A DNA stretch of 64,000 nt from Synechococcus sp. A10-1-5-1. GTDB taxonomy: Bacteria; Cyanobacteriota; Cyanobacteriia; PCC-6307; Cyanobiaceae. Numbering within the stretch: the stretch's first letter is position 1; the number at the start of each line of letters is the position of its first letter. The notes beneath the pieces were generated by a model. That model did no database searches, had not been told where the DNA came from, and was given only the letters and a program-made list of their open reading frames with translations. The DNA is taken from NCBI RefSeq assembly GCF_023115425.1, contig NZ_CP096032.1, forward strand, positions 2,232,001-2,296,000, given 5' to 3'. A program made the translations under genes and the position numbers. Positions 1 through 64,000 of this stretch are shown here, piece after piece.

Positions 1-427
1 GCTTGACCGCGGTTCCGAAGTTGGAGGGTTGTTCGCTGCGGGATTGGCCCGGGCTCCAGGCCGAGTGGCTCAAGCCGCTGGGGCTGACGTAGATCCAGTC
101 GCTCCAGCCATCGCTGTAGTCGACGCGGATGCCATTCCCCCAGCTGCTCCACTGGCCTAACTCCCGGAATTCCGCATCCCTCAGTTGCGTCGAGCCGGCG
201 TTCGGGACCCCTGCCGTGCCGACGGTGCTGACGGCCTTGCCATCGGCGTAAACCCGCACATTGAACAAGTTGTTGCGGCTGTCAGTGAGGGCCCAAACCC
301 CAACGAAACGGCTGATTGCTTGCGCTTCCCTTGCGGCTGGCTCTGCAGCAAAAGCAGGGGGCTGCCCCGGAAGACCCAAGACGGCGCAGAGGCCAAGTCC
401 ACCGAGGGCGGTGCTGAGGTGCCGCAT
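1..427 (-). CDS. exported protein of unknown function, 3' end outside the window
   Basis: Only the first 142 codons are present; the reading frame stays open to the left edge. It starts with an ATG at 427. Residues 1-28 look like a signal peptide ending in AFA before AEP, so the product should be periplasmic. The mature part is rich in aromatic and Gly/Asp residues (VWALTDSRNNLFNVRVY near residue 45, YSDGWSDWIY near residue 105), which suggests a small beta-sheet domain. I do not recognise the family. It lies 39 bases downstream of cysS on the same strand and could be read through from it. Confidence 0.7.
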   Translation of the reverse strand, partial: MRHLSTALGGLGLCAVLGLPGQPPAFAAEPAAREAQAISRFVGVWALTDSRNNLFNVRVYADGKAVSTVGTAGVPNAGSTQLRDAEFRELGQWSSWGNGIRVDYSDGWSDWIYVSPSGLSHSAWSPGQSRSEQPSNFGTAVK

Positions 428-466
428 GAGCGATCCAATCAACCTTGGGCCAAGTCTGCTGAGCGT

Positions 467-1909
467 TCAGCTCCTCAGCCATTCGGTGATGCCGCCGGGT
501 TTGTCGATCAACTCGATGCCCTGGGCCTTGAGGTCATTGCGGATCTGGTCGGCTGCGGCGAAGTCCTTTGCGGCCTTGGCCGCTCTGCGCGCTTCGATCT
601 GGGCTTCAATCGCCCGATCCTCGAGACCCCCTGTGGCTCCCGCGGTCTCTTGCGGTTCGTGCTGGAGCCCAACCACCGCGGCGAGCTCTAGCAGCAAGGC
701 CAGTTGCTGCTGGCTGCTGGCCTGCTCGAGTTCGCTGCTCGCGCTGGCGTCACCGCGCTCGATCCGGTTGGCCAGACCCCGCAGCGGTTTGGCGAGCTCA
801 AACAGCACCGCCAGGGCGGCGGAGGTGTTGAGGTCGTCGTCCATGGCTGCAGCAAAGCGCTTTCGGGCCTCCTGCAATGGGACGGGTAGCTCGGACTGCG
901 ACCGAGTGGTTCCAACGGTCAGGCCCAGGGCGACGTTCAGACCTTTCCAGCCGGTGGCTGCGGCCTCAAGGGCCTCGGCGGTGAAGTCCAGCGGTTTGCG
1001 GTAGTGGGCCTGGAGGGTGAACAAGCGCAGGGTCATCGGCGAGACCCCGGAATCCAGTAGCGCCCGGATTGTGGTGAAGTTGCCGAGGGATTTCGACATC
1101 TTTTGGCCGCCCACATTGACCATGCCGTTGTGGAGCCAGTAGTGGGCTAGCTCCTTGCCGGTGGCGGCTTCCGATTGGGCGATCTCGTTCTCGTGGTGGG
1201 GGAAGACCAGGTCCGCGCCACCGAGGTGGATATCGATGGTCTCCCCCAGTTCCTCGCGCACCATCGCTGAGCACTCGATGTGCCAGCCCGGACGGCCCTG
1301 GCCCCAGGGGGAGGAGAAGCTGGGCTCCCCCGGTTTGGCTCCCTTCCAGAGGGCGAAATCGAAGGGATGTTGTTTGCGGGCTTCTTCCGCGCTGGCAACC
1401 CGACCGGCGGCGTTGTCCTGCTGCTGCTCGAGATCGCGGCCGCTGAGCTTGCCGTAGCCGGCATGCTTCATCACGGCGAAGTAGACGTCCCCATCGGCGG
1501 AGTAGGCGGCGCCCTTGGCCTCCAGTTCGCTGATCAAGGTGCGAATTGCATCGAGGCTGCGGGTGGCCCGCGGCATCCGGTCGGCCGGGAGGATGTTCAG
1601 GCGCCCCATGTCGGCGACAAAGGCGTCGATATTGCGCTCGCTGACTTCCTCCATCGAGGTCCCCTCCTCGCTGGCACGGTTCAGGATCTTGTCGTCAATG
1701 TCGGTGTAGTTCTGCACGAAGGTCACCGCATAGCCGCTCCAGCGCAGGTAGCGGCGCAGAACGTCCCAGGCGATGTAGCTGCGGGCGTGGCCCAGGTGGC
1801 AGAGGTCATAAACCGTGACGCCGCAGCAATAGATGCTGACCTTGCCGGTCTCGATCGGCTTGAACTCCTCGACGCGGCGGGTGAGGGTGTTGGTGAGCCG
1901 CAGGGTCAT
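467..1909 (-). CDS. cysS: cysteinyl-tRNA synthetase
   Basis: Class I synthetase charging tRNA-Cys in the cytoplasm. The 480-residue length is normal. The HIGH signature is HLGH at residues 38-41, the KMSKS loop is intact ([10 protein letters not shown], about residue 270), and the zinc site is visible as Cys28/29, the Cys of GWHIECSAM and the HHENE block. The ATG overlaps the end of polA by four bases, so the two genes are probably translationally coupled. Confidence 0.98.
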
Positions 1910-4854
1910 TTCGCTTCCATCCAGTTGGGGCCAACACCGGTCTCCACCACCAGGGGCACAGACAAGGTCACCGCGCGCTCCATGGTTTCACGCGTGAGGG
2001 TCACCACCTGATCGAGGGCCTCCGGCGCCGCTTCCAGCACCAGTTCGTCATGCACCTGCAGCAGTAGGCGCGCCGGCAGGGCGCTTTCCGCTAACCGTTG
2101 ATGTAGCTGCACCATGGCCAGCTTGATGATGTCGGCGCTGGAGCCCTGGATTGGGGCATTGGCGGCGGCTCGGAGTTGCTGGGCTTCCATGCCTCCGCGG
2201 CGTGCCACGTCGAGTTCGATCTCCAGGGGGTCCTTGCCGAGGTGTCGGCCCAGGCCGCTGGGGTCAAAGGCAAAGGGGCGACGGCGCCCCAGGATTGTTT
2301 CCACGTAACCCCGGCTGAGGGCCAGGCGCTCCTGCAGTTCCAGGAAGGCAAAGACCTTCGGGTAGCGCTGCTTGTATTTGCTCAGGAACTCCTTGGCTTC
2401 GGCCTGGCTCACACCGGTCTCACGGGCAAAGCGCTGAACGCCCATCCCGTAGATCACCCCGAAGTTGATCGTCTTGCCCAAGCGGCGCTCGTCGCTGCTG
2501 ACCTCCTCCTTCTCAAACAGAAGCCGGGCTGTCAGGGCATGGACGTCGTCCCCGTTTTGGTAGGCCTCTACCAGCACCTCCTCGCCAGAGAGGTGGGCCA
2601 GGATCCGCAGCTCGATCTGGGAGTAGTCGGCGCTGATCAGGGTCCAGCCGGCCTCGGGCAGAAACGCTTTGCGGATCCGCCGGGAGAACTCGGTGCGAAC
2701 GGGGATGTTCTGCAGGTTGGGGTTGCTGCTGGAGAGCCGTCCAGTGGCGGTGACCGCTTGGTTGAAGTCCGTGTGGACTCGCCCTGTCTCAGGCTCCATC
2801 AGGGCCGGGAGCGCATCGACATAGGTGCTCTTGAGCTTGCTCAAGGTGCGGTGCTCCAGCACCAGGCGCACCACCGGATGGGCGTCCTCCAGCTTCTCGA
2901 GCACCGTCGCGTCGGTACTCCAGCCGGTCTTGGTTTTGCGTGATTTCTTGCGATCGAGCCCGAGGGTGTCGAACAGGAGCTCACCCAGTTGCTTGGGTGA
3001 GGCCAGGTTGAACTCGGTACCGGCGGCGTCCTTGGCTTCCGTCTCCAACCGCTCGAGGGTTGCCTTGAGCTCCCGGCTGAGTTCACCGAGGTAGTCGGTG
3101 TCGATTCGAATTCCGGTGGCTTCCATCTGGGCCAGCACCGGCTCCAGGGGCAGCTCCACCTGATCGAGCAGCTTCGCCAGAGGTTGACCCATCGCCTCCA
3201 GCTGTCCCCGCAGCAGTGGGGTCAGGCGGTAGGTGACATGGACATCCATGCCGCAATAGAGGGCGGCCTGGGCCATGGGGACCGCCGAGAAGTTGGCGCC
3301 CTTGGGGACCAGTTCGCTGTAGCTGGTGGGCAAGAAGCCGAAATTGCGCTGGGCCAGGAGCTCCAGGCCATGCTTGGCGTTCGCATCCCGCAGGTAGTCC
3401 GCCAGCAGGGTGTCCATGACGACTCCGGCCAAGGCCAGGCCATGGCGCAGAAGGATCAGCCGGTCGTACTTGGCGTTCTGCAGGGTCTTGGGGTGCTCGG
3501 CGCTGCTCAGCCAGGGGGCCAGGGCCCCCAGCACCTGATCGAGGGGCAGTTGGGGTGGATCGCTGAGTTCGGCCTGATGGCCGATCGGGATGTAGGCCAG
3601 ATCGCTGAGGCCCTCGCCCCAGCACAGGCCGAGGCCCACCAGTTCGGCTTGGAAGGGATTGAGGCTGGTGGTTTCGGTGTCGAGGGCCACCGGGCTCTGC
3701 CGGTCGCTGGATCCCAGCAACCGCTGCACCAAGGCCTCGAGGGCTTCGGTGCTGGTGATCAGTTGGGGCTCCAGGGCTGGGGGCTCGCTGCTGCGATGGC
3801 CGCTCTCCTGGAGTGGCTCGGGTTGGGCGTCGGCCGCGGCTACCGGGTCGGCTGTGGTTGTGGTTGTTGCCGCTGGGGGGTCGTTGGAGAAGACCGTGGC
3901 GAAGCTGTTGACCTGCCGCCGCAGGCTGAACAGTTCCAGCTCCTCCAGGCTTTCGGCCAGGGAGTCACTCTTGACTGACCCCAGGGGAAGACGCGGGTCT
4001 TTGGGGAGCGGGATGTCTACCAGGATTTCCGCCAGCATCCGCGAGCGGTAGGCGTTCTCCCGGTCATTGCTGAGCTTGCCCAGTAGGGCGCCTTTCAGCG
4101 CTCCCTTGGGATCTTTGGCCTTGGGGCCTGCGGCTTCGAGCTCCTCCAGCGCGGTGTAGATCCCATCGAGATCGCCATGGGCGTTGAGCAGGTTGATGGC
4201 GGTCTTGGGGCCCACCCCTTTGACTCCGGGGATGTTGTCGCTGCTGTCGCCCGTGAGCGCCTTGAGGTCCACCACCTCTTCAGGGGTGACTCCCAACTTG
4301 GCCACGACGCCGTCGCGGCGAATCTCCAGGGGGCCGCTGCTCTTGGCGTAGGGACCGCCACCCATGTAGAGGACGGCGATGTCGCGCTCGTCATCCACCA
4401 GCTGGAAGAGGTCACGATCCCCCGAGAGGATCCGCACCCTCCAACCGTCGTTGGCCGCACGGTTGGCCAGGGTTCCCAGGACATCGTCGGCCTCGTAGCC
4501 GGGTGCCATGCAGAGGGGGATATCGAGGGACTGCTCGAGGATCTGCTGCAGGTTCCCCAGGTCCTGGAAGAAGTGTTCTGGGGCTACGTCACGATGGGCT
4601 TTGTAGGCCTCGTCAGCTTCATGGCGGAAGGTGGGTTCAGCCGTGTCAAAGGCAATGACCACCCCTTGGGGGGCCAGACCTTTGCAGTTGTCCAGCAGGG
4701 CCTTGAGAAAGCCGTAGGTGACCGAGGTGGGGATGCCCTCTTTGGTGCTCAGTCCCCCTTCCCCTCCTTTGCTGAAGGCATAGAAGCTGCGAAAAGCCAG
4801 GGAGTGGCCATCCACCAGCAGCAGCAGGGGTTTGAGGGTGGTGCCGCCGGTCAA
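1906..4854 (-). CDS. polA: DNA polymerase I
   Basis: Repair and Okazaki-fragment polymerase, 982 residues. The N-terminal 5'-3' exonuclease domain (about 1-300) has [27 protein letters not shown] and [14 protein letters not shown]. The central 3'-5' exonuclease domain keeps its acidic residues (LDTETTS, NAKYD, YCGMD), so proofreading should be active, unlike in Taq-type enzymes. The polymerase domain shows motif A ([11 protein letters not shown]), motif B ([16 protein letters not shown]) and motif C ([12 protein letters not shown]). The start is a TTG at 4854; no ATG occurs before the conserved LLLLVDGHS block. It is followed by cysS with a four-base overlap. Confidence 0.98.
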
Positions 4855-4905
4855 AACGCCCTGGAAATCGAGTGGACCCAGCCTGGCAGAACGGGCCGTG
4901 CTGCC

Positions 4906-5418
4906 TTGAGTCCCTGCGGCCGTTATCGCTGGTGGCTCGAGCGGCAGTGGCAGCCGCGGGCCCCGCGCCTGCTGTTCATCGGCCTGAATCCCTCCCGGGC
5001 CGATGGTCAGCGGGACGATCCCACCCTGCGGCGCTTGATCGGCTTCGCTCAGGCCTGGGGCTATGGAGCACTGGAGGTCCTGAACCTGTTTTCACGCATC
5101 TCCGCCACTCCGGCGGTGCTCCGGCGCAGCGCCGATCCGATCGGCTCGCAGACCGACCAGTGGTTGCAGCAGCGCCTGAGGGCCCTGACGCCTGCTCCAG
5201 GGTCTGCGGTCTGGCTGGGCTGGGGGAATGGCGGACAGTGGCGGGGGCGGGCTCGAGCGGTGTTGCCCGTTCTGCTCGAGCAGAACGTCCCGCTCCTGGC
5301 CCTGGGCCTGACCGCCAGCGGTCAGCCGCGGCATCCTCTCTATGCGGCCAAGGCTGCGCAGCCGCTGCGTTTGACCCATTCTGGGGAGGAGCTTCGGCCT
5401 GGTTCCGCCCTCCGATGA
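4906..5418 (+). CDS. DUF1643 family protein
   Basis: The block SPCGRYRWWLERQW followed by FIGLNPSRADGQRDDPTLRR and a Gly-rich WLGWGNGG segment is typical of DUF1643 proteins, whose function is unknown; a nucleotide-binding or nucleic-acid role has been suggested only by fold. The start is uncertain. TTG at 4906 puts the conserved block at the N-terminus and is used here. A GTG at 4804 would overlap the 5' end of the divergent polA by about 50 bases. The stop overlaps the ATG of the next small gene (ATGA), indicating coupling. Confidence 0.8.
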   Translation: MSPCGRYRWWLERQWQPRAPRLLFIGLNPSRADGQRDDPTLRRLIGFAQAWGYGALEVLNLFSRISATPAVLRRSADPIGSQTDQWLQQRLRALTPAPGSAVWLGWGNGGQWRGRARAVLPVLLEQNVPLLALGLTASGQPRHPLYAAKAAQPLRLTHSGEELRPGSALR

Positions 5419-5666
5419 CCCGTAACCCAAGCCGCTACGCGATCCATCTGCTGCTGTCCGGGGGCCATGAGCAGGTGGTGCACTTCCCCAGCCTGGACGC
5501 CTTTCAGCAGTGGTACGGAACGGTGCTCAATGCCGGACCGGCCGATGCCTTCATCAATGTCCCGATCACTGAGCTCCCCGGTGAGTACCTGGTGGTGCGC
5601 CCCAGTGCGGTGAAGGGGATCCGAGTGGAGCCAGTGTTTGGCGCCCTCGATGACGATGACTTCTGA
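5415..5666 (+). CDS. small cyanobacterial protein of unknown function (83 aa)
   Basis: ATG at 5415 overlaps the stop of the DUF1643 gene by four bases. The 83-residue product has no signal peptide or membrane segment. It ends in an acidic ALDDDDF tail and contains HLLLSGGHEQVVHFPSLD and GEYLVVRPSAVKGIRVEPVF, giving a mixed alpha/beta pattern. I know of no function. Its position inside an overlapping gene train, and good codon use, argue that it is real. Confidence 0.75.
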   Translation: MTRNPSRYAIHLLLSGGHEQVVHFPSLDAFQQWYGTVLNAGPADAFINVPITELPGEYLVVRPSAVKGIRVEPVFGALDDDDF

Positions 5667-6933
5667 GCTGATCTGGGGCTTTGCCTTCTTTGCTGGGGCC
5701 CTGGCTCAGCTGCTGGCCCGTCTGAGTGGCTGGCCATCGGTGGTGTTGCTGCTGGCGGCGGGCCTGTTCATCGGTGATGCCGGGCTGGATTGGGTGCAGC
5801 CCGAGACCCTGGGGGGAGGGCTGGAGTCCTTGGTGGGGCTGCTGGTCAGCTTGGTGCTCTTCGATGGCGGCCTGAATCTGCGCTTGGCCGGCCGGGACCT
5901 GCAGCGCACGGTGTTGCAGTTGGTGCTGACCCGTGGCCTGCTCGGGCTGGTGGGTGGCGCGCTCTTGGCCCATGAACTGGCGGGGCTGCCCTGGCCTTTG
6001 GCCTGGGTCTTTGGTGCCATCGCCCTGGGAACGGGGCCCACGGTGATCACTCCCCTGGTGCAGCAGATGCGCCTGGTGCCGCGGCTCGCCAACGTCTTGG
6101 AGGCTGAGGGGTTGATCTTGGAGCCGGTGGGGGCGGTGTTGGCCCTGCTGCTGTTGCAGTTAGCCCTGGGTGATCTGTCCCAGTGGGATCAGGTCCTGCC
6201 GCTGTTGCTGCTGCGCTTGGGCGGTGGGGTGTTGATCGGCAGTCTCTGCGGCTGGCTACTGGTCCTGGTGCTGGAGCGCCTGCCGAGCGACGCCGAGGGG
6301 CTCAAGTTGCAGCTGAGCCTGGGGGTGTTGTTTCTCTTGGTGAGTGGCACCCAGGCCCTCCTGCCGGAGGCGGGATTGCCGGCGGCGGTGTCAGCGGGGG
6401 TCGTGGTGGGCCTGCTCCTGAACGATGCAGCGAGCACGCTCGATGCGTTAATCGCCCACCTGGCGCAGCTGGCGATCACGGTGCTGTTCCCGCTCTTGGC
6501 GGCCGATCTCTCCTGGGGTGAGCTCTCTCCCCTGGGCTGGGGCGGCGCGAGTTGTGTGGCCGCCTTGATGCTGTTCCGTTGGTTGGTGGTTCAGGCCGGT
6601 TCGGTGGGCCTGCAGGGTCTGAACTGGAGCGACAAGTTGATGCTCAGCTGGATCGCGCCGCGGGGGATCGTGACGGCAGCGGTGGCCAGCCTGTTTGCCC
6701 TGAAATTGAGTGCCTCCGGCATCGCTGGCGGTGGCGCGCTCAAGGGCCTGGTGTTCCTGACCATCCTGATCACCGTCGCCGTGCAGGGACTCTCCGCTCC
6801 CCCACTGGCCCGTCGCCTGGGGCTTGTTGAGAGTGACCTAGAGGCTGCGCTCGATGCGAGCTCTGGCCTCGCCGCTGGGTTGGAGCAGCAGCCAGGTGGT
6901 GAGCAAATCGGGACCCTGGAGGCTGCCGAGTAG
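5650..6933 (+). CDS. CPA1-type cation/proton antiporter
   Basis: Integral membrane protein of about 427 residues with roughly twelve hydrophobic segments. The pattern [28 protein letters not shown] and [16 protein letters not shown] resembles the CPA1/NhaP Na+(K+)/H+ antiporters, although the usual ND or DD ion-site pair of TM5 is not obvious here (EAEGLILEP instead). ATG at 5650 is chosen; it overlaps the upstream small gene by 17 bases, and a TTG at 5638 is also possible. The 3' end overlaps the convergent gltX by 96 bases. Confidence 0.88.
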
Positions 6934-8274
6934 GGCGGCCCGCAGGGTTTTCATCAGCACCCCTTTCTTCACTCCGGCATCAGCCACGGCCTGACCCAGT
7001 AGTGCTTGGGCGGCGTCAGTGCTTAGGGGGCCTTCGGGGAGGTGCTCTAGCAGGGCCTTCAGGGCAGGACGGGCCCCTTCAACCTCGAGTTGCTTCAGGG
7101 CGGCTTCACTCAGTTCGGGCCGCTCAAAGAAGGGCCGGGCCTGATCAATGCCGTCCTTGAGGGTGACCAGCGATGGGCCCAGGAGGCCGCAAAGGTCTTT
7201 CAGCCAGTTGGCGTCGCTGTGCTCCCAGCCCAGGGCATTCCACTGGGGTTGCAGTTCCGCCAGCAGTTGCTCGGGGCTGCGTTCGTGCAGCACCTGGCTG
7301 TTGAGCCAGTTCAGCTTGTCCCAGTCGAAGCGGGCTCCGGCCTTGTTGACCCGATCGAAACCAAAGACCTTGGCCGCGTCGGTGAGGTTGAAGCGCTCCT
7401 CCATGCCCTCCGGTGGGGACCAGCCCAACAGGGTCATGTAGTTGGCTAGGGCTTCAGCGGTGTAGCCCTGTTCGCGGAAGTCATTGACCGAGGTGACCCC
7501 GTCCCGTTTGGAGAGCTTTTTGCCCTCCTTGTTGAGGATCAAAGGGGTGTGGGCAAATTCGGGGACCGCCGCGCCAAGGGCCGCATAGAGCAGCAGCTGC
7601 TTGGCGGTGTTGGCGATGTGATCTTCCCCGCGGATGACGTGGCTGATCGCCATGGCGGCGTCATCGACCACCACCACGAGGTTGTAGAGGGGATCACCGA
7701 TTTGATCGGCCGGAGCCCGGCGGGCAATGACCATGTCTCCGCCCAGGTCGCTGCCGGACCAGCGCATGGCACCACGGACCAGGTCGTTCCAGGTGATGAC
7801 GGCATCGTCATCAATGCGGAAGCGAATCGTGGCTTCACGCCCCTCGGCGATGAAGGCCTGCTCTTGCTCGGGGCTGAGGTTGCGGTGCCGGTTGTCGTAT
7901 CGGGGAGCGCGGTTTGCTGCCGCCTGCTGCTCCCGCATCGCCGTGAGTTCAGCTTCGGTGGCGTAGCAGCGGTAGGCCTTGCCGGAGTCCAGCAGTTGCT
8001 GAATGGCGGCCCGATGGGCATCGATTCGCTCGCTTTGAATCACGGGCTCAGCGTCCCAGTCGATTCCGAGCCACTGCAGGCCCTCAAGGATGTTGGCGGT
8101 GAACTCGGGCCTGCTGCGTTCCTTGTCGGTGTCTTCGATCCGCAGCAGGAAATCGCCACCGAGATGACGGGCGAAGAGCCAGTTGAAGACTGCCGTACGG
8201 GCGGTGCCGATGTGGAGAGTTCCAGTCGGGCTGGGGGCGAGACGCACACGGACCGCCGCTCCAGTTCCAGTCAC
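6838..8274 (-). CDS. gltX: glutamyl-tRNA synthetase
   Basis: Charges tRNA-Glu; in cyanobacteria Glu-tRNA also feeds tetrapyrrole synthesis and, by a non-discriminating enzyme, Gln-tRNA formation. The class I signature is [14 protein letters not shown] near the N-terminus, and the KLSKRDG loop is present ([12 protein letters not shown]). The GTG at 8274 gives [18 protein letters not shown] and a typical N-terminus; a TTG at 8289 lies five codons upstream. The gene sits directly downstream of tRNA-Asp on the same strand. Confidence 0.97.
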
Positions 8275-8297
8275 TGGCGTTGACCTCAAGGTGGAAA

Positions 8298-8371
8298 CGG
8301 GACTGACGGGATTCGAACCCGCAACTTCCGCCGTGACAGGGCGGTGCTCTAACCGGTTGAACTACAGTCCC
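8298..8371 (-). tRNA. tRNA-Asp (GUC)
   Basis: Read on the minus strand it folds as a 74-nt cloverleaf with acceptor arm GGGACTG/CAGTCCC, anticodon stem CCGCC/GGCGG with loop CTGTCAC (anticodon GTC), T loop GGTTCGAATCC and discriminator G. The CCA tail is not encoded. It lies between the small protein gene at 8579 and gltX. Confidence 0.97.
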
Positions 8372-8525
8372 TTGAGTGCTCTGAGAGCTCTCTACGTCTG
8401 GGATTTGCGTTCCCAGCCGTGCCGCGTCAGCGACCACAAAAGTATCCGTTGTCGCCCTGCCCTCCGTCAACACACTCAGCGATGAAGACGGCAAACCTTA
8501 TGAACTGGCCCCGGGTTTGAGCCAT

Positions 8526-8552
8526 AAAAAAGCCCGCCATTGGCGGGCTTTT
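8526..8552 (-). terminator. rho-independent terminator
   Basis: Perfect 8-bp stem AGCCCGCC/GGCGGGCT with a three-base loop, followed on the minus strand by six T residues. It is placed 27 bases after the stop of the 62-residue protein gene and before tRNA-Asp, so it should end that transcript. A T-run on the other side makes it potentially bidirectional. Confidence 0.9.
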
Positions 8553-8578
8553 CAACAGTGATGAGCGGTGCTCAAAGT

Positions 8579-8767
8579 TCAGGGGCGGAAACCGGCGGGT
8601 TCGATCAGGCGGACCTGATTGCCGCGGGCAGTGAACTCACGGCCTTGATCGCTTTGGACGACCACGCGACCGCCGGATTTGACGCGGATCACCCGGGCAC
8701 GAACCCAGCCGAGGGCGGCAGATTCCAGAACCTTGACGACATCACCGGGCTGTAGATCCAACTCCAT
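8579..8767 (-). CDS. picocyanobacterial hyperconserved small protein (PSHCP type), 62 aa
   Basis: A 62-residue basic protein starting MELDLQPGDVVKVLES and ending NQVRLIEPAGFRP. From memory this matches the Prochlorococcus/Synechococcus hyperconserved protein, reported to be almost invariant in that clade, to have a Tudor-like beta-barrel fold and to associate with RNA or ribosomes. The sequence fits: short beta strands (VVKVLE, VRARVIRVK, GRVVVQS, EFTARG, QVRLIEP) and many arginines. The ATG at 8767 is chosen over an upstream ATG at 8800 because it gives exactly 62 residues. Neighbours are two tRNA genes, gltX and rplS, a translation context. Confidence 0.88.
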   Translation of the reverse strand: MELDLQPGDVVKVLESAALGWVRARVIRVKSGGRVVVQSDQGREFTARGNQVRLIEPAGFRP

Positions 8768-8804
8768 GTCCGGAAACGAGAGACTGCAGGTAGGGGACAT
8801 CGAA

Positions 8805-8877
8805 CGCGCCGTGGAGGACTTGAACCCCCGACATCAGGTTTTGGAGACCTGCGTTCTACCAACTGAACTAACGGCGC
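8805..8877 (-). tRNA. tRNA-Trp (CCA)
   Basis: Minus-strand 73-nt cloverleaf with acceptor arm GCGCCGT/ACGGCGC, anticodon stem CAGGT/ACCTG with loop CTCCAAA (anticodon CCA), T loop GGTTCAAGTCC and discriminator G. No CCA tail is encoded. Confidence 0.97.
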
Positions 8878-8895
8878 AGGGCCGATGTCCCCTCG

Positions 8896-8920
8896 AAGAC
8901 CACTGAAGTTCAGAGGTCTT
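8896..8920 (-). repeat. near-perfect 25-nt palindrome between rplS and tRNA-Trp
   Basis: Read on the minus strand: AAGACC-T-CTGAA-C-TTCAG-T-GGTCTT, an 11-bp stem interrupted by one T/T mismatch. No T-run follows, so it is more likely an RNA processing or stabilising structure than a strong terminator. Confidence 0.6.
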
Positions 8921-8924
8921 TAGT

Positions 8925-8947
8925 GGCCACAACAGAACGAAGTGGCC
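8925..8947 (-). repeat. short inverted repeat downstream of rplS
   Basis: GGCCAC/GTGGCC, 6 bp with an 11-base loop, immediately next to the palindrome at 8896. The two hairpins lie in tandem in the 92-base spacer between rplS and tRNA-Trp and may be an mRNA end or tRNA 5'-processing region. Confidence 0.45.
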
Positions 8948-8969
8948 GTGGTGCTGAAGGCGATTGGCC

Positions 8970-9473
8970 TCAGCGATCGAAGCGCTGCTTAACGCGAGTG
9001 GCTTTGCCCACCCGGTCGCGCAGATAGAAGAGCTTCGCCCGGCGCACTTTACCGCGACGCTCCACCTTGATGGAAGCCACCTGGGGGCTGTGAATCATGA
9101 AGACGCGCTCAACGCCGATCCCTTGGAAGATGCGGCGAACGGTGATGGTCTCGTTGAGGCCGCCGTGGCGCTTGGCGATGATCACGCCCTCGAAGGGCTG
9201 AACGCGCTCTTTGTTGCCCTCGGTGATGCGAACGCCGATCCGGACGGTGTCACCGACATAGATGTCGGGGAGTTCCTTGGGGTTCTTAGCGATCTGCTCG
9301 GCCTCGAAGGCCTGCATCAGAGCGTGGGCACTGAGCTTGCCCACGGTTGCTTTTGCAGCAGCAGGCTTTTCGGCCACAGCCACGGCGGAGTCAGTTGCAG
9401 CCTCGTTGCCGGCGGCTTCCTGGGTCTCTTCGTTCTTGATCTCGTCAGTCATGTCCTTGGAATCCGCTGCCAT
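8970..9473 (-). CDS. rplS: 50S ribosomal protein L19
   Basis: The C-terminal two thirds is a standard L19 ([59 protein letters not shown]). The first 50 or so residues are an acidic, Ala-rich extension ([17 protein letters not shown]) of the kind seen in other picocyanobacteria. The ATG at 9473 has a GGAG ribosome-binding site six bases upstream; a TTG at 9503 is less likely. It is first in the minus-strand run rplS, tRNA-Trp, small protein, tRNA-Asp, gltX. Confidence 0.97.
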
Positions 9474-9516
9474 CCCAGCTCCGTGAAACGCCTGGCCAAA
9501 CAACCAGTGTACTGGC

Positions 9517-9822
9517 TCAGGGTGCCCCCGGATCTCGGGGGCGAAGGCGCCACAGCCGGCGGATCGCCAGGGTGGAGCCCGTCACGAGCATCCATAGCAG
9601 ACCGAGGCCATTCAGCAGGACGTAAATCGGCTCAGCAGCTGGGCCCAGCCATTCCCCTTCGTGCAAGACCATCAGCCAGTGCACCTGGTCTCGACCGAAG
9701 CCCCCCCAGTCTTTGAGCAGCCGGTAGGCCATGCCGCTGCAGACCGTCAGCAGGAGTGGAAGCACCACCACGGGCGCCAGCGCGGCATGCAGCCGTCGCA
9801 TCCAGGCCAGGGTCGCTTTCAT
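9517..9822 (-). CDS. small membrane protein, PepSY-associated TM type
   Basis: The 101-residue product has an N-terminal amphipathic segment ([10 protein letters not shown]), a TM helix ([19 protein letters not shown]), a loop with [15 protein letters not shown] and a second TM helix ([18 protein letters not shown]). This order (RxLH, TM, WL..LHxG, TM) resembles the membrane part of PepSY-associated proteins. It has no partner gene here; its role is unknown. Confidence 0.7.
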
Positions 9823-9904
9823 TGGGGCACGGCCAGGGCTGTTGGTGGCAGCACAGATCAGGCCTCAGGTTCTAACTTGCGGAGAGCAGGCCTGCTCTGG
9901 CGCG

Positions 9905-10771
9905 ATGAACCTCTTTGCTGATTTGCTGGCCGCCACGCAGAAGGATCAGGGTCAGGTGCCCCAGTCGGTGGCGACCCAGACCGGTCCTCGGATTCAGAAG
10001 AGCCGCCGGGGCGTTGAAGTGAAGAGCGCTCGCGAAATCGAGACGATGCGCCAGGCCAGCCGGATCGTGGCCACGGTCCTGCGCGAGATCATGGAGCTCG
10101 CCCAGCCGGGCATGACCACCGGCGATCTCGATGCCCACGCGGAAAAGCGGATTCGCGAGATGGGTGCGGTGCCCAGCTTCAAGGGCTACCACGGTTTTCC
10201 CGCCAGCATTTGTGCCTCCATTAACAACGAGGTCGTCCACGGCATCCCCAGCAACAAGCGGGTGATCAAGGCCGGAGACTTGGTCAAGGTCGACACCGGT
10301 GCCTACTTCGACGGCTACCACGGCGACAGCTGCATCAGCCTCTTGGTGGGCGAGGGGGCTTCAAAGGAGGCCCAGGACCTGGCGCGAGTCGCCCAGGAGT
10401 CCTTGATGAAGGGCCTGGCCACGGTGAAGGCCGGAAGCACCCTGATGGATCTGGCTGGTGCCGTTCAGGACCATGTCGAGGCCAACGGCTTTGCCGTGGT
10501 GGAGGACTACACCGGCCATGGCGTAGGCCGCAACCTGCACGAGGAGCCCTCAGTCTTCAACTACCGCACCCGGGAGCTTCCGAACATGAAGTTGCGGCCC
10601 GGGATGACCCTGGCGGTGGAGCCGATCCTCAATGCAGGAAGCAAGATCTGCCGCACCCTGAAGGATCGTTGGACCGTCGTGACCGTTGACGGCAGCCTTT
10701 CGGCCCAGTGGGAGCACACGATTGTGGTGACCAGCGACGGCTGCGAAATCCTGACGGACAGGGACTTCTAA
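9905..10771 (+). CDS. map: methionine aminopeptidase, type I
   Basis: Removes the initiator Met from nascent chains. The metal ligands are visible in [16 protein letters not shown] (two Asp), [12 protein letters not shown] (His, Glu) and WEHTIVV (Glu), with the substrate His in [11 protein letters not shown]. The 288-residue product has about 40 extra N-terminal residues ([20 protein letters not shown]) before the [12 protein letters not shown] start of the core. ATG at 9905 is the first in-frame ATG; earlier alternative starts would overlap the divergent small membrane protein gene. Confidence 0.96.
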
Positions 10772-11481
10772 GACCGGCTGCTGACCACGCGGAAATAGGC
10801 CCAGCGGCTCAAGGTGGCCAAGGGCATCAAGAGATAGGTCAGGGGGTTGGGGGTCACGATCACCAACCCCACCCCCCAGTGGGCCTGCCGCAGGATTTCC
10901 CGGGCGACAAAATCCGCTGACATCAATCCAATCGGATTGAGAGCTGATCGGAATGGTCCCAGGACCAGGCGGCGGATGCGGAAGGTTTCACTGGCCAGGT
11001 CCAGGCTGCGCAGACTAAGAAGTTGGCCCTGAAGTCGCTTGCTGATCTCATAGATCGGGCTAAGCGCGGCTTGGATCTCGGCTTCCGAGGTGTTGATCCA
11101 GATCTCGCGGGGAGTCTTGCCGTCGTCCTGCTGGGCAAACACCTCCAACAACCTCCAGCTGCTCAGGGCATTGACCTCCAATGAGCGCTCGATGGCGTCG
11201 GGGCTGCGCTCGCCATGGCAGTTCACGCCATGGTTGATCAGAAGAATGTCGACGCGTGCCAGAACGCCGCTCAAGGCCTGCTCCTGGCCGACGCTCCAGC
11301 GCACCTGCTCGAGGGGTACGGGGTCACCATTGCTGCGCTCCAGGCGCAGCGGTTGATCGCTGCTGGTCAGAGCAATCAGCTGAGCACCGGCTGCATCCAG
11401 CTGCAGCAGTAGGGCGCGCCCCAGGCTGCCGCTAGCTCCAGTGATGGCAACGGTGCGACCTTGAAAGCGCGTCAGTCCCAT
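10768..11481 (-). CDS. short-chain dehydrogenase/reductase
   Basis: Rossmann-fold [14 protein letters not shown] nucleotide-binding motif at the N-terminus, NHG in place of NNAG, and the catalytic Ser (WINTSEAE) and YEISK (YxxxK). About 237 residues from the ATG at 11481 ([17 protein letters not shown]); upstream starts at 11541 would overlap the divergent gene. The C-terminus has a hydrophobic stretch ([15 protein letters not shown]) that may touch the membrane. Substrate is unknown. The stop overlaps the convergent map stop by four bases. Confidence 0.88.
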
Positions 11482-11539
11482 GCAGCGGTGGGCGATGGCC
11501 TCAGCTTGCGCCATCCTCGGTGCAGAGGACGTTGCTGGC

Positions 11540-11932
11540 ATGTCGGCGGGGCTGGTGGCCTTGTTCGCTCCCTATTGCCAGGGGAGCGAGCGCCCGGAGG
11601 AGCTGGAGCAAGCGCTCGAGACCTTGGCCCGCGGCTCCTGCTCGGGGGTGCGTCAACTCAAGCCAGACGGACAGCGGCCCTTTCGCCTGAGCTGGACAGC
11701 GGGGGTGGCCCCACTGGAGCCAGCGCAGCTGCAGCTGGTGGTGGAGGCTGATCCGTCTCGCCCGTCGCCAGCGTTGCCGGGGGCGACATATTCCTGTTCT
11801 GTGGCCACCTCTGCGCTGGTGCTCTGGTTGATGGATCGCACGGGACCAGAGGGGGCGAGGGATCTGCCGGACAGTTTCTGGCAATGGTTGTTACTGGGTC
11901 TTGAACCCAGTCCAAGTCCCGGTACCCCTTAG
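11540..11932 (+). CDS. cyanobacterial hypothetical protein (130 aa)
   Basis: ATG at 11540, divergent from the SDR gene with 58 bases between starts. The 130-residue soluble product (MSAGLVALFAPYCQG... ending EPSPSPGTP) shows no motif I recognise; a helix-rich N-terminus with EELEQALETLARG precedes a beta-like region. An in-frame ATG at 11480 would overlap the SDR start and is less likely. Confidence 0.65.
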   Translation: MSAGLVALFAPYCQGSERPEELEQALETLARGSCSGVRQLKPDGQRPFRLSWTAGVAPLEPAQLQLVVEADPSRPSPALPGATYSCSVATSALVLWLMDRTGPEGARDLPDSFWQWLLLGLEPSPSPGTP

Positions 11933-11956
11933 ATTCAATACAACAACTGGGGTCAC

Positions 11957-13060
11957 ATGGTCCAGGGCAATGCGGCGAATCACGCTTCCCCCGCCCTGCT
12001 GATCGGTTCCTGTGCGCCCTTTAGCGGCAAATCGGCGGTGGTGCTTGGCATGGCCCGCCAGCTGCTGCAGCGGGGGGTCAAGGTCCGGCTTGGTAAACCC
12101 CTGGCTGACAGCGCAGACGGGTCGGCCCCCTTGATTGACGACGATGTGCGCTTCGTTGGTCAGATTCTTGGTTTGAAGGGGGACCAGCTGGTTCCTTCGG
12201 TCCATCTCAAGGACGCAGAGGCGGCCCGCGCGCGCCTGTTGGATGGGGACCTTCAGCCCGGTGCGGGTTTTCAGCAGCTGCAGCAGCAACTGCAATCCTC
12301 TGCGGATGATCTGACCCTGATGGAGGCCTCGGGCAGCCTCAATGACGGTCGGCTCTATGGGCTGAGCCTGGCCCAGGTGGCGCAAGGTCTCAAGGCCCCT
12401 GTGCTCCTGGTTCATGCATGGGAGGACAGCAGCAGCGTCGAGCCGCTGTTGGCAGCCCGCGATCAGTTGGGAGATCTCCTGGCTGGAGTGGTTCTGAATG
12501 GCGTTCCCCCCGCTCAGGTCACAGCCCTGCGCTCCGATGTGGTCCCCGCGCTGGAGCGGTTGGGGTTGCCGGTGCTGGGGGTGATGCCCCGCTCGCCCCT
12601 CCTGCGCAGCGTCACCGTTGAGGAGCTGGCCCGCCGGCTCGATGCCCGCACCCTCTGCTGCCCGGAGCGGCACGATCTGCTGGTGGAGACCCTGTCCATT
12701 GGTGCCATGAACGTGAACTCCGCCATGGAGTTTTTCCGCCGCCGCCGCAACATGGCCGTGGTAACCGGCGCGGACCGCACCGATATTCAATTGGCGGCAC
12801 TGGAGGCTTCAACCCAGTGTTTGATTCTCACGGGGGCTGGCGACCCACTTCCTCAGCTGATCTCCCGGGCGGAGGAACTTGAGGTTCCGTTGCTCAAGGT
12901 CGATCACGACACCTTGACCACCGTTGGTGTGATCGAAAATGCCTTCGGCCAAGTCAGGCTGCATGAATCGGTGAAGGCCACCTATGCCTTCCGGCTGGTG
13001 GAAGAGCATTGCGATTTTGAGCGACTTTTTAGTCGTCTACGACTGCCTGTTGCTGCATAA
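11957..13060 (+). CDS. BioD-like P-loop / DRTGG domain protein
   Basis: The N-terminal domain is a dethiobiotin-synthetase-like P-loop (SCAPFSGKSAVVLG, then DLTLMEASGSL); residues from about 220 form a DRTGG domain (HDLLVETLSIGAMNVNSAM, VVTGADRTDIQLAAL). This is the phosphotransacetylase N-terminal architecture without the catalytic PTA domain, annotated in cyanobacteria as a stand-alone regulatory or cobyrinic-acid-synthase-like protein. The 367-residue frame is intact. Function is not known. Confidence 0.85.
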   Translation: MVQGNAANHASPALLIGSCAPFSGKSAVVLGMARQLLQRGVKVRLGKPLADSADGSAPLIDDDVRFVGQILGLKGDQLVPSVHLKDAEAARARLLDGDLQPGAGFQQLQQQLQSSADDLTLMEASGSLNDGRLYGLSLAQVAQGLKAPVLLVHAWEDSSSVEPLLAARDQLGDLLAGVVLNGVPPAQVTALRSDVVPALERLGLPVLGVMPRSPLLRSVTVEELARRLDARTLCCPERHDLLVETLSIGAMNVNSAMEFFRRRRNMAVVTGADRTDIQLAALEASTQCLILTGAGDPLPQLISRAEELEVPLLKVDHDTLTTVGVIENAFGQVRLHESVKATYAFRLVEEHCDFERLFSRLRLPVAA

Positions 13061-13098
13061 ACACTGCTAATTTCGAAGCGTCAGCTGGTGTTTTTGCG

Positions 13099-13611
13099 TT
13101 GACCCGGTCTCTCGATTTGCCTGCCCTCGACCGGATCGACACCCTGGCTCAAGAGCTGGCGATGCTTCAGGACCGGAGCAAGCGTCGCATCGCGATCCTC
13201 GGAAGTCGCCATGTTCCGGTGGTCTCGGTTCACTTGGTGGAGTTGGTGGCCCGCTCCCTCGCCCAAGAAGGGCACAACTTGATTACGTCGGGCTCCCAGG
13301 GCGTGAATGCGGCTGTGATTCGCGGCGTCCTTGAAATTGACCCGTCCCGCCTGACGGTGCTCCTGCCGCAAAGCCTTGACCGTCAACCCAAGGAGTCACG
13401 CGATCAGCTCGATCGGGTGCTGCATCTCGTCGAGAAACCTGAGAACGACGAGTTGCCGTTGCCAATGGCCAGCAGCCTTTGCAATCAGGAGATCATTCGC
13501 CGCTGCGATCAGCTGATCTGTTTCGCCTTTCACGACAGTGAAACCCTTCTGACGAGCTGCCGTACGGCTGAGGACATGGGCAAGGTGGTCAGCCTGATGT
13601 ACTTCGACTGA
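13099..13611 (+). CDS. DprA/LOG-like Rossmann-fold protein
   Basis: 170 residues, conserved in picocyanobacteria. RRIAILGSRHVPVVSVHLVE followed by HNLITSGSQGVNAAVIRG is the GSR / TSGxxxG pattern of the DprA (Smf) and LOG nucleotide-binding fold. It lacks the C-terminal DprA domain. The start is a TTG at 13099 with no better alternative. It lies 38 bases after the BioD/DRTGG gene and may be cotranscribed. Confidence 0.8.
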   Translation: MTRSLDLPALDRIDTLAQELAMLQDRSKRRIAILGSRHVPVVSVHLVELVARSLAQEGHNLITSGSQGVNAAVIRGVLEIDPSRLTVLLPQSLDRQPKESRDQLDRVLHLVEKPENDELPLPMASSLCNQEIIRRCDQLICFAFHDSETLLTSCRTAEDMGKVVSLMYFD

Positions 13612-13630
13612 CCCCTTCTTCCAGCAGGTG

Positions 13631-14047
13631 TCAGTTGGCTGCTGCGATGACGGCCTGCAGTCCCTCCCAATAGAGCAGGCCTGCGCAGGTCATGGCACCG
13701 GCCCAGCAGAGGGATCGAACGGGTGGCAGGTTGGCGACATAGGCGGCGATGTACCCCAGTCGCAGGGCGGGATAGATCCAGGCGGCGGCGATCGCCACCG
13801 GCGAGCCGACCCCAGCGATCAGGCAGATCAACGCTGCCGGTGCATAGAGGGTGAAGGCCTCGAAGCTATTGAGGTGTGCCCAGTTGGCCCGCTTGCCCCA
13901 GTCCGGCAGGCGCTCCGCCATGGCCCTGGGCGCGGCGAGGTCGCTCAGTTGGAAGTTGGCCTTGGAGCGGGCTGCGCCGAGGGGGACCAGGCTGGAGACC
14001 ACAACACCGGCGCTGAGGAAGAGCGACCAGGCAAAGGCGGGATGCAT
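13631..14047 (-). CDS. MAPEG family membrane protein
   Basis: Four hydrophobic segments with the MAPEG pattern (RAMAERLPDWGKRANWAHLNSFEAFTLY, Asn-rich helix 2; PALRLGYIAAYVANLPPVRSL, helix 3-4). The family includes glutathione transferases and related membrane enzymes. The ATG at 14047 (MHPAFAWSLFLSAG) is preferred to a start at 14113, which would overlap the divergent yajQ. In cyanobacteria the substrate is unknown. Confidence 0.85.
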   Translation of the reverse strand: MHPAFAWSLFLSAGVVVSSLVPLGAARSKANFQLSDLAAPRAMAERLPDWGKRANWAHLNSFEAFTLYAPAALICLIAGVGSPVAIAAAWIYPALRLGYIAAYVANLPPVRSLCWAGAMTCAGLLYWEGLQAVIAAAN

Positions 14048-14111
14048 CAGGGCCACAGGGCTTGGGTTGCCTCCTTTTCTAGGCTGGTAGAGGTTCACCC
14101 CGCGCGACCGC

Positions 14112-14603
14112 ATGGCCTCCAGCTACTCCTTCGACGTCGTCTCCGATTTCGATTGGCAGGAATTGGTGAACACCCTGGACCAAGTGCGCCGCGACGTTTC
14201 GACCCGCTACGACCTCAAGGATTCCGGAACTGAAGTGGACCTGGAGGAAACCAGCTTCACCATCACCACCGCGAGCGATATGTCACTGCAGGCGGTTGAA
14301 GATGTGCTGCGTCAGAAGGCGACCAAACGCAATCTCTCCCTGAAGATTTTTGATTTCCAAACCCCGGAGCCCGTGGGCGGAAACAAGGTCAAGCAGGTGG
14401 TGAAATTGCGCAAAGGCCTGAGCCAGGATCTTGCGAAAAAGCTCAGTAAAACCATTCGCGACGAGCTCAAAAAAGTCACCGTCGCCATTCAGGGTGATGC
14501 TCTGCGCGTGACGGGCAAAAGCAAAGATGATCTGCAGGCGGTGATTCAGCTGCTCAAGGATCAGGACGTGGAAGTGCCCCTGCAGTTCCAGAACTACCGC
14601 TAG
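14112..14603 (+). CDS. yajQ: YajQ family nucleotide-binding protein
   Basis: 163 residues with the YajQ signature: SFDVVSDFDWQELVNTLDQ, ISTRYDLKDSG-like (VSTRYDLKDSG), and RVTGKSKDDLQAVIQLLK. Members bind RNA or nucleotides, and cyclic di-GMP in some bacteria. Monocistronic here; its stop is seven bases from the convergent LysR stop. Confidence 0.96.
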   Translation: MASSYSFDVVSDFDWQELVNTLDQVRRDVSTRYDLKDSGTEVDLEETSFTITTASDMSLQAVEDVLRQKATKRNLSLKIFDFQTPEPVGGNKVKQVVKLRKGLSQDLAKKLSKTIRDELKKVTVAIQGDALRVTGKSKDDLQAVIQLLKDQDVEVPLQFQNYR

Positions 14604-14610
14604 GAGGGAT

Positions 14611-15483
14611 TCAGCCGCAGGGTGTGATTTCTGGCCAGCGTTGCCTTAACTCCTGCACGTGTTCCCTCAATCGTTCCGTTAACAGCTCGACCTGAGGTCT
14701 TTCGGCGAACTCCCGCTTGCACACCAAAACATCCCCGGACTCCAGCGGCAGCGTGAGCGGAAGTTTCACCAGGCTTCCACCCAGCAGGTCCAGGGTCATG
14801 GCTGTGGCGTAGGCGATCGTGAGTTCGGCTTCGTTGCGGCCCTCCCACCTGTTGATGTCGTAGCGCTGCATTCGCACGGGCGAGGACCAGAGTCCGACCG
14901 CTTTGAGTGCAGCCTCCACCTGGGGATAGGCCCCGCGGGGGAGCGCCAGGCTGGGGAAGCCCTCGAGATCGTTAAAGCTCAGCTGCTTGTGTTGCAGAAG
15001 CGGATGGTTGGGGGCCACCACGCAGTGCACCGGCATGGCACTGAGGGGCAGGGTGCAGAACTCGGGGTCGTCGTTCTCTGGGACGTCCGGCTTGGCACCA
15101 ATCCAGGCGTCGACGATCCCCAGGCGCAGCAACTCCAGGTTGCGTGGGACGCCAACGATGTCGCACAGCCCGACCATCCACCCTGGCGGGCTGGGTTGGG
15201 TGATGAGCGGTTGCCACCAATAGGCGGCCTCGAGCCGCAGGGGGGCTAGTCCCTTCCAGCGCGCCAGTTGATGCACCCTGCGCTCGGCATTGAGCAAGGG
15301 GGCATCACTCAGTAGATCCCACTCCCCATCGCATTTTTTGCTGGAGACCTCAAAAATGGTCTGGGCCTGCTTGGCGCGGCGGGAGATGCTTGGTTGACTG
15401 AGGGACAGCTTCTCGGCAGCCGCGTCACCGGTCCTGAGCCAGAGCAGGCCATCGAGCGCCGCCAGGGTTTCCAGATCAACCAA
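14611..15483 (-). CDS. LysR-type transcriptional regulator
   Basis: Residues 1-45 form a winged-helix DNA-binding domain (LAALDGLLWLRTGDAAAEKL, SLSQPSISRRAKQA). The rest has the periplasmic-binding-like effector fold. The start is a TTG at 15483 and the length (290) is normal. It is divergent from the 5-oxoprolinase gene, with 60 bases between the starts, the typical LysR arrangement, so it probably controls the oplAH-ggt operon. The inducer is unknown; a gamma-glutamyl compound or oxoproline is a guess from context. Confidence 0.82.
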   Translation of the reverse strand: MVDLETLAALDGLLWLRTGDAAAEKLSLSQPSISRRAKQAQTIFEVSSKKCDGEWDLLSDAPLLNAERRVHQLARWKGLAPLRLEAAYWWQPLITQPSPPGWMVGLCDIVGVPRNLELLRLGIVDAWIGAKPDVPENDDPEFCTLPLSAMPVHCVVAPNHPLLQHKQLSFNDLEGFPSLALPRGAYPQVEAALKAVGLWSSPVRMQRYDINRWEGRNEAELTIAYATAMTLDLLGGSLVKLPLTLPLESGDVLVCKREFAERPQVELLTERLREHVQELRQRWPEITPCG

Positions 15484-15543
15484 GCGTGAGGCCGCATGGG
15501 GAGTCTTTCTAAACTCGCACCCCAGAGCGCTTTCAGCTAGCCG

Positions 15544-18500
15544 ATGACCCGCTCAGGCTGGCGTTTTTGGATTGATCGAGGCGGCACCTTCACCGATGTG
15601 GTGGCCAGCTCTCCGGTTGGGGCGTTGGAGGTGTTCAAAGTCCTCTCGGAACAACCCGATCAACCCGGTGACCCGGCGGTCCGGGTGATTCGTCAATGCC
15701 TTGGCCTGAGCTCTCCGGACCAGGTCATTCCTCCGGGTCTGGTGGCCGAGGTGCGGTTGGGGACCACCGTGGCCACCAATGCCTTTTTGGAGCGCGCCGG
15801 CGCCCGCACCCTGTTGCTGATCAACAAGGGCTTCGCTGATTTGCTGGCGATTGGCGATCAGCACCGACCTGATCTCTTTGCCTTGGCCATTCGCCGGCCC
15901 CAGCCGCTTCAGGGGCGAGTGATTGAGGTCCAGGGCCGTTTGGCCGCCGACGGCCATGAGCTTCAGCCCCTGCTCTTGGACGAGACGCTCAAGGCTGCCG
16001 TTCAGAAGGCGAAGGCTGATGGCTACAGCAGTGTTGCCGTGGCTTTACTGCATAGCACCACCAATGGGAGCCATGAGCGGCAACTTGGCTCCTGGTTGGA
16101 GGCCTTCGGCTTTGTGCAGATTGCGCTCTCCCATCAGGTCAGTCCCCTTCCCCGTCTGGTGCCGCGGGGGCAAACCACGGTGCTTGAGGCATCAGTGGGA
16201 CCGGTCCTGCAGGGCTACCTGAAACAGGTGCAGGAGGCCCTCGGGCCCGATGTGCCGCTGCGGGTGATGCAGTCCAGTGGCGTCTTGGCCGCACCCGGCG
16301 CACTGCGCGCTAAGGACACGATCCTTTCGGGGCCAGCCGGTGGCTTGGTGGGGGCCGTGCGCACGGCGGCCCTGGCGGGCTTTGGTCGCATTGTTGGTTT
16401 TGACATGGGCGGGACGTCCACCGACGTCTGTTATTGCGATGGCCCGTGGCCCCGCCTCGATCAGGTGGAGCTTGAGGGGTTGCCGATCCAGGCGCCGATG
16501 CTGGCGATTCACACCGTGGCCGCAGGCGGTGGTTCCCAGTTGCAGTTCGATGGGGTGCGCTTGCGGGTGGGCCCCGAGTCGGCTGGGGCTGATCCCGGGC
16601 CGGCTTGCTATCGCCGCGGCGGGCCCCTGACCGTGACCGACGCGAACCTGTTGCTGGGGCGCCTGCAGAGCGATCAGTTCCCAGCGGTGTTTGGTCCCAG
16701 GGGCGATCAACCCTTGGATGGTGCTGTCGTGCGCCAGCAGTTCGAGCGCCTCGGTGAGCGCTTGGGCTGTTCGGCGGAGGCGGCGGCCGAGGGCGCCCTG
16801 GAGCTCGCCCTGGAGCGGATGGCGGAGGCGATCCGCCGCATCTCGATCCAGCAGGGCCATGACGTACGCGAGGCGGTGCTCTGCTGCTTTGGCGGGGCTG
16901 GCGGTCAACACGCCTGTGCCTTGGCGGAGCGGTTAGGGATGCAGCAGGTGCTCCTGCACCCCTTCGCTGGAGTGCTGTCGGCCTACGGGATTGGCCTGGC
17001 CGATGAGGGCCAGGTGTTGGAGCAGTCTTTCGGGCGTCTGCTCGATGCCAGCAGCCTGGCGGAGCTCGAGGGAGTCACGGCCGAGCGGATCAGCGGCGTC
17101 CCAGCCGGTGCCCAGCTGCAGCGGATCCTGCAGTTGCGCTTGCCAGGCCGGGATCAGTGCTTACCGGTGCCCTGGCCAAGACCCTGCCCCGGTGCTGAGC
17201 ATCTGCGGCAGCACTTCATCGCGCAGTTCCAACAGCGCTATGGCTACCTCCCCAACGGCGATCCACTGGAGGTCGTGGTGGATCGCCTCAGCCTCGAGTT
17301 CAGCTGGCCCGGAGCAGCTGTCAGGTCTCAGCCCAGCTCCACCGCTGCACAAGGTGCCGAGGCGGGAAGCCTTTCGGTCTATCTCGATGGCGCCTGGAGG
17401 ACGGCCGCCCTCTGGCAGCGATCCCAGATCGCTCCTGGTCAGCTTCTGCAGGGTCCGGCTTTGATCTGTGAGACCACAGGCACCAACCTTTTGCCTGCTG
17501 GCTGGAGTGCCTGCTGCCTGCCTGGTGGGGAACTGCTGTTGAGCTGTGATCAAGATGCCCGCCCCAGCAGCAGCGCCGAGCAGGTGAGGGATCCGGATCC
17601 CGTCACCCTGGAGCTGTTTGGCCATCGCTTCATGGCGATTGCCGAGCAGATGGGGACGCGTCTGCAGCAGACCAGCGTCTCGGTGAACATCAAAGAGCGC
17701 CTCGATTTCTCCTGCGCCTTGTTCGACGGGTGCGGACGCCTGGTGGCCAATGCCCCGCACATCCCTGTCCATCTCGGGTCGATGGGCGAGAGCGTCTTGG
17801 CCTTAATGCGGGCCGTGGAGCACGGGGATCTAGAGCCCCTGCAGCCGGGTGATGCGGTGGTCTCCAATAACCCGTTCAACGGCGGCACCCATCTGCCCGA
17901 TCTCACGGTGATCACGCCGCTGTTTGCCCCCTCCGGTGGGGATCAACCGGTGGCCTTCGTGGCCTCCCGCGGCCATCACGCGGATGTGGGAGGGATCACA
18001 CCCGGATCGATGCCATCCAGTAGTCGTTCCATTGATGAGGAGGGTCTGCTCTTCGACAACGTTCCGCTGGTGCGGGGCGGGAGATTGCTGGAGCAGGCCT
18101 GGCGTGATCGCCTCGGCCAGGGCCCGTGGCCGGCTCGCAATCCCGATCAGCTCTTGGTGGACCTGCAGGCGCAACTGGCCGCCAACGACCTGGGTGTGCA
18201 ACGCCTGTTGGCCTTGATGGGTTCAGCGGGAGGGGAGCGGGTCCTGACCTACATGGGCCATGTTCAGGACCAAGCGGCCGCGGCGGTGCGCCAGGTCCTG
18301 AGCCGACTCTCCGATGGGGAGGCGCGGGTTCAGCTCGATGCGGGCCCTGAGATCGTGGTGCGCTTGCTGGTGGATCGCCAGGAGCGCAGGGCCCGGATTG
18401 ATTTCAGCGGGACCTCCCCTCAGATCGAGGGCAATCTCAATGCTCCATTGGCGATCACCAAGGCCGTGGTGCTCTACGTCTTCCGCTGTTTGGTGCGCGA

Positions 18501-19146
18501 GTCCATTCCGCTCAATGCCGGTTGCTTTGATCCCTTGGAGTTGGTGGTGCCCCCGGGCTGTCTGCTCAACCCCAGCCCGCCAGCGGCCGTGGTGGCAGGG
18601 AATGTTGAGACCTCTCAAGCGGTCGCCAATGCCCTTTTCGCAGCGGTGGGTGTCCTGGCGGCTTCCCAGGGAACGATGAATAACCTGAGCTTTGGCAATG
18701 CCAACTGCCAGTACTACGAGACGGTTTGCGGCGGAACTGGAGCTGGTAACGGGTTTGCGGGAGCCGATGCGGTGCAGAGCCACATGACCAATTCCCGCTT
18801 GACGGATCCGGAAATCCTCGAGCAGCGCTTGCCGGTGCGGCTGGAGCAATTTGCGATTCGTGCTGGTAGTGCCGGAGTGGGCCGCTGGCCTGGCGGCAAC
18901 GGCGTTCTGCGGACCTTGACAGCCTTGGAGCCCCTCACCGCTTCGCTGTTGTGCGGCAGTCGTCTGGTCCCTCCCTTTGGTTTGGCCGGGGGGGGAGATG
19001 GGGCTTGCGGTCAAAACAGCCTGCGGCGGGCGGGTGCCCAGCAGATGGAACCCCTGCCCGGCTCCACGCTGGTGGAGTTGCAGCCTGGTGATCAATTGCA
19101 GATGGCGACCCCCGGTGGTGGGGCCTACGGAGCGATCGACTCATGA
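15544..19146 (+). CDS. 5-oxoprolinase / hydantoinase A-B fusion
   Basis: 1200 residues: a HyuA-type ATP-binding half (RGGTFTDVVA at the N-terminus, LGTTVATNAFLERAG, FDMGGTSTDVCY, HTVAAGGGS) followed from about residue 680 by a HyuB half (LELFGHRFMAIAEQMG, NIKERLDFSCALFD, SNNPFNGGTHLPDLT). This is the eukaryotic-type OplAH layout, which hydrolyses 5-oxoproline to glutamate with ATP; hydantoinase activity cannot be excluded. Its stop overlaps the ATG of ggt by four bases, linking it to gamma-glutamyl metabolism. Confidence 0.92.
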   Translation: MTRSGWRFWIDRGGTFTDVVASSPVGALEVFKVLSEQPDQPGDPAVRVIRQCLGLSSPDQVIPPGLVAEVRLGTTVATNAFLERAGARTLLLINKGFADLLAIGDQHRPDLFALAIRRPQPLQGRVIEVQGRLAADGHELQPLLLDETLKAAVQKAKADGYSSVAVALLHSTTNGSHERQLGSWLEAFGFVQIALSHQVSPLPRLVPRGQTTVLEASVGPVLQGYLKQVQEALGPDVPLRVMQSSGVLAAPGALRAKDTILSGPAGGLVGAVRTAALAGFGRIVGFDMGGTSTDVCYCDGPWPRLDQVELEGLPIQAPMLAIHTVAAGGGSQLQFDGVRLRVGPESAGADPGPACYRRGGPLTVTDANLLLGRLQSDQFPAVFGPRGDQPLDGAVVRQQFERLGERLGCSAEAAAEGALELALERMAEAIRRISIQQGHDVREAVLCCFGGAGGQHACALAERLGMQQVLLHPFAGVLSAYGIGLADEGQVLEQSFGRLLDASSLAELEGVTAERISGVPAGAQLQRILQLRLPGRDQCLPVPWPRPCPGAEHLRQHFIAQFQQRYGYLPNGDPLEVVVDRLSLEFSWPGAAVRSQPSSTAAQGAEAGSLSVYLDGAWRTAALWQRSQIAPGQLLQGPALICETTGTNLLPAGWSACCLPGGELLLSCDQDARPSSSAEQVRDPDPVTLELFGHRFMAIAEQMGTRLQQTSVSVNIKERLDFSCALFDGCGRLVANAPHIPVHLGSMGESVLALMRAVEHGDLEPLQPGDAVVSNNPFNGGTHLPDLTVITPLFAPSGGDQPVAFVASRGHHADVGGITPGSMPSSSRSIDEEGLLFDNVPLVRGGRLLEQAWRDRLGQGPWPARNPDQLLVDLQAQLAANDLGVQRLLALMGSAGGERVLTYMGHVQDQAAAAVRQVLSRLSDGEARVQLDAGPEIVVRLLVDRQERRARIDFSGTSPQIEGNLNAPLAITKAVVLYVFRCLVRESIPLNAGCFDPLELVVPPGCLLNPSPPAAVVAGNVETSQAVANALFAAVGVLAASQGTMNNLSFGNANCQYYETVCGGTGAGNGFAGADAVQSHMTNSRLTDPEILEQRLPVRLEQFAIRAGSAGVGRWPGGNGVLRTLTALEPLTASLLCGSRLVPPFGLAGGGDGACGQNSLRRAGAQQMEPLPGSTLVELQPGDQLQMATPGGGAYGAIDS

Positions 19147-20966
19147 GAAAGCGATCTCGCGTCGCGGTTGGGCTGGCCTCGGTCGCCTTGGCCCTTTCCA
19201 ACCCAGCCCAGGCGAACCTGCTGCAGGAGCGCAGTCAACGCTTCCATCCGGTGGAGTCCTCCGCCGGGATCGTGGCAGCCCAGGAGGCCCAGGCTGCGGC
19301 GGTCGGGGCCCAGATCCTGCGGGAGGGCGGCAACGCCGTGGATGCGGCCGTGGCCGCCTCCTTTGCCCTGGCGGTGACCTTGCCCCAGGCGGGAAACCTG
19401 GGGGGAGGAGGGTTTCTGCTGCTCTGGTTGCCCAAGCGGGGGACTATTGAGACCTGTGCGGCAGCGGCCAGAGGACCCCAGCTTCCCGAAGCCATGAACC
19501 TGGGTCGCGGCGAGGCCGTGGCTCTGAACTTCCGGGAGAAGGCCCCGCTGGCGGCCAGGCCGGACCTGTTCTTGAACGCCGATGGAACGGTCAATCGCCG
19601 CCTGGCCCTGCGCAGCCTCCTCAGTACGGGGGTGCCAGGCACCGTGGCCGGTTTGTCACAGGTGCAGCGGCGCTACGGCTGTCTCTCCCTGGCAGAGGTG
19701 ATGCAGCCGGCGATTCGCCTGGCTGACCAGGGCTTTGTGGTGGGGCCTGAGTTAGGTGCCTCCCTGCGGGTGGCGGCGCCGTTTCTGAAGAACGACCCCA
19801 GCAGTGCCGCACAGTTCTTCAAGGCCGATGGCACGCCCTACCGCCCGGGCGAGCGACTGAAGCAACCTTTGCTGGCAGCGAGTTTGCGCTGCATTGCCGA
19901 GCAGGGCGCCAGCTGCTTCTACCGCGGTCGCTTGGCCCAGGCCATGGTCGCGTTGATGCAGGCCCAGGGCGGTCTGATCAGCCTTGAGGATCTCGAGCGC
20001 TACCAAGCCCCCTGGATGCGTCCCCTGCAGGGAGAGCTGCGGGGGCATCCCGTGTTGACCATGCCCCCACCGAGTGGGGGAGGTGCCACCTTGCTGCAGC
20101 TGCTCAAGGTCCTGGAGCCGCTGCAGCTGCAGAGCACTGGACTCAATAGTGCTGCGACGATCCATCGGATGGTGGAGGCCATGAACCTGGCCTACCGGGA
20201 TCGCAATCGACTACTGGGTGATCCTGATCAGGTGGCGATGCCCCTGGATCGTCTCCTCAGCGATCGCTATGCGGCGGCTCAACGTCGACGGATTCGCTTG
20301 GACCGTCACCGCCCTGCTACCGAACTGGAAGCGGAAGCGCTGCCGGTCTATGGCGGCACCAACACGACCCATCTCTCGGTGGTGGACCGTGATGGGGGGC
20401 TGGTGACCACGACCACGACCTTGAACACGGCCTATGGAAATGGCATCTCCGTTCCCGGCGCCGGATTCTTGCTCAATAACGAGATGGATGACTTCACGGC
20501 CAAGCCCGGGGCGCCCAATGCCTATGGCCTGCGTCAGGGCAGTCAGAACGCCATCGCTCCGGAGCGCCGCCCGCTCAGTTCGATGACCCCCACCCTGGTT
20601 TTCCACCCCGATGGCCGGCCGCTCTTGGCCACGGGCAGTCCAGGGGGCAGTCGAATCATCACCACCGTTCTGCAGGTGCTGCTGAACCGGTTGGTGCATG
20701 GCCTCAACCTGGCTTCAGCCGTAGCGGAGACCCGGATCCATAGCCAACTCTGGCCCGATCAGATCAGCACAGAGCAGGGGCTCAGTCCCGACACCTGGTC
20801 GCTGCTGGAGCAGCGGGGCCATCAACTTCAGCTGCGCCCGGCGATGGGGTCAGCGAACTCCGCGGAAGTCCGCTATGCCGACGACTCCGAGGCCAAACCC
20901 GTCGGCAGCTGGGGCGTGGCCGATCCGCGTCGACCCGACGCGGCGGCCGTGCCAGAGAGCCCTTAG
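19143..20966 (+). CDS. ggt: gamma-glutamyltransferase (glutathione hydrolase)
   Basis: Exported 607-residue precursor with a signal peptide (residues 1-24, ending NPAQA). The nucleophile is Thr408 in NTTHLSVVD, where the proenzyme should cleave itself into a 407-residue large and a 200-residue small subunit. The large-subunit Arg region (GGNAVDAAVAA) and the small-subunit blocks NNEMDDF, RPLSSMTPT and GSPGGSRI are present. It transfers or hydrolyses the gamma-glutamyl group of glutathione in the periplasm. Forms an operon with the upstream 5-oxoprolinase gene. Confidence 0.96.
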   Translation: MRKRSRVAVGLASVALALSNPAQANLLQERSQRFHPVESSAGIVAAQEAQAAAVGAQILREGGNAVDAAVAASFALAVTLPQAGNLGGGGFLLLWLPKRGTIETCAAAARGPQLPEAMNLGRGEAVALNFREKAPLAARPDLFLNADGTVNRRLALRSLLSTGVPGTVAGLSQVQRRYGCLSLAEVMQPAIRLADQGFVVGPELGASLRVAAPFLKNDPSSAAQFFKADGTPYRPGERLKQPLLAASLRCIAEQGASCFYRGRLAQAMVALMQAQGGLISLEDLERYQAPWMRPLQGELRGHPVLTMPPPSGGGATLLQLLKVLEPLQLQSTGLNSAATIHRMVEAMNLAYRDRNRLLGDPDQVAMPLDRLLSDRYAAAQRRRIRLDRHRPATELEAEALPVYGGTNTTHLSVVDRDGGLVTTTTTLNTAYGNGISVPGAGFLLNNEMDDFTAKPGAPNAYGLRQGSQNAIAPERRPLSSMTPTLVFHPDGRPLLATGSPGGSRIITTVLQVLLNRLVHGLNLASAVAETRIHSQLWPDQISTEQGLSPDTWSLLEQRGHQLQLRPAMGSANSAEVRYADDSEAKPVGSWGVADPRRPDAAAVPESP

Positions 20967-22333
20967 GTACGCAGCATCGAGGGCAGCCAGTTGACCAGAG
21001 GCGGGAAGCAGAGAATCAGCAGCAACACGGTCAGCTGAACCCCGATGAAGGGCCAGGCCCCGCGATAAATCGATTGCGTGCTGACCTCCTTTGGGGCGAC
21101 CCCCCGCAAGAAGAACAGGGCAAAACCAAAGGGGGGCGAGAGGAATGAGGTCTGCAGGTTGGCTCCGATCAGTACCCCAAACCAGAGCAGGGCCTCGGGG
21201 CCAAGCAACTGCCGCGCGCTCGGGAGGAGCAATGGCAAGACGATGAAGGCGATCTCAAAGAAGTCGATGAAGAAGCCCAGGCCAAAGATCACGGCCATGC
21301 TCACCAGCAAAAAGCCGGCTTTGCCCCCCGGCAGGTTGAGCAGCAGATCGCTGATCAGTTGATCGCCGCCGACGCCGCGGAAGACCAGGCTGAAGGCGGT
21401 CGACCCCAGCAGGATCGCCATCACCATGGACGTGGTGCGCAGGGTGTCGTCGCAGACCTGACTGAGGCCGCGGCGGTTCAGTCCCCCCTCCAGGGCGGCG
21501 AGGGCCATCGCCCCGACGGCGCCAATGGCGCCGGCTTCGGTCGGGGTGGCCAGGCCAAAAAAGATGCTGCCCAACACCAGCAGGATCAAACCCAGGGGCG
21601 GCAGCAGCACCCGCAACAGGTGCCAGCCGCCCGGCTGCTCGGAGCTGGAGTCAGGATTGAGTGCCGGCGCCAGCTCGGGCTTCAGGCTGCTGATGATCAC
21701 CACGTAGAGGGCGAAGCCCGCGGTCATCAGCAGCCCGGGGATCAGCGAGCCCAGAAAGAGGTCGCCAACGGAGACGCCCAGCTGGTCGCCGAGCACCACA
21801 AGGACGATGCTCGGTGGAATGATCTGGCCCAAGGTGCCCGAGGCGGCAATCACTCCGGTGGCCAGGGAGCGGTCGTAGCCCGCTCGCAGCATCACGGGGA
21901 GGGAGATCAGCCCCATCGTCGTCACCGTGGCAGCGACGACACCGGTCGTGGCTGCAAGCAGTGCCCCCACCAGCACCACTGCCAAGGCGAGGCCGCCGCG
22001 GACGCCCCGCAGCAATTGCCCCATGGCCACAAGCAAGCGTTCAGCGATGCCCGAGCGCTCGAGCATCGCCCCCATGAAGACGAAGGCCGGAATCGCCAGC
22101 AACGTGAAATTGCTCATGATCCCGAAGATCCGCTGGGGCAGGGCCGTGAGGAACTGGGGATCAATCACCCCAAAGGCCATTCCCAGCAGGGCGAACAGCA
22201 CCGCGATGCCGCCCAGACCGAAGGCCACCGGATAGCCGCTCAACAGCGCCAGCACCAGCGCGATGAACATCGCTGGCCCCAGCACCTCCCCTGGGAAGAA
22301 CGTGATGACGTAGCCGAAGGCCTCGACTTCCAT
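20963..22333 (-). CDS. TRAP transporter large permease (DctM type)
   Basis: 456 residues, about twelve membrane segments. Characteristic blocks are RIFGIMSNFTLLAIPAFVFMG, GLISLPVMLRAGYD, ATGVIAASGTLGQIIPPSI, and near the C-terminus GFFIDFFEIAFIVLPLLLP. It is the ion-coupled membrane part of a tripartite importer. The ATG overlaps the stop of the small permease by one base; the stop meets the convergent ggt stop with a four-base overlap. Confidence 0.95.
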   Translation of the reverse strand: MEVEAFGYVITFFPGEVLGPAMFIALVLALLSGYPVAFGLGGIAVLFALLGMAFGVIDPQFLTALPQRIFGIMSNFTLLAIPAFVFMGAMLERSGIAERLLVAMGQLLRGVRGGLALAVVLVGALLAATTGVVAATVTTMGLISLPVMLRAGYDRSLATGVIAASGTLGQIIPPSIVLVVLGDQLGVSVGDLFLGSLIPGLLMTAGFALYVVIISSLKPELAPALNPDSSSEQPGGWHLLRVLLPPLGLILLVLGSIFFGLATPTEAGAIGAVGAMALAALEGGLNRRGLSQVCDDTLRTTSMVMAILLGSTAFSLVFRGVGGDQLISDLLLNLPGGKAGFLLVSMAVIFGLGFFIDFFEIAFIVLPLLLPSARQLLGPEALLWFGVLIGANLQTSFLSPPFGFALFFLRGVAPKEVSTQSIYRGAWPFIGVQLTVLLLILCFPPLVNWLPSMLRT

Positions 22334-22839
22334 CAGCGCTCGCGCCTCAAGCGCAGCACCTGGGCGAGGCCCTGCAGGGTCAGTAAGCCGAAGCCCAGGG
22401 GGATCAGGCTTTTGATCCAGTAGCGCGGCAGACCGTTGGGATCGGGGGACTGTTCCCAGATCTGCCAGGACTGCACGGCGGGCAGCAGCGAGACCAGCAG
22501 CACCATGACCGCAAAGGGCAGGAGCAGCAGCAACGTGCCGCCCAGTTCAACCCGCCGTTGCTTGCGGGCGGACCAGCGGCTGTGCAGCACATCCACACGG
22601 ACGTGGCCATTGCGTTGGAGCGTGTAGCCCAGCCCCAGCAGAAAGGCGACGGAAAAGAGGGCCCACTGGGCTTCGATTAAGGCGTTGGAGCTCAGGCTCA
22701 GACCCAGAGCTAGGCCGAGGTACCGCCCGACCACATTCCAGGCCCCGACCACCAACATCAGCAGGATCGACCAGCGGCCAATCCAGGCGGCTCCCTGGTT
22801 GATGCGATCGATCTGCTCGGGCCAGTCGAAGCGAGCCAT
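22333..22839 (-). CDS. TRAP transporter small permease (DctQ type)
   Basis: 168 residues with four TM helices and the DctQ marker regions (VGAWNVVGRYLGLALG, EAQWALFSVAFLLGLGYTL, NGHVRVDVLHSRWS). It overlaps its neighbours on both sides by one base, so the three TRAP genes are one transcription unit. Confidence 0.94.
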   Translation of the reverse strand: MARFDWPEQIDRINQGAAWIGRWSILLMLVVGAWNVVGRYLGLALGLSLSSNALIEAQWALFSVAFLLGLGYTLQRNGHVRVDVLHSRWSARKQRRVELGGTLLLLLPFAVMVLLVSLLPAVQSWQIWEQSPDPNGLPRYWIKSLIPLGFGLLTLQGLAQVLRLRRER

Positions 22840-23954
22840 CAGTTGGGCTGCCGGTAGATGAAATTGGCGTAGGAGAGCTGATTGATCCGGTTCCAGGCCC
22901 AGACCTGGTCACGGAAGGTTTGCCAGCCCGCGTAGGTGGTTTTGAAATCCTGGTTCGTGCGCGCCGTGTCGGCGTAGAGCTGCTCGCTCGCTTCTTGTGC
23001 AGCCTTCAGGATCGACTCGTCGTAGGCGCGCAGTTGGGTCCCTCCGGAGATCAGCCGTTGCAGGGCTTGACCGTTCAGGCTGTCGTAGCGGCTCAGCATC
23101 GAGAGGTTCGCCTCGTAGCAGGCCGTGCTGAACATCGCCTGGTAGTCCGCAGGCAGCTCTCGCCAGGCCCGTTGGTTGACCAGGGCCGCCAGGGTTGGTC
23201 CCGGCTCCCACCAGCCCGGGTAGTAGTAAAAACGCGCAGCCCGCTGTAGGCCGAGTTTCTCGTCGTCGTAGGGACCGGTCCACTCCGCCGCATCGATGGC
23301 ACCGCGGTCAAGGGCCAGATAGATCTCGCCGCCGGGGAGGACTTGAACATTCACCCCGAGGGAGGCCATCACCTTGCCTCCGAGCCCAGGGATGCGCATC
23401 TTCAGACCGCGCAGCGACTGGAGTCCCTCCAGTTGTCGTTTGAACCAGCCACCCAGTTGGGCCCCGGTGTTCCCCGCCGGAAAGCTGAGCACACCGAAAT
23501 CGGCGTAGAGACGGTTGAGGGCCTCGTTGCCGCCGCCTTCGTAGAGCCAGGCGTTCTGCTGCTGTGCCGTCAGGCCAAAGGGCATGGAGGTGCCAAAGGC
23601 CAGTGCTGGGTTTTTACCGACGTAGTAGTAACTGGCGGTGTGGCCGCACTCAACGGAGCCGTTTTGCACGGCGTCGAGGACCTCCAAGCCAGGCACCAGT
23701 TCCCCGGCTGCATAGGGCTCGATTTGAAAGTGCCCCTCGCTCAGTTCCGCGACGCGGCGGCTGATGGTTTGAGCCCCACCAAAAATCGTCTCCAGGGAAT
23801 GGGGCCAGCTGGTGGCCATGCGCCAACGCACCTGGGGACGCACGATCCCCGAGGCGCTATCGGCTTTGCGGATGCGACAGGCGCCCAGCAGTCCGGCTGC
23901 GCCTGCGGTGCCTGCTGCTGTGGCCGCAGCGCGCAGCAGGCCCCGCCGTTGCAT
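22839..23954 (-). CDS. TRAP transporter substrate-binding protein (DctP/TakP type)
   Basis: The N-terminus has a twin-arginine stretch (MQRRGLLRAAATAAG) and a LLGAC lipobox, so it is exported and probably lipid-anchored. The mature part matches the monocarboxylate/alpha-keto-acid branch of DctP proteins: ATSWPHSLETIFGGA, GSVECGHTASYYYVGKNPA, LDRGAIDAAEWTGPYDD. Homologous systems import small organic acids, and one Synechocystis TRAP imports glutamate. The ATG at 23954 starts two bases after hemL stops; a start at 23978 would overlap hemL. Confidence 0.92.
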   Translation of the reverse strand: MQRRGLLRAAATAAGTAGAAGLLGACRIRKADSASGIVRPQVRWRMATSWPHSLETIFGGAQTISRRVAELSEGHFQIEPYAAGELVPGLEVLDAVQNGSVECGHTASYYYVGKNPALAFGTSMPFGLTAQQQNAWLYEGGGNEALNRLYADFGVLSFPAGNTGAQLGGWFKRQLEGLQSLRGLKMRIPGLGGKVMASLGVNVQVLPGGEIYLALDRGAIDAAEWTGPYDDEKLGLQRAARFYYYPGWWEPGPTLAALVNQRAWRELPADYQAMFSTACYEANLSMLSRYDSLNGQALQRLISGGTQLRAYDESILKAAQEASEQLYADTARTNQDFKTTYAGWQTFRDQVWAWNRINQLSYANFIYRQPN

Positions 23955-23956
23955 CG

Positions 23957-25273
<1,317 letters not shown>

Positions 25274-25387
25274 AACGGAATCCGCAGACTGGATGGGGGC
25301 TCGAGACCCCAATTGGGCCTTAAGCGTCGCCCATCCTTACGCAATCACCGCCCCAGCGGTCGAGACCGTGCCAGCTCGTTAAGGTCG

Positions 25388-26881
25388 ATGGGCATCCCCA
25401 CAATCGCTGTGAATCCAGACTGGGGCTTGGTTGAGCGTCGATTGAGGGCCCTGTTGCCCGCGCGCTCGGTGGTGGCCAAGCGTCAGGAGTTGCTGGCCTA
25501 CGACTGCGATGGTTTGACGCTGCACCGCCACCAACCGCCCTTGGTGGTTCTGCCGGAGACCACCGCTGAGGTGGCTGCGGTGGTCCGGCTCTGCAATGAG
25601 TTGCAGGTTCCTTTCATTGCTCGAGGTAGTGGGACAGGCCTCTCGGGTGGGGCTGTAGCGGAGCAGCCCGCCCTGGTGATCGCCACCAGCCGCATGCGCC
25701 GGGTCATTGCCATCGACCTGCCCAATGAGCGCATCACGGTGGAGCCCGGGGTGATCAACAGTTGGGTGACCCGTGCAGTGGCGGGTGACGGTTTCTATTA
25801 CGCCCCCGATCCCTCCAGCCAGGTGGCCTGCAGCATCGGTGGGAACGTCGCCGAGAACTCCGGTGGTGTGCACTGCCTCAAGTACGGCGTCACGAGCAAC
25901 CACGTGCTCTCCATGGAGGTGGTTCTGCCTGATGGCAGCGTCACGACCTTGGGCTCGGGGATGGCGGAGACCCCAGAGCTCGACCTTCGCGGCGTGTTTA
26001 TCGGTAGCGAAGGAACCCTGGGCATTGCGACGGCGATCACCCTGCGCTTGCTGCGGCAACCCGCCTGCGTGGCCGTGCTGTTGGCGGATTTTGCCTCGAT
26101 GGAGGCGGCAGGAGAGGCCGTGCGGCTGGTCACCGCCGCTGGGGTCCTACCGGCAGGCATGGAAATCATGGATCGACGCTGCATCCACGCGGTCAACGAT
26201 TTCTTTGGGGTGGATGAGTACCCCCGCGATGCCGCTGCGGTGCTGTTGGTGGAACTGGATGGTCATCCCCTCGAGGTCAAAGAGTCCGTGCAGATGGCAG
26301 CTGATCTCTGCCGGGAGGCCGGGGCGGGCGGCGTTCGCGAGGCCTGGAGCCAGGAGGAGCGGGATCGGCTTTGGAAGGGCCGCAAGAGTGCGATCTCAGC
26401 CCTGGGCCGTCAATTCCCCAACTACTACCTCCAGGACGGAGTGGTGCCGCGCACGGCCCTGCCGCGGGTCTTGGCGGCCATCGAACGACTCAGTGAGGAG
26501 CACGGCTTGGCGGTGGCCAACGTCTTCCATGCCGGTGACGGCAACCTCCACCCCCTGATTCTTTACCGCTCGGATGAGCCGGGGGTGAACGAGCGGGTGA
26601 CCGCCTTAGGGGCGGCCATCTTGAAGCTCTGCCTCGATGCCGGCGGCAGCATCAGCGGCGAACACGGGGTGGGCAGCGACAAGCGCTGCTACATGGACTG
26701 GATGTTCAGCCCGGACGATCTCGAGACGATGCAACTGGTGCGCCGCGCCTTTGACCCCGATGGATTGGCGAATCCTGGGAAGATCTTCCCCACCCCGAAG
26801 ACCTGCGGCGAGTCGGCTCGCCGCTGGGTCGAGCTGAAGGAGGAAGGCCGCAAGCTCCCCGATGGGGTCGAGCTCTATTAG
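25388..26881 (+). CDS. glcD: glycolate dehydrogenase, FAD-binding subunit
   Basis: 497 residues with FAD_binding_4 (residues about 50-190: ARGSGTGLSGGAV, GNVAENSGGVHCLKYGVT) and FAD-oxidase_C domains (FHAGDGNLHP, SGEHGVGSDKRCYM). In cyanobacteria this enzyme oxidises photorespiratory glycolate to glyoxylate; D-lactate is an alternative substrate for the family. ATG at 25388. It is divergent from hemL; no glcE or glcF is adjacent. Confidence 0.93.
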   Translation: MGIPTIAVNPDWGLVERRLRALLPARSVVAKRQELLAYDCDGLTLHRHQPPLVVLPETTAEVAAVVRLCNELQVPFIARGSGTGLSGGAVAEQPALVIATSRMRRVIAIDLPNERITVEPGVINSWVTRAVAGDGFYYAPDPSSQVACSIGGNVAENSGGVHCLKYGVTSNHVLSMEVVLPDGSVTTLGSGMAETPELDLRGVFIGSEGTLGIATAITLRLLRQPACVAVLLADFASMEAAGEAVRLVTAAGVLPAGMEIMDRRCIHAVNDFFGVDEYPRDAAAVLLVELDGHPLEVKESVQMAADLCREAGAGGVREAWSQEERDRLWKGRKSAISALGRQFPNYYLQDGVVPRTALPRVLAAIERLSEEHGLAVANVFHAGDGNLHPLILYRSDEPGVNERVTALGAAILKLCLDAGGSISGEHGVGSDKRCYMDWMFSPDDLETMQLVRRAFDPDGLANPGKIFPTPKTCGESARRWVELKEEGRKLPDGVELY

Positions 26882-27708
26882 GGCCAGCTCTCGTCGTCGT
26901 CCTCCTCTTCCGGCGGCCAGGCCAGGTTGACGACGACGGGGGCATGGTCACTGGGTTGGACGTTGCCGCGCGGCTGTTTGTCGATGACGCAGCCGGTGGC
27001 GCAACCCAGCAGTTCCTCAGACAAATAGATGTGGTCGATCCGCCAGCCCAGGTCCCGGTCCCAGGCACCGCTGCGGTAGTCCCACCAGCTCCAATGGCCG
27101 CTGCTCGGCTCGAACACCCGAAAGACGTCCGTTAGTCGATCACCGAGGGCAGTGCGCAGGGCCGTCCGCTCCGGATTGCTGGCCATGATCGTTCCGCTCA
27201 GGCGCTCGGGGTCCGGCAGGTCCCGATCTTCCAGGCCGATGTTGAAGTCCCCCACCATGCAGAGGGGATCACCCTGCTCCTCCTGCACCGCCAGATAGCG
27301 CTGCAGGCAAGCAAGCCACTCCAGCTTGTAGGGGTATTTCTCGCTCTTCAGGGAGCTGCCATTGGGGACGTAGAGGTTCAGGACCCGCACCCCATCGAGT
27401 AAGCCGCTGATGACCCTTTTTTGCTCACTGAGCTGGGGTGCTTGAGGGTCCTCCGGCAAGAGGGCCTCGAAGCCCACTTGGACATCCTCAAGCGGTTCCC
27501 GGCTGATCAAGGCCACGCCGTTGTAGGCCTTCTGTCCGCTGATGGCGCAGTGGTAGCCGATCTCCTGGAAGGCCTGCAGCGGAAAGAGGTCATCGCTGAC
27601 CTTGGTTTCCTGCAGGCAGAGCACATCCGGTTCGTTGGCCTGAAGCCAAGCCAGCACCTGATCCAGGCGGGTCCGCACCGAATTGACGTTCCAGCTGGCG
27701 ATGCGCAT
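26878..27708 (-). CDS. xth: exodeoxyribonuclease III
   Basis: AP endonuclease / 3' exonuclease of base excision repair, 276 residues from the ATG at 27708 (MRIASWNVNSVRTRL). The active-site blocks are complete: WNVNS, CLQETK, NLYVPNG, GDFNI, WRIDHI and SDHAPV. The tail is acidic (PEEEDDDESWP). Upstream in-frame starts up to 27813 are ignored because the family begins at MRIASWN. Convergent with glcD, four-base overlap. Confidence 0.96.
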   Translation of the reverse strand: MRIASWNVNSVRTRLDQVLAWLQANEPDVLCLQETKVSDDLFPLQAFQEIGYHCAISGQKAYNGVALISREPLEDVQVGFEALLPEDPQAPQLSEQKRVISGLLDGVRVLNLYVPNGSSLKSEKYPYKLEWLACLQRYLAVQEEQGDPLCMVGDFNIGLEDRDLPDPERLSGTIMASNPERTALRTALGDRLTDVFRVFEPSSGHWSWWDYRSGAWDRDLGWRIDHIYLSEELLGCATGCVIDKQPRGNVQPSDHAPVVVNLAWPPEEEDDDESWP

Positions 27709-27769
27709 CGGAGGGATGTGGCTTGGGGCTGCTCCTAGCATTCCCGCCAAGCCGTTCGACGGATCAGCC

Positions 27770-28099
27770 ATGCCTCGGGGACTCGCCAGCTGCCTCACCT
27801 CGGCCTTAATCACTGCAGCCGCAGTGCTGTCCCCAGTGGCTCAAGCCCAGTCCAGCAACTCCAACCTCGCTCCCGAGCCGAGCGTCTTTGACCAGGGACC
27901 AGGTGGGACCAGTCGCCAAGGCGGGTCGCTGCTCGACAGCACAAACCCGATCGATTTGATGAACAAGCTGCGGCGCAGCACGGCGATGGATGACGCCACC
28001 GATCCCGGAGATGCCATTGATGCGGCTCTCCGCCAGCTCGATGCCCAGTCGGTGACCCCTAACTCTGGGGCTTCTTCTCCGTTGGTGACGGCTCCTTAG
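27770..28099 (+). CDS. exported hypothetical protein (109 aa)
   Basis: ATG at 27770 with a signal peptide (MPRGLASCLTSALITAAAVL, cut near AQA). The mature 80 residues are low-complexity, Ser/Gly/Asp-rich, with MNKLRRSTAMDDATDPGDAI as the only helix-like part. Resembles a class of short periplasmic proteins common in picocyanobacteria; function unknown. The 3' end overlaps the convergent TPR gene by 41 bases. Confidence 0.72.
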   Translation: MPRGLASCLTSALITAAAVLSPVAQAQSSNSNLAPEPSVFDQGPGGTSRQGGSLLDSTNPIDLMNKLRRSTAMDDATDPGDAIDAALRQLDAQSVTPNSGASSPLVTAP

Positions 28100-28904
28100 T
28101 CGTCGTCGCTGCCTTCTTGCTGTCTCGGAGACTTTCAAGTCCCCAGCTCGCCGCCACCCGATCCAGGCGGGGATCCTTTTTTTCGGGTTGCCTGGCTTGG
28201 GCTTGAGCCAGTGCCTGTCCAGCCCCTTGGAGGTCTCCTTGGTCTTGCTTCAGCAAGGCCATGGCCAGAAGTGGCCTGGGATCACGCGGGAAGTCCTTGG
28301 CGAGCTGTCCATAGAGGGCCAGGGCGTCTGCAGTTTTCCCTTGGCGCTGGCGGAGATCGCCCAACAGCAGTCCCAGCCCCAGCTTTTGCGGTTGGGGAGT
28401 GGGTTTGCTGCTGGCCTCCAGCAGGGTCTTGAGTTGGGCTTCAGCCTCGGCTCCGCGCCCTTGTTCCAGTTGAAGAAGGGTGAGCAATTGCAGGGCTTCA
28501 ATCCGATCAGGCTTGAGGTTCAGGATCTGGCGTAACTCCCGCTCGGCCCCAGGGCGGTCGTTGCTGTTGCGGCGGAGCTCGGCCAAGAGCAGACGCAGCT
28601 GCCAGTTTTGAGGCTGCTGATCGGCGAGGTGCTCCAACACCAGGCTGGCCTCTTGGGCCTGGCCTTGCTGGATCAGCAGGTCCACCAGTCGCTGTTGATC
28701 GGCGGCGCTCGCTGATCCCTCCCCGAGGCGGGCTTGAAGCAGGGCAATTTGCCTCTCGCTGCTGCCCTCTGGACTGCCTTGGGTTTTCAAGGCTTGGTGC
28801 TGACCCAGAAGCCAGCCGCCGGTGATCGAAACGGTCACCAACCCCGATGCCACCAGGGCGATCAGCACGCCATCGCGCTGGTTGGGGCGGCCTCGTGCCG
28901 GCAT
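28059..28904 (-). CDS. membrane-anchored TPR-like protein
   Basis: 281 residues: cytoplasmic basic start (MPARGRPNQRDG), one TM helix (VLIALVASGLVTVSITGGWLL), then helical repeats of TPR type at about residues 65-235 (LVDLLIQQGQAQEASLVLEHLA, ELRQILNLKPDRIEALQLL, LYGQLAKDFPRDPRPLLAMAL). The C-terminus is Lys/Thr-rich and disordered. Likely a scaffold facing the periplasm or lumen; partner unknown. Confidence 0.78.
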   Translation of the reverse strand: MPARGRPNQRDGVLIALVASGLVTVSITGGWLLGQHQALKTQGSPEGSSERQIALLQARLGEGSASAADQQRLVDLLIQQGQAQEASLVLEHLADQQPQNWQLRLLLAELRRNSNDRPGAERELRQILNLKPDRIEALQLLTLLQLEQGRGAEAEAQLKTLLEASSKPTPQPQKLGLGLLLGDLRQRQGKTADALALYGQLAKDFPRDPRPLLAMALLKQDQGDLQGAGQALAQAQARQPEKKDPRLDRVAASWGLESLRDSKKAATTTKEPSPTEKKPQS

Positions 28905-29007
28905 CGAGGAACCTGCAAGTCGGGCTCAGTCTGGGGCCTTTTTGCAAGCTCGGTACATTGGCCTACGGGCGATGGATTTCACGAGCGCCCAGAGGGTTTC
29001 AGCCACG

Positions 29008-29622
29008 ATGCGTCAACACCCCATTTCCCCGGTCACAGAGCCGATGCAGTACCGCGCCATCGGCGTGGTTCGGGGGACCTACATGCCCGCTGATGCAGAT
29101 CAGCTCACCCGTGGAGTGATTCAGACCGAGGACGGCTCCGAGATTGATGCGGTGGTCTTGGGTCGCGTGCTGACGCTGATGCGTCGTCATTTGGACTTGA
29201 GCAAGCCCCACCTGTGGGTGGCCTATCCCCGTTTCCGCGATCCCGATCAGCTGCATCTGCAGTTGGTGGGTGTCTGGGAGCCCAGCACCCTCTCCCCTGA
29301 GGAGAGCGCAGAGGAGGAGGCCGATGATCTGCCCGAAGGCGATGGTTACTTCTCCGTGCGCGGTGAGCTGATCTACACCCGTCCAGAAGACGGCGACTTG
29401 GTCGTCAAGATCCGCCAGCAGCCAAGGCCCGACGGTCGCCGCCCGACACCCTTCAAGCTGCAGTTGAAGGGCCAAATGGATCCGGCCCATCTGCGCCATT
29501 TCGTCTCTTTGGATCTGCGCCGTGAGGGGCAAACCCTGCAGCTTGAGAACCACGAAGTGATCGCTCCGGTGCCCCAACGGGCTGGCCGTGGTCGCGGCGG
29601 TGCCCGTGGTGGCCGCCGCTAG
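29008..29622 (+). CDS. conserved cyanobacterial protein with RG-rich tail
   Basis: Starts at ATG 29008 (MRQHPISPVTEPMQYRAIG) or 28972; the core begins MQYRAIGVVRGTYMPAD. The region to about residue 180 looks like a small beta-rich RNA- or ligand-binding domain (LHLQLVGVWEP, PFKLQLKGQMDP). The last 15 residues are Arg/Gly repeats (GRGRGGARGGRR), a composition seen in RNA-binding proteins. No function is established. It lies 15 bases upstream of the M41-like protease gene. Confidence 0.78.
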   Translation: MRQHPISPVTEPMQYRAIGVVRGTYMPADADQLTRGVIQTEDGSEIDAVVLGRVLTLMRRHLDLSKPHLWVAYPRFRDPDQLHLQLVGVWEPSTLSPEESAEEEADDLPEGDGYFSVRGELIYTRPEDGDLVVKIRQQPRPDGRRPTPFKLQLKGQMDPAHLRHFVSLDLRREGQTLQLENHEVIAPVPQRAGRGRGGARGGRR

Positions 29623-29637
29623 GGACCAGGAGCGGCC

Positions 29638-30297
29638 ATGACCCCGCCGCCGCTGCATCTGGCTAGCTCCGATCAAGGTTCAACGGCCGCACTCAGGGCC
29701 GGTGTCGCCGTTGCTGGCGTCAGCGTGATCTCCGTCGCGGGCCCAGTGCTGGGCCTCTCGCCCTGGCTGATTGCTGGAGCCGCGGGCGGGGCACTCACGG
29801 CGCTCACCGTCGATGCGGCCCGTTTTGGTGGCCTGGGGGGGCATCTCCTTGCGGAGTCCCTCCCCTTCGGCTTGGGCCGCTCCAGGCTGCGGCGCATTGC
29901 TGTGCATGAGGCGGGTCACCTGCTGCTGGCGGCAGAGAACCAGCTGCCGGTGAAGCAGGTCTTGGTGGGCAGCCGCGCCTGTTTGCGCCATGGTTTGCGG
30001 GTGAATGGCAGCACCGAATTGGAGCCCCCCGCCCAGGTGAAGATGCCGTTGGAGGACTTGCGGCGTTGGAGCCGAGTCCTGCTGGCTGGGATGGTGGCGG
30101 AGGTGGTGGAGTACGGAGGCTCCCGTGGTGGCGCTGATGACCGGGCGCTGTTGGGTCGCCTCTGGGGCCTCTCTGGCCACGATGTGATGACGGCCCAAAA
30201 CGAGCAGCGTCGCGCCCGCCGCGAGGTGCAGCAGTGGCTCGAGCAGCACCGCGAGCAGCTGCAGGCCAGCGCGGAGCAACTTCTCCAGGAGGCCTAA
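29638..30297 (+). CDS. M41 (FtsH-like) zinc protease domain protein without AAA domain
   Basis: 219 residues. Two hydrophobic segments at about 20-60 (VAVAGVSVISVAGPVLGL, PWLIAGAAGGALTALTVDA) anchor it in the membrane. HEAGH at residues 90-94 provides two zinc His ligands and the catalytic Glu; Asp in SRGGADDRALL near residue 167 may be the third ligand, as in FtsH. The AAA+ ATPase part is missing. Its stop (TAATG) overlaps the larC ATG by one base. Confidence 0.82.
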   Translation: MTPPPLHLASSDQGSTAALRAGVAVAGVSVISVAGPVLGLSPWLIAGAAGGALTALTVDAARFGGLGGHLLAESLPFGLGRSRLRRIAVHEAGHLLLAAENQLPVKQVLVGSRACLRHGLRVNGSTELEPPAQVKMPLEDLRRWSRVLLAGMVAEVVEYGGSRGGADDRALLGRLWGLSGHDVMTAQNEQRRARREVQQWLEQHREQLQASAEQLLQEA

Positions 30298-31496
30298 TGG
30301 GATCCCTGGCGGTGGTCGATTGCCCGACGGGATTGGCCGGGAACATGCTGCTGGCGTCCCTGTTCGACTGCGGGCTGCCAGAAGACGTGGTCCATCAACC
30401 CCTGGTGGCTCTGGGGTTGGGCGGGCTCTATCGCTTGACGCTTGAGGAGCGCCGCAGCGTTGGCATGCGTGGTTTGCATCTGGAGGTGGAGCTGCTCGAG
30501 CAGCAGCCCCCCCATCGCCACTGGGCCAGCCTGCGGGAGCAAGTGCAAACGGCCGAGTTGGCCCCAGCACTGCGGCAGGCGGTGCTGAAGGTGTTTGGTG
30601 TGTTGGCGGAGGCTGAAGGTGCCGTCCATGGCTATCCGCCGGAGCAAGTGCATTTCCACGAGGTGGGAGCCCTGGATGCCCTGGTGGATGTGGTCGGTGT
30701 CTGTGCTGGGTTGCAGTACTTCGGTGTTCAGCGCTTGATCTGCAGTCCGCCTCCGGCGGGCCACGGCCAGGTGAACAGTGCCCATGGTCTGTTGCCGGTC
30801 CCAGTGCCCGCCGTTTTGGAGCTGGCTACGCGCCATGGGGTTCCCCTGGCCAGTAGCGCGGGGTTTCCCCCGGCGGAATTGACGACCCCAACTGGCTTGG
30901 CCTTGATGGTGGCCTGGGCGGACAGCTTTGCGCCTGCGCCTGCCTTGCGCCCCACCCGGCTGGGGATCGGTCTGGGTTCTCGGGAGTTGGATCGCCCTAA
31001 TCAGTTGCGCTTTCTCCTCGCCGAGTCGGCTGACTCCGTTGGCGTTCAGCCCGAGTTGCAGATGGTGGTGCAGCAGCAGGCCCAGATCGACGATGCAACC
31101 GCAGAGGATTTGGCCTTCCTTCAGGACGCCCTGCGGGAGGCCGGAGCGTTCGAGGTCTTCGCCCAGTCGGTTGCGATGAAGAAGGGGCGCTTGGGCAGCT
31201 TGATTACGGCCCTGGCCTGGCCGGAGCAGGCCGAGGCCCTGCGAGCGATCTGGTGGCGCTATGGAAGCAGCCTGGGGGTACGGGAGCAGCTTCAGCAGCG
31301 CTGGGCCCTGCCCCGGCAGATCGAACAGCGGCAGACGCCCTGGGGACTGGTGCGCTTTAAGAGCTCCATGCGCCCCGATGGAAGTGTGCTGTGCAAGCCA
31401 GAGTTGGAGGACTTGATTCCCTTGGCTCAGCAGCGGCGGCTGCCCCTTGATCAGCTGCGCTCCAACCTGCTCCAGTGGCTGGAGGAGCAACGGTGA
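30297..31496 (+). CDS. larC: LarC family protein (nickel-pincer cofactor type)
   Basis: About 399 residues (ATG 30297). N-terminal CPTGLAGNMLLASLFDCGL and the VHFHEVGALDALVDVVG block are hallmarks of DUF111/LarC; C-terminal AQSVAMKKGRLGSLITALA and VRFKSSM follow. In Lactobacillus LarC inserts nickel into the lactate racemase cofactor in a CTP-dependent step. No larB, larE or larA occurs in this window, so the role here is unproven. The next gene starts inside its stop (GTGA). Confidence 0.88.
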   Translation: MGSLAVVDCPTGLAGNMLLASLFDCGLPEDVVHQPLVALGLGGLYRLTLEERRSVGMRGLHLEVELLEQQPPHRHWASLREQVQTAELAPALRQAVLKVFGVLAEAEGAVHGYPPEQVHFHEVGALDALVDVVGVCAGLQYFGVQRLICSPPPAGHGQVNSAHGLLPVPVPAVLELATRHGVPLASSAGFPPAELTTPTGLALMVAWADSFAPAPALRPTRLGIGLGSRELDRPNQLRFLLAESADSVGVQPELQMVVQQQAQIDDATAEDLAFLQDALREAGAFEVFAQSVAMKKGRLGSLITALAWPEQAEALRAIWWRYGSSLGVREQLQQRWALPRQIEQRQTPWGLVRFKSSMRPDGSVLCKPELEDLIPLAQQRRLPLDQLRSNLLQWLEEQR

Positions 31497-32431
31497 TCCG
31501 GCGGCTGAGAACTCTCTCCCTCCCCGGGGGCGTACGGCTTTGGGTGAGCGCGGCAAGCGTTGCCTTTCTGGCCTCTGCGGTGGTCTCCCATGGCCGTCAG
31601 TTGCTGCAGCTGAGCCTCGATCGTCAGTCTTGGCTTTGGCTGGCCTTGGGCTTGGGCATCAGCGCCTTGAGCCTGGTGGTCAATGGCTTGGCCTGGGGAG
31701 TGGTGCTGCGTTGGTTGGGGGCTGCTCCGCGTTGGACTCCGGTGGTGCTGCTGTTTCTGGAGTCCAACCTGCGCAAGTATCTGCCTGGCGGGGTCTGGCA
31801 TCTGCTGGAGCGGCTTCGGGCTCTGCGCTCTGGCGGCCCTTGCCGGCAACCCCTGAGCGGGCGTCAAGCCCTCGGGGCGGTCCTGCTTGATCCGCTGCTG
31901 ATGGCCGTGGCGGCGTTGTCCTTGGTGGCCTTGGGGGGTGGTCTGGCCCTGTTGGCCTTGCTGCCGCTGTTGGCTTTGATGCCCCGTTGGCTCAATCCCC
32001 TGCTGGAGCGTCTGGAGCGCCGCCGCGCCAAGGCGCTTGAAGTGGATCCTTCTGGCCTCACCCCAGGAAGCCTCCGCCTGCCGGGCTATCCCTGGTGGCC
32101 CCTGGCGGCTGAGCTGGTCTTTGTTCTCTGCCGCTTTGGCGGTTTCGCCTGCTGCGTTCAAGCCTTCGACTTGGCCTTCCAGCTGGACTGGACGGGTTGG
32201 TTGGCGGGCTTTGCCCTGGCTTGGACCGCAGGTCTGGTGGTTCCCGCTGCCCCCGGAGGATTGGGGGTGTTTGAAGCGGTGTTGGTGCTTCGCTTGGCGG
32301 CTTCTGTTCCTGAGGCGCCGCTGTTGGCCGTGGCCCTGAGCTATCGCCTGGTCGTCTCGTTGGCGGATTTGTTGGTGGCCGCCGCCGCCCGCAGGGACCT
32401 GGCAGCACTTCGCAACAGTGGGTATTGTTGA
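31493..32431 (+). CDS. YbhN/LPG-synthase-like membrane protein
   Basis: 312 residues from a GTG at 31493, overlapping the larC stop. Seven to eight TM segments with the UPF0104 pattern: LESNLRKYLPGGVWHLLERLRAL, LDPLLMAVAALSLV, and near the C-terminus TAGLVVPAAPGGLGVFEAVLV. Families of this type include flippase or aminoacyl-transferase membrane parts; no enzymatic domain follows here. Confidence 0.85.
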   Translation: MIRRLRTLSLPGGVRLWVSAASVAFLASAVVSHGRQLLQLSLDRQSWLWLALGLGISALSLVVNGLAWGVVLRWLGAAPRWTPVVLLFLESNLRKYLPGGVWHLLERLRALRSGGPCRQPLSGRQALGAVLLDPLLMAVAALSLVALGGGLALLALLPLLALMPRWLNPLLERLERRRAKALEVDPSGLTPGSLRLPGYPWWPLAAELVFVLCRFGGFACCVQAFDLAFQLDWTGWLAGFALAWTAGLVVPAAPGGLGVFEAVLVLRLAASVPEAPLLAVALSYRLVVSLADLLVAAAARRDLAALRNSGYC

Positions 32432-32438
32432 GAAGTGC
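32405..32438. repeat. 34-nt inverted repeat ahead of the fur-like gene
   Basis: Arms GCACTTCGCAACA and TGTTGAGAAGTGC pair over 13 positions with one mismatch (G/A), loop GTGGGTAT. It spans the last codons of the YbhN-like gene and ends 14 bases before the fur GTG. It has no T-run, so an operator or an mRNA structure is more likely than a terminator. Confidence 0.7.
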
Positions 32439-32452
32439 CCTGAGAGAGCGTC

Positions 32453-32926
32453 GTGCCCGCTGGTCCTGTCTCCCAGGTGCAGGCCGATGCATTGCGCAGC
32501 TCTCTGCATGATCGCGGGCAGCGTCTGACGCCCCAGCGCCAACGGGTCTTGACTTTGTTTGAGCGCCTTGGTGAGGGCAGTCACCTCAGCGCTGAGGAGG
32601 TCCATCAGCGCCTGCTCAAGGCGGATGAACGGGTCTCACTGGCCACGGTCTATCGCACCTTGCGGCTGCTGAGCTCCATGGAGCTGTTGTGCGAATTGGA
32701 GCTGCCGGAAGGGGGTCGGCGCTTTGAACTGGCCAGCGATGAGGCCCACCGGGACCATCACCACCTGGTCTGCGCTCGCTGCGGCCACACCGAAGAATTC
32801 GAGAGCGAAGCGGTGCTGCAGGCTGGTGGAGAGGCCGCGGCTTTACACGGCTTTCAATTGCTGAATTGTGTGTTGAACGTGCGCGCTCTCTGCCCTAGCT
32901 GCGCTCAGCAGGAAGCCGAGGGATGA
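32453..32926 (+). CDS. Fur family transcriptional regulator (Fur/PerR type)
   Basis: 157 residues. Winged-helix domain: QRLTPQRQRVLTLFERLGEG, VSLATVYRTLRLLSSMELL. The dimer/metal domain has HRDHHHLVCARCGHTEEF and CPSC, i.e. the regulatory His cluster and a structural CxxC pair. The sequence alone does not separate Fur from PerR; it is clearly distinct from the Zur copy at 38387. The start is a GTG at 32453, 21 bases after the upstream gene. Confidence 0.88.
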   Translation: MPAGPVSQVQADALRSSLHDRGQRLTPQRQRVLTLFERLGEGSHLSAEEVHQRLLKADERVSLATVYRTLRLLSSMELLCELELPEGGRRFELASDEAHRDHHHLVCARCGHTEEFESEAVLQAGGEAAALHGFQLLNCVLNVRALCPSCAQQEAEG

Positions 32927-33067
32927 CTAGCGCCGGTTGACGCGAACCGGGACGAGCGATGGCTGCATTAAGCCACCGCCCCCGTTGTCATCGTCGGAAT
33001 CGGTGGCGAGCCAAAAGATCAGACCGACGAGCCCCAGAACGGTCGTGAGTGCAGCGAACTCGGCCAT
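32927..33067 (-). CDS. small membrane protein (46 aa)
   Basis: An ATG-to-TAG frame of 46 codons, directly abutting the fur stop on the opposite strand. It has one TM helix (FAALTTVLGLVGLIFWLAT) followed by an acidic/glycine turn (DSDDDNGGGG) and a basic end (VPVRVNRR). Its single-TM, acidic-linker design resembles other picocyanobacterial mini-proteins. It is short, so confidence is moderate. Confidence 0.6.
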   Translation of the reverse strand: MAEFAALTTVLGLVGLIFWLATDSDDDNGGGGLMQPSLVPVRVNRR

Positions 33068-33133
33068 CCAGGGGGATGCGGTTCGACACACCATAACGGT
33101 GTTTTTCGCTTCTGCTGTCGCGGTTGCTGCAGC

Positions 33134-33709
33134 TCAGAGGGGAGCGATCGCCAGCAGGCCGCCAGCCAGCGCCAGCAGGCCTGCCCCAAGGCTGGCCAGG
33201 CTGCGTTCCAACCGCTGGCTCAGCCAGGCGCTGCTACCGACCACAGCCACCGAGCTCAGCAGAGCACCAGCCCACCAGAGGGAGGTGCCGCTGGACTCCA
33301 GGCCGTGGAGCATCGCGTGGAGACCAAGGCCGCCAGCAACGGTGAGCGCCAGCACCTGGCGGCCGCAGCTGCCACGCAGCACCAGGACCAAAACGGCGGC
33401 CACGGCGGAGACCGCCAGGGCTGCCAGCACTTCGGCTCCAGGCAGTTGGCCGCCGAAGCTGCCGAAGACCGAACCGATCAGGGCCCCAGCCAGGGCATAG
33501 ATCAGCAGTTGGCGGCCTGCCTGGGCGGCGCAGAGGCCCACGGCCACCAGCATCAGCAGGTGGTCCAAGCCCAGCAGGGGATGCAGGGCGCCGCCCAACA
33601 CTCGATGGTCGGCGGTTCCATGGGCTCCGGCTGGCAGCACCGACAGCAGGCTCAGGCCCAGTCCGGCGGCGGTGCTGGTCAGCAGCGATCGGGTCAGTTT
33701 CGAGGTCAT
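33134..33709 (-). CDS. HupE/UreJ family cobalt (or nickel) transporter
   Basis: 191 residues from the ATG at 33709 with a signal-like N-terminus (ending PAGA-HG) and six TM helices. The HPLLGLDHLLMLVAVGL motif and LHAMLHGLE are the metal-binding signatures of HupE/UreJ proteins. A cobalamin riboswitch lies directly upstream, which in established comparative work predicts cobalt uptake for B12 synthesis. Nickel import cannot be excluded from sequence. Confidence 0.9.
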   Translation of the reverse strand: MTSKLTRSLLTSTAAGLGLSLLSVLPAGAHGTADHRVLGGALHPLLGLDHLLMLVAVGLCAAQAGRQLLIYALAGALIGSVFGSFGGQLPGAEVLAALAVSAVAAVLVLVLRGSCGRQVLALTVAGGLGLHAMLHGLESSGTSLWWAGALLSSVAVVGSSAWLSQRLERSLASLGAGLLALAGGLLAIAPL

Positions 33710-33749
33710 GGCAGATCCGGTCCGCGCCGGTGCTGAGGTTGAAGGAGGA

Positions 33750-33870
33750 GGCGCGGCGAGCGTTCTGACTGGAGAGCGCGAGGCTCCCATCACAGCTGCG
33801 GGACAGTGCCGGATTCGCGCCGGACTTTCCTCGTTGCCTTCCTGGGCTGAGTCCAGGAAACCGCTGATCG
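33750..33870 (-). promoter_or_regulatory. cobalamin (B12) riboswitch
   Basis: On the minus strand the conserved core reads GGAAAGTCCGGCGCGAATCC, then GGCACTGTCCCGCAGCTGTG (B12-box region), a variable stem, and CCAGTCAGAACGC. The order and spacing match the adocobalamin riboswitch. It ends about 40 bases before the hupE ATG, so it probably controls translation or termination. Boundaries are approximate. Confidence 0.85.
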
Positions 33871-33880
33871 GATTATCGCT

Positions 33881-35011
33881 TCAGGAGAAACCCTTGCCGG
33901 CATCTTTCGCGACGCAGGCCTGAAGTTGCTTGCGGATCTTGGCGTGGTCGAGGTTTTTGCCGATCACCACCAGTTGGTTTTTGCGGTCGCTGGGCTTGCT
34001 CCACTCGCTGTCATCGATGGAGAAGCGCTTGCCGGCCAGGTGAAAGACGTGTCGCTTGCTGCTCTCGTTGAACCAGAGGATTCCCTTGGCGCGGAACACC
34101 CCGGCGGGGAGCTGGTTATCGAGGAAGTTTTGGAATTTACGCAGCGAGAAGGGACCTTCGCTGCCAAAGGAAAGGGATGTGAATCCCTCGATGGCGAGGT
34201 GATCCGCGTGGGAGTGCTCGTGGGAATGGTCGTGGGAATGGTCGTGGCTGTGATCGTGCTCGCAGTGACCGTGGTCGTGATCGCAGTTGCTGTGGTCATG
34301 GGCATGGTCATGGTCGTGCTCATGCACGCAGTGGCCGTGGTCGTGGTCGCAGTCGTCGTGGTTTTGCTCCGCAGTGACCTTGTCGCTTTCGAACAGGCCC
34401 ACGCTGAGCAGCAGCGGCAGGTTGACCTCGCCTTTCACCGAGCGCAGGATCCGGGCATCGGTTTTGATCTCCCTTAACTGGGCTTCCACCTCGTTGAGCC
34501 GCGCTTCGCTGACGAGGTCGCATTTGTTGAGCAGCAGGATGTCGCCGTAGACGACCTGGGCGCGGGCGACCTCCCCCTCGAGGATCTCGTCGCTGAAGTT
34601 TTCGGCATCGATCAACGTGATGATCGAGTCGAGCCGAGTCTGATCCCGTAGATCGCTGCCAAGGAAGGTCATGGCTACGGGCAGGGGATCCGCAAGCCCC
34701 GTGGTTTCCACCACCAGGTAGTCCACGGGATCTGGACGATCGAGGATGCGATAGACGGCCTCGAGCAGCTCACCATTGATGGAGCAGCAGATGCAGCCGT
34801 TGCTCAGTTCGACCATGTCCTCGCCGGTGGCGATGATCAGGTCGTTGTCGATGCCAATCTCCCCGAACTCATTGACCAGCACCGCCGTTTTGACGCCCTG
34901 CTGGTTGCTGAGAATGTGGTTGAGCAGCGTGGTTTTTCCCGCTCCAAGGAAGCCCGTGAGGATGGTTACGGGGAGCCCGCTGGGGGCCTGATCCATCAGG
35001 CTGCTGCTCAT
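33881..35011 (-). CDS. CobW/COG0523 GTPase with histidine-rich insert
   Basis: 376 residues. G3E GTPase core: Walker A GFLGAGKTT (20-28), the metal-binding CICC motif (GCICC), ETTGLADPLP and the NKCD specificity motif. Residues about 217-270 are a long His/Asp repeat (e.g. HDHDHAHDHSNCDHDHGHC) that would buffer metal. The C-terminal CobW_C domain follows. COG0523 proteins are metal chaperones, often Zur-regulated for zinc. Here it follows a lipoprotein gene divergent from znuA, supporting a zinc role. Confidence 0.92.
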   Translation of the reverse strand: MSSSLMDQAPSGLPVTILTGFLGAGKTTLLNHILSNQQGVKTAVLVNEFGEIGIDNDLIIATGEDMVELSNGCICCSINGELLEAVYRILDRPDPVDYLVVETTGLADPLPVAMTFLGSDLRDQTRLDSIITLIDAENFSDEILEGEVARAQVVYGDILLLNKCDLVSEARLNEVEAQLREIKTDARILRSVKGEVNLPLLLSVGLFESDKVTAEQNHDDCDHDHGHCVHEHDHDHAHDHSNCDHDHGHCEHDHSHDHSHDHSHEHSHADHLAIEGFTSLSFGSEGPFSLRKFQNFLDNQLPAGVFRAKGILWFNESSKRHVFHLAGKRFSIDDSEWSKPSDRKNQLVVIGKNLDHAKIRKQLQACVAKDAGKGFS

Positions 35012-35072
35012 GGTGAAGGCTGCTTGCTGCGGCTTCGATCGGTCCCCTCAGTCTGGGACGTGGCCTGCAGCT

Positions 35073-35585
35073 TTAGAAGCCGCTCAAGCCGCAGGTCTCC
35101 CGATAGGTCTGCGCGATCGCTTGGTTCTCGGCTGAGCTGGTGAGGTCCTTGTAGGACTGGGCCGCGGCTTTGGCTCCAGTCCCATCCCCATCGGAGAAGG
35201 CATCGAGCATGGCGTTGATCACACCCAGTTCCTGTTGCTCGAGTACGAGATAGCGCGCTTGGGCGCTTTTGCAGGGGCCGTCCTGGAGGCTGGCCTGAAT
35301 GCTTTGTAGGGCGTCGGTGTAACGCGTTGCGGTGGCTCGGATCTGCTGGATCAGGGCCTCATGGTCGTGGTCGTCTTCGGGATCAAAGCGTTCCGGAGCT
35401 AACGCAATGCCCTTCAACAGGTGGCCTTCGAGGGCTGTGATGGCGCCTTCGTTGTAGGCGAGGAGTTCTTTCTGTTGGAGGCTCATCGCCGTGGAGTCAG
35501 CGCTGGGTGATTGGCAGGCCGTCAGGGCCAAGAGGCCTGCGGCGATGAATCCGGCATGGGCTCCAGAACGTCTGAGGGATTGCAT
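35073..35585 (-). CDS. lipoprotein of unknown function, zinc-cluster neighbour
   Basis: 170 residues from ATG 35585 (MQSLRRSGAHAGF) with a lipobox LTAC, hence lipid-anchored. The mature part is helical (LLAYNEGAITALEGHLLKG, LIQQIRATATRYTDALQSI), with a short DPEDDHDHEAL metal-binding-like patch. No family is recognised. The gene is divergent from znuA across a 110-base spacer containing a Zur-like palindrome, and cobW follows 61 bases downstream, so it may be Zur-regulated. Confidence 0.78.
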   Translation of the reverse strand: MQSLRRSGAHAGFIAAGLLALTACQSPSADSTAMSLQQKELLAYNEGAITALEGHLLKGIALAPERFDPEDDHDHEALIQQIRATATRYTDALQSIQASLQDGPCKSAQARYLVLEQQELGVINAMLDAFSDGDGTGAKAAAQSYKDLTSSAENQAIAQTYRETCGLSGF

Positions 35586-35664
35586 CAGCAGCGGAATGAC
35601 AGGCCTTGTCCACAGCCTGATGACGGCGCAACGGCATGGCAACGAGAGGTCAAATCGCCGAGAT

Positions 35665-35679
35665 TGAGAACTGTTATCA
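35665..35679. promoter_or_regulatory. putative Zur box
   Basis: TGAGAACTGTTATCA: a 7-1-7 inverted repeat with one mismatch, close to the AT-rich Fur/Zur consensus. It sits 16 bases before the znuA start and 79 bases before the lipoprotein start, in the only spacer between these divergent genes. Its overlap with a TATCAT-like -10 element suggests repression of znuA. The site is inferred, not proven. Confidence 0.7.
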
Positions 35680-35695
35680 TTCTTGAAAACGTGTA

Positions 35696-36625
35696 TTGGT
35701 CTTGGTGCGCTGCTCTGCGCTTGTTGCCGGAATGGGTCTTGCCGCCGGTGTGACTGCTCTGGCCGTTCGACCCGTCGCTGCTGCTCAGCAGATCCCTTCT
35801 GTGGTGGCGGCCAACGGAATTCTTTGCGACCTCGTTCGCGTCGTGGCTGGATCCACGGTCTCTGTCGCTTGCTTGGTCCCGGATGGAGCGGATCCCCACG
35901 ACTACCGCTTGAGTGCCAGGGATCGCTCGAAGATTCAGTCGGCTTCGGTTGTGTTCCTCAATGGATACCGATTAAGCCCTGCGCTGGAGCGCATTGGGCA
36001 GCTGAAGCGGACGGTCAAGGTTGCTGAAGTCGCCGTGCCGTCCAGCCCATCTCGGGATCCACATGTTTGGCATAACCCTCTTCAGGCGGTAGCGATGGCG
36101 AAGGTGGTTGCCGTCCAGCTCAGGGGCAGCGTGTCTGGAGCGGCCCGTGCCTCGGTTGATGGCCGGCTCACGCGAGTTGCCTCTGTGCTGCAGCAATTGG
36201 ATCGCTGGACTGCAGCTCAGTTCGCCACCGTTCCCAAGGCCCACCGAGTTGTTCTAACGGAGCATGATGCGCTCTCTTCTCTGGCCAGGCGCTACCAGGT
36301 TCGTTATGTGCCTTTGATGGAATCATTCGCATCCGGTGGGCCGCTTCGTCCCAGCAGTCTTCGCGAGATCTCTAAGGCTGTGAAGGCATCAGGAACGAAG
36401 TATCTGTTTTCAGAATCAAGTGCAACGTCGAAAACGCTGCGTCGCATTAGTAAGACCTCGGGTGTCCCTGTCTATCAGAAGCATCTTGTCGTGGATGGAG
36501 TTGCAAAGCGGAAGACCTATGTCGGTACGTTTGTTTCCAATGTCTGTGCCCTGGTGAGTGCGCAAGGGGGGCGTTGCGACCGTGCATCTGGTGATCAAAT
36601 TGCATCTCGCTGGAGCGCAATTTAG
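35696..36625 (+). CDS. znuA: zinc ABC transporter, substrate-binding protein
   Basis: About 309 residues with a signal peptide ending near VAAAQ. Metal-site residues are visible as DGADPHDYRL, DPHVWHNPL, LTEHDAL and SESSATSK. It lacks the long His-rich loop of many ZnuA proteins. The start is one of TTG 35696, TTG 35702 or GTG 35705; the first is used. It precedes the barrel and znuC genes on the same strand. Confidence 0.9.
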   Translation: MVLVRCSALVAGMGLAAGVTALAVRPVAAAQQIPSVVAANGILCDLVRVVAGSTVSVACLVPDGADPHDYRLSARDRSKIQSASVVFLNGYRLSPALERIGQLKRTVKVAEVAVPSSPSRDPHVWHNPLQAVAMAKVVAVQLRGSVSGAARASVDGRLTRVASVLQQLDRWTAAQFATVPKAHRVVLTEHDALSSLARRYQVRYVPLMESFASGGPLRPSSLREISKAVKASGTKYLFSESSATSKTLRRISKTSGVPVYQKHLVVDGVAKRKTYVGTFVSNVCALVSAQGGRCDRASGDQIASRWSAI

Positions 36626-36667
36626 TCGTCTTGCTGAATCTTTTGTCCTTTCGTTGAAACTTTTGCC

Positions 36668-37648
36668 ATGGGCATGATGCATCCCTGCTCGTTCATCTCT
36701 CTTCTTAAGCGCCTTCCCTGGACGGCGAGCTGCATCCTGACCCTTTCGGCGCCCGCTGTTGCCCATGGCGGTCCTGGTGGTCAGGATCTAAAGCCTGGTG
36801 AGTTCAAGGCTTCTCCAATCATCACCATCGAAGGACATGGTGGGCTTGAGAACAATGTGCAGGGACCACCGAGGCACTACGCCATCGATGGGCTCTACGG
36901 AACGGTTCTCGAGTGGGGGCTTGAGAACAAAGGCAGTTTTGCGATTGAAGCCGCCATTGGTCCTGCTTTCGTGTGGGGTGAGGCTGAACACTTCTATGGC
37001 CAAGTTCATGCCCATGGTTCCCATGAGGATGAAGGCCATGATGATGATCATGGTGAGGATGAGGCGGAATCATTTTCGTCGGCTAGCCCCTGGCGCCGGA
37101 CTGATATCAAGGGTTATCTCTCCGCCCGGTATCAACCAACTGGGAATCTTTCGTTTCAGGCAACCTGGAAGCCCTATTACATCACCCGAACTCAGACGCA
37201 GGATGGTCTCGAAGATGAGTTGGGTTTAAGGAATGAGGTCCAGGTTGGTGCTCTCTATGCCTTTGGTGATGGTGATGTCAATTTCGCTTTGGGCGATGGC
37301 CTTGAAAGCGTTGTCGACGGCGTATTTGTTTCTGCCTACAACAACACGGGCTGGGACAGTAATGGTACGTACCTCGGTAATTACACCGACGCTTGGGCAG
37401 GCTTTGGGTTTAACTATGACCAGCTCAATGTGACCCTCTCGGGAGGCCCCCGCTTCTACACCCCTGGTCGCTACGCCAACCTTCCCCAGCGCACGGACTG
37501 GGGTGGTGAGATTGAGTTTGAATACCCCATCACGGACAATGTTGTTGCTTTCGCTCACTGGGAGGCGGTCTATAGCTCCGAGGGCGGCGAAGGTTGGGGA
37601 ATTGGATTCCAGCATCACATCGGTACTGGAGTGACCCTTCGCTTTTAG
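36668..37648 (+). CDS. outer-membrane beta-barrel protein with His/Asp-rich loop
   Basis: 326 residues. Signal peptide up to APAVA-HGG. The body alternates as expected for beta strands and ends in a C-terminal Phe (TGVTLRF), a barrel assembly signature. A loop at about residues 115-136 is packed with His and acidic residues (HAHGSHEDEGHDDDHGED), a likely zinc-binding site. Placed between znuA and znuC, it is a candidate outer-membrane zinc channel or receptor. Family assignment is unsure. Confidence 0.75.
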   Translation: MGMMHPCSFISLLKRLPWTASCILTLSAPAVAHGGPGGQDLKPGEFKASPIITIEGHGGLENNVQGPPRHYAIDGLYGTVLEWGLENKGSFAIEAAIGPAFVWGEAEHFYGQVHAHGSHEDEGHDDDHGEDEAESFSSASPWRRTDIKGYLSARYQPTGNLSFQATWKPYYITRTQTQDGLEDELGLRNEVQVGALYAFGDGDVNFALGDGLESVVDGVFVSAYNNTGWDSNGTYLGNYTDAWAGFGFNYDQLNVTLSGGPRFYTPGRYANLPQRTDWGGEIEFEYPITDNVVAFAHWEAVYSSEGGEGWGIGFQHHIGTGVTLRF

Positions 37649-37688
37649 GGGATTGCGCAGAGATCCGACTAGCTTGAGTTAGAGACGC

Positions 37689-38390
37689 TTGACCGGCTTG
37701 CTTCGCGTTCAAAATCTCTGCGTCCATCGCGGTCCGCAGCTTGTCCTGGAGGATGTCTCGTTCAACATCAAGCCTGGGTCATTGACGGCCTTGGTTGGGC
37801 CGAATGGGGCTGGTAAAAGCACTCTTTTGCATGCCCTTGAGGGGCAGTTGCCGGCATCGTCTGGCGTCATGGAGTTGGCTGGCTGTCCACTGACGCCCGC
37901 CTTGGCTCGACGTCAGATCGCCCTCATGCCGCAACGGGGAGTCATTGATTGGACCTTTCCGATCACGGTCCATGAATTGGTGGCCCTTGGCCGCTTGTTG
38001 GGTCGTCGTCCGGGCTGTTGCGATGTGGATGCGGTTTTGCAGCGGGTTGGCCTTGCAGGATTAGGGACCCGTCGATTGGATGAGCTGTCAGGCGGACAGC
38101 AGCAGCGGGCGCTTCTCGCCCGAACGCTGTTGCAGCCCGCCCAGCTCTTGCTTCTGGATGAACCCTGCGCGGCAATTGACCCCCCATCACGTACAAATTT
38201 GCTGCAGGTGATGCGTCAGCTGTGTGATTCAGGGTTGACGCTGCTTGTGAGTAGTCATGACTGGGGCAGTGATTTGGATTGCTACGACCAAGTTCTCGTT
38301 TTGGATCGAGCGCTTCTTGCCCAGGGTGCCCCCGAGACTGTCAGGAGCTCATTGGGTGATTTGAGAGTGGGGCATCAGTGCTGCGGTTAG
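37689..38390 (+). CDS. znuC: zinc ABC transporter, ATP-binding protein
   Basis: 233-residue ABC ATPase: Walker A VGPNGAGKST, signature LSGGQQQRALLARTL, Walker B LLLLDEPC, and switch His (SSHDWG). The start is a TTG at 37689. It is of the metal type (MntB/ZnuC), consistent with its place after znuA. The 3' end overlaps zur by four bases, tail to tail. Confidence 0.92.
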   Translation: MTGLLRVQNLCVHRGPQLVLEDVSFNIKPGSLTALVGPNGAGKSTLLHALEGQLPASSGVMELAGCPLTPALARRQIALMPQRGVIDWTFPITVHELVALGRLLGRRPGCCDVDAVLQRVGLAGLGTRRLDELSGGQQQRALLARTLLQPAQLLLLDEPCAAIDPPSRTNLLQVMRQLCDSGLTLLVSSHDWGSDLDCYDQVLVLDRALLAQGAPETVRSSLGDLRVGHQCCG

Positions 38391-38788
38391 TCCCGTTGGC
38401 GGGACTTGCACTGTTCGCACAGCCCAAAAAACTCGAGGGTATGAAACAGCAATTCGAAGCCATGTCTGTCAGCTGTGCCGAGGTCGACATGATGAACGGG
38501 GCAGCTGTTGAGGACAGCCGTTTCACCGCAGTCCACACAGGTGATGTGATGTTCGTCCCGTCCCAGCGGCGCAAAGAGGGCTTCCCCGCTGGGCAGATGC
38601 CTGCAGCGAATCTGTCCGCGTTGCTGCAGTTGGCGCAGGTGTCTGTAAACCGTGGCCAGTCCCATCGGACTGTTGCTGGCCCGCAGACGGGCGTGCAGGT
38701 CCTGTCCCGACAGCTCTTGATCGGCATCCTCCAGGTGCTGAATGATCAGCTGCTGCCGCTCGTTAGTCCCGGCAGCCTGGGAGGGCAT
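38387..38788 (-). CDS. zur: Fur family zinc uptake regulator
   Basis: 133 residues from ATG 38788. Winged helix: NERQQLIIQHLEDADQELSG, MGLATVYRHLRQLQQRGQI. The metal domain has DEHHITCVDCGETAVL, PVHHVDLG and CEQCK, i.e. two CxxC zinc clusters, the Zur pattern. Sits on the opposite strand between znuC and znuB. Assigned as Zur from family pattern plus context. Confidence 0.9.
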   Translation of the reverse strand: MPSQAAGTNERQQLIIQHLEDADQELSGQDLHARLRASNSPMGLATVYRHLRQLQQRGQIRCRHLPSGEALFAPLGRDEHHITCVDCGETAVLNSCPVHHVDLGTADRHGFELLFHTLEFFGLCEQCKSRQRD

Positions 38789-38819
38789 GCGCTTCCACTT
38801 CGGAGGTGTTCCTGATCCT

Positions 38820-39611
38820 ATGGCTGACTCTTGGTGGCTCTTTCCCTTCACCATCGCTCTTGTGGTGGGCATGCTCTGCCCTCTGGCAGGAACAGCACTC
38901 TTGGTGCAACGACGGCTGTTTCAGGTCAACCTGATTTCCCATGCTGTGCTGCCCGGACTGGCCATTGCCCTTTTCTGGGGAATTGAACCCGGCATCGGCG
39001 GCCTGATCAGTGGGGTGTTATTTGCACTGGTGGCGGAGCGCATGACCAGTGCTTTGCCCCAGGAAGATCGCTACAGGGAAGCAGTCCTCAACTCCGTGTT
39101 GGCCGGATCGCTTGGTCTCGGTGTTCTCCTGATTCCTTTACTGGGGATCCGCGTCGATCTTGAGGCTGTCTTGTTCGGGGATCTTCTGGCCGCTGGCCCC
39201 CGTGAGCTCATCCAAAGCCTCATGGCCTTGGCTTTGATTGTGATTCTGTTGGCGGGGCGTTATCGCCAGTACGTCTATCTCGGCGTCGATCCTGTTGGAG
39301 CCCAAGCCGCAGGGCTCCAGGTCACAGCCCTGCGCTTTTTGCTGACGTTGGTTGCGGCCGCAGCGGTGGTGAGTGCCGTTAGCGCAGTGGGCATCGTCTT
39401 GGTTGTCAGCTTGATGGCAGCTCCTGCATTACTGGCTCTGCCCAAGGCCAGGAGTTTGCGGCAAGCCCTGCTTCGATCGGCCCTTTGGGGATTGGTTTTG
39501 TCTGGCGGAGGGTTTGTACTGGCGGTGCAGGAATCGATCAATCTCCCGCCGGGGCCTGTGATTGGTGTCGTATGCATGGCAACCCTGCCATTTCAGTTAT
39601 TGCGCAGGTAA
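38820..39611 (+). CDS. znuB: zinc ABC transporter, permease
   Basis: 263 residues with eight or so TM helices of the ABC-3 family (LAGTALLVQRRLFQVNLISHAVLPGLA, GVDPVGAQAAGL, VSAVGIVLVVSLMAAPALLAL). The ATG at 38820 begins MADSWWLFPF; an upstream ATG at 38787 would reach into zur. Only 31 bases separate its start from that of divergent zur, so its promoter must lie inside zur or in this spacer. Confidence 0.92.
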   Translation: MADSWWLFPFTIALVVGMLCPLAGTALLVQRRLFQVNLISHAVLPGLAIALFWGIEPGIGGLISGVLFALVAERMTSALPQEDRYREAVLNSVLAGSLGLGVLLIPLLGIRVDLEAVLFGDLLAAGPRELIQSLMALALIVILLAGRYRQYVYLGVDPVGAQAAGLQVTALRFLLTLVAAAAVVSAVSAVGIVLVVSLMAAPALLALPKARSLRQALLRSALWGLVLSGGGFVLAVQESINLPPGPVIGVVCMATLPFQLLRR

Positions 39612-40910
39612 CCAGAATGCTTGCTTGATGGGCTTATCGATAATGTTTAGCTCTAAGTCTGACGCTTGAAGTTCTGCTGCACGTCCCCACTTCTGCTTTG
39701 GATCTCTCAGGGTTAGAAGGAGGACATCCCGTGTTGAATCCAATTCAAAATGGCTCCGAGTTTCAAGCTCCCAGCCTTTGAGTTCTCGCTGGTTTTGGAT
39801 GACCCCAGAACGGCTCATTGCAATCACCCTTGGGGTCTGTGTGTTCTTGACTGGATCCCAATGGGTCAATAACAGCCAGATCCTTTCCCCGCTGCGTTCG
39901 CAGGCTGTTCCCATCACGGCATCCAGGCCAATCCAAAGCTGCTTGGGTGCTTGTCCAGGCTCTAGGAGCTCGATGGATTGACGGTAGTCCGGCCATCGAC
40001 GCACCAGCAGAGCTCGCCCTCCTGTTGGACAAAAACTGCTGAGGTCCCGACTCCCTGGGAGGAACTGCCGACGTTGAGGTCGTCCAGGAAGGTTGCTCAA
40101 AACCAGCCCATCGGCTTCTGGTGCAATCAGTGCGCCTCCTCCTGGAAGAAGCTGAGCTGTCCCTGATGCTTCAAGGTCGAGGCGTCTTCGCTGCCCATTG
40201 GCTTCCACCAACGTTGTGAAAGAGCGTGCAAAGCCAGGAGCACCCCACTGCACTAACAGATCCCCTGTGCTGTTGGTGCTGAAGTGGGTGAAGGTCAGTT
40301 GAGCGTCGAGAAGTTGCTTGAGTCCTTTGACTACAAGTTTTGGAGTCTTTGATCGATAGACGGCTTGTTGTTCTAATTCGAGGAGCCAGGTCTGTTCAGT
40401 TCGCTCGCCACTGGTGCTGAAGGCAATTCCTGAACCATTGCCGAGGGGGGTGACCGAGGAGATGGGCGCGTTCGCTCGGCTCAAGGTCCTCCAGCGTCCA
40501 TCGCGCTGAAGAATGTCCAGGCGATCCCCCTCTGGTCCGGGTGCGACCACAAGCAGCCTGGGCCTTGGATCCCACCAGAAGCGTTCTGGGGAAATGGCAA
40601 TCCCACGTTGATCCTCTCCCCGAAGGACGACTTGTAGGGGACCTGCAATGGTTTGGCCGGGCTCAAGAAGCAGACGCAAGAGGTTGCCCGCCCCAAGCCA
40701 TTGGCGCCTCATCCTGGGGCTGAGTTCGCTTGCCGACGCAACGCTGTTGCGTTGCATGGGACGGCTGAACTCAACATTGAGAGCTGCAGGTCCAGAGCTC
40801 AGGGTGCTCGAGTCCAGCTGGCGCACATGGGGAGGACGCTTCAGCAGGAGCTGCTGCTGAACGGCGGCTAGAGCAAGACCAGCTCCGAGTAACCAGCTCA
40901 GCTGCTTCAT
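39597..40910 (-). CDS. exported or anchored beta-propeller-like protein of unknown function
   Basis: 437 residues with an N-terminal signal-anchor (SWLLGAGLALAAVQQQLLL) then repeats with a blade-like rhythm, e.g. RLDILQRDGRWRTLSRA, TWLLELEQQAVYRS, SIELLEPGQAPKQLW. I read it as a TolB-like propeller but recognise no family. It is third in a coupled operon after the permease and TIGR03943 genes (four-base overlap upstream) and overlaps the end of znuB by 15 bases. Confidence 0.72.
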   Translation of the reverse strand: MKQLSWLLGAGLALAAVQQQLLLKRPPHVRQLDSSTLSSGPAALNVEFSRPMQRNSVASASELSPRMRRQWLGAGNLLRLLLEPGQTIAGPLQVVLRGEDQRGIAISPERFWWDPRPRLLVVAPGPEGDRLDILQRDGRWRTLSRANAPISSVTPLGNGSGIAFSTSGERTEQTWLLELEQQAVYRSKTPKLVVKGLKQLLDAQLTFTHFSTNSTGDLLVQWGAPGFARSFTTLVEANGQRRRLDLEASGTAQLLPGGGALIAPEADGLVLSNLPGRPQRRQFLPGSRDLSSFCPTGGRALLVRRWPDYRQSIELLEPGQAPKQLWIGLDAVMGTACERSGERIWLLLTHWDPVKNTQTPRVIAMSRSGVIQNQRELKGWELETRSHFELDSTRDVLLLTLRDPKQKWGRAAELQASDLELNIIDKPIKQAFWLPAQ

Positions 40911-41590
40911 GGCTCTAAGGGTTGCTCAGGCCTTGGAATGGATCGGATTTGCTCAGGGATCACAACGCTTTGGCTGGATCCATTGCTGGTGAACTCCATG
41001 CCCATCTGCCCGCGGATGAGGAGCCATTCGTCGCGTTTTGGTCTGTAGGTCTCAGGCCAACGAATCGGAATGCCGATCGGGGTCGCATCGGCTAAGCAGC
41101 AGCGAACAGTGAGGCGACCGAGTTGTGGCATTCCTCTGGTTGGTTCGTAAACAAAGCCGCTGATGTTGACGGGATCGCCGACATACAGCTGGGGATCCGG
41201 TTGGCTGCGCAGAAGCCTGACCCAATCCGTCAGCGTTCGCTGGGATGGGGGTAGGACAAATTCCAGTTCTGCAGGTGAGGCCAAGGCTTCACTGCGGTTT
41301 GCCGCCAGATCGCTAAAGGAGGGGTTGGGTGGGGCGATCAAAACAGCGATGGCCATGGCGCTGCTGAATATCCACGCCTGGTTGGTCTTGTGCGACTCCA
41401 GCGCCTGACCCGGCCTGAGGAGTTGCTGAATGGCCAGAGCGAGCAGGGCGAAACCGCAGAGTCCCACGAGTGGGTGGAACACTCCTCGCAACAACAGATC
41501 TAAACGTCCGCTCAGGGTGCTCAGCACCAGCACGGCCCCCCAGAGGGCCAAGGTGATTGGGCGGATCAGAGCAGCCACAGGTTGACCCAT
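40907..41590 (-). CDS. TIGR03943 family (DUF1980-like) membrane protein
   Basis: 227 residues: three TM segments in the first 95 residues (ITLALWGAVLVLSTLSG, PLVGLCGFALLALAIQQLL, IFSSAMAIAVLIAPP), then a periplasmic beta-rich domain containing VNISGFVYEP and RLTVRCCLADATPIG. This layout matches TIGR03943 proteins, found encoded beside UPF0718 permeases, as here. Function is unknown. It overlaps the upstream permease gene by 25 bases and the next gene by four. Confidence 0.85.
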   Translation of the reverse strand: MGQPVAALIRPITLALWGAVLVLSTLSGRLDLLLRGVFHPLVGLCGFALLALAIQQLLRPGQALESHKTNQAWIFSSAMAIAVLIAPPNPSFSDLAANRSEALASPAELEFVLPPSQRTLTDWVRLLRSQPDPQLYVGDPVNISGFVYEPTRGMPQLGRLTVRCCLADATPIGIPIRWPETYRPKRDEWLLIRGQMGMEFTSNGSSQSVVIPEQIRSIPRPEQPLEP

Positions 41591-42519
41591 TGCCCAATTA
41601 ACAACACAACAACACTGGCTCCGATCGCCGTGACGGCGATCGCCTTGGGTCGCATGATCACTCCAAATAGTCCCAGTAATTTCAGGTCGACAACTGGACC
41701 TAAAACCAGAAAAGCCAAGAGCGCACCGGGTGTGATTTGCGCAGCAAATCCCAGGGCTAAAAAGGCGTCAACGCTGGAGCAGACCGAAATCACAACGGCC
41801 ATCAGCATCAAGCTGAGAATGGAGAGCGTTGGCGATCCCCCCACCGCCAGCAGCCAGCTGCGAGGCAGCAGGGTTTGCACGGTGGCGGCGATCAGGCTGC
41901 CGATGATCAGCAAGACAGCCAGGTTGAGAAACTCCCGCGTGCTGTGCTCGAGCACCGTGGTCAGGCTCGGACGATTCGGTCTTGCTTGAGGGGGTTGAGT
42001 GGGTGTGCCGAGCACACCACTTTTTCTCTCGAGCAGGCTGGCCTCCGCTAAGGGTTGGCTGAGCCGGCGCTCGGCGAGCAGGCTGGATTCAAGAAGTTGT
42101 CCCTCGGGCAGTTTCTGGAGCAATCCAGAGAGGACCACCGCGACCAGCAGCGCTCCCAAGGGGCGCGCTGCGATCAACCAGGGCTGATCGGGGAATGCCG
42201 CCCAGGTGCTGGCCAACACAATCGGGTTGAGAACAGGGGCTGCAAACAAAAACCCCAGTGCCGACCCCATGGAGGCCCCCCCGGCCAGCAGTCGCCGGGC
42301 CACCGGGACATTGCCGCATTCGCAAGCAGGTAAGGCAAAGCCCAGGGCGGCTCCGCTGAGTGGAGCCAAGACGGCCTGCTTGGGCAGGCGCTGCAGCCAG
42401 CGTCCGCCTGGTGCGACCCAGCGCGCCAGGCCTGCGATGAGCACCCCGATCAAGAGAAAGGGCAGGGCTTCAATCAAGAGGCCCTGGAAGATCGCCCAAA
42501 TCGTCGCGATTCGAGCCAA
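41566..42519 (-). CDS. UPF0718/ArsP-like permease
   Basis: 317 residues, eight or more TM segments. The motif GALLLAFALPACECGNVPVARRLLAGG-like region (here ALGFALPACECGNVPVARRL) and SSVDAFLALGFA are the two conserved pore-region blocks of the DUF318/UPF0718 family, whose ArsP members export organoarsenicals. The substrate here is unknown. The start is a TTG at 42519. First gene of the operon, next to the zinc genes. Confidence 0.88.
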   Translation of the reverse strand: MARIATIWAIFQGLLIEALPFLLIGVLIAGLARWVAPGGRWLQRLPKQAVLAPLSGAALGFALPACECGNVPVARRLLAGGASMGSALGFLFAAPVLNPIVLASTWAAFPDQPWLIAARPLGALLVAVVLSGLLQKLPEGQLLESSLLAERRLSQPLAEASLLERKSGVLGTPTQPPQARPNRPSLTTVLEHSTREFLNLAVLLIIGSLIAATVQTLLPRSWLLAVGGSPTLSILSLMLMAVVISVCSSVDAFLALGFAAQITPGALLAFLVLGPVVDLKLLGLFGVIMRPKAIAVTAIGASVVVLLIGQWVNLWLL

Positions 42520-42543
42520 GGGCGAGAGCAGCGGCTGGAGTCC

Positions 42544-43002
42544 TTAGTTTTGCCCAGCCAAGGCCGCTGGGGAACCTCCAATTCCAGTCAACTCGGCGCT
42601 GGGCGTGCTGGGTTGTTGGGCGATGTCGCTGTAGAAGCTCGTGTCCAGGTTGCTCAGCAGTGCCGGTCGGTTGGTCTCGAAGTGCAGGTGGGGGCCTGTG
42701 GTCCAGATACCGGTGTTGCCGCAAAGCCCGATCAGGTCACCCCGTTTGTAGGTCCCTGGCGCCTGGGTGCTGTGCAGGTGGCTGTAGCTGGTTTCGAGGC
42801 CGTTGTTGCCCACCAGCACCACAGTGTTGCCATGGGTGTGGCTGCGGACCACCGTGGCCACACCGTCATGGGCCGCGCGCACCGGAGTGCCAACGGCGCA
42901 GGCGATGTCCAGGGCTGGATGTTCCGCGTGGGCGTCTTGGGTCACAACCCCTGGCATGGGATTGAGCAACTGCAGTGCTGGAACCAGGAGTGCAACGGGC
43001 AA
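42544..43002 (-). CDS. M23 family metallopeptidase (LytM-like)
   Basis: 152 residues. Zinc ligands in HPALDIA (HxxxD) and HLHF (TTGPHLHFE), with SYSHLHS between. Such proteins cleave or remodel peptidoglycan. The TTG at 43002 (written M) is followed by PVALLVPALQLL, only a weak signal sequence; upstream codons KIRFRFRESFFLP would give a better one but lack a standard start. This could mean an unusual start such as ATC at 43029. Confidence 0.82.
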   Translation of the reverse strand: MPVALLVPALQLLNPMPGVVTQDAHAEHPALDIACAVGTPVRAAHDGVATVVRSHTHGNTVVLVGNNGLETSYSHLHSTQAPGTYKRGDLIGLCGNTGIWTTGPHLHFETNRPALLSNLDTSFYSDIAQQPSTPSAELTGIGGSPAALAGQN

Positions 43003-43085
43003 GAAAAAGCTTTCGCGAAATCGAAAGCGGATCTTAAATTACGACCCCTGAGACTTGAATGTCGCCTATGCGACAGGATCGCGTT

Positions 43086-43529
43086 TCAATGCGGGTGTTC
43101 GTTGCAGGGCATCCAGCCAGAGCCCATGGGGTGGGCGCCGGAGCAGCCGAAGTCCTGGGCCTTCTTCAGGGCCTGCTGCTGGCTGGGGTAGATGGTCAGT
43201 TCCTTGGACGCGGGCTGATGTGCATGCTCTGGGCTTGGGCTCAGGGTCCAAAGGCCCATGGTGTTCAGCCCCGCGACGGCCACCCCCATGCCGACGAGGC
43301 AGGCATTGAGCACGCCCATGCCCACGACTCCCAGGCTCACAACGCCCATGGGAACAACACCAATGCTCACCACTCCCATGGGCACGATGCCGATGGACAC
43401 GATTCCCAGAGGCGCAATGCCAATGGCCACGCGTTTTGGTGGCTCCGAGCAGCTTGCAGGGCTGAACGCGCGGGTCTTGGTCGGACGTTCAGGACTGCTG
43501 ACCATGGGGCGCTCGAGCGGTGGCGCCAT
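43086..43529 (-). CDS. DUF3721 protein with hydrophobic pentad-like repeats
   Basis: 147 residues in three parts. Residues 1-34 are basic and Pro-rich. Residues 35-90 repeat a (V/I)G(I/V)(V/A)(P/S)(M/I/L) unit, e.g. IGIVPMGVVSIGVVPMGVV, with about ten copies. The C-terminus has YPSQQQALKKAQDFGCSGAH and GWMPC, the DUF3721 motif, whose Cys/His residues could bind metal. The repeat resembles a membrane or beta-helical filament. An ORF on the other strand here is a shadow. Confidence 0.8.
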   Translation of the reverse strand: MAPPLERPMVSSPERPTKTRAFSPASCSEPPKRVAIGIAPLGIVSIGIVPMGVVSIGVVPMGVVSLGVVGMGVLNACLVGMGVAVAGLNTMGLWTLSPSPEHAHQPASKELTIYPSQQQALKKAQDFGCSGAHPMGSGWMPCNEHPH

Positions 43530-43544
43530 CCTGCTGGGTTTTGA

Positions 43545-44021
43545 TCAGTCCTCCCGGGTTTCGTCGTTAAACCATGTGGGGACGTCCGCATAGCAGGCGG
43601 CGTTCTTTTCGTTCTCACGCGCTTCGACTTTCCAGCAGCAGCTGCGGCCGCCATCGCGGGCCTTCAACAGCGTGTTGGCCCAGTCCCAGACCAGGGCGGC
43701 ACTGGCTTCCATGCCGACGTTGTCCATCACCCGCAGATCCAGGGCCCCCTGCTCGTGGAGGCCCTGCCATTGCTCCAAGAGCGGGTCGTCGGCGTTGACC
43801 AAAAAGGTGTGGTCAAACTGCTGCCTGAGGCGTTGCTCCAGTTCGCTCAGGCTGGAGAAATCCACCACAAAGCCGTTCTCGTCCAGATCCTTGGCCTGGA
43901 ACCAAAAGCAGAAACTGCGGCTGTAACCGTGCACAAAACGGCAATGACCGCTGTGCCTCCACTGCCGGTGGCAACAGGGGTAGCCGCTAAAGGTTTTGCT
44001 GCAGGTGTAGGCGGCGGTCAT
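43545..44021 (-). CDS. QueD-like 6-carboxytetrahydropterin synthase family protein
   Basis: 158 residues with the PTPS fold marks: [17 protein letters not shown], then [28 protein letters not shown] and FDHTFLV, and a conserved Glu near [11 protein letters not shown] (WKVEAREN). The catalytic Cys aligns with GHC, but the usual HGH zinc motif reads HGY, so the third zinc ligand is a Tyr. It may be a paralogue with altered chemistry. ATG at 44021; divergent from hisIE. Confidence 0.82.
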
Positions 44022-44066
44022 CGCCAGTGGGTGCTGGATGTGGGTCTTGAGGGAGGATCGGGTGAG

Positions 44067-44762
44067 ATGGATCGGCAGCCCTTGCAGGCATCATTTCAGG
44101 CCCCAGATCCGGCCTTCATCAGCTCCCTTCGTTTTAACGAGGCAGGCTTGATCCCGGCGGTGGCGCAGGACTGGCTCGATGGGGCGGTGTTGATGGTCGC
44201 CTGGATGAACCAAGAGGCGATTGAGCGCACCCTGGTCAGCGGTGAGGTGCATTACTGGAGCCGCTCCAGGCAGGAGCTCTGGCACAAGGGGGCGACCAGC
44301 GGCCACACCCAGGCCTTGCGGGGACTCCGCTACGACTGCGACGCCGATGTGTTGCTGCTCACGATCGAGCAGAAGGGCGATGTGGCTTGCCACACCGGGG
44401 CCCGTAGTTGCTTTTACGACGACGGCCCGAGCCCGACGGGCGGTGGCACCAGCGCCGCTCCCCCGCCCGCCGATGCCTGCACGGAGTTGATGCGGGTGAT
44501 CGAAGGCCGCCGCGATCAGCCCGAGCCCGGCAGCTACACCAACAAGCTGCTCGAGGGCGGTGACAACCGGATCCTCAAAAAGATCGGCGAGGAGAGCGCC
44601 GAATTCGTGATGGCCTGCAAGGACAACAGTCCTGAGGAGATGGCGGGCGAGGCGGCCGACATCGTCTTCCACCTCCAGGTCGCATTGGCCCACCACGGCG
44701 TCAGCTGGCGCCGGGTGCAGGAGGTGCTGGCGGCGCGCCGCGGAGCACCCCGCCGCGAGTAG
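44067..44762 (+). CDS. hisIE: bifunctional HisI-HisE histidine biosynthesis protein
   Basis: 231 residues. HisI cyclohydrolase: [44 protein letters not shown] and [14 protein letters not shown] carry the zinc/Mg residues. HisE pyrophosphohydrolase: [38 protein letters not shown]. Together they do steps two and three of the pathway. ATG at 44067; the convergent efflux-adaptor gene stops two bases away. Confidence 0.95.
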
Positions 44763-44764
44763 GG

Positions 44765-45844
44765 CTACTTCAGTTGAACGGGGCTCCCGTGGCGGAGCCC
44801 AGAGCGGTTGCTCAGAATCACACGATCCGCCGCCGAGAGACCGCTCAGGACGGGATAGCGATCGCCCTGCAAGGGTCCCAGGCTGACGCTGCGCTGAAGC
44901 GCGACTTTGCTGCCCGCCGGTAGGCGCTCGATGCTGGTCAGCGGCGTTTTGCCGGGATCCTTCTTCCATTGGGCCGGGGTCCCCACCACAAAGACGAAGG
45001 TCTGGCCGAACTGACGCGTGATCGCCTCAAACGGAACGGCGAGGTGGCGCTCGGCGCCAATGATCAAGCGGGTTCTGAGCCGCTGGCCGTCTCGAAGCGT
45101 CCCCTTGGGGTTGTTGATCTTGGCCTTGGCCAGAAGGGTCTGACTGGTGGGGTTGATGTTGGGGTCAATCATCGTCAATCGCCCCTTGGCAACGGGGCGT
45201 TGACCCTGTCCATCCAGCAATTGCACCAGTTGGCCGCTCGCCAGACGGTTCGCCTGGGCCGCCGGCACGTCGATGCGGGCCTGTAGGGCCTCGTTGCGGA
45301 TGATCCGGCTAAAGGGGCTACCCGCCTGCAGGACATCCCCCGCTTTGACACTCAGATCGCTGATGACCCCTGCGATGGGAGCACGCACATCTTTGTAGGA
45401 GAGATCCGCCAACTTCGCCCGAAGGGCTTGGCTGGAGCCGATCGCCTTGGCTTCGAATTCATCGCGCTGCAGGGCGGTTGCCGCACCCTCTTTCACCAGG
45501 CCTGCAAAACGTTCGTAGGCCAGTTGATCGCTCTTGCTTTGGGCTTGGAGGGCGGAGACATCCGCCTTCAGTTGGGTTTGATCGAGCACCAGCAGCAGTT
45601 GTCCCGCCTGCACGGATTGCCCTGACTGGACGAGCACCCGTTGGATGCGCCCGCCGGCCTGGGCCGCGAGTTCGATCTCATCGGTGGCCTCCAGGGTGCT
45701 GACGGTGTCGATGCTTTGCACGAACACTTCCCGCTCCAGCGGCGCCGCCTTGACCTTTTGCGACGGCCGCCCTGCAGGGGATCCGCAGCCCCAGAGAGCG
45801 AGAAGTCCAAGGGCGGCTAGACCCGGCCAGAGCGATTTAGGCAT
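44765..45844 (-). CDS. RND efflux membrane-fusion (adaptor) lipoprotein
   Basis: 359 residues with a WGCG lipobox at about residue 20, hence anchored in the inner membrane. The lipoyl-like half motifs (ELAAQAGGRIQRVLVQSGQSV and PIAGVISDLSVKAGDVLQAG), coiled-coil in between (LQAQSKSDQLAYERFAGLV) and a C-terminal beta-barrel (RTRLIIGAERHLAVPFEAI) give the HlyD/AcrA architecture. It overlaps the RND pump gene by eight bases. Confidence 0.93.
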   Translation of the reverse strand: MPKSLWPGLAALGLLALWGCGSPAGRPSQKVKAAPLEREVFVQSIDTVSTLEATDEIELAAQAGGRIQRVLVQSGQSVQAGQLLLVLDQTQLKADVSALQAQSKSDQLAYERFAGLVKEGAATALQRDEFEAKAIGSSQALRAKLADLSYKDVRAPIAGVISDLSVKAGDVLQAGSPFSRIIRNEALQARIDVPAAQANRLASGQLVQLLDGQGQRPVAKGRLTMIDPNINPTSQTLLAKAKINNPKGTLRDGQRLRTRLIIGAERHLAVPFEAITRQFGQTFVFVVGTPAQWKKDPGKTPLTSIERLPAGSKVALQRSVSLGPLQGDRYPVLSGLSAADRVILSNRSGLRHGSPVQLK

Positions 45845-48800
45845 GCGTCCTCCGGGCCTTGAGTTGGAGCTCCCAGCCCTTGATCAACCTGTAGCTACTG
45901 GGGACGACAAACAGGCTTAAAACAGTGGCCACCAGCAGGCCAAAGAAAACCACGGTGCCGATGCTGATGCGGCTGCTGGCGCTGCTGCCGCTGGCCAACA
46001 ACAACGGTAGGAATCCCGCGAGGGAGGAGATGGCCGTCAGCAGAATCGGCCGCAGCCTGGAGCGGGCGGACTCGCGGATGGCCTGGTCCAGGTTCAGCCC
46101 CTCCCGCAACCGTTGATTAGCGAATTCCACGATCAAGATTCCGTTTTTGGCTGCCAGGGCCACCAGGACCAGCAGCCCCATCTGGCCATAGACGTCGAGC
46201 GGCAGCCCCCGCAGCACCAGGCCCCCCAGCGCCCCCAGCAGGGCCAGCGGGACGGTGATCAAGATGATGAAGGGGTCCAGCAGGTTCTCGTAGAGGCCGG
46301 CGAGCACCAGCCCCATCACGAACACCGCCAGGGCAAAGACCCGGAAGGTGCTGCCGCCTGAGCGTCTCTCTTCCTCGGCCAGTCCCCTCCAGGCCAGGTC
46401 GGTGCTGCGGCCGCCGAGCTGCTGTTGCAGCCGCTCCAATGCCGCCATGGCTTGCCCGGTGCTCACCCCAGAGGCCGGCAGGGCGCGGATGCTGATGGAG
46501 CGCACCAAGCGGCTGTGGTTGATCGTGCTCGCTCCGCTCGAGGCCTCCACCTGAACAAGCTGGCCGACGGGAATCAGCGCTCCTGTTTTGGAGCGCACCT
46601 GCAGAGCCAGGACGTCATCGAGATTGCGCCGTCCTGAGCCATCGAGTTGAACAATCACCCGGCGGACCTGGTCGCCCTCAAAGCTGTCGTTGACATAGCT
46701 GCTGCCCAAACTGGCCTGCAAGGTGCTCACCAATTGGCTCAGTTCCACCCCGAGGGAGGCCATCTGCAGTCGATCGGGCTCCAGGCGCAACAGCGGTGAA
46801 TCGGCGCTGAAGCGGGTTGAGACCCGCTCAAACAGACCAGTGGCATTCGCGGCTTGGATCAGCCGTTGGGCCTCCCCAGCAAATTGCTGCAGGGACAACT
46901 GCCCATTGCTGGTATCCAGTAGCTCCAGCTCCAGGCCCCCTTCGCTGCTGAATCCGCGCACGCTGGGCGCTTGGCTCACGATCACCGTCGCCCCTGAGAT
47001 CTGTTGTCGCAGTAAACGGTTGAGCCGTTTGGCCACCGCTTCGGTGCTGGGACGGCCAGGCCCTCGCTCACCGATCGGTTTGAGCCGCAGAAAGAGCAGG
47101 CCCTTGTTGGGGGTGCTGTCGCCGAAGGACCGTCCGGCATAGAAATTGCCGGTTCGAATCGCCGGGTCCGCCGAAGCCAGTTGTTGGACCTGGGTCATCA
47201 CGGCCTCGGTGCGCTGCAGCGAGAGCCCCTCCGGCAGGACCACCACCCCCCTCAACTGCCCGTTGTCCTCCTGGGGAATAAAGGCCGTGGGCCTCCAGCT
47301 CAAGCCCAGGGCTGTGACGAGTAGGCCCACCAAGACGCTGGCCATGACGCGACGGCGGAGCTTCAGGGAACCCTCCAACCAACGGCTGTAGGGCTCCTCC
47401 AAGGATTCAAGCCAGCGCCGGGGCGGATCAATCCAACGCAGCAGCCAGGCGGGCTCGCGCTGCTCGGCATGGAGCAAGCGGCTCGCTGCCACCGGGGTAA
47501 AGCTGATGGCGTTGAACGTCGACACGGCGATGGCCGCACTGATGCTGATGGCGATCGGGGCATAAAGGCGGCCCACGCTTCCCTCCAGACCGATCACCGG
47601 GAGGAAGACCACCACCAGCACCAGAGAGGTTGCGACCACCGCTCCGCCGAGTTCGGCCATGGACTCACGGGCAGCGGCCAAGGGGGAGGCCCCCGCTTCC
47701 AAGCGGCGTCCGATGTCCTCGCTGACGACGATGGCGTCGTCCACCACCAGGCCCGAGGCCAGCACCATTCCAAACAGGCTGAGGGTGTTGATCGAGCCAC
47801 CGGCCAGCTTGATCAAGGTGATCGATCCGAGCAGGGAGACCGGGACGGCCAGGGCGCTGATCAGGGCCAGGCGACTGTTGCCGAGCCCCAGCAGTAGGGC
47901 AAGGAAGACCAGCAGGACCGCATCCCTGAGGCTGCCCGCGGTTTCGCCAATGCTGGTGCGAATCGTCTCCGCTTCGTTGACGATCAGCTGTAGATCAATG
48001 CCCGGGGGGATATCTGGCTGGAGCTCCTCCAGGGCCTGCTCCACGGATTCGCTGACGGCGAGGGCATTGGTGCCATCGCGTTGGTAGACCCCAATGGCGA
48101 CTGCGCTGCGGCCCTGGAGGTTCGTGGCGACGGCGTCATAGCTCTCGCTGCCCAGGCTCACCCGCCCGATGTCACTCAGGAGAACGACCCCGCCCTCGGG
48201 CCCCTCCCCAACGACCAGTTGCTCGAGTTCCGCTCTGCTGCGGAGCCGTCCCTCCATCTCCAGTGGGAGGGTGGTGGCCTGTCCGGGAGGCATGGGCGCT
48301 TCACCGGTTTGCCCCAGGGCAGCCAAGACGTTTTGGGCCTGAAGGGCCCGTTCCACATCGTTGATCGTCAGTTGCCGCTCGAGCAGCGCCGCGGGATTCA
48401 GCCAGAGCCGGAAGGCCAGAGGGCTGCCGCCAAAGAGGCGGACATCGCCGACCCCCTCGACCCGCTGCAGCCGTTGCTGCACGACTTGACTCACCCAGCC
48501 GTTCAGAAACTGCGGCGTGTAGCGCTGGGGATCAGCGCTGAAGCTCAGGATCATCAAGAGGTCATCGGAGCTGCGTCTGACCTGAACGCCGAGGCGGGCG
48601 ACCTGGGCCGGCAGTCGTCGAAGGACCTGGGCGATTTCGTTTTGGGTGTTGACCTGGTTGAGCTCGGGGGAGCCGCCGCGGAAGTTCAGCTGAATGCTGC
48701 TGCCGCTGCCACTACTGCTTGAGCGGATGCTCTCCAGTCGCTCAAGCCCATTGAGTTGCTGCTCGATCAGAGCCGTGACCCCCTGCTCGACCACCTCCGG

Positions 48801-48980
48801 GCTTCCCCCGGGGTAAGAGCTCCGAACACTGACGCGACCAGGGGCAATGCCCGGCAGGTTTTCCACCTGTAAGCCGCTCAAGCTGAGGGCCCCCATCAGC
48901 AGCAGGAGCAAGCTCAGCACCAAGCTGAATACGGGCCGTCTCAGGAACAGATCTGAGAGGGTCCGCCTCGGCGGAGTCAT
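45837..48980 (-). CDS. RND family efflux transporter (AcrB type)
   Basis: 1047 residues, normal length. Markers: FLRRPVFSLVLSLLLLLMG at the start, YPGGSPEVVEQGVT, the central GLVVDDAIVVSEDIGRRLEAG with the proton-relay Asp pair, and VALAAKNGILIVEFANQRLREG in the second half. Two six-TM repeats with large periplasmic loops. Substrate is unknown. It follows the metzincin gene with a four-base overlap. No tolC-like gene lies in the window. Confidence 0.95.
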   Translation of the reverse strand: MTPPRRTLSDLFLRRPVFSLVLSLLLLLMGALSLSGLQVENLPGIAPGRVSVRSSYPGGSPEVVEQGVTALIEQQLNGLERLESIRSSSSGSGSSIQLNFRGGSPELNQVNTQNEIAQVLRRLPAQVARLGVQVRRSSDDLLMILSFSADPQRYTPQFLNGWVSQVVQQRLQRVEGVGDVRLFGGSPLAFRLWLNPAALLERQLTINDVERALQAQNVLAALGQTGEAPMPPGQATTLPLEMEGRLRSRAELEQLVVGEGPEGGVVLLSDIGRVSLGSESYDAVATNLQGRSAVAIGVYQRDGTNALAVSESVEQALEELQPDIPPGIDLQLIVNEAETIRTSIGETAGSLRDAVLLVFLALLLGLGNSRLALISALAVPVSLLGSITLIKLAGGSINTLSLFGMVLASGLVVDDAIVVSEDIGRRLEAGASPLAAARESMAELGGAVVATSLVLVVVFLPVIGLEGSVGRLYAPIAISISAAIAVSTFNAISFTPVAASRLLHAEQREPAWLLRWIDPPRRWLESLEEPYSRWLEGSLKLRRRVMASVLVGLLVTALGLSWRPTAFIPQEDNGQLRGVVVLPEGLSLQRTEAVMTQVQQLASADPAIRTGNFYAGRSFGDSTPNKGLLFLRLKPIGERGPGRPSTEAVAKRLNRLLRQQISGATVIVSQAPSVRGFSSEGGLELELLDTSNGQLSLQQFAGEAQRLIQAANATGLFERVSTRFSADSPLLRLEPDRLQMASLGVELSQLVSTLQASLGSSYVNDSFEGDQVRRVIVQLDGSGRRNLDDVLALQVRSKTGALIPVGQLVQVEASSGASTINHSRLVRSISIRALPASGVSTGQAMAALERLQQQLGGRSTDLAWRGLAEEERRSGGSTFRVFALAVFVMGLVLAGLYENLLDPFIILITVPLALLGALGGLVLRGLPLDVYGQMGLLVLVALAAKNGILIVEFANQRLREGLNLDQAIRESARSRLRPILLTAISSLAGFLPLLLASGSSASSRISIGTVVFFGLLVATVLSLFVVPSSYRLIKGWELQLKARRTHA

Positions 48981-49630
48981 GGCTGGGTAGAGGGCAGATC
49001 AGCCTGGTTCAGCCCCGGCTGTTCTTGCAACCATCTCAGGGTGGCCCGATCTCTGGGGCTCAGTTCCAGGACGGGGATTGGCCCGGCTTTGACGGCCAGG
49101 GCATCGCCGGCTTGGTCGCTGTGGCCCCAGAGCCCGAAGGCGTGGCCTAGCTCATGGAGGCTGGTGGCTTGAATCGCCGTTTGGGCTTGCCCGGGGCTGA
49201 TCAGCACCGTCACCAGGGGCTCCCGCTGCCAGCGCTGTTCCCGCTGCACCTCCCGCAGTTGGAGCAGCGCCCTGCCATTGCTGGCGCGGTTGTTCAGCCG
49301 TGGAGGTCGGCGCCGCTCCACGAGGACCTGGGCCCGCAGTGGATCGGAGACCACTTGGATCGGTAGCTGGTCCTGCCAGGTGCTCAGGGCGGCCTGCACG
49401 GCTTGGTGCCAGCGCTGCTCCCAGATGGCCCCAGGCCCCTTGGCGCTCACGGGCTCAACCCAGACGCACCAGTGCGGGCGGCTTGGCCAGCCTGCGGGGG
49501 TGGTCTTGAGGCGGCGGCTGTAGCCAACGCCGTTGTCGCTGACGGCTCTCGCCTTGATCAGGAGCGGCCCCTGGCTGGACCAGGGGCGCACTTCGGAGGC
49601 CAGGGAGCAGGCTGGAGGCGGAAGCTCCAT
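48977..49630 (-). CDS. matrixin/metzincin-like zinc protease domain protein
   Basis: 217 residues. SLHELGHAFGLWGHS fits HExGHxxGxxH, the zinc motif of metzincins. The residues expected at the Met-turn after it read DALAVKAGP, so the usual Met is replaced. N-terminal region contains WEQRWHQAVQAALSTWQDQLP, as in matrixin-like domains. No clear signal peptide or TM. It lies between the DUF2214 and RND genes with 8- and -4-base spacings; its link to efflux is unknown. Confidence 0.85.
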   Translation of the reverse strand: MELPPPACSLASEVRPWSSQGPLLIKARAVSDNGVGYSRRLKTTPAGWPSRPHWCVWVEPVSAKGPGAIWEQRWHQAVQAALSTWQDQLPIQVVSDPLRAQVLVERRRPPRLNNRASNGRALLQLREVQREQRWQREPLVTVLISPGQAQTAIQATSLHELGHAFGLWGHSDQAGDALAVKAGPIPVLELSPRDRATLRWLQEQPGLNQADLPSTQP

Positions 49631-49638
49631 CGCTGGAA

Positions 49639-50136
49639 TTAACCCGGCAGCCCGACGCCCCGGGCCATCAAGGTGGCGAGGAAGGGGATCAGGGCGAAGC
49701 CCACCAATTCAATGTTGAGGATCCAGGACAGGCGTTTGGCCAGGGCTTCGCTGACCTGAGGCAGCTCCCCTTTGCGTAGGGGGATGGCCCAGAGGATGTA
49801 GGTGACGGTTGGGTAGAGGGAGAGGCCACCAACGGAGAGATAGAGGCCGACCTTCCACCAGAACAGCGGATTCTCCGTGTAGAACTCCGAGCCCTGACCG
49901 AAGTACATCACCCGAAGGATGCCGCTCACCAGCAGGGCAAGCGCGGCCATTCCGTAGACCACATCAGTGATCACCATCAAGGTGGCGTCCTTGCGGTTCG
50001 GGTTGGGCTGGATCAAGCGACGCTCCAGCACCAGGGCGCCAAAGCAGAGCATGAAGCTCAGGTAGTGGACGTAGGCCACGCCCGCTCGGGTGAGAACGGT
50101 CGGTGCGATGTCGGCGATCAGAGCCGGGGCGGGCAT
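49639..50136 (-). CDS. DUF2214 family membrane protein
   Basis: 165 residues, four TM helices: AYVHYLSFMLCFGALVLERRL, VITDVVYGMAALALLVSGIL, FWWKVGLYLSVGGLSLYPTV and LSWILNIELVGFALIPFLA. His in VHYLSF and the FYTENPLFWWK loop are typical of DUF2214. Function unknown. First gene of the minus-strand run DUF2214, metzincin, RND, adaptor; ATG at 50136. Confidence 0.85.
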   Translation of the reverse strand: MPAPALIADIAPTVLTRAGVAYVHYLSFMLCFGALVLERRLIQPNPNRKDATLMVITDVVYGMAALALLVSGILRVMYFGQGSEFYTENPLFWWKVGLYLSVGGLSLYPTVTYILWAIPLRKGELPQVSEALAKRLSWILNIELVGFALIPFLATLMARGVGLPG

Positions 50137-50276
50137 GGCCTTTTGGGCTGTACGTGGCTTTAGACCGTAGCGACTGAGCTCCTGAGCTGGTTCTGCTCAT
50201 GCTTTGGAATCCAATCTGTAGTTGCGAAGTAAATCTGAATTTGGGAAGGAACTTGGAAACTTGGAAGCTTTTTAGT

Positions 50277-50302
50277 GGCTTTTTTTATTGAGTAAAAAAG
50301 CC
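50277..50302. repeat. AT-rich 9-bp hairpin upstream of the sigma factor gene
   Basis: GGCTTTTTT/AAAAAAGCC stem with loop TATTGAGT. It lies 31 bases before the preferred ATG at 50333, and contains the alternative TTG start at 50288 in its loop. A downstream T-run is absent on the plus strand. A leader regulatory structure or a terminator-like element for upstream transcripts is possible. Confidence 0.5.
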
Positions 50303-50332
50303 CTTAGGTTCAAATCAGCAGAACCCGCAATC

Positions 50333-51268
50333 ATGGCCAGCTCGCTGAGTGCTTTTTTGGGTGAAATTGGTCGTCACCAGTTGTTGACGCCAGAGCAAGA
50401 GCTGATGCTTGGCCGCAAGGTACAAGCGATGGTGCAGTTGCATGAGCGCTGCACCATGGCTGGTGGTGTTGGCGAGGCCTGCGCCTACAACGACATCGAA
50501 AAGCGCACGATGCGCGTCGGCGAGCGGGCGAAAGATCAGATGATTACGGCCAACCTGCGCTTGGTGGTTAACCTGGCAAAGCGCTACCAGGGCAAGGGAC
50601 TTGACCTGTTGGACCTCATCCAAGAGGGAACCCTTGGGTTGACTCGGGCGGTTGAAAAGTACGACCCCACCCGTGGCCACCGGTTCAGTACTTATGCCTA
50701 CTGGTGGATTCGTCAGGGCCTGAACCGTGCTCTCTCGACCCAAAGTCGCACGATTCGCATTCCTGTCAATGTCAATGAAAAGTTGACACGTTTGCGGGCG
50801 GCGAAGGCTCGCTTGATGCAGCGCAATGGAATGGCGCCCAACTCTCAACAGTTGGCGATAGCAATGGGCCTGCCTCTTGATGAAATTGAAGATTTGCTCG
50901 GTTGTGAGCTCCGTAGCGTCACCGTCAGCCTGCAGGGCATCGTCAAATCCAAATCCGATCCCACGGAGCTGGTGGATGTGTTGCCGAGTGAGGACCTTCC
51001 GCCGATGGAGCGTTGCGAACTGGCTGAGCGCAATGCCGCGGTCTGGAAGCTCTTGGATCAGTCAAACCTCACCCCGAAAGAGCGCACCGTGGTGATGCTG
51101 CGCTTTGGTCTCGATGGCAGCCATGAATGGCGCACCCTCGCGGAGGTTGCTCGCTTGCTGGGCTGCAGTCGGGAGTACTGCCGTCAGGTCGTCCAGCGGG
51201 CTCTGCGCAAGCTACGCAAAGTTGGAATCCAAAGCGGATTGGTCGATGTCAATTCCGTCGTGCAGTAG
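50333..51268 (+). CDS. group 2 sigma-70 family RNA polymerase sigma factor
   Basis: 311 residues from ATG 50333. Regions: 1.2 (LSAFLGEIGRHQLLTPEQE), 2 (NLRLVVNLAKRYQGKGLD, DLIQEGTLGLTRAVEKYDP, FSTYAYWWIRQGLNRALS), 3 (RLRAAKARLMQRNGMAPNS) and 4 (LTPKERTVVMLRFGLDG, LGCSREYCRQVVQRALRKLR). No region 1.1, so a non-essential group 2 factor rather than RpoD. A TTG at 50288 would add 15 basic residues. The 196-base upstream spacer holds the hairpin at 50277. Confidence 0.93.
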   Translation: MASSLSAFLGEIGRHQLLTPEQELMLGRKVQAMVQLHERCTMAGGVGEACAYNDIEKRTMRVGERAKDQMITANLRLVVNLAKRYQGKGLDLLDLIQEGTLGLTRAVEKYDPTRGHRFSTYAYWWIRQGLNRALSTQSRTIRIPVNVNEKLTRLRAAKARLMQRNGMAPNSQQLAIAMGLPLDEIEDLLGCELRSVTVSLQGIVKSKSDPTELVDVLPSEDLPPMERCELAERNAAVWKLLDQSNLTPKERTVVMLRFGLDGSHEWRTLAEVARLLGCSREYCRQVVQRALRKLRKVGIQSGLVDVNSVVQ

Positions 51269-51312
51269 GCCTGCCTTCAGAATGGTGTGATCGCTTGAGG
51301 TGACACCAGTCC

Positions 51313-51678
51313 ATGGCTGTCGATCCTGCTGCCCAGCCCATTGATGCCCAGGTGCTGGGCAGCACGGAGGTCGATGAGGGCGCGCTGCGGCGGTTGTTGC
51401 GCCGTGCCGGCCGTGCCATCGCCCGGCCAGCCATTGAATGCTTGGAGCTGATGTTGGATCCAGGCACACCGCCTCAGGTCCGGCTGACCATGCTGGCGGC
51501 CCTGACTTATCTGTTTGTGCCGGTTGATCTGATCCCCGATTTCATCCCAGCAGCGGGCTTCAGTGATGACCTGGTGGCCTTGACCGCCCTGCTGGGTCTT
51601 TGCACAAGTCACATGAGCGACCCCATTCGGATGCGGGCGCAGCGCAAACTGGATCGCTGGTTTCCCCCGACGCGCTGA
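51313..51678 (+). CDS. YkvA family (DUF1232) protein
   Basis: 121 residues with the DUF1232 block LTMLAALTYLFVPVDLIPDFIPAAGFSDDLVALTAL-type region (key part: YLFVPVDLIPDFIP). The family is small, membrane-associated, and of unknown function. Its stop TGA overlaps the ATG of the next gene by one base. Confidence 0.9.
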   Translation: MAVDPAAQPIDAQVLGSTEVDEGALRRLLRRAGRAIARPAIECLELMLDPGTPPQVRLTMLAALTYLFVPVDLIPDFIPAAGFSDDLVALTALLGLCTSHMSDPIRMRAQRKLDRWFPPTR

Positions 51679-52007
51679 TGGCTGCTCTCACCTCTGAGCA
51701 GTTAGATGAACTGCAGTCCTTCATCAAGGACTGGCTTCGCCATAGCGGCCGCACCCAGTCCGACTTGCGGCGGGCACTGCGGGCCAGTTCGATTCGGATG
51801 CCGGTCTTGCTCGATGAGTTGGATCGCACCTACCGGCGGGATGGCTTGGTGGGGTTGGCGGAACGCCTCTGTGACATCGAGGCGGTCTGGCAAAGCGAGG
51901 ATCAAGGAGACGTTGGGCCTACTGAGACCTCACCCGCTGTCGAGGACTCCTTGGGGCAACTCGATCTCCTCCTGGAAGAAATCCGACTGGAAGTCGGAGA
52001 CGGCTGA
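51678..52007 (+). CDS. cyanobacterial hypothetical protein (109 aa)
   Basis: ATG at 51678 overlaps the YkvA stop (TGATG). The 109-residue product has a helical N-terminus with SGRTQSDLRRALRASSIRMPVLLDEL, which looks like a helix-turn-helix segment, and an acidic C-terminus (LLLEEIRLEVGDG). A DNA-binding role is only suggested by this pattern. Confidence 0.68.
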   Translation: MAALTSEQLDELQSFIKDWLRHSGRTQSDLRRALRASSIRMPVLLDELDRTYRRDGLVGLAERLCDIEAVWQSEDQGDVGPTETSPAVEDSLGQLDLLLEEIRLEVGDG

Positions 52008-52054
52008 CGGCCGCCTCGACCCACGTCACAGTGGGTGCACGTTGCACCGTTGAG

Positions 52055-52300
52055 ATGTCCCGCACCCGTTGGCTGGCCTGGGCTTCCGCCGTTGCCCTGG
52101 GCGGGGCCTGCCCCGCGGCCGTTCAGGCCCAGTCGGAAAGCTTCCTCTGGGGGCCGGGCAGCAATGTGGGCCCCGCCACCACGGTCGAGCCCAAAAACTG
52201 CGTGACGGCGGCGGACGGAAGTATCACCTGCGACACCAAACTGGTGAACCCTCCGGGGGATACTCCGGCGAAGCCCCAGTACACGCCCTTTCGCAATTGA
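52055..52300 (+). CDS. exported small protein (81 aa)
   Basis: Signal peptide from ATG 52055 (MSRTRWLAWASAVALGG, cut near VQA-QSE). The mature 55 residues include two Cys (KNCVTAADGSITCDTK) that could form a disulphide or bind metal, and are otherwise Pro/Gly/Thr-rich. No family recognised. Its stop overlaps the TTG of the PsiE-like gene by two bases. Confidence 0.68.
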   Translation: MSRTRWLAWASAVALGGACPAAVQAQSESFLWGPGSNVGPATTVEPKNCVTAADGSITCDTKLVNPPGDTPAKPQYTPFRN

Positions 52301-52785
52301 AGTCTCTGTTTTGTGATCGCACCTTCCTGAGAGGGATCTCAGGGTTTGAGCGCGCGCTGGCCAAGGTCCTCTCGGTCACCCTCACGGTGGTCCTGGTGGT
52401 GGCGACCCTGCAACTGTTGATTGTCCTAGGCAGCGACCTGCTGGATCTCCAGGTCAACTGGACCGGTGAGGGCCTGGTGGGTCTCCTGGATCAAGTCCTG
52501 GTGATCTTGATTGCCGTGGAGGTCCTCCAGAACCTCACCGCCTACCTGCGGGAACACGTCGTTCAGATCGAGTTGGTGCTGGTGACGGCGTTGACGGCGG
52601 TCGCCCGAAAGGTGATCGTCTTCCCTCCGGGGATGCAGAAGGACCCGGCTGTGCTGATCGGCTTGGGGGTGGCGATCGTCTCCTTGGCGGCGGCCTACTG
52701 GCTGGTTCGTCAATCGCACCTCAAGCGTCCGCCGACCAGAACAGAGCCAGCCACACCGTCCCAGGATCCGGATCGGTTGCCGTAA
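52297..52785 (+). CDS. PsiE-like (phosphate-starvation-inducible) membrane protein
   Basis: 162 residues from a TTG at 52297 (MKSLFCDRTFLRG). Four TM helices with the PsiE pattern FERALAKVLSVTLTVVLVVATLQ, LIAVEVLQNLTAYLREH and ELVLVTALTAVARKVIVF. The role of PsiE is unclear. No Pho box is obvious upstream. Overlaps the convergent Nif11-cupin gene by 65 bases. Confidence 0.82.
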   Translation: MKSLFCDRTFLRGISGFERALAKVLSVTLTVVLVVATLQLLIVLGSDLLDLQVNWTGEGLVGLLDQVLVILIAVEVLQNLTAYLREHVVQIELVLVTALTAVARKVIVFPPGMQKDPAVLIGLGVAIVSLAAAYWLVRQSHLKRPPTRTEPATPSQDPDRLP

Positions 52786-53254
52786 CCCGATGCCGGCGGT
52801 GCGGTGCGATCAACAGCGCATCGCCGACGCAAAGGTCCCGAGGCGACTCTTCGTCTTCAAATTGCAGTGAGGCGCTCCCCTGGAGCACCAGAACCCATTC
52901 ACTGTCCTCCTGGTCGTACCACCCTTCCGCTGGGCTGCTGGCCTGACAGGAGTGAATCCGCTCGAGGCGCCAATGCTGACCGCTGGCCAGTACATCGGTT
53001 CGCTCCTGGCCTGATGTGGGGCGGTCCCCCCGCAGCAGATTCGGTTGATCCGTGGGTCTCGGTTGTTTGGGGCTGCTGTCCCCCCAGCGCCGGCCGATCT
53101 CAAACCCGAACTGGGCCGCCAGTTGGACCACATCGTGGTGATTGCTGCAGTCCTGCAGCGCTTGCCGAACCTCGGGCTGGGCTTCGCTCAAGGCCACGAA
53201 GGCATTGAGTTGCTCGATCTTCTTGAGGAACTGTTGGAGCTGGGCTTCGGCCAT
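52721..53254 (-). CDS. Nif11-cupin fusion protein
   Basis: 177 residues. Residues 1-60 (LQQFLKKIEQLNAFVALSEA, QPEVRQALQDCSNHHDVVQLAAQFGFEIGRR-type region) match the Nif11 domain, otherwise known from leader peptides of lanthipeptides such as prochlorosins. Residues about 85-177 are a cupin barrel (EWVLVLQGSASLQFEDEESP, GDALLIAPHRRHRVTATD). This fusion has no GG cleavage site and no core peptide, so it is not a toxin precursor. Its ATG overlaps the GNAT stop by one base. Confidence 0.85.
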   Translation of the reverse strand: MAEAQLQQFLKKIEQLNAFVALSEAQPEVRQALQDCSNHHDVVQLAAQFGFEIGRRWGDSSPKQPRPTDQPNLLRGDRPTSGQERTDVLASGQHWRLERIHSCQASSPAEGWYDQEDSEWVLVLQGSASLQFEDEESPRDLCVGDALLIAPHRRHRVTATDPDPGTVWLALFWSADA

Positions 53255-53727
53255 CAGCTCAGTATCGGTTTCAGCCCTTTGCTCAGGTTGAACCGCTCGA
53301 AGCTCACCCCACGGATCAACAGCTCTTCTCTCCAGCGGATCCGCCAGCCGAGCTTCAGCAACAGCGGAGTGGAGATCAGGCTGGCTTCGGTCTGCAGCTC
53401 CAAGAGCGCGTCCCGCGCTGCTTGCGCTTCCACGGCCTCAATCAGGGCGCGTCCATGGCCATGGCGTTGGGCCCGGGGGTGGCAGTAGAGCAAGGCCAGG
53501 CGCTGGCGGGGATCCCGTAGGGCAAAAGCGACGATTCGGCCATCGTCCTGTTCGCTTGCAAGCGCATGGCCACGCTGAAGCTGTATGCGAATGGAAGACC
53601 CTTGACTAGCCCAGGCTTCTCTTTGTGCCTCTGTGTACAGCTCCTGGTCGCAACTCAGCACCGCCTGCTGATAAATCCTGATCGCTTCACAGTGCTCCTC
53701 CCTGCGTAATTCTCGGATTCGATGCAT
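53254..53727 (-). CDS. GNAT family acetyltransferase
   Basis: 157 residues. The acetyl-CoA pocket reads LLYCHPRAQRHGHGRALIEAVE (Q/RxxGxG/A with H variant), following RIVAFALRDPRQRLALLY; C-terminal LLLKLGWRIRWREELLI fits the family. The substrate is unknown. First of a two-gene unit with the Nif11-cupin gene. Confidence 0.88.
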   Translation of the reverse strand: MHRIRELRREEHCEAIRIYQQAVLSCDQELYTEAQREAWASQGSSIRIQLQRGHALASEQDDGRIVAFALRDPRQRLALLYCHPRAQRHGHGRALIEAVEAQAARDALLELQTEASLISTPLLLKLGWRIRWREELLIRGVSFERFNLSKGLKPILS

Positions 53728-53847
53728 CGAGGGCTTTGTTAGTCAACACCTTGCCGAATTCTGGCTTGATTTGATTTTCTTGGATCTGGTCGCTAGCTAA
53801 ACCGTGCTGTATGTTGCATCAGTATCCGGCTAAGACCCTTTACTTCA

Positions 53848-54213
53848 ATGCTCACCGGTTCCGATCTGCTGGCCAAGGTTAAAGAGCTTGGCGATGTAAG
53901 TAAGTCCGATATCGTTCGTGCTTGCGGTTATGTCTCCTCCAAGAAGGATGGTGGTGAGCGCCTGAACTTCACCGCTTTTTACGAGGCACTCCTGGAGGCC
54001 AAGGGCGTTGAACTGGGCGTCAGCAGCAAGGTTGGTAAAGGCGGTCGCAAGCTCAGCTACACCGCCACCGTTCAGGGCAACGGCAACCTGCTGATTGGCA
54101 AGGCCTACACCGCCATGCTTGATCTGCAGCCCGGCGACGAATTCGAAATCAAGCTCGGCCGTAAGCAGATTCGTCTGATTCCCGCCGGTGGTAGCGACGA
54201 GGACGAGGAGTGA
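53848..54213 (+). CDS. cyAbrB family transcriptional regulator
   Basis: 121 residues with the cyanobacterial AbrB layout: N-terminal GSDLLAKVKELGDVSKSDIVRACGY, then GKGGRKLSYTATVQGNGNLLIG and a C-terminal AbrB-like DNA-binding swap (YTAMLDLQPGDEFEIKLGRK, QIRLIPAG). Members modulate nitrogen and carbon genes in other cyanobacteria. It ends in acidic residues (SDEDEE). A strong terminator follows at 54256, so it is monocistronic. Confidence 0.94.
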   Translation: MLTGSDLLAKVKELGDVSKSDIVRACGYVSSKKDGGERLNFTAFYEALLEAKGVELGVSSKVGKGGRKLSYTATVQGNGNLLIGKAYTAMLDLQPGDEFEIKLGRKQIRLIPAGGSDEDEE

Positions 54214-54222
54214 TCGTCGGCC

Positions 54223-56922
54223 TCAACGGCTGAGATTCACTTCGACTCCAGACGCCCCCTCGAGCGATTCGAGGGGTTTTTTTTTTGCCCAGTTCAGGAC
54301 GTCTTGATAGTCCTCAGGATGGCAGCTCAGCAGGATGAGTTGAATGCCTTGCTCCATGCCGCGATGCAGCATCGCTTGCAATTGCGCTAGCCGCTGCCGG
54401 TCGGTGTTGGTAAAGGCATCGTCGAAAACCAAGGGCAGAGCGCCGTCATAGGCACCCATCAGGACTTCGGCCATGGCCAGGCGCAGGGCCCCAGAGAGTT
54501 GTTCGCGCATTCCTCCACTGAGCTGCGCAAACGCATAGGCCTGGGTGTCTTGCAGCAGTTGCAATTGCTGGAAGCCATGTTTGGGATTGAATTCCAGTAG
54601 GGCCCGTTCTGGCCCTGTATTCAGCAGAACCTCGAGGTAGGGATTGAGGGCCGAGCAGAGCGGTTCGCTGTAGCGATTGGCGAGTTCCGCCTGGGCCTGG
54701 TGGAAGTGCTCCTGCAGCAGTTGCAGGGCTTGGGCTTCACGCTCCTGGTTGCGCCTGTCCAGTTGGGCGTTTTCCCAGCGGGCCTGGGCCAGCTCCAGTT
54801 GAGCGGTGGGGTTTTGGGCTCCGAGGCTGGCGCAGAGTTGCTCGTTCTGTCCCCGCTCATTCAGCAGCTGCTCTTTCTCCTGGTCGAGCTGCTCGAGTCG
54901 CTGGGCCGCCCCCAGAGATCCGGGGCGCTGGTGCTGCAGTCGTTTTCGCTCACTGTCGATGGCCGTCAGTGCGGCACGCCGCTCTAGCAGCTGTTGCTCC
55001 AGACGCTTCAGCCGCTCGGCGACGGCCTCGGGGGACTCGCCTTGGGATTCCTGTTGGAGTCGCGCGTTGAGCATGGCTAAGGAGCCTCCGAGTTGCTCGA
55101 GGCGGTTGCGGCGTTCCTCCAGTTGGCGGGCCTGGGTTTCTTCCTGTTGCCGCTGCTGTTGTTGGTGTTGTTGCTGGCGGTCAAGAGCGGTGCCTTGCTG
55201 CTGAATCGCCTGGCGCAGTTCCCCATCCAGTCCTTCGAGCGCCGTGGCGTCCTCCGGCAGTCCCTCCTGGCTGTCCTGAGCGATGGTTTGCTCGAGCTCA
55301 TGCTGCCGCGGCAGCAAGGCGTTGAGGCGCTCACTCAGCCCAGACCAGGGGATGGCCTTGGCGGCGTTGCGCAGGTTGATGAGATCCCGCTCGAGGCTGC
55401 GTCGTTGTTGCTCAATCGTCTCCGCCGCTTCGCTGTTGGCGGCCCCAAGCCGTTGCGCCAGGAGCTGGCATTCCTTGCGGCAATGCTCCAGTTGGGCTTG
55501 GGCCTGGGGCAAGGATTCGCCGCCACCGGGACTCACCCTGAGGCGAACACCGTCGCCGACCTGCAGGTCGCTAATGCTGTTGAGCTGACGCCTCTCCCCG
55601 GGTTGGATCGCTTCTCCGGCGAGCTGGATGACTTGATTGCTTTGGAGAACTTCGATGCTGGTGGCCATGGCCTCCAGCCGCGCCTCCGCTTGGGCGGCGG
55701 CTTGCTCGGCCCGCCGGAAGCCACGCACCTGTTCCGCATCGATCGGCGGCAGTTCGGCCAGGGTTTGCTTCAGCCGGGAGGCTTCCGACTGCAGGCGGTT
55801 CATCTCCTGCTGGTGGGATTCGAGCTGTTGACGCTCCCGCCGCAGTTGCTGGAGAGCAATGCGTTGTCGAATCGCCTCCTGCCGGAGCCGCAACGTTTGC
55901 AGCTGCTCCTGAGCTGCAGCGATCTGCTGTTCGTCCTGCCGCCGTTGGGTTGTCCTGAGTTTCTGGTGCTCGTCGGACTCGGCCAGTTGCTGTTGGAGAA
56001 GGAGCTGCTCTTTGCGTTGCTCCTGTTGGGTGCGCTCGAGTTCCTGCCGTTGCTTTTGCTGCTGCTCGAGGGTGTTCCGTTGCAGCAGCACGGGCTCCAG
56101 TTCTGCCTGCAGCAGTTGTTGTTGCTGCTCCAGTTCCCGCTCCCGCAGTAAGCCCGGCCGCAACTCCTGATCAATGGTCCTCAGGCGTTCGGCGATGGTC
56201 CCCAGCCGCTCCATGGCCTGCTCGAGTTCGCGTAGCTGCTGCCTGGCCTCGTTCAGCTGCGCAAGGCAGTCCTGTTCCTTCTGGATGACCTGGGCCAGCG
56301 GGGAGCCGGCTTTGATGCGGCCCGTTGGGGTGAACAACTGGCCCAGACGCTGCTGGAGCTGCTCGACGACCTGGCGATCAAGGGAGGACTGCAGGGTCCC
56401 CAGATCGGTCTTGGACTGGAGCTGTTGGAGCAGCCGCTCGTAGTCGTAGCTCTCGGGTTTTCCCTCCAAGGGGTTGAAACCCGAGTCCCCCTGCCGCACC
56501 CAGAGGTGAGCCCAGCGTTCTGGAAGTTGGGCGATCCGCCGTCCTTCGATAGGCCCCTCCAGACCCAGCAGGCGCGCCAGCTCCTCTTCCGCCGCGGGAC
56601 CGCTGAGGGCTTGACCCTGCTGGTTGCTGAGCTGACAGGTTCCCCCGGCGCCGGCGAAGCGTTTACGCAGGCTCCAACGCTCCCCGTTGGCGGCAAAGCA
56701 GAGCTCGATCTCCGGCAGGCCGCCATGGGTTCGCGAGCGGAGCTCCTCGACCCCGCGACCGGTGGCGGTGGACCGTAGGAACAGGGTTTTATGCAGCGCC
56801 TCGACGAGGGTGCTTTTGCCGGATTCATTGACCCCGCCAATCAGGGTCAGTTGGCGACCAAAGGTCAGCTGCAGATCCAGGTGTTGACGGACCCGTTGCA
56901 GGCGACAGGAAAGCAGGTGCAT
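54223..56922 (-). CDS. SbcC/YhaN-like SMC-type ATPase
   Basis: 899 residues. Walker A IGGVNESGKSTLVEAL at about 28-43 and Walker B region PLVFDDAFTNTDRQRL near the C-terminus, with signature AQLSGGMREQLSGALRLA. Between them are two long coiled-coil arms, very Gln/Glu/Leu-rich (RQQLRELEQAME, LLLQQQLAESD), around a hinge at residues 420-470 lacking a CXXC zinc hook. It is the partner of the nuclease just upstream. Its last codons are antiparallel to the terminator of cyAbrB. Confidence 0.9.
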   Translation of the reverse strand: MHLLSCRLQRVRQHLDLQLTFGRQLTLIGGVNESGKSTLVEALHKTLFLRSTATGRGVEELRSRTHGGLPEIELCFAANGERWSLRKRFAGAGGTCQLSNQQGQALSGPAAEEELARLLGLEGPIEGRRIAQLPERWAHLWVRQGDSGFNPLEGKPESYDYERLLQQLQSKTDLGTLQSSLDRQVVEQLQQRLGQLFTPTGRIKAGSPLAQVIQKEQDCLAQLNEARQQLRELEQAMERLGTIAERLRTIDQELRPGLLRERELEQQQQLLQAELEPVLLQRNTLEQQQKQRQELERTQQEQRKEQLLLQQQLAESDEHQKLRTTQRRQDEQQIAAAQEQLQTLRLRQEAIRQRIALQQLRRERQQLESHQQEMNRLQSEASRLKQTLAELPPIDAEQVRGFRRAEQAAAQAEARLEAMATSIEVLQSNQVIQLAGEAIQPGERRQLNSISDLQVGDGVRLRVSPGGGESLPQAQAQLEHCRKECQLLAQRLGAANSEAAETIEQQRRSLERDLINLRNAAKAIPWSGLSERLNALLPRQHELEQTIAQDSQEGLPEDATALEGLDGELRQAIQQQGTALDRQQQHQQQQRQQEETQARQLEERRNRLEQLGGSLAMLNARLQQESQGESPEAVAERLKRLEQQLLERRAALTAIDSERKRLQHQRPGSLGAAQRLEQLDQEKEQLLNERGQNEQLCASLGAQNPTAQLELAQARWENAQLDRRNQEREAQALQLLQEHFHQAQAELANRYSEPLCSALNPYLEVLLNTGPERALLEFNPKHGFQQLQLLQDTQAYAFAQLSGGMREQLSGALRLAMAEVLMGAYDGALPLVFDDAFTNTDRQRLAQLQAMLHRGMEQGIQLILLSCHPEDYQDVLNWAKKKPLESLEGASGVEVNLSR
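54256..54286 (+). terminator. rho-independent terminator of the cyAbrB gene
   Basis: 8-bp stem CCCCTCGA/TCGAGGGG, loop GCGAT, then ten T residues on the plus strand. It lies 43 bases after the cyAbrB stop and inside the last codons of the opposite-strand SbcC-like gene, where the T-run reads as the AKKKP segment of that protein. Confidence 0.92.
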
Positions 56923-56925
56923 GGC

Positions 56926-58104
56926 TCAGTCCCTCGCGCAGCGGTGCAGTTCGGCGAGGGCCAGCTGCAGCAGCTCGCGCCGCTCCTCCACGAGCGCGGT
57001 GTCGTCCAGTTCGGACTGCAGGCGATGGGCGACGTTTGCAATTAAAGGGTCGCTGGGCCGTTGGCTCAGGGCCTTGAGTTCGGCGGGATCTGGGGTCAGC
57101 GCGCAGCGCCCCCGACGCTTCAGGCGCAGGAGTTGGGCCTCCAGGCGCTCGATCAGGGCGTCGTAGCGGCGATGGCCCGCGAGACTCAAGCTGCCGCTCT
57201 CCTCCAGCAGCAGCAGATGCTGTCCGGGCTCGTCGCCCAGGAGCCCCTGCAGCTGAACTTCAAAGCGTTCCAGCTCGTCATCGCTGCTGAGCCGCACCGC
57301 TGCGGCATGCCACTGCAAGGCTGCGGTGGCCACTGGTGTGACCTGGGGCAGGCCGCCCCGTTCTGCCCGGACCGCCAGGACGACTCCATCGCGGTAGGCG
57401 TCATGACGAGGAAAGCGATCGGGTTCAGGGGTTCCGCTGTACCAGCACTTGGCATGGACCTGTTTAAGACCGTGCCAATCCCCAAGGGCGACGTAGTCGA
57501 GCTGCCCGAGCAGACCGTCATCCAGGCGCAGTTGGTTCAGGGCGCTGGCGGTGTTCTCCTCATCGGCATCCAGGTCATTGGAGCTGAAGCCATGGATGGA
57601 GCCGTGGGCCAGCAGGAGGCGAGGACGGTCGTTGGGCAGCGATTCCCAATCGATCGATCGCACCCAGGCCGTCGGGTCCTGGCTGTCACTGCGCCGGAGG
57701 AGGGGGCAGGGCAGCACAATCGCCTGCTCGAGCACCACCGGTCTGCGCTCCAGGAGCACCTGGATGTTGGGGGCCCGCCGCTGGCACTCCTCCTGGAAAA
57801 AACGCTGGTGCCAGACGCTGCCTGGGGCACCGTGATCATGGTTGCCAGGGATTACCAAGACAGGACAGTCCAGCCGGCCGAGGGCTTGGCAGACGGTGCT
57901 GATGTCGCTGCTGCTTGGTGTCGGTGAGTCGAACAGATCCCCTGCGACCAGTAGGAAAGCAGCGTCCTGATCGAGCGCGCACTGGCCGATTCGATCGATG
58001 GCCGCGATCCGCACTTGCCGCAGTTTGGCCCGTTTGTCAGGGTCCTCGACCCGGGCGTAGGGCTTGCCGATCTGCCAGTCGGCACTGTGCAGAAAGGACA
58101 GCAT
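56926..58104 (-). CDS. SbcD/YhaO-like metallophosphoesterase nuclease
   Basis: 392 residues with the Mre11-type metal motifs: SADWQIGKPYARV (D-H replaced by DWQ, family variant), VAGDLFDSP, VIPGNHDHGAP, LLLAHGSIHGF and ALGDWHGLKQV. Acts as the nuclease of an Mre11-Rad50-like DNA repair complex with the ATPase 3 bases downstream. ATG at 58104. The divergent cytochrome gene starts 99 bases away. Confidence 0.9.
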   Translation of the reverse strand: MLSFLHSADWQIGKPYARVEDPDKRAKLRQVRIAAIDRIGQCALDQDAAFLLVAGDLFDSPTPSSSDISTVCQALGRLDCPVLVIPGNHDHGAPGSVWHQRFFQEECQRRAPNIQVLLERRPVVLEQAIVLPCPLLRRSDSQDPTAWVRSIDWESLPNDRPRLLLAHGSIHGFSSNDLDADEENTASALNQLRLDDGLLGQLDYVALGDWHGLKQVHAKCWYSGTPEPDRFPRHDAYRDGVVLAVRAERGGLPQVTPVATAALQWHAAAVRLSSDDELERFEVQLQGLLGDEPGQHLLLLEESGSLSLAGHRRYDALIERLEAQLLRLKRRGRCALTPDPAELKALSQRPSDPLIANVAHRLQSELDDTALVEERRELLQLALAELHRCARD

Positions 58105-58203
58105 GCATGTGCGGAGTTGTGGGGCTATTTCAGCGCGGCCCCTGGGGTCGTGGGCCGGTCAGACTGACGCTTGGTGCTCTGCGCCCCCTCTGTGCTGAAT
58201 TCC

Positions 58204-58539
58204 ATGACGCTCTCTGCCCTGCGCCGGTTGCTCTTGGCCCTGGTCTTGGTTCTCGGGTTGAGCGTTTCAGAGCCGGCCTGGGCTGACGGCGCTCAGCTGT
58301 TTGAACTGCACTGCGCGGGCTGCCATCTCAACGGCGGCAACATCATTCGCCGCGGTAAGAACCTGAAATTGGCGACCCTCGAGCGCCAGGGCATCGCCTC
58401 CCAGGAGGCGATTGCAGCGATCGCTGCCCAAGGCCAGGGGCAGATGAGCGGGTATGCGGAGGCTCTGGGAGAGGACGGTGTCCAGCAGGTGGCCGAGTGG
58501 GTCTGGCAGCAAAGCCAGGCCGGCTGGCCGAAGGCTTGA
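58204..58539 (+). CDS. cytochrome c6-like c-type cytochrome
   Basis: 111 residues from ATG 58204 with a signal peptide (LLLALVLVLGLSVSEPAWA) and one haem site CAGCH at about residue 38. A Met in GQGQMSGYAEAL is the likely sixth ligand. The NGGNIIRRGKNLKLATLER segment is as in c6-like proteins. It may carry electrons in the lumen, but a specific donor/acceptor role cannot be read here. An ATG at 58171 would disturb the signal peptide. Confidence 0.9.
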   Translation: MTLSALRRLLLALVLVLGLSVSEPAWADGAQLFELHCAGCHLNGGNIIRRGKNLKLATLERQGIASQEAIAAIAAQGQGQMSGYAEALGEDGVQQVAEWVWQQSQAGWPKA

Positions 58540-58540
58540 C

Positions 58541-58807
58541 CTAGAAGGCCTGGATCCAGGGGTGGACCTCGAGGGCTGTCCAGATTCCCTGGCGCCAGTA
58601 GACGTCGTTATGCAGCAAGTCCTCGACCTGCTGCTTGGACTCCGCCTCGTAAATCCCGAAGACGTGGCTACTGGTCTCGGTGGGGCCGAGGGTGATCAGC
58701 AGCCCGTCATCCTTTTGGCGCTGCAGGCCGGCGAGATGTTCCTCGCGGTAGGGGGTTCGTTTGTCCAGCGCGTTCTCGCAGTAGGTCCCCCAGAGAACAA
58801 AGCGCAC
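58541..58807 (-). CDS. YciI-like protein
   Basis: 88 residues, ferredoxin-like YCII fold: MRFVLWGTYCENALDKR, R..YREEHLAGLQRQKDDG, LLITLGPTETSSHVFGIYEA, VEDLLHNDVYWRQGIW. The His and Asp of HNDVY and the N-terminal H/D region are typical. Function unknown. It stops two bases from the convergent cytochrome gene. Confidence 0.9.
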   Translation of the reverse strand: MRFVLWGTYCENALDKRTPYREEHLAGLQRQKDDGLLITLGPTETSSHVFGIYEAESKQQVEDLLHNDVYWRQGIWTALEVHPWIQAF

Positions 58808-58832
58808 GGATCAGCTGGCGTGTCCCAGCAAG

Positions 58833-59135
58833 CTACAGCCAGCCCCCGGCGAAGATCGGCTGTTGGATCTTGGCGGGCAGTAGGACCGGCTGGTTGCTGG
58901 GTTCAGCGCCGGCCTTGTCGCTCCAGCGCACCTTGCAGCGGAAGGTGCCGTCCTTGACCTTGAGGACATATTGCTGAGGCACGGCCTGATCGGGCATCAG
59001 GTATTGGGCCTGGTTGCAGGCGTCGACCTCTGAGATGTTGGAGGTGAACTCACTCCAGCCGGCTTGGGCAGCGCTGGGGGCTAGGAGCAAGGCAGCGCCC
59101 AAGAGGCCGCGGGAGAGGCGGGTGCGCAGCGCCAT
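58833..59135 (-). CDS. exported hypothetical protein (100 aa)
   Basis: ATG at 59135 begins a signal peptide (MALRTRLSRGLLGAALLLAP, cut near AQA-GWS). The mature part has two Cys (EVDACNQAQYLM, GTFRCKVRWSD) that could pair. Upstream ATG at 59258 would overlap trpA and is rejected. No family is recognised; follows trpA on the same strand. Confidence 0.68.
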   Translation of the reverse strand: MALRTRLSRGLLGAALLLAPSAAQAGWSEFTSNISEVDACNQAQYLMPDQAVPQQYVLKVKDGTFRCKVRWSDKAGAEPSNQPVLLPAKIQQPIFAGGWL

Positions 59136-59199
59136 GTGGAATGGTCCCCAGCTGGATCGAACTGAAGGAATTCTGCCGTGCGGATCCAGTGCTGGATGG

Positions 59200-60012
59200 T
59201 TAGTGGTCGAGGGCTTGGCGCAGTTGACCACAGAATTCAGCGGCCGCAGCGGCGACATCTCCTTGTTGGCTGTGGCTTTCCGCCATCACTTTGACCAGGG
59301 CGCTGCCGACGATGGCGCCATCGGCTCCCCAATCGCGGACCTGGCGCGCCTGTTCGGTTCCGGAGATGCCAAAGCCAACGGCCACGGGGGTCGGACCCAT
59401 CCCTTTGAGCTGCTGCACGAGGGTGGCCACCCGGTTCTCCAGGGTGGTTCGCACGCCGGTCACGCCGGTGACGCTGACCAGGTAGGTGAAGCCGCGGCTG
59501 GCCTGGGCAATCCGTGCCATGCGATCAATCGGAGTGGTGGGAGCCACCAGCAGCACAAGATCCAGTCCTGCGGCTTCAGCAATGGCCGAGAGTTTTTCGG
59601 CTTCTTCGAGGGGGAGATCAGGGACCACCAGTCCTGCTGCGCCGGCGGCGGCGGCGTCGCGGCAGAAGTTCTCCATCCCGCGGTTCAGCAGCGGATTGCT
59701 GTAGGTGAAGAGGATGACCGGAATCGAGAGCTCGCCCTTGAGGCTCTGCAGCATCTCCAGCACACGACCAGGGGTTGTTCCGGAACCCAGAGCTCGGCTC
59801 GCGGCGAGCTGGATCACTGGACCATCCGCTAGCGGATCGCTGTAGGGAATCCCCAGCTCGATCATGTCGGCACCTGCTGTCTCCAGGGCCAAGAGGGTGG
59901 AGCGGGTTTGGGCCAGATCAGGGTCGCCTGCCATGAGGAATGGCATCAAGGCACAACGCTGTTCCGACTTCAGCTCCTGAAAACGCTGCTGGATCGGGGT
60001 GCTGGTGGTCAC
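59200..60012 (-). CDS. trpA: tryptophan synthase alpha chain
   Basis: 270 residues. Catalytic Glu in [19 protein letters not shown] and Asp in [14 protein letters not shown]; phosphate-binding [14 protein letters not shown] and [14 protein letters not shown]. Converts indole-3-glycerol phosphate to indole for the TrpB partner. It follows ndhL and the DUF3007 gene in one run; trpB is not in the window. Confidence 0.97.
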
Positions 60013-60045
60013 GGCAGCGTGAGATCTGCTGCTGAGCCTATGGCC

Positions 60046-60384
60046 TCAGCCCTCGGCCTCTTGGGCCAGCTCCTGCATCAGTCGTTCCTGTTCCTCAGGA
60101 CTCAGGGCATCGAAGCGTTTTTGCAGCTCTTCATCGGTCGCGGCGTCATAGACCGAGCGGTAGCGGCGACGCTGCTCCATGTAGGTCATGTTTCCGCTCA
60201 CGACCCGGAAGAGATAGGAGCCAGTCCAGACCAGGACGATGACCACCAAGAGAGCCTGGGCGGCAATGCCGGCACTGAAGCCTTCAAAGCCAGCCGCTTG
60301 GAAGGCCCAGTACCCGATGCCCCCTATGCCAAAGATGGCCAGGCCGGCCAGAAGGGCTTTGCCCCGCGTAATCCCAGATCCCAT
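60046..60384 (-). CDS. DUF3007 family membrane protein
   Basis: 112 residues from ATG 60384 ([19 protein letters not shown]). Two TM helices (LLAGLAIFGIGGIGYWAF, AQALLVVIVLVWTGSYLF), then a charged tail (EELQKRFDALSPEEQERL). DUF3007 is cyanobacterial/plastid and of unknown function. Its ATG overlaps the ndhL stop by one base, linking it to the NDH-1 gene. Confidence 0.88.
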   Translation of the reverse strand: MGSGITRGKALLAGLAIFGIGGIGYWAFQAAGFEGFSAGIAAQALLVVIVLVWTGSYLFRVVSGNMTYMEQRRRYRSVYDAATDEELQKRFDALSPEEQERLMQELAQEAEG

Positions 60385-60635
60385 TAAGTGTTGCCCTGGC
60401 CCTGCATGCGCAGGTTCACAAACGGTGCGAAGAGGATCAGTCCAGGGAAGAAGAGGAAGACCAGTCCATAGACAGCTGTGCGCTCGATCTTGCCCATCAA
60501 GGTCCAACGCTTGGTCATCCAAGTCATGAGGGCCAAGGGCACGGCCACCAGGTAGGCACCGGCGAGGGCCCCATAGGCGGCCAGCACCAGCAGGGTCTCA
60601 TTGGAGAGGGAGCTGAGGAACCCGGGCAGTGGCAC
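60384..60635 (-). CDS. ndhL: NAD(P)H-quinone oxidoreductase subunit L
   Basis: About 83 residues from GTG 60635 ([22 protein letters not shown]). Two TM helices ([43 protein letters not shown]) with the NdhL block [17 protein letters not shown] between. Part of cyanobacterial NDH-1, in cyclic electron flow and CO2 uptake. Starts further upstream (60686, 60731) would overlap tRNA-Leu on the other strand and are rejected. Confidence 0.9.
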
Positions 60636-60678
60636 GGCGATGGTGCAACGTCTCGGTAAATCTAAGATGGGCGGCGCC

Positions 60679-60762
60679 GGGACCATGGCGGAATTGGTAG
60701 ACGCAGCGGACTTAAAATCCGCAGACGGCAACGTTGTGAGGGTTCAAGTCCCTCTGGTCCCA
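60679..60762 (+). tRNA. tRNA-Leu (UAA)
   Basis: 84-nt class II tRNA: acceptor GGGACCA/TGGTCCC, anticodon stem GCGGA/TCCGC with loop CTTAAAA (anticodon TAA), a variable arm GACGGCAACGTTGT region, T loop GGTTCAAGTCC and discriminator A. There is no group I intron, which interrupts this gene in many other cyanobacteria. Confidence 0.97.
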
Positions 60763-60886
60763 TGCGTTGCTCAGTGAGTGACTGACATTGGAGTGGACGC
60801 CGCTCGCCTCCGCTTCATGACAGTTCAGCTGACAGTTTGAGAGGCCGTGGCCAGGCTGATCACTGTTGAGCACTGGCCTGTTTTCG

Positions 60887-61384
60887 ATGCTTGAGCTGCT
60901 CCCGCCGCTCAACGATCACAACCTCCCTTGGATGGACACGATTCATCCAATCGTGGTGCACTTTGTGATCGCCATGGCCCTGATCGGCTTTGTGTTCGAT
61001 CTGATCGGGGTGGTCTGGCGCCGTCCGGCTTTGTTTGAAGCCAGTTTCTGGAATTTGTTATTCGCGACGGGGGCGATCTTCGTCGCGATCATCTTTGGCC
61101 AGGTGGAGGCCGGTTTGGCCTCTCCCTATGGAGCAGCGCGCAATATCCTCGACATCCACACCACGATCGGCTGGTCTTTAGCCGGTGTGTTGTCGCTCCT
61201 GACGGGTTGGCGCTACGTGCTGCGTAGCCGCGATCCAGAGGCGCTGCCCCTGGCTTTCCTCGGCGCGGGAGCATTGGTGAGCGCCTTGATCGTTGTTCAG
61301 GTTGTCCTGGGCGACAAGTTGATTTGGACCTATGGCTTGCACACCGTGAAGGTGGTGGCGGCCACGCGTGAGGGGCTGATCTGA
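60887..61384 (+). CDS. DUF2231 family membrane protein
   Basis: 165 residues from ATG 60887 (MLELLPPLNDHNLPW). Four TM segments; HPIVVHFVIAMALIGFVFDL carries the conserved His pair of DUF2231, and DIHTTIGWSLAGVLSLL a second His. The His positions suggest haem or metal binding (inference). Its TGATG overlaps the next gene. It precedes the oxidase genes and may support that complex. Confidence 0.85.
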   Translation: MLELLPPLNDHNLPWMDTIHPIVVHFVIAMALIGFVFDLIGVVWRRPALFEASFWNLLFATGAIFVAIIFGQVEAGLASPYGAARNILDIHTTIGWSLAGVLSLLTGWRYVLRSRDPEALPLAFLGAGALVSALIVVQVVLGDKLIWTYGLHTVKVVAATREGLI

Positions 61385-62022
61385 TGCTCCCGCAGCCGAT
61401 GGCTTTGGCCTACAGCCCAGAGGCCGCTCCAATTGATCAAATCGCCGGGGAGTTGGGTGCCAATGGCTTGCCCTATGCCCTGCCGATTCATCCGAATTTG
61501 GTGCATCTCACCATCGGCTTGTTTGTGATTGCGATTGCCTTTGATGTGGTGGGGGCCCTGTATCCGCTGGAGAAACGGGTTTTTCGCTTTTTGGCCTTGC
61601 CGATTACCCGCGGCGGTTTTCACGACGTCGGTTGGTACAACCTGCTGGCCTGCGCCCTGGTGACGTTTTTCACCGTGGCCAGTGGCTTCTACGAAATGCT
61701 CACCGCCGTGCCGCTCCCAGGGGTGGTCAGCACCTTTGGGCTGGGGAGCATGACGACCATGCTCTGGCACGGCGTGGGCGGCGTTGTCCTGCTCACGGTG
61801 ATCACAGCCATGACCGTCTGGCGCGGTTTCCAGCGCTATCGCTGGCGGCGGGACATGGGGCGCCAGGTGCAGTGGCTCTATCTGCTGGTGGGCCTCGGGA
61901 TGTTTGCCCTGTTGGGTTTGCACGGGACCTTGGGAGCTCAGTTGGCGGCGGAGTTCGGCGTTCATATCGCTGCCGACCAGTTGCTTCAGGCCGGCGTTGA
62001 CCTCCACACCGCCCTGCCTTGA
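61384..62022 (+). CDS. DUF2231 family membrane protein, second copy
   Basis: 212 residues, four TM segments. HPNLVHLTIGLFVIAIAFDVVG repeats the His pattern of the first copy, and TMLWHGVGGVVLL gives another His; LGLHGTLGAQLA near the C-terminus is a further one. Starts inside the stop of the first copy (ATG 61384) and ends 11 bases before the oxidase subunit II gene, so the four genes look like one operon. Confidence 0.85.
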   Translation: MLPQPMALAYSPEAAPIDQIAGELGANGLPYALPIHPNLVHLTIGLFVIAIAFDVVGALYPLEKRVFRFLALPITRGGFHDVGWYNLLACALVTFFTVASGFYEMLTAVPLPGVVSTFGLGSMTTMLWHGVGGVVLLTVITAMTVWRGFQRYRWRRDMGRQVQWLYLLVGLGMFALLGLHGTLGAQLAAEFGVHIAADQLLQAGVDLHTALP

Positions 62023-62033
62023 GGAGAGAGTCG

Positions 62034-62975
62034 ATGAGCGATAGCGCCCCCCGTCCCACCCTCTCGCGGCCAGCTTTGGCAGCTCTGCTGGTCTGGGTTG
62101 TTCTGCTGCTTGGGTTCAGCCTCTGGATGGGGCAGCAGTCCCACCATTGGCTGCCCGTTCAGGCCTCGACCGCTGCTCCATTGGTGGATGACCTCTTCAG
62201 CTTGGAGACCGCCATCGGCACCTTTGTCTTCTTCGGCGTGGTCTCGGTGATGGTCTGGGTGGTGATCTTTAACCGCGCCGAGAAATACGACGAGAGCGAT
62301 GCCTTCCCGATCGAAGGGAACACGAAGTTGGAGGTCGTCTGGACTGCGATCCCCTTTGTCCTGGTCATGGCCATTGCCTTCTGGACCATTCGAGCCAGCG
62401 ACAAGCTGGGGATGTTGGGCCCGATGGAGCACATCCATCTGCGCGACTCCACCGAGGAGGTGGGGGGGTATCCCGGAGATCGATTGCCCGCCGAACAGGT
62501 GGAGGTGATTGCCCGGCAGTGGTCCTGGGAGTTTCGCTATCCCGGCAGCAACGTCTCCTCGACTGAGCTCCACCTGGAGCTGGATCAACCCGTGAGCTTG
62601 CGGTTGGTCTCTGAGGACGTGCTCCACAGCCTCTTTATTCCCGCCTTCCGCATCAAGCAAGACGTGGTCCCTGGCCGGGCCATTGATCTCAACCTCACCC
62701 CCACCCGGGAGGGGGTCTATCGCCTGCGGGATGCGCAGTTCAGTGGCACCTGGCATGCCGCCAACCAGGCCGATGTGGTGGTGGAGAGCGCGGCGGCCCA
62801 TCAGCAGTGGCTTGATCAGGGCGCCCGTCAACCGCTTCAACCGGGCTTGAGCATCGCCGTAGATGAGTTCGCCATCCGTCAGTCCAAGGCCAACCCGGGT
62901 TGGGCCACGGTCCCTCCTGCTCCACCCCCTCAGGTGAATGTCCCTGGAGATCCCAAGCAGCCCCATGACGCCTGA
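62034..62975 (+). CDS. terminal oxidase subunit II lacking CuA (ARTO type)
   Basis: 313 residues, two TM helices (ALLVWVVLLLGFSLWMG; TFVFFGVVSVMVWVVIF), then a cupredoxin domain. The upstream His is kept (DVLHSLFIPAFRIKQD), but the loop that normally reads C-x-E-x-C-...-H-x-x-M is RLRDAQFSGTWHAANQA: both Cys, the Glu and the Met are gone. Cyanobacterial alternative oxidases with this change are thought to oxidise quinol. ATG at 62034. Confidence 0.9.
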   Translation: MSDSAPRPTLSRPALAALLVWVVLLLGFSLWMGQQSHHWLPVQASTAAPLVDDLFSLETAIGTFVFFGVVSVMVWVVIFNRAEKYDESDAFPIEGNTKLEVVWTAIPFVLVMAIAFWTIRASDKLGMLGPMEHIHLRDSTEEVGGYPGDRLPAEQVEVIARQWSWEFRYPGSNVSSTELHLELDQPVSLRLVSEDVLHSLFIPAFRIKQDVVPGRAIDLNLTPTREGVYRLRDAQFSGTWHAANQADVVVESAAAHQQWLDQGARQPLQPGLSIAVDEFAIRQSKANPGWATVPPAPPPQVNVPGDPKQPHDA

Positions 62976-62986
62976 GCCCTGAGCCG

Positions 62987-64000
62987 ATGACCATCGCCAC
63001 CTTTCCCCCTGAACCGCCACCGGAGAGCAGCTGGAGGCGCTACTTCAGTTTCTGTACGGATGCCAAGGTCATTGGCATTCAGTACATCGTCACCGCTTTC
63101 TTTTTCTTCCTGATCGGTGGCCTCTTGGCCATGGTGATTCGTGGAGAACTGATTACACCAGCTTCAGATCTGGTTGATCGATCTGTCTACAACGGCATCT
63201 ATACGATGCACGGAACAATCATGTTGTTCCTGTTCATCTTTCCGGTTCTCAATGGCCTCAATAACCTGCTGATCCCCACGATGATTGGCGCACCGGATAT
63301 GGCCTTCCCTCGGCTCAATGCGGTGGCCTTCTGGTTGGTTCCAATCTTTGGAACAATCCTGATCGCTAGCTTTTTTGTCCCCGGTGGTCCGGCCTATGCC
63401 GGATGGTGGAGTTATCCACCTGTCAGTCTTCAGAATCCCGCGGGTCACCTCTTTAACGGCGAGGGGCTGTGGATTACGGCCGTGGCCCTTTCTGGGGTTT
63501 CCTCGATCATGGGCGCAATCAACTTTGTGACCACGATCTTGAGAATGCGGGCGCCGGGGATGACCTTGACCCGGATGCCGGTATTTTGCTGGACCGCCTT
63601 TGCAGCCCAGTGCCTGCAACTGATTGGCCTACCTGCGCTGACCGGCGGAGCGATCATGTTGCTGATGGATCTGAACTTCGGCACCAGCTTTTACCGGGCT
63701 GAGGGTGGTGGCGACCCGGTGCTCTATCAGCACTTCTTCTGGTTCTATTCTCACCCGGCGGTTTATGTGATCATCCTGCCGGTCTTTGGGGTGTTCTCAG
63801 AGCTATTTCCGGTGTATTCCCGGAAGCCACTCTTTGGCTACCTCTATGTCGCCTTTGCCTCCTTCATCATCGTGGGCCTCGGGCTGATCGTCTGGGTGCA
63901 TCACTTTTTCACCAGTGGTGTGGCCCAGTGGATGCGCAATCTATTCATGGTCACGACCATGCTGATCGCCGTCCCGACTGGAGTGAAGGTGTTCGCCTGG
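62987..64000 (+). CDS. ctaD: haem-copper terminal oxidase subunit I, 3' end outside the window
   Basis: 338 codons present. Haem ligand His in YTMHGTIMLFLF, the CuB region FFWFYSHPAVYVIILP (His and Tyr) and VWVHHFFTSG (two CuB His) are visible. The YSHPxVY form is the A2 type. Begins 11 bases after subunit II. It runs off the right edge; ctaE is presumably beyond. Confidence 0.95.
   Translation, partial: MTIATFPPEPPPESSWRRYFSFCTDAKVIGIQYIVTAFFFFLIGGLLAMVIRGELITPASDLVDRSVYNGIYTMHGTIMLFLFIFPVLNGLNNLLIPTMIGAPDMAFPRLNAVAFWLVPIFGTILIASFFVPGGPAYAGWWSYPPVSLQNPAGHLFNGEGLWITAVALSGVSSIMGAINFVTTILRMRAPGMTLTRMPVFCWTAFAAQCLQLIGLPALTGGAIMLLMDLNFGTSFYRAEGGGDPVLYQHFFWFYSHPAVYVIILPVFGVFSELFPVYSRKPLFGYLYVAFASFIIVGLGLIVWVHHFFTSGVAQWMRNLFMVTTMLIAVPTGVKVFAW

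Follow-up and report, generated by a model that had tools for sequence, protein, structure and literature searches.

The window analysed here is a 64,000-nucleotide stretch of the genome of Synechococcus sp. A10-1-5-1 (2.40 Mb, 99.98% complete). The gene under study, OMB (36668..37648, + strand), starts with ATG and encodes a protein of 326 amino acids ending in GVTLRF, which is predicted from the open reading frame, AlphaFold2 and Foldseek to be a 12-stranded outer-membrane β-barrel with a His/Asp-rich loop. It is preceded by znuA (35696..36625, +; PF01297, E 4e-48), encoding the periplasmic zinc-binding protein of an ABC importer, and followed by the ABC ATPase gene znuC (37689..38390, +; PF00005 (ABC_tran), E 1e-28); 42 bases separate znuA from the barrel gene and 40 bases separate the barrel gene from znuC, all three on the plus strand. 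The permease gene znuB (38742..39611, +; PF00950 (ABC-3), E 1e-38) has its true start probably nearer 38820, and a Fur-family regulator gene (38387..38872, −; PF01475, E 2e-17) is a candidate zur; many relatives have a homologue of it within their zinc cluster. Directly upstream of znuA lies a candidate Zur box, TGAGAACTGTTATCA (35665..35679, +). Scans for sigma-70 promoters and terminators gave nothing above chance.

The locus is flanked by other likely zinc genes: those for a COG0523 GTPase with a His-rich segment, a HupE/UreJ protein, an ArsP_1 permease with a DUF1980 protein, and a second Fur. The COG0523 (CobW-type) GTPase (33881-35011, −) carries a long His/Asp-rich insert, belongs to the same zinc island and is found near the barrel in several relatives. 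A predicted lipoprotein of 189 amino acids and no clear family (35073-35642, −) is divergent from znuA and recurs among the related loci only in L031. A 437-residue protein without a Pfam match (39597-40910, −) is conserved in many relatives, next to the znu genes and the ArsP_1/DUF1980 pair; by its position there it may be the counterpart of synw0973, a gene of strain WH8102 that is Zur-regulated and uncharacterised. The DUF1980 protein and ArsP_1 permease pair (40907-42519, −) accompanies zinc genes; a pair of this type is Zur-regulated in Bacillus subtilis. The segment at 43059-43593 is repetitive, its minus strand reading as pentapeptide-like repeats of the GIVPMGVVSIG type.

An earlier note, made from the letters of this stretch, had described a signal peptide, a terminal Phe and a His/Asp loop in a protein encoded between znuA and znuC, and all of these were found in the 326-residue reading frame. 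The signal peptide, read from the sequence, spans residues 1-32 (36668..36763, +) and ends in ...LTLSAPAVA/HGG; given cleavage after AVA, the mature N-terminus would be His33, which is conserved across all long homologues. The terminal residue F326 is kept at a level of at least 90% in the homologue alignment.

Folding of the protein with AlphaFold2 on an alignment of 45 homologues gave a model with a pLDDT of 78 and a pTM of 0.76, in which 158 residues reached at least 90. The twelve strands comprise residues 46-61, 69-84, 90-104, 144-156, 161-172 and 186-198 (strands 1-6), and 218-229, 235-250, 253-266, 275-287, 292-303 and 313-325 (strands 7-12). A Prochlorococcus homologue, 44% identical and folded on its own alignment, showed the same 12-strand topology, and the two folds are not fully independent, since most rows are common to both alignments. 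When the model was compared with the PDB by Foldseek, outer-membrane barrels filled the top 50, autotransporter domains and the porin 8xua among them; the top matches were NalP, OmpG, FadL, porins, Hbp and 8xua. A search for PDB relatives by sequence found none, the Pfam porin models gave no match for the protein beyond a PF24653 match below cut-off, and OMP_b-brl matched weakly in 11 of 45 family members. By prediction, the protein combines the signal peptide, the even number of antiparallel strands and the C-terminal aromatic residue characteristic of outer-membrane β-barrels. Even-stranded barrels usually have both ends in the periplasm; with both termini periplasmic, the loop between strands 3 and 4 would therefore be extracellular. 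Taken together, the predictions support well the assignment of the protein as an outer-membrane barrel, and the barrel topology and loop exposure, which the earlier note had proposed to check, were borne out by two AlphaFold2 models, the Foldseek matches and the extracellular side on which the predicted topology places the loop.

This loop, by the predicted topology the second on the extracellular side (L2, residues 112-142, QVHAHGSHEDEGHDDDHGEDEAESFSSASPW; 37001..37093, +), includes HAHGSHEDEGHDDDHGED at residues 114-131. His, Asp and Glu cluster in it beyond chance, with a hypergeometric P of 5e-6 within the protein. The loop is modelled with low confidence by AlphaFold2, as expected of a flexible arm. 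Among the 43 long homologues in the alignment, its length varies from 18 to 105 residues and its content of His, Asp and Glu from 38 to 86%, and a barrel outside the alignment (G061) has a loop of 169 residues with 52 histidines. Histidine occurs in the loop of 41 of the 43 aligned long homologues, the loops of L045 and L047 being purely acidic; loop histidine is thus not indispensable. The idea that loop histidines are lost in homologues away from znuA, which L047 fits, was dropped because L045 lies next to znuA and lacks them, and because L034 and L066 keep them. In genome G231 (L150:8524-10182), znuA has no adjoining barrel and an SLH-type porin-like gene is convergent to it; the barrel of this genome lies elsewhere and its loop is purely acidic.

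The long form has six invariant histidines, at positions 33, 57, 70, 108, 297 and 317, and two nearly invariant ones, His114 and His316. Judged from strand register and hydrophobic alternation rather than from measured distances, His57 (strand 1), His70 (strand 2), His297 (strand 11) and His317 (strand 12) would face the lumen together with Glu55 and Asp74, and His108 would lie just past strand 3 at the outer rim. The strands bearing these residues adjoin round the barrel closure, with His57, His70, His108 and His317 nearer its extracellular side. These residues are absent from the short barrels.

The N- and C-terminal halves of the protein are homologous by hhalign (probability 96.8, score 60), as compared with a maximum score of 20 in 60 column shuffles and of 13 for the reversed profile; the probability was still 95.8 after removal of two short homologues. 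The barrel thus consists of two homologous six-stranded halves. The C-terminal half matches PF24653 (Phage_OMP), a cyanophage barrel unit of about 120 amino acids, with 21.4 bits against a cut-off of 27, and the cut-off is reached in the homologues L047 (36.5), L069 (31.5) and L066 (27.0 bits). As the protein studied here falls below the cut-off and these three lie at or above it, PF24653 is best regarded as a distant relative, and, as the earlier note had supposed, no curated family holds the protein. The short barrels of G032 and G074, 260 amino acids long and encoded next to zur and cobW genes, each contain two PF24653 stretches and no His loop. Since short barrels carry both stretches without a loop, and since the halves are homologous, the His loop appears to have been inserted into the first half of a barrel whose duplication is older. 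In Synechococcus RCC307 (L034:7995-9771), two barrels, one long with a His loop and the other short, lie in tandem between zur and cobW; znuA is missing upstream, where there is nevertheless a Zur-box-like site.

The phage proteins of PF24653 (also phrog_417) resemble the cellular barrel through this distant homology with its C-terminal half, and Q58LB0 of phage P-SSM4 aligns with it at 1.7 Å over 110 columns. They are single halves, whereas in the cellular protein the unit is doubled to form a full barrel, and a His loop is present. In cyanophages such as P-TIM40 and ACG-2014f, and at L079:7734-8513, a single six-stranded unit is distantly related to each cellular half, and such a half-barrel might dimerise. 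A phage origin of the barrel gene was rejected: the protein had no phage match, and the alignment had no match on a viral contig. The distant half-barrel relation is the sole phage connection left standing.

The barrel is present in 77 of 251 Cyanobiaceae genomes, in two of them as the short form, and in a sample of the phylum it was found in 21 of 339 genomes, all Cyanobiaceae; named relatives matched by the family alignment belong to Synechococcus, Prochlorococcus, Cyanobium and Vulcanococcus. Directly upstream of the barrel, znuA was present in 43 of the 47 long-form loci examined, the exceptions being L034, L047, L051 and L066. The expectation that homologues would be found near znu genes was thus supported, with L047 and L066 as exceptions away from metal genes. 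Among the 251 genomes, with znuA counted among the matches listed (at about E 1e-50 or better), 71 had both genes, 6 the barrel only, 5 znuA only and 169 neither (Fisher P 8e-49, relatedness ignored); in some of the barrel-only genomes znuA is cut by a contig end. Co-occurrence of the barrel and znuA is well supported by these counts. The znuA-barrel-znuC order recurs in two sister genomes (L031, L032), and elsewhere znuBC is often divergent from znuA-barrel. The barrel was found in all 19 near-complete genomes of genus g5, and one genome of this genus has, at L204 (G558:C1:1433445-1434211), a decayed copy interrupted by several stop codons.

The candidate Zur box matches 11 of the 12 fixed positions of TGATAANNNTTATCA and is the sole match in the window to TGATAATNATTATCA at up to 3 mismatches; as 0.22 matches are expected there, this match alone is weak evidence. 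In relatives a Zur-box-like palindrome mostly recurs before znuA: of 40 loci, 33 agree at 10 or more of the 12 fixed positions and 38 at 9 or more, although in several AT-rich Prochlorococcus loci such sites are not clearly above shuffles. In Synechococcus WH8102, a published Zur box lies between the divergent znuC and znuA, and synw0972, which adjoins znuA and is likely co-transcribed with it, is up at low zinc and in a zur mutant (PMC9337993). The znuBC-znuA-barrel layout of genus g5 matches the published WH8102 order, the barrel occupying the position of synw0972, and on this gene order SYNW0972 is likely the orthologue of the barrel studied here. Control of the barrel by Zur and its induction by zinc shortage are fairly supported, the measurements being those for the likely orthologue.

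A TonB-dependent receptor of the ZnuD type was rejected as a description of the protein, which has neither PF07715 nor a receptor match and has 12 strands, in a host without plug or ExbD. Searches of the 99.98% complete host genome found no plug domain (PF07715) and no ExbD, with control genomes giving the expected matches. The plug domain occurs in 18 of the 251 Cyanobiaceae genomes and in none of the 77 with the barrel (P 0.002, an exclusion that may only reflect lineage); as none of them has a plug domain, ZnuD-like uptake is unlikely in the barrel genomes examined. The proposal that G049, which has znuA and no barrel, uses a TonB receptor for zinc instead was not supported; the receptor gene has TonB/ExbBD-like genes and one for an ABC binding protein as neighbours, and no Zur box.

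The barrel is in our view probably a TonB-independent outer-membrane port for zinc uptake, made under zinc starvation together with ZnuABC; that it binds zinc, passes it and hands it over to ZnuA is what we infer. Once Zur releases the promoter, the barrel would be inserted in the outer membrane, where the loop would trap Zn(II) with weak binding and high capacity. Zinc might then step from the loop along the invariant histidines on the adjacent strands 3, 2, 1, 12 and 11 into the periplasm, to be drawn onward there by high-affinity ZnuA. With ZnuABC as the sink, TonB energy would not be needed. Counting against a dedicated port is that a generic porin could pass zinc anyway. More tentatively, the barrel may represent a new family of plug-less, TonB-independent, zinc-dedicated channels that originated when a six-stranded unit shared with cyanophages was duplicated, with an expandable extracellular His/Asp capture arm and a ladder of invariant lumen histidines leading to ZnuA.

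The hugely variable length and low complexity of the loop, which recall a chelating arm rather than an element of a gated channel, would also suit a closed surface buffer or docking receptor that concentrates zinc, or takes it from a secreted carrier or zincophore, and leaves its passage to ordinary porins; a secreted zinc-binding protein, ZepA, is found in another cyanobacterium (PMC10957091). Such a role is unlikely, as it leaves unexplained why the lumen-facing histidines are invariant and the loop variable, and it is this invariance that favours a channel. The same residues bear on a zinc-induced general porin or envelope barrel without special zinc handling, whose acidic and His-rich loop merely attracts cations. 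General porins and OmpG are indeed among the nearest Foldseek matches, and the two homologues without loop histidines keep an acidic loop, but the invariant histidines, the near-exclusive linkage to znuA and the near-restriction to genomes with the zinc system indicate a dedicated role and make such a porin improbable. Nor does the sequence by itself fix the metal, and loops rich in His, Asp and Glu can bind Ni, Cu and Co too. That the port serves another metal, or efflux, is nevertheless very improbable, since the candidate Zur box points to zinc import, as does the published response of the likely orthologue to low zinc and to loss of zur (PMC9337993).

The favoured reading, a dedicated zinc port, bears on how zinc crosses the outer membrane of picocyanobacteria, an open question because TonB-dependent receptors are mostly absent from them. 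In the sea and in fresh water alike, picocyanobacteria grow where zinc is very scarce, and the barrel may be how zinc enters in cells that mostly lack powered receptors. As a single small conserved gene by znuA, it makes the question directly testable; a port would also account for a Zur target that is uncharacterised in a model strain, and the gene is a candidate marker of oceanic zinc stress. As a gene it is not new, since public genomes contain it and one of its likely orthologues is already known as a Zur target. In the literature consulted, which covers the relevant papers incompletely, no functional description of the barrel, its loop or its family was found.

Among described proteins, SYNW0972 of WH8102 resembles the barrel in lying next to znuA and in being regulated by Zur and zinc; in the accessible part of its publication it appears only as an uncharacterised protein, with no barrel, loop or family described (PMC9337993). 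ZnuD of Neisseria is likewise a Zur-regulated outer-membrane barrel for zinc upstream of ZnuABC (PMC3872050). However, ZnuD is a TonB-dependent receptor, and such receptors have 22 strands and a plug and need TonB/ExbBD (PMC7676907), whereas the barrel studied here has 12 predicted strands and no plug, in a host without ExbD. Closest in presumed mechanism are MspD of Mycobacterium smegmatis, which is Zur-controlled (PMC13098993), and MnoP of Bradyrhizobium (PMC6011978); both are channels that let metals through the outer membrane without belonging to the TonB system. The likeness is one of presumed function, and, set beside MspD and MnoP, the barrel matches no Pfam porin family. By this analogy, the port would most likely work like MspD or MnoP, with a chelating arm added.
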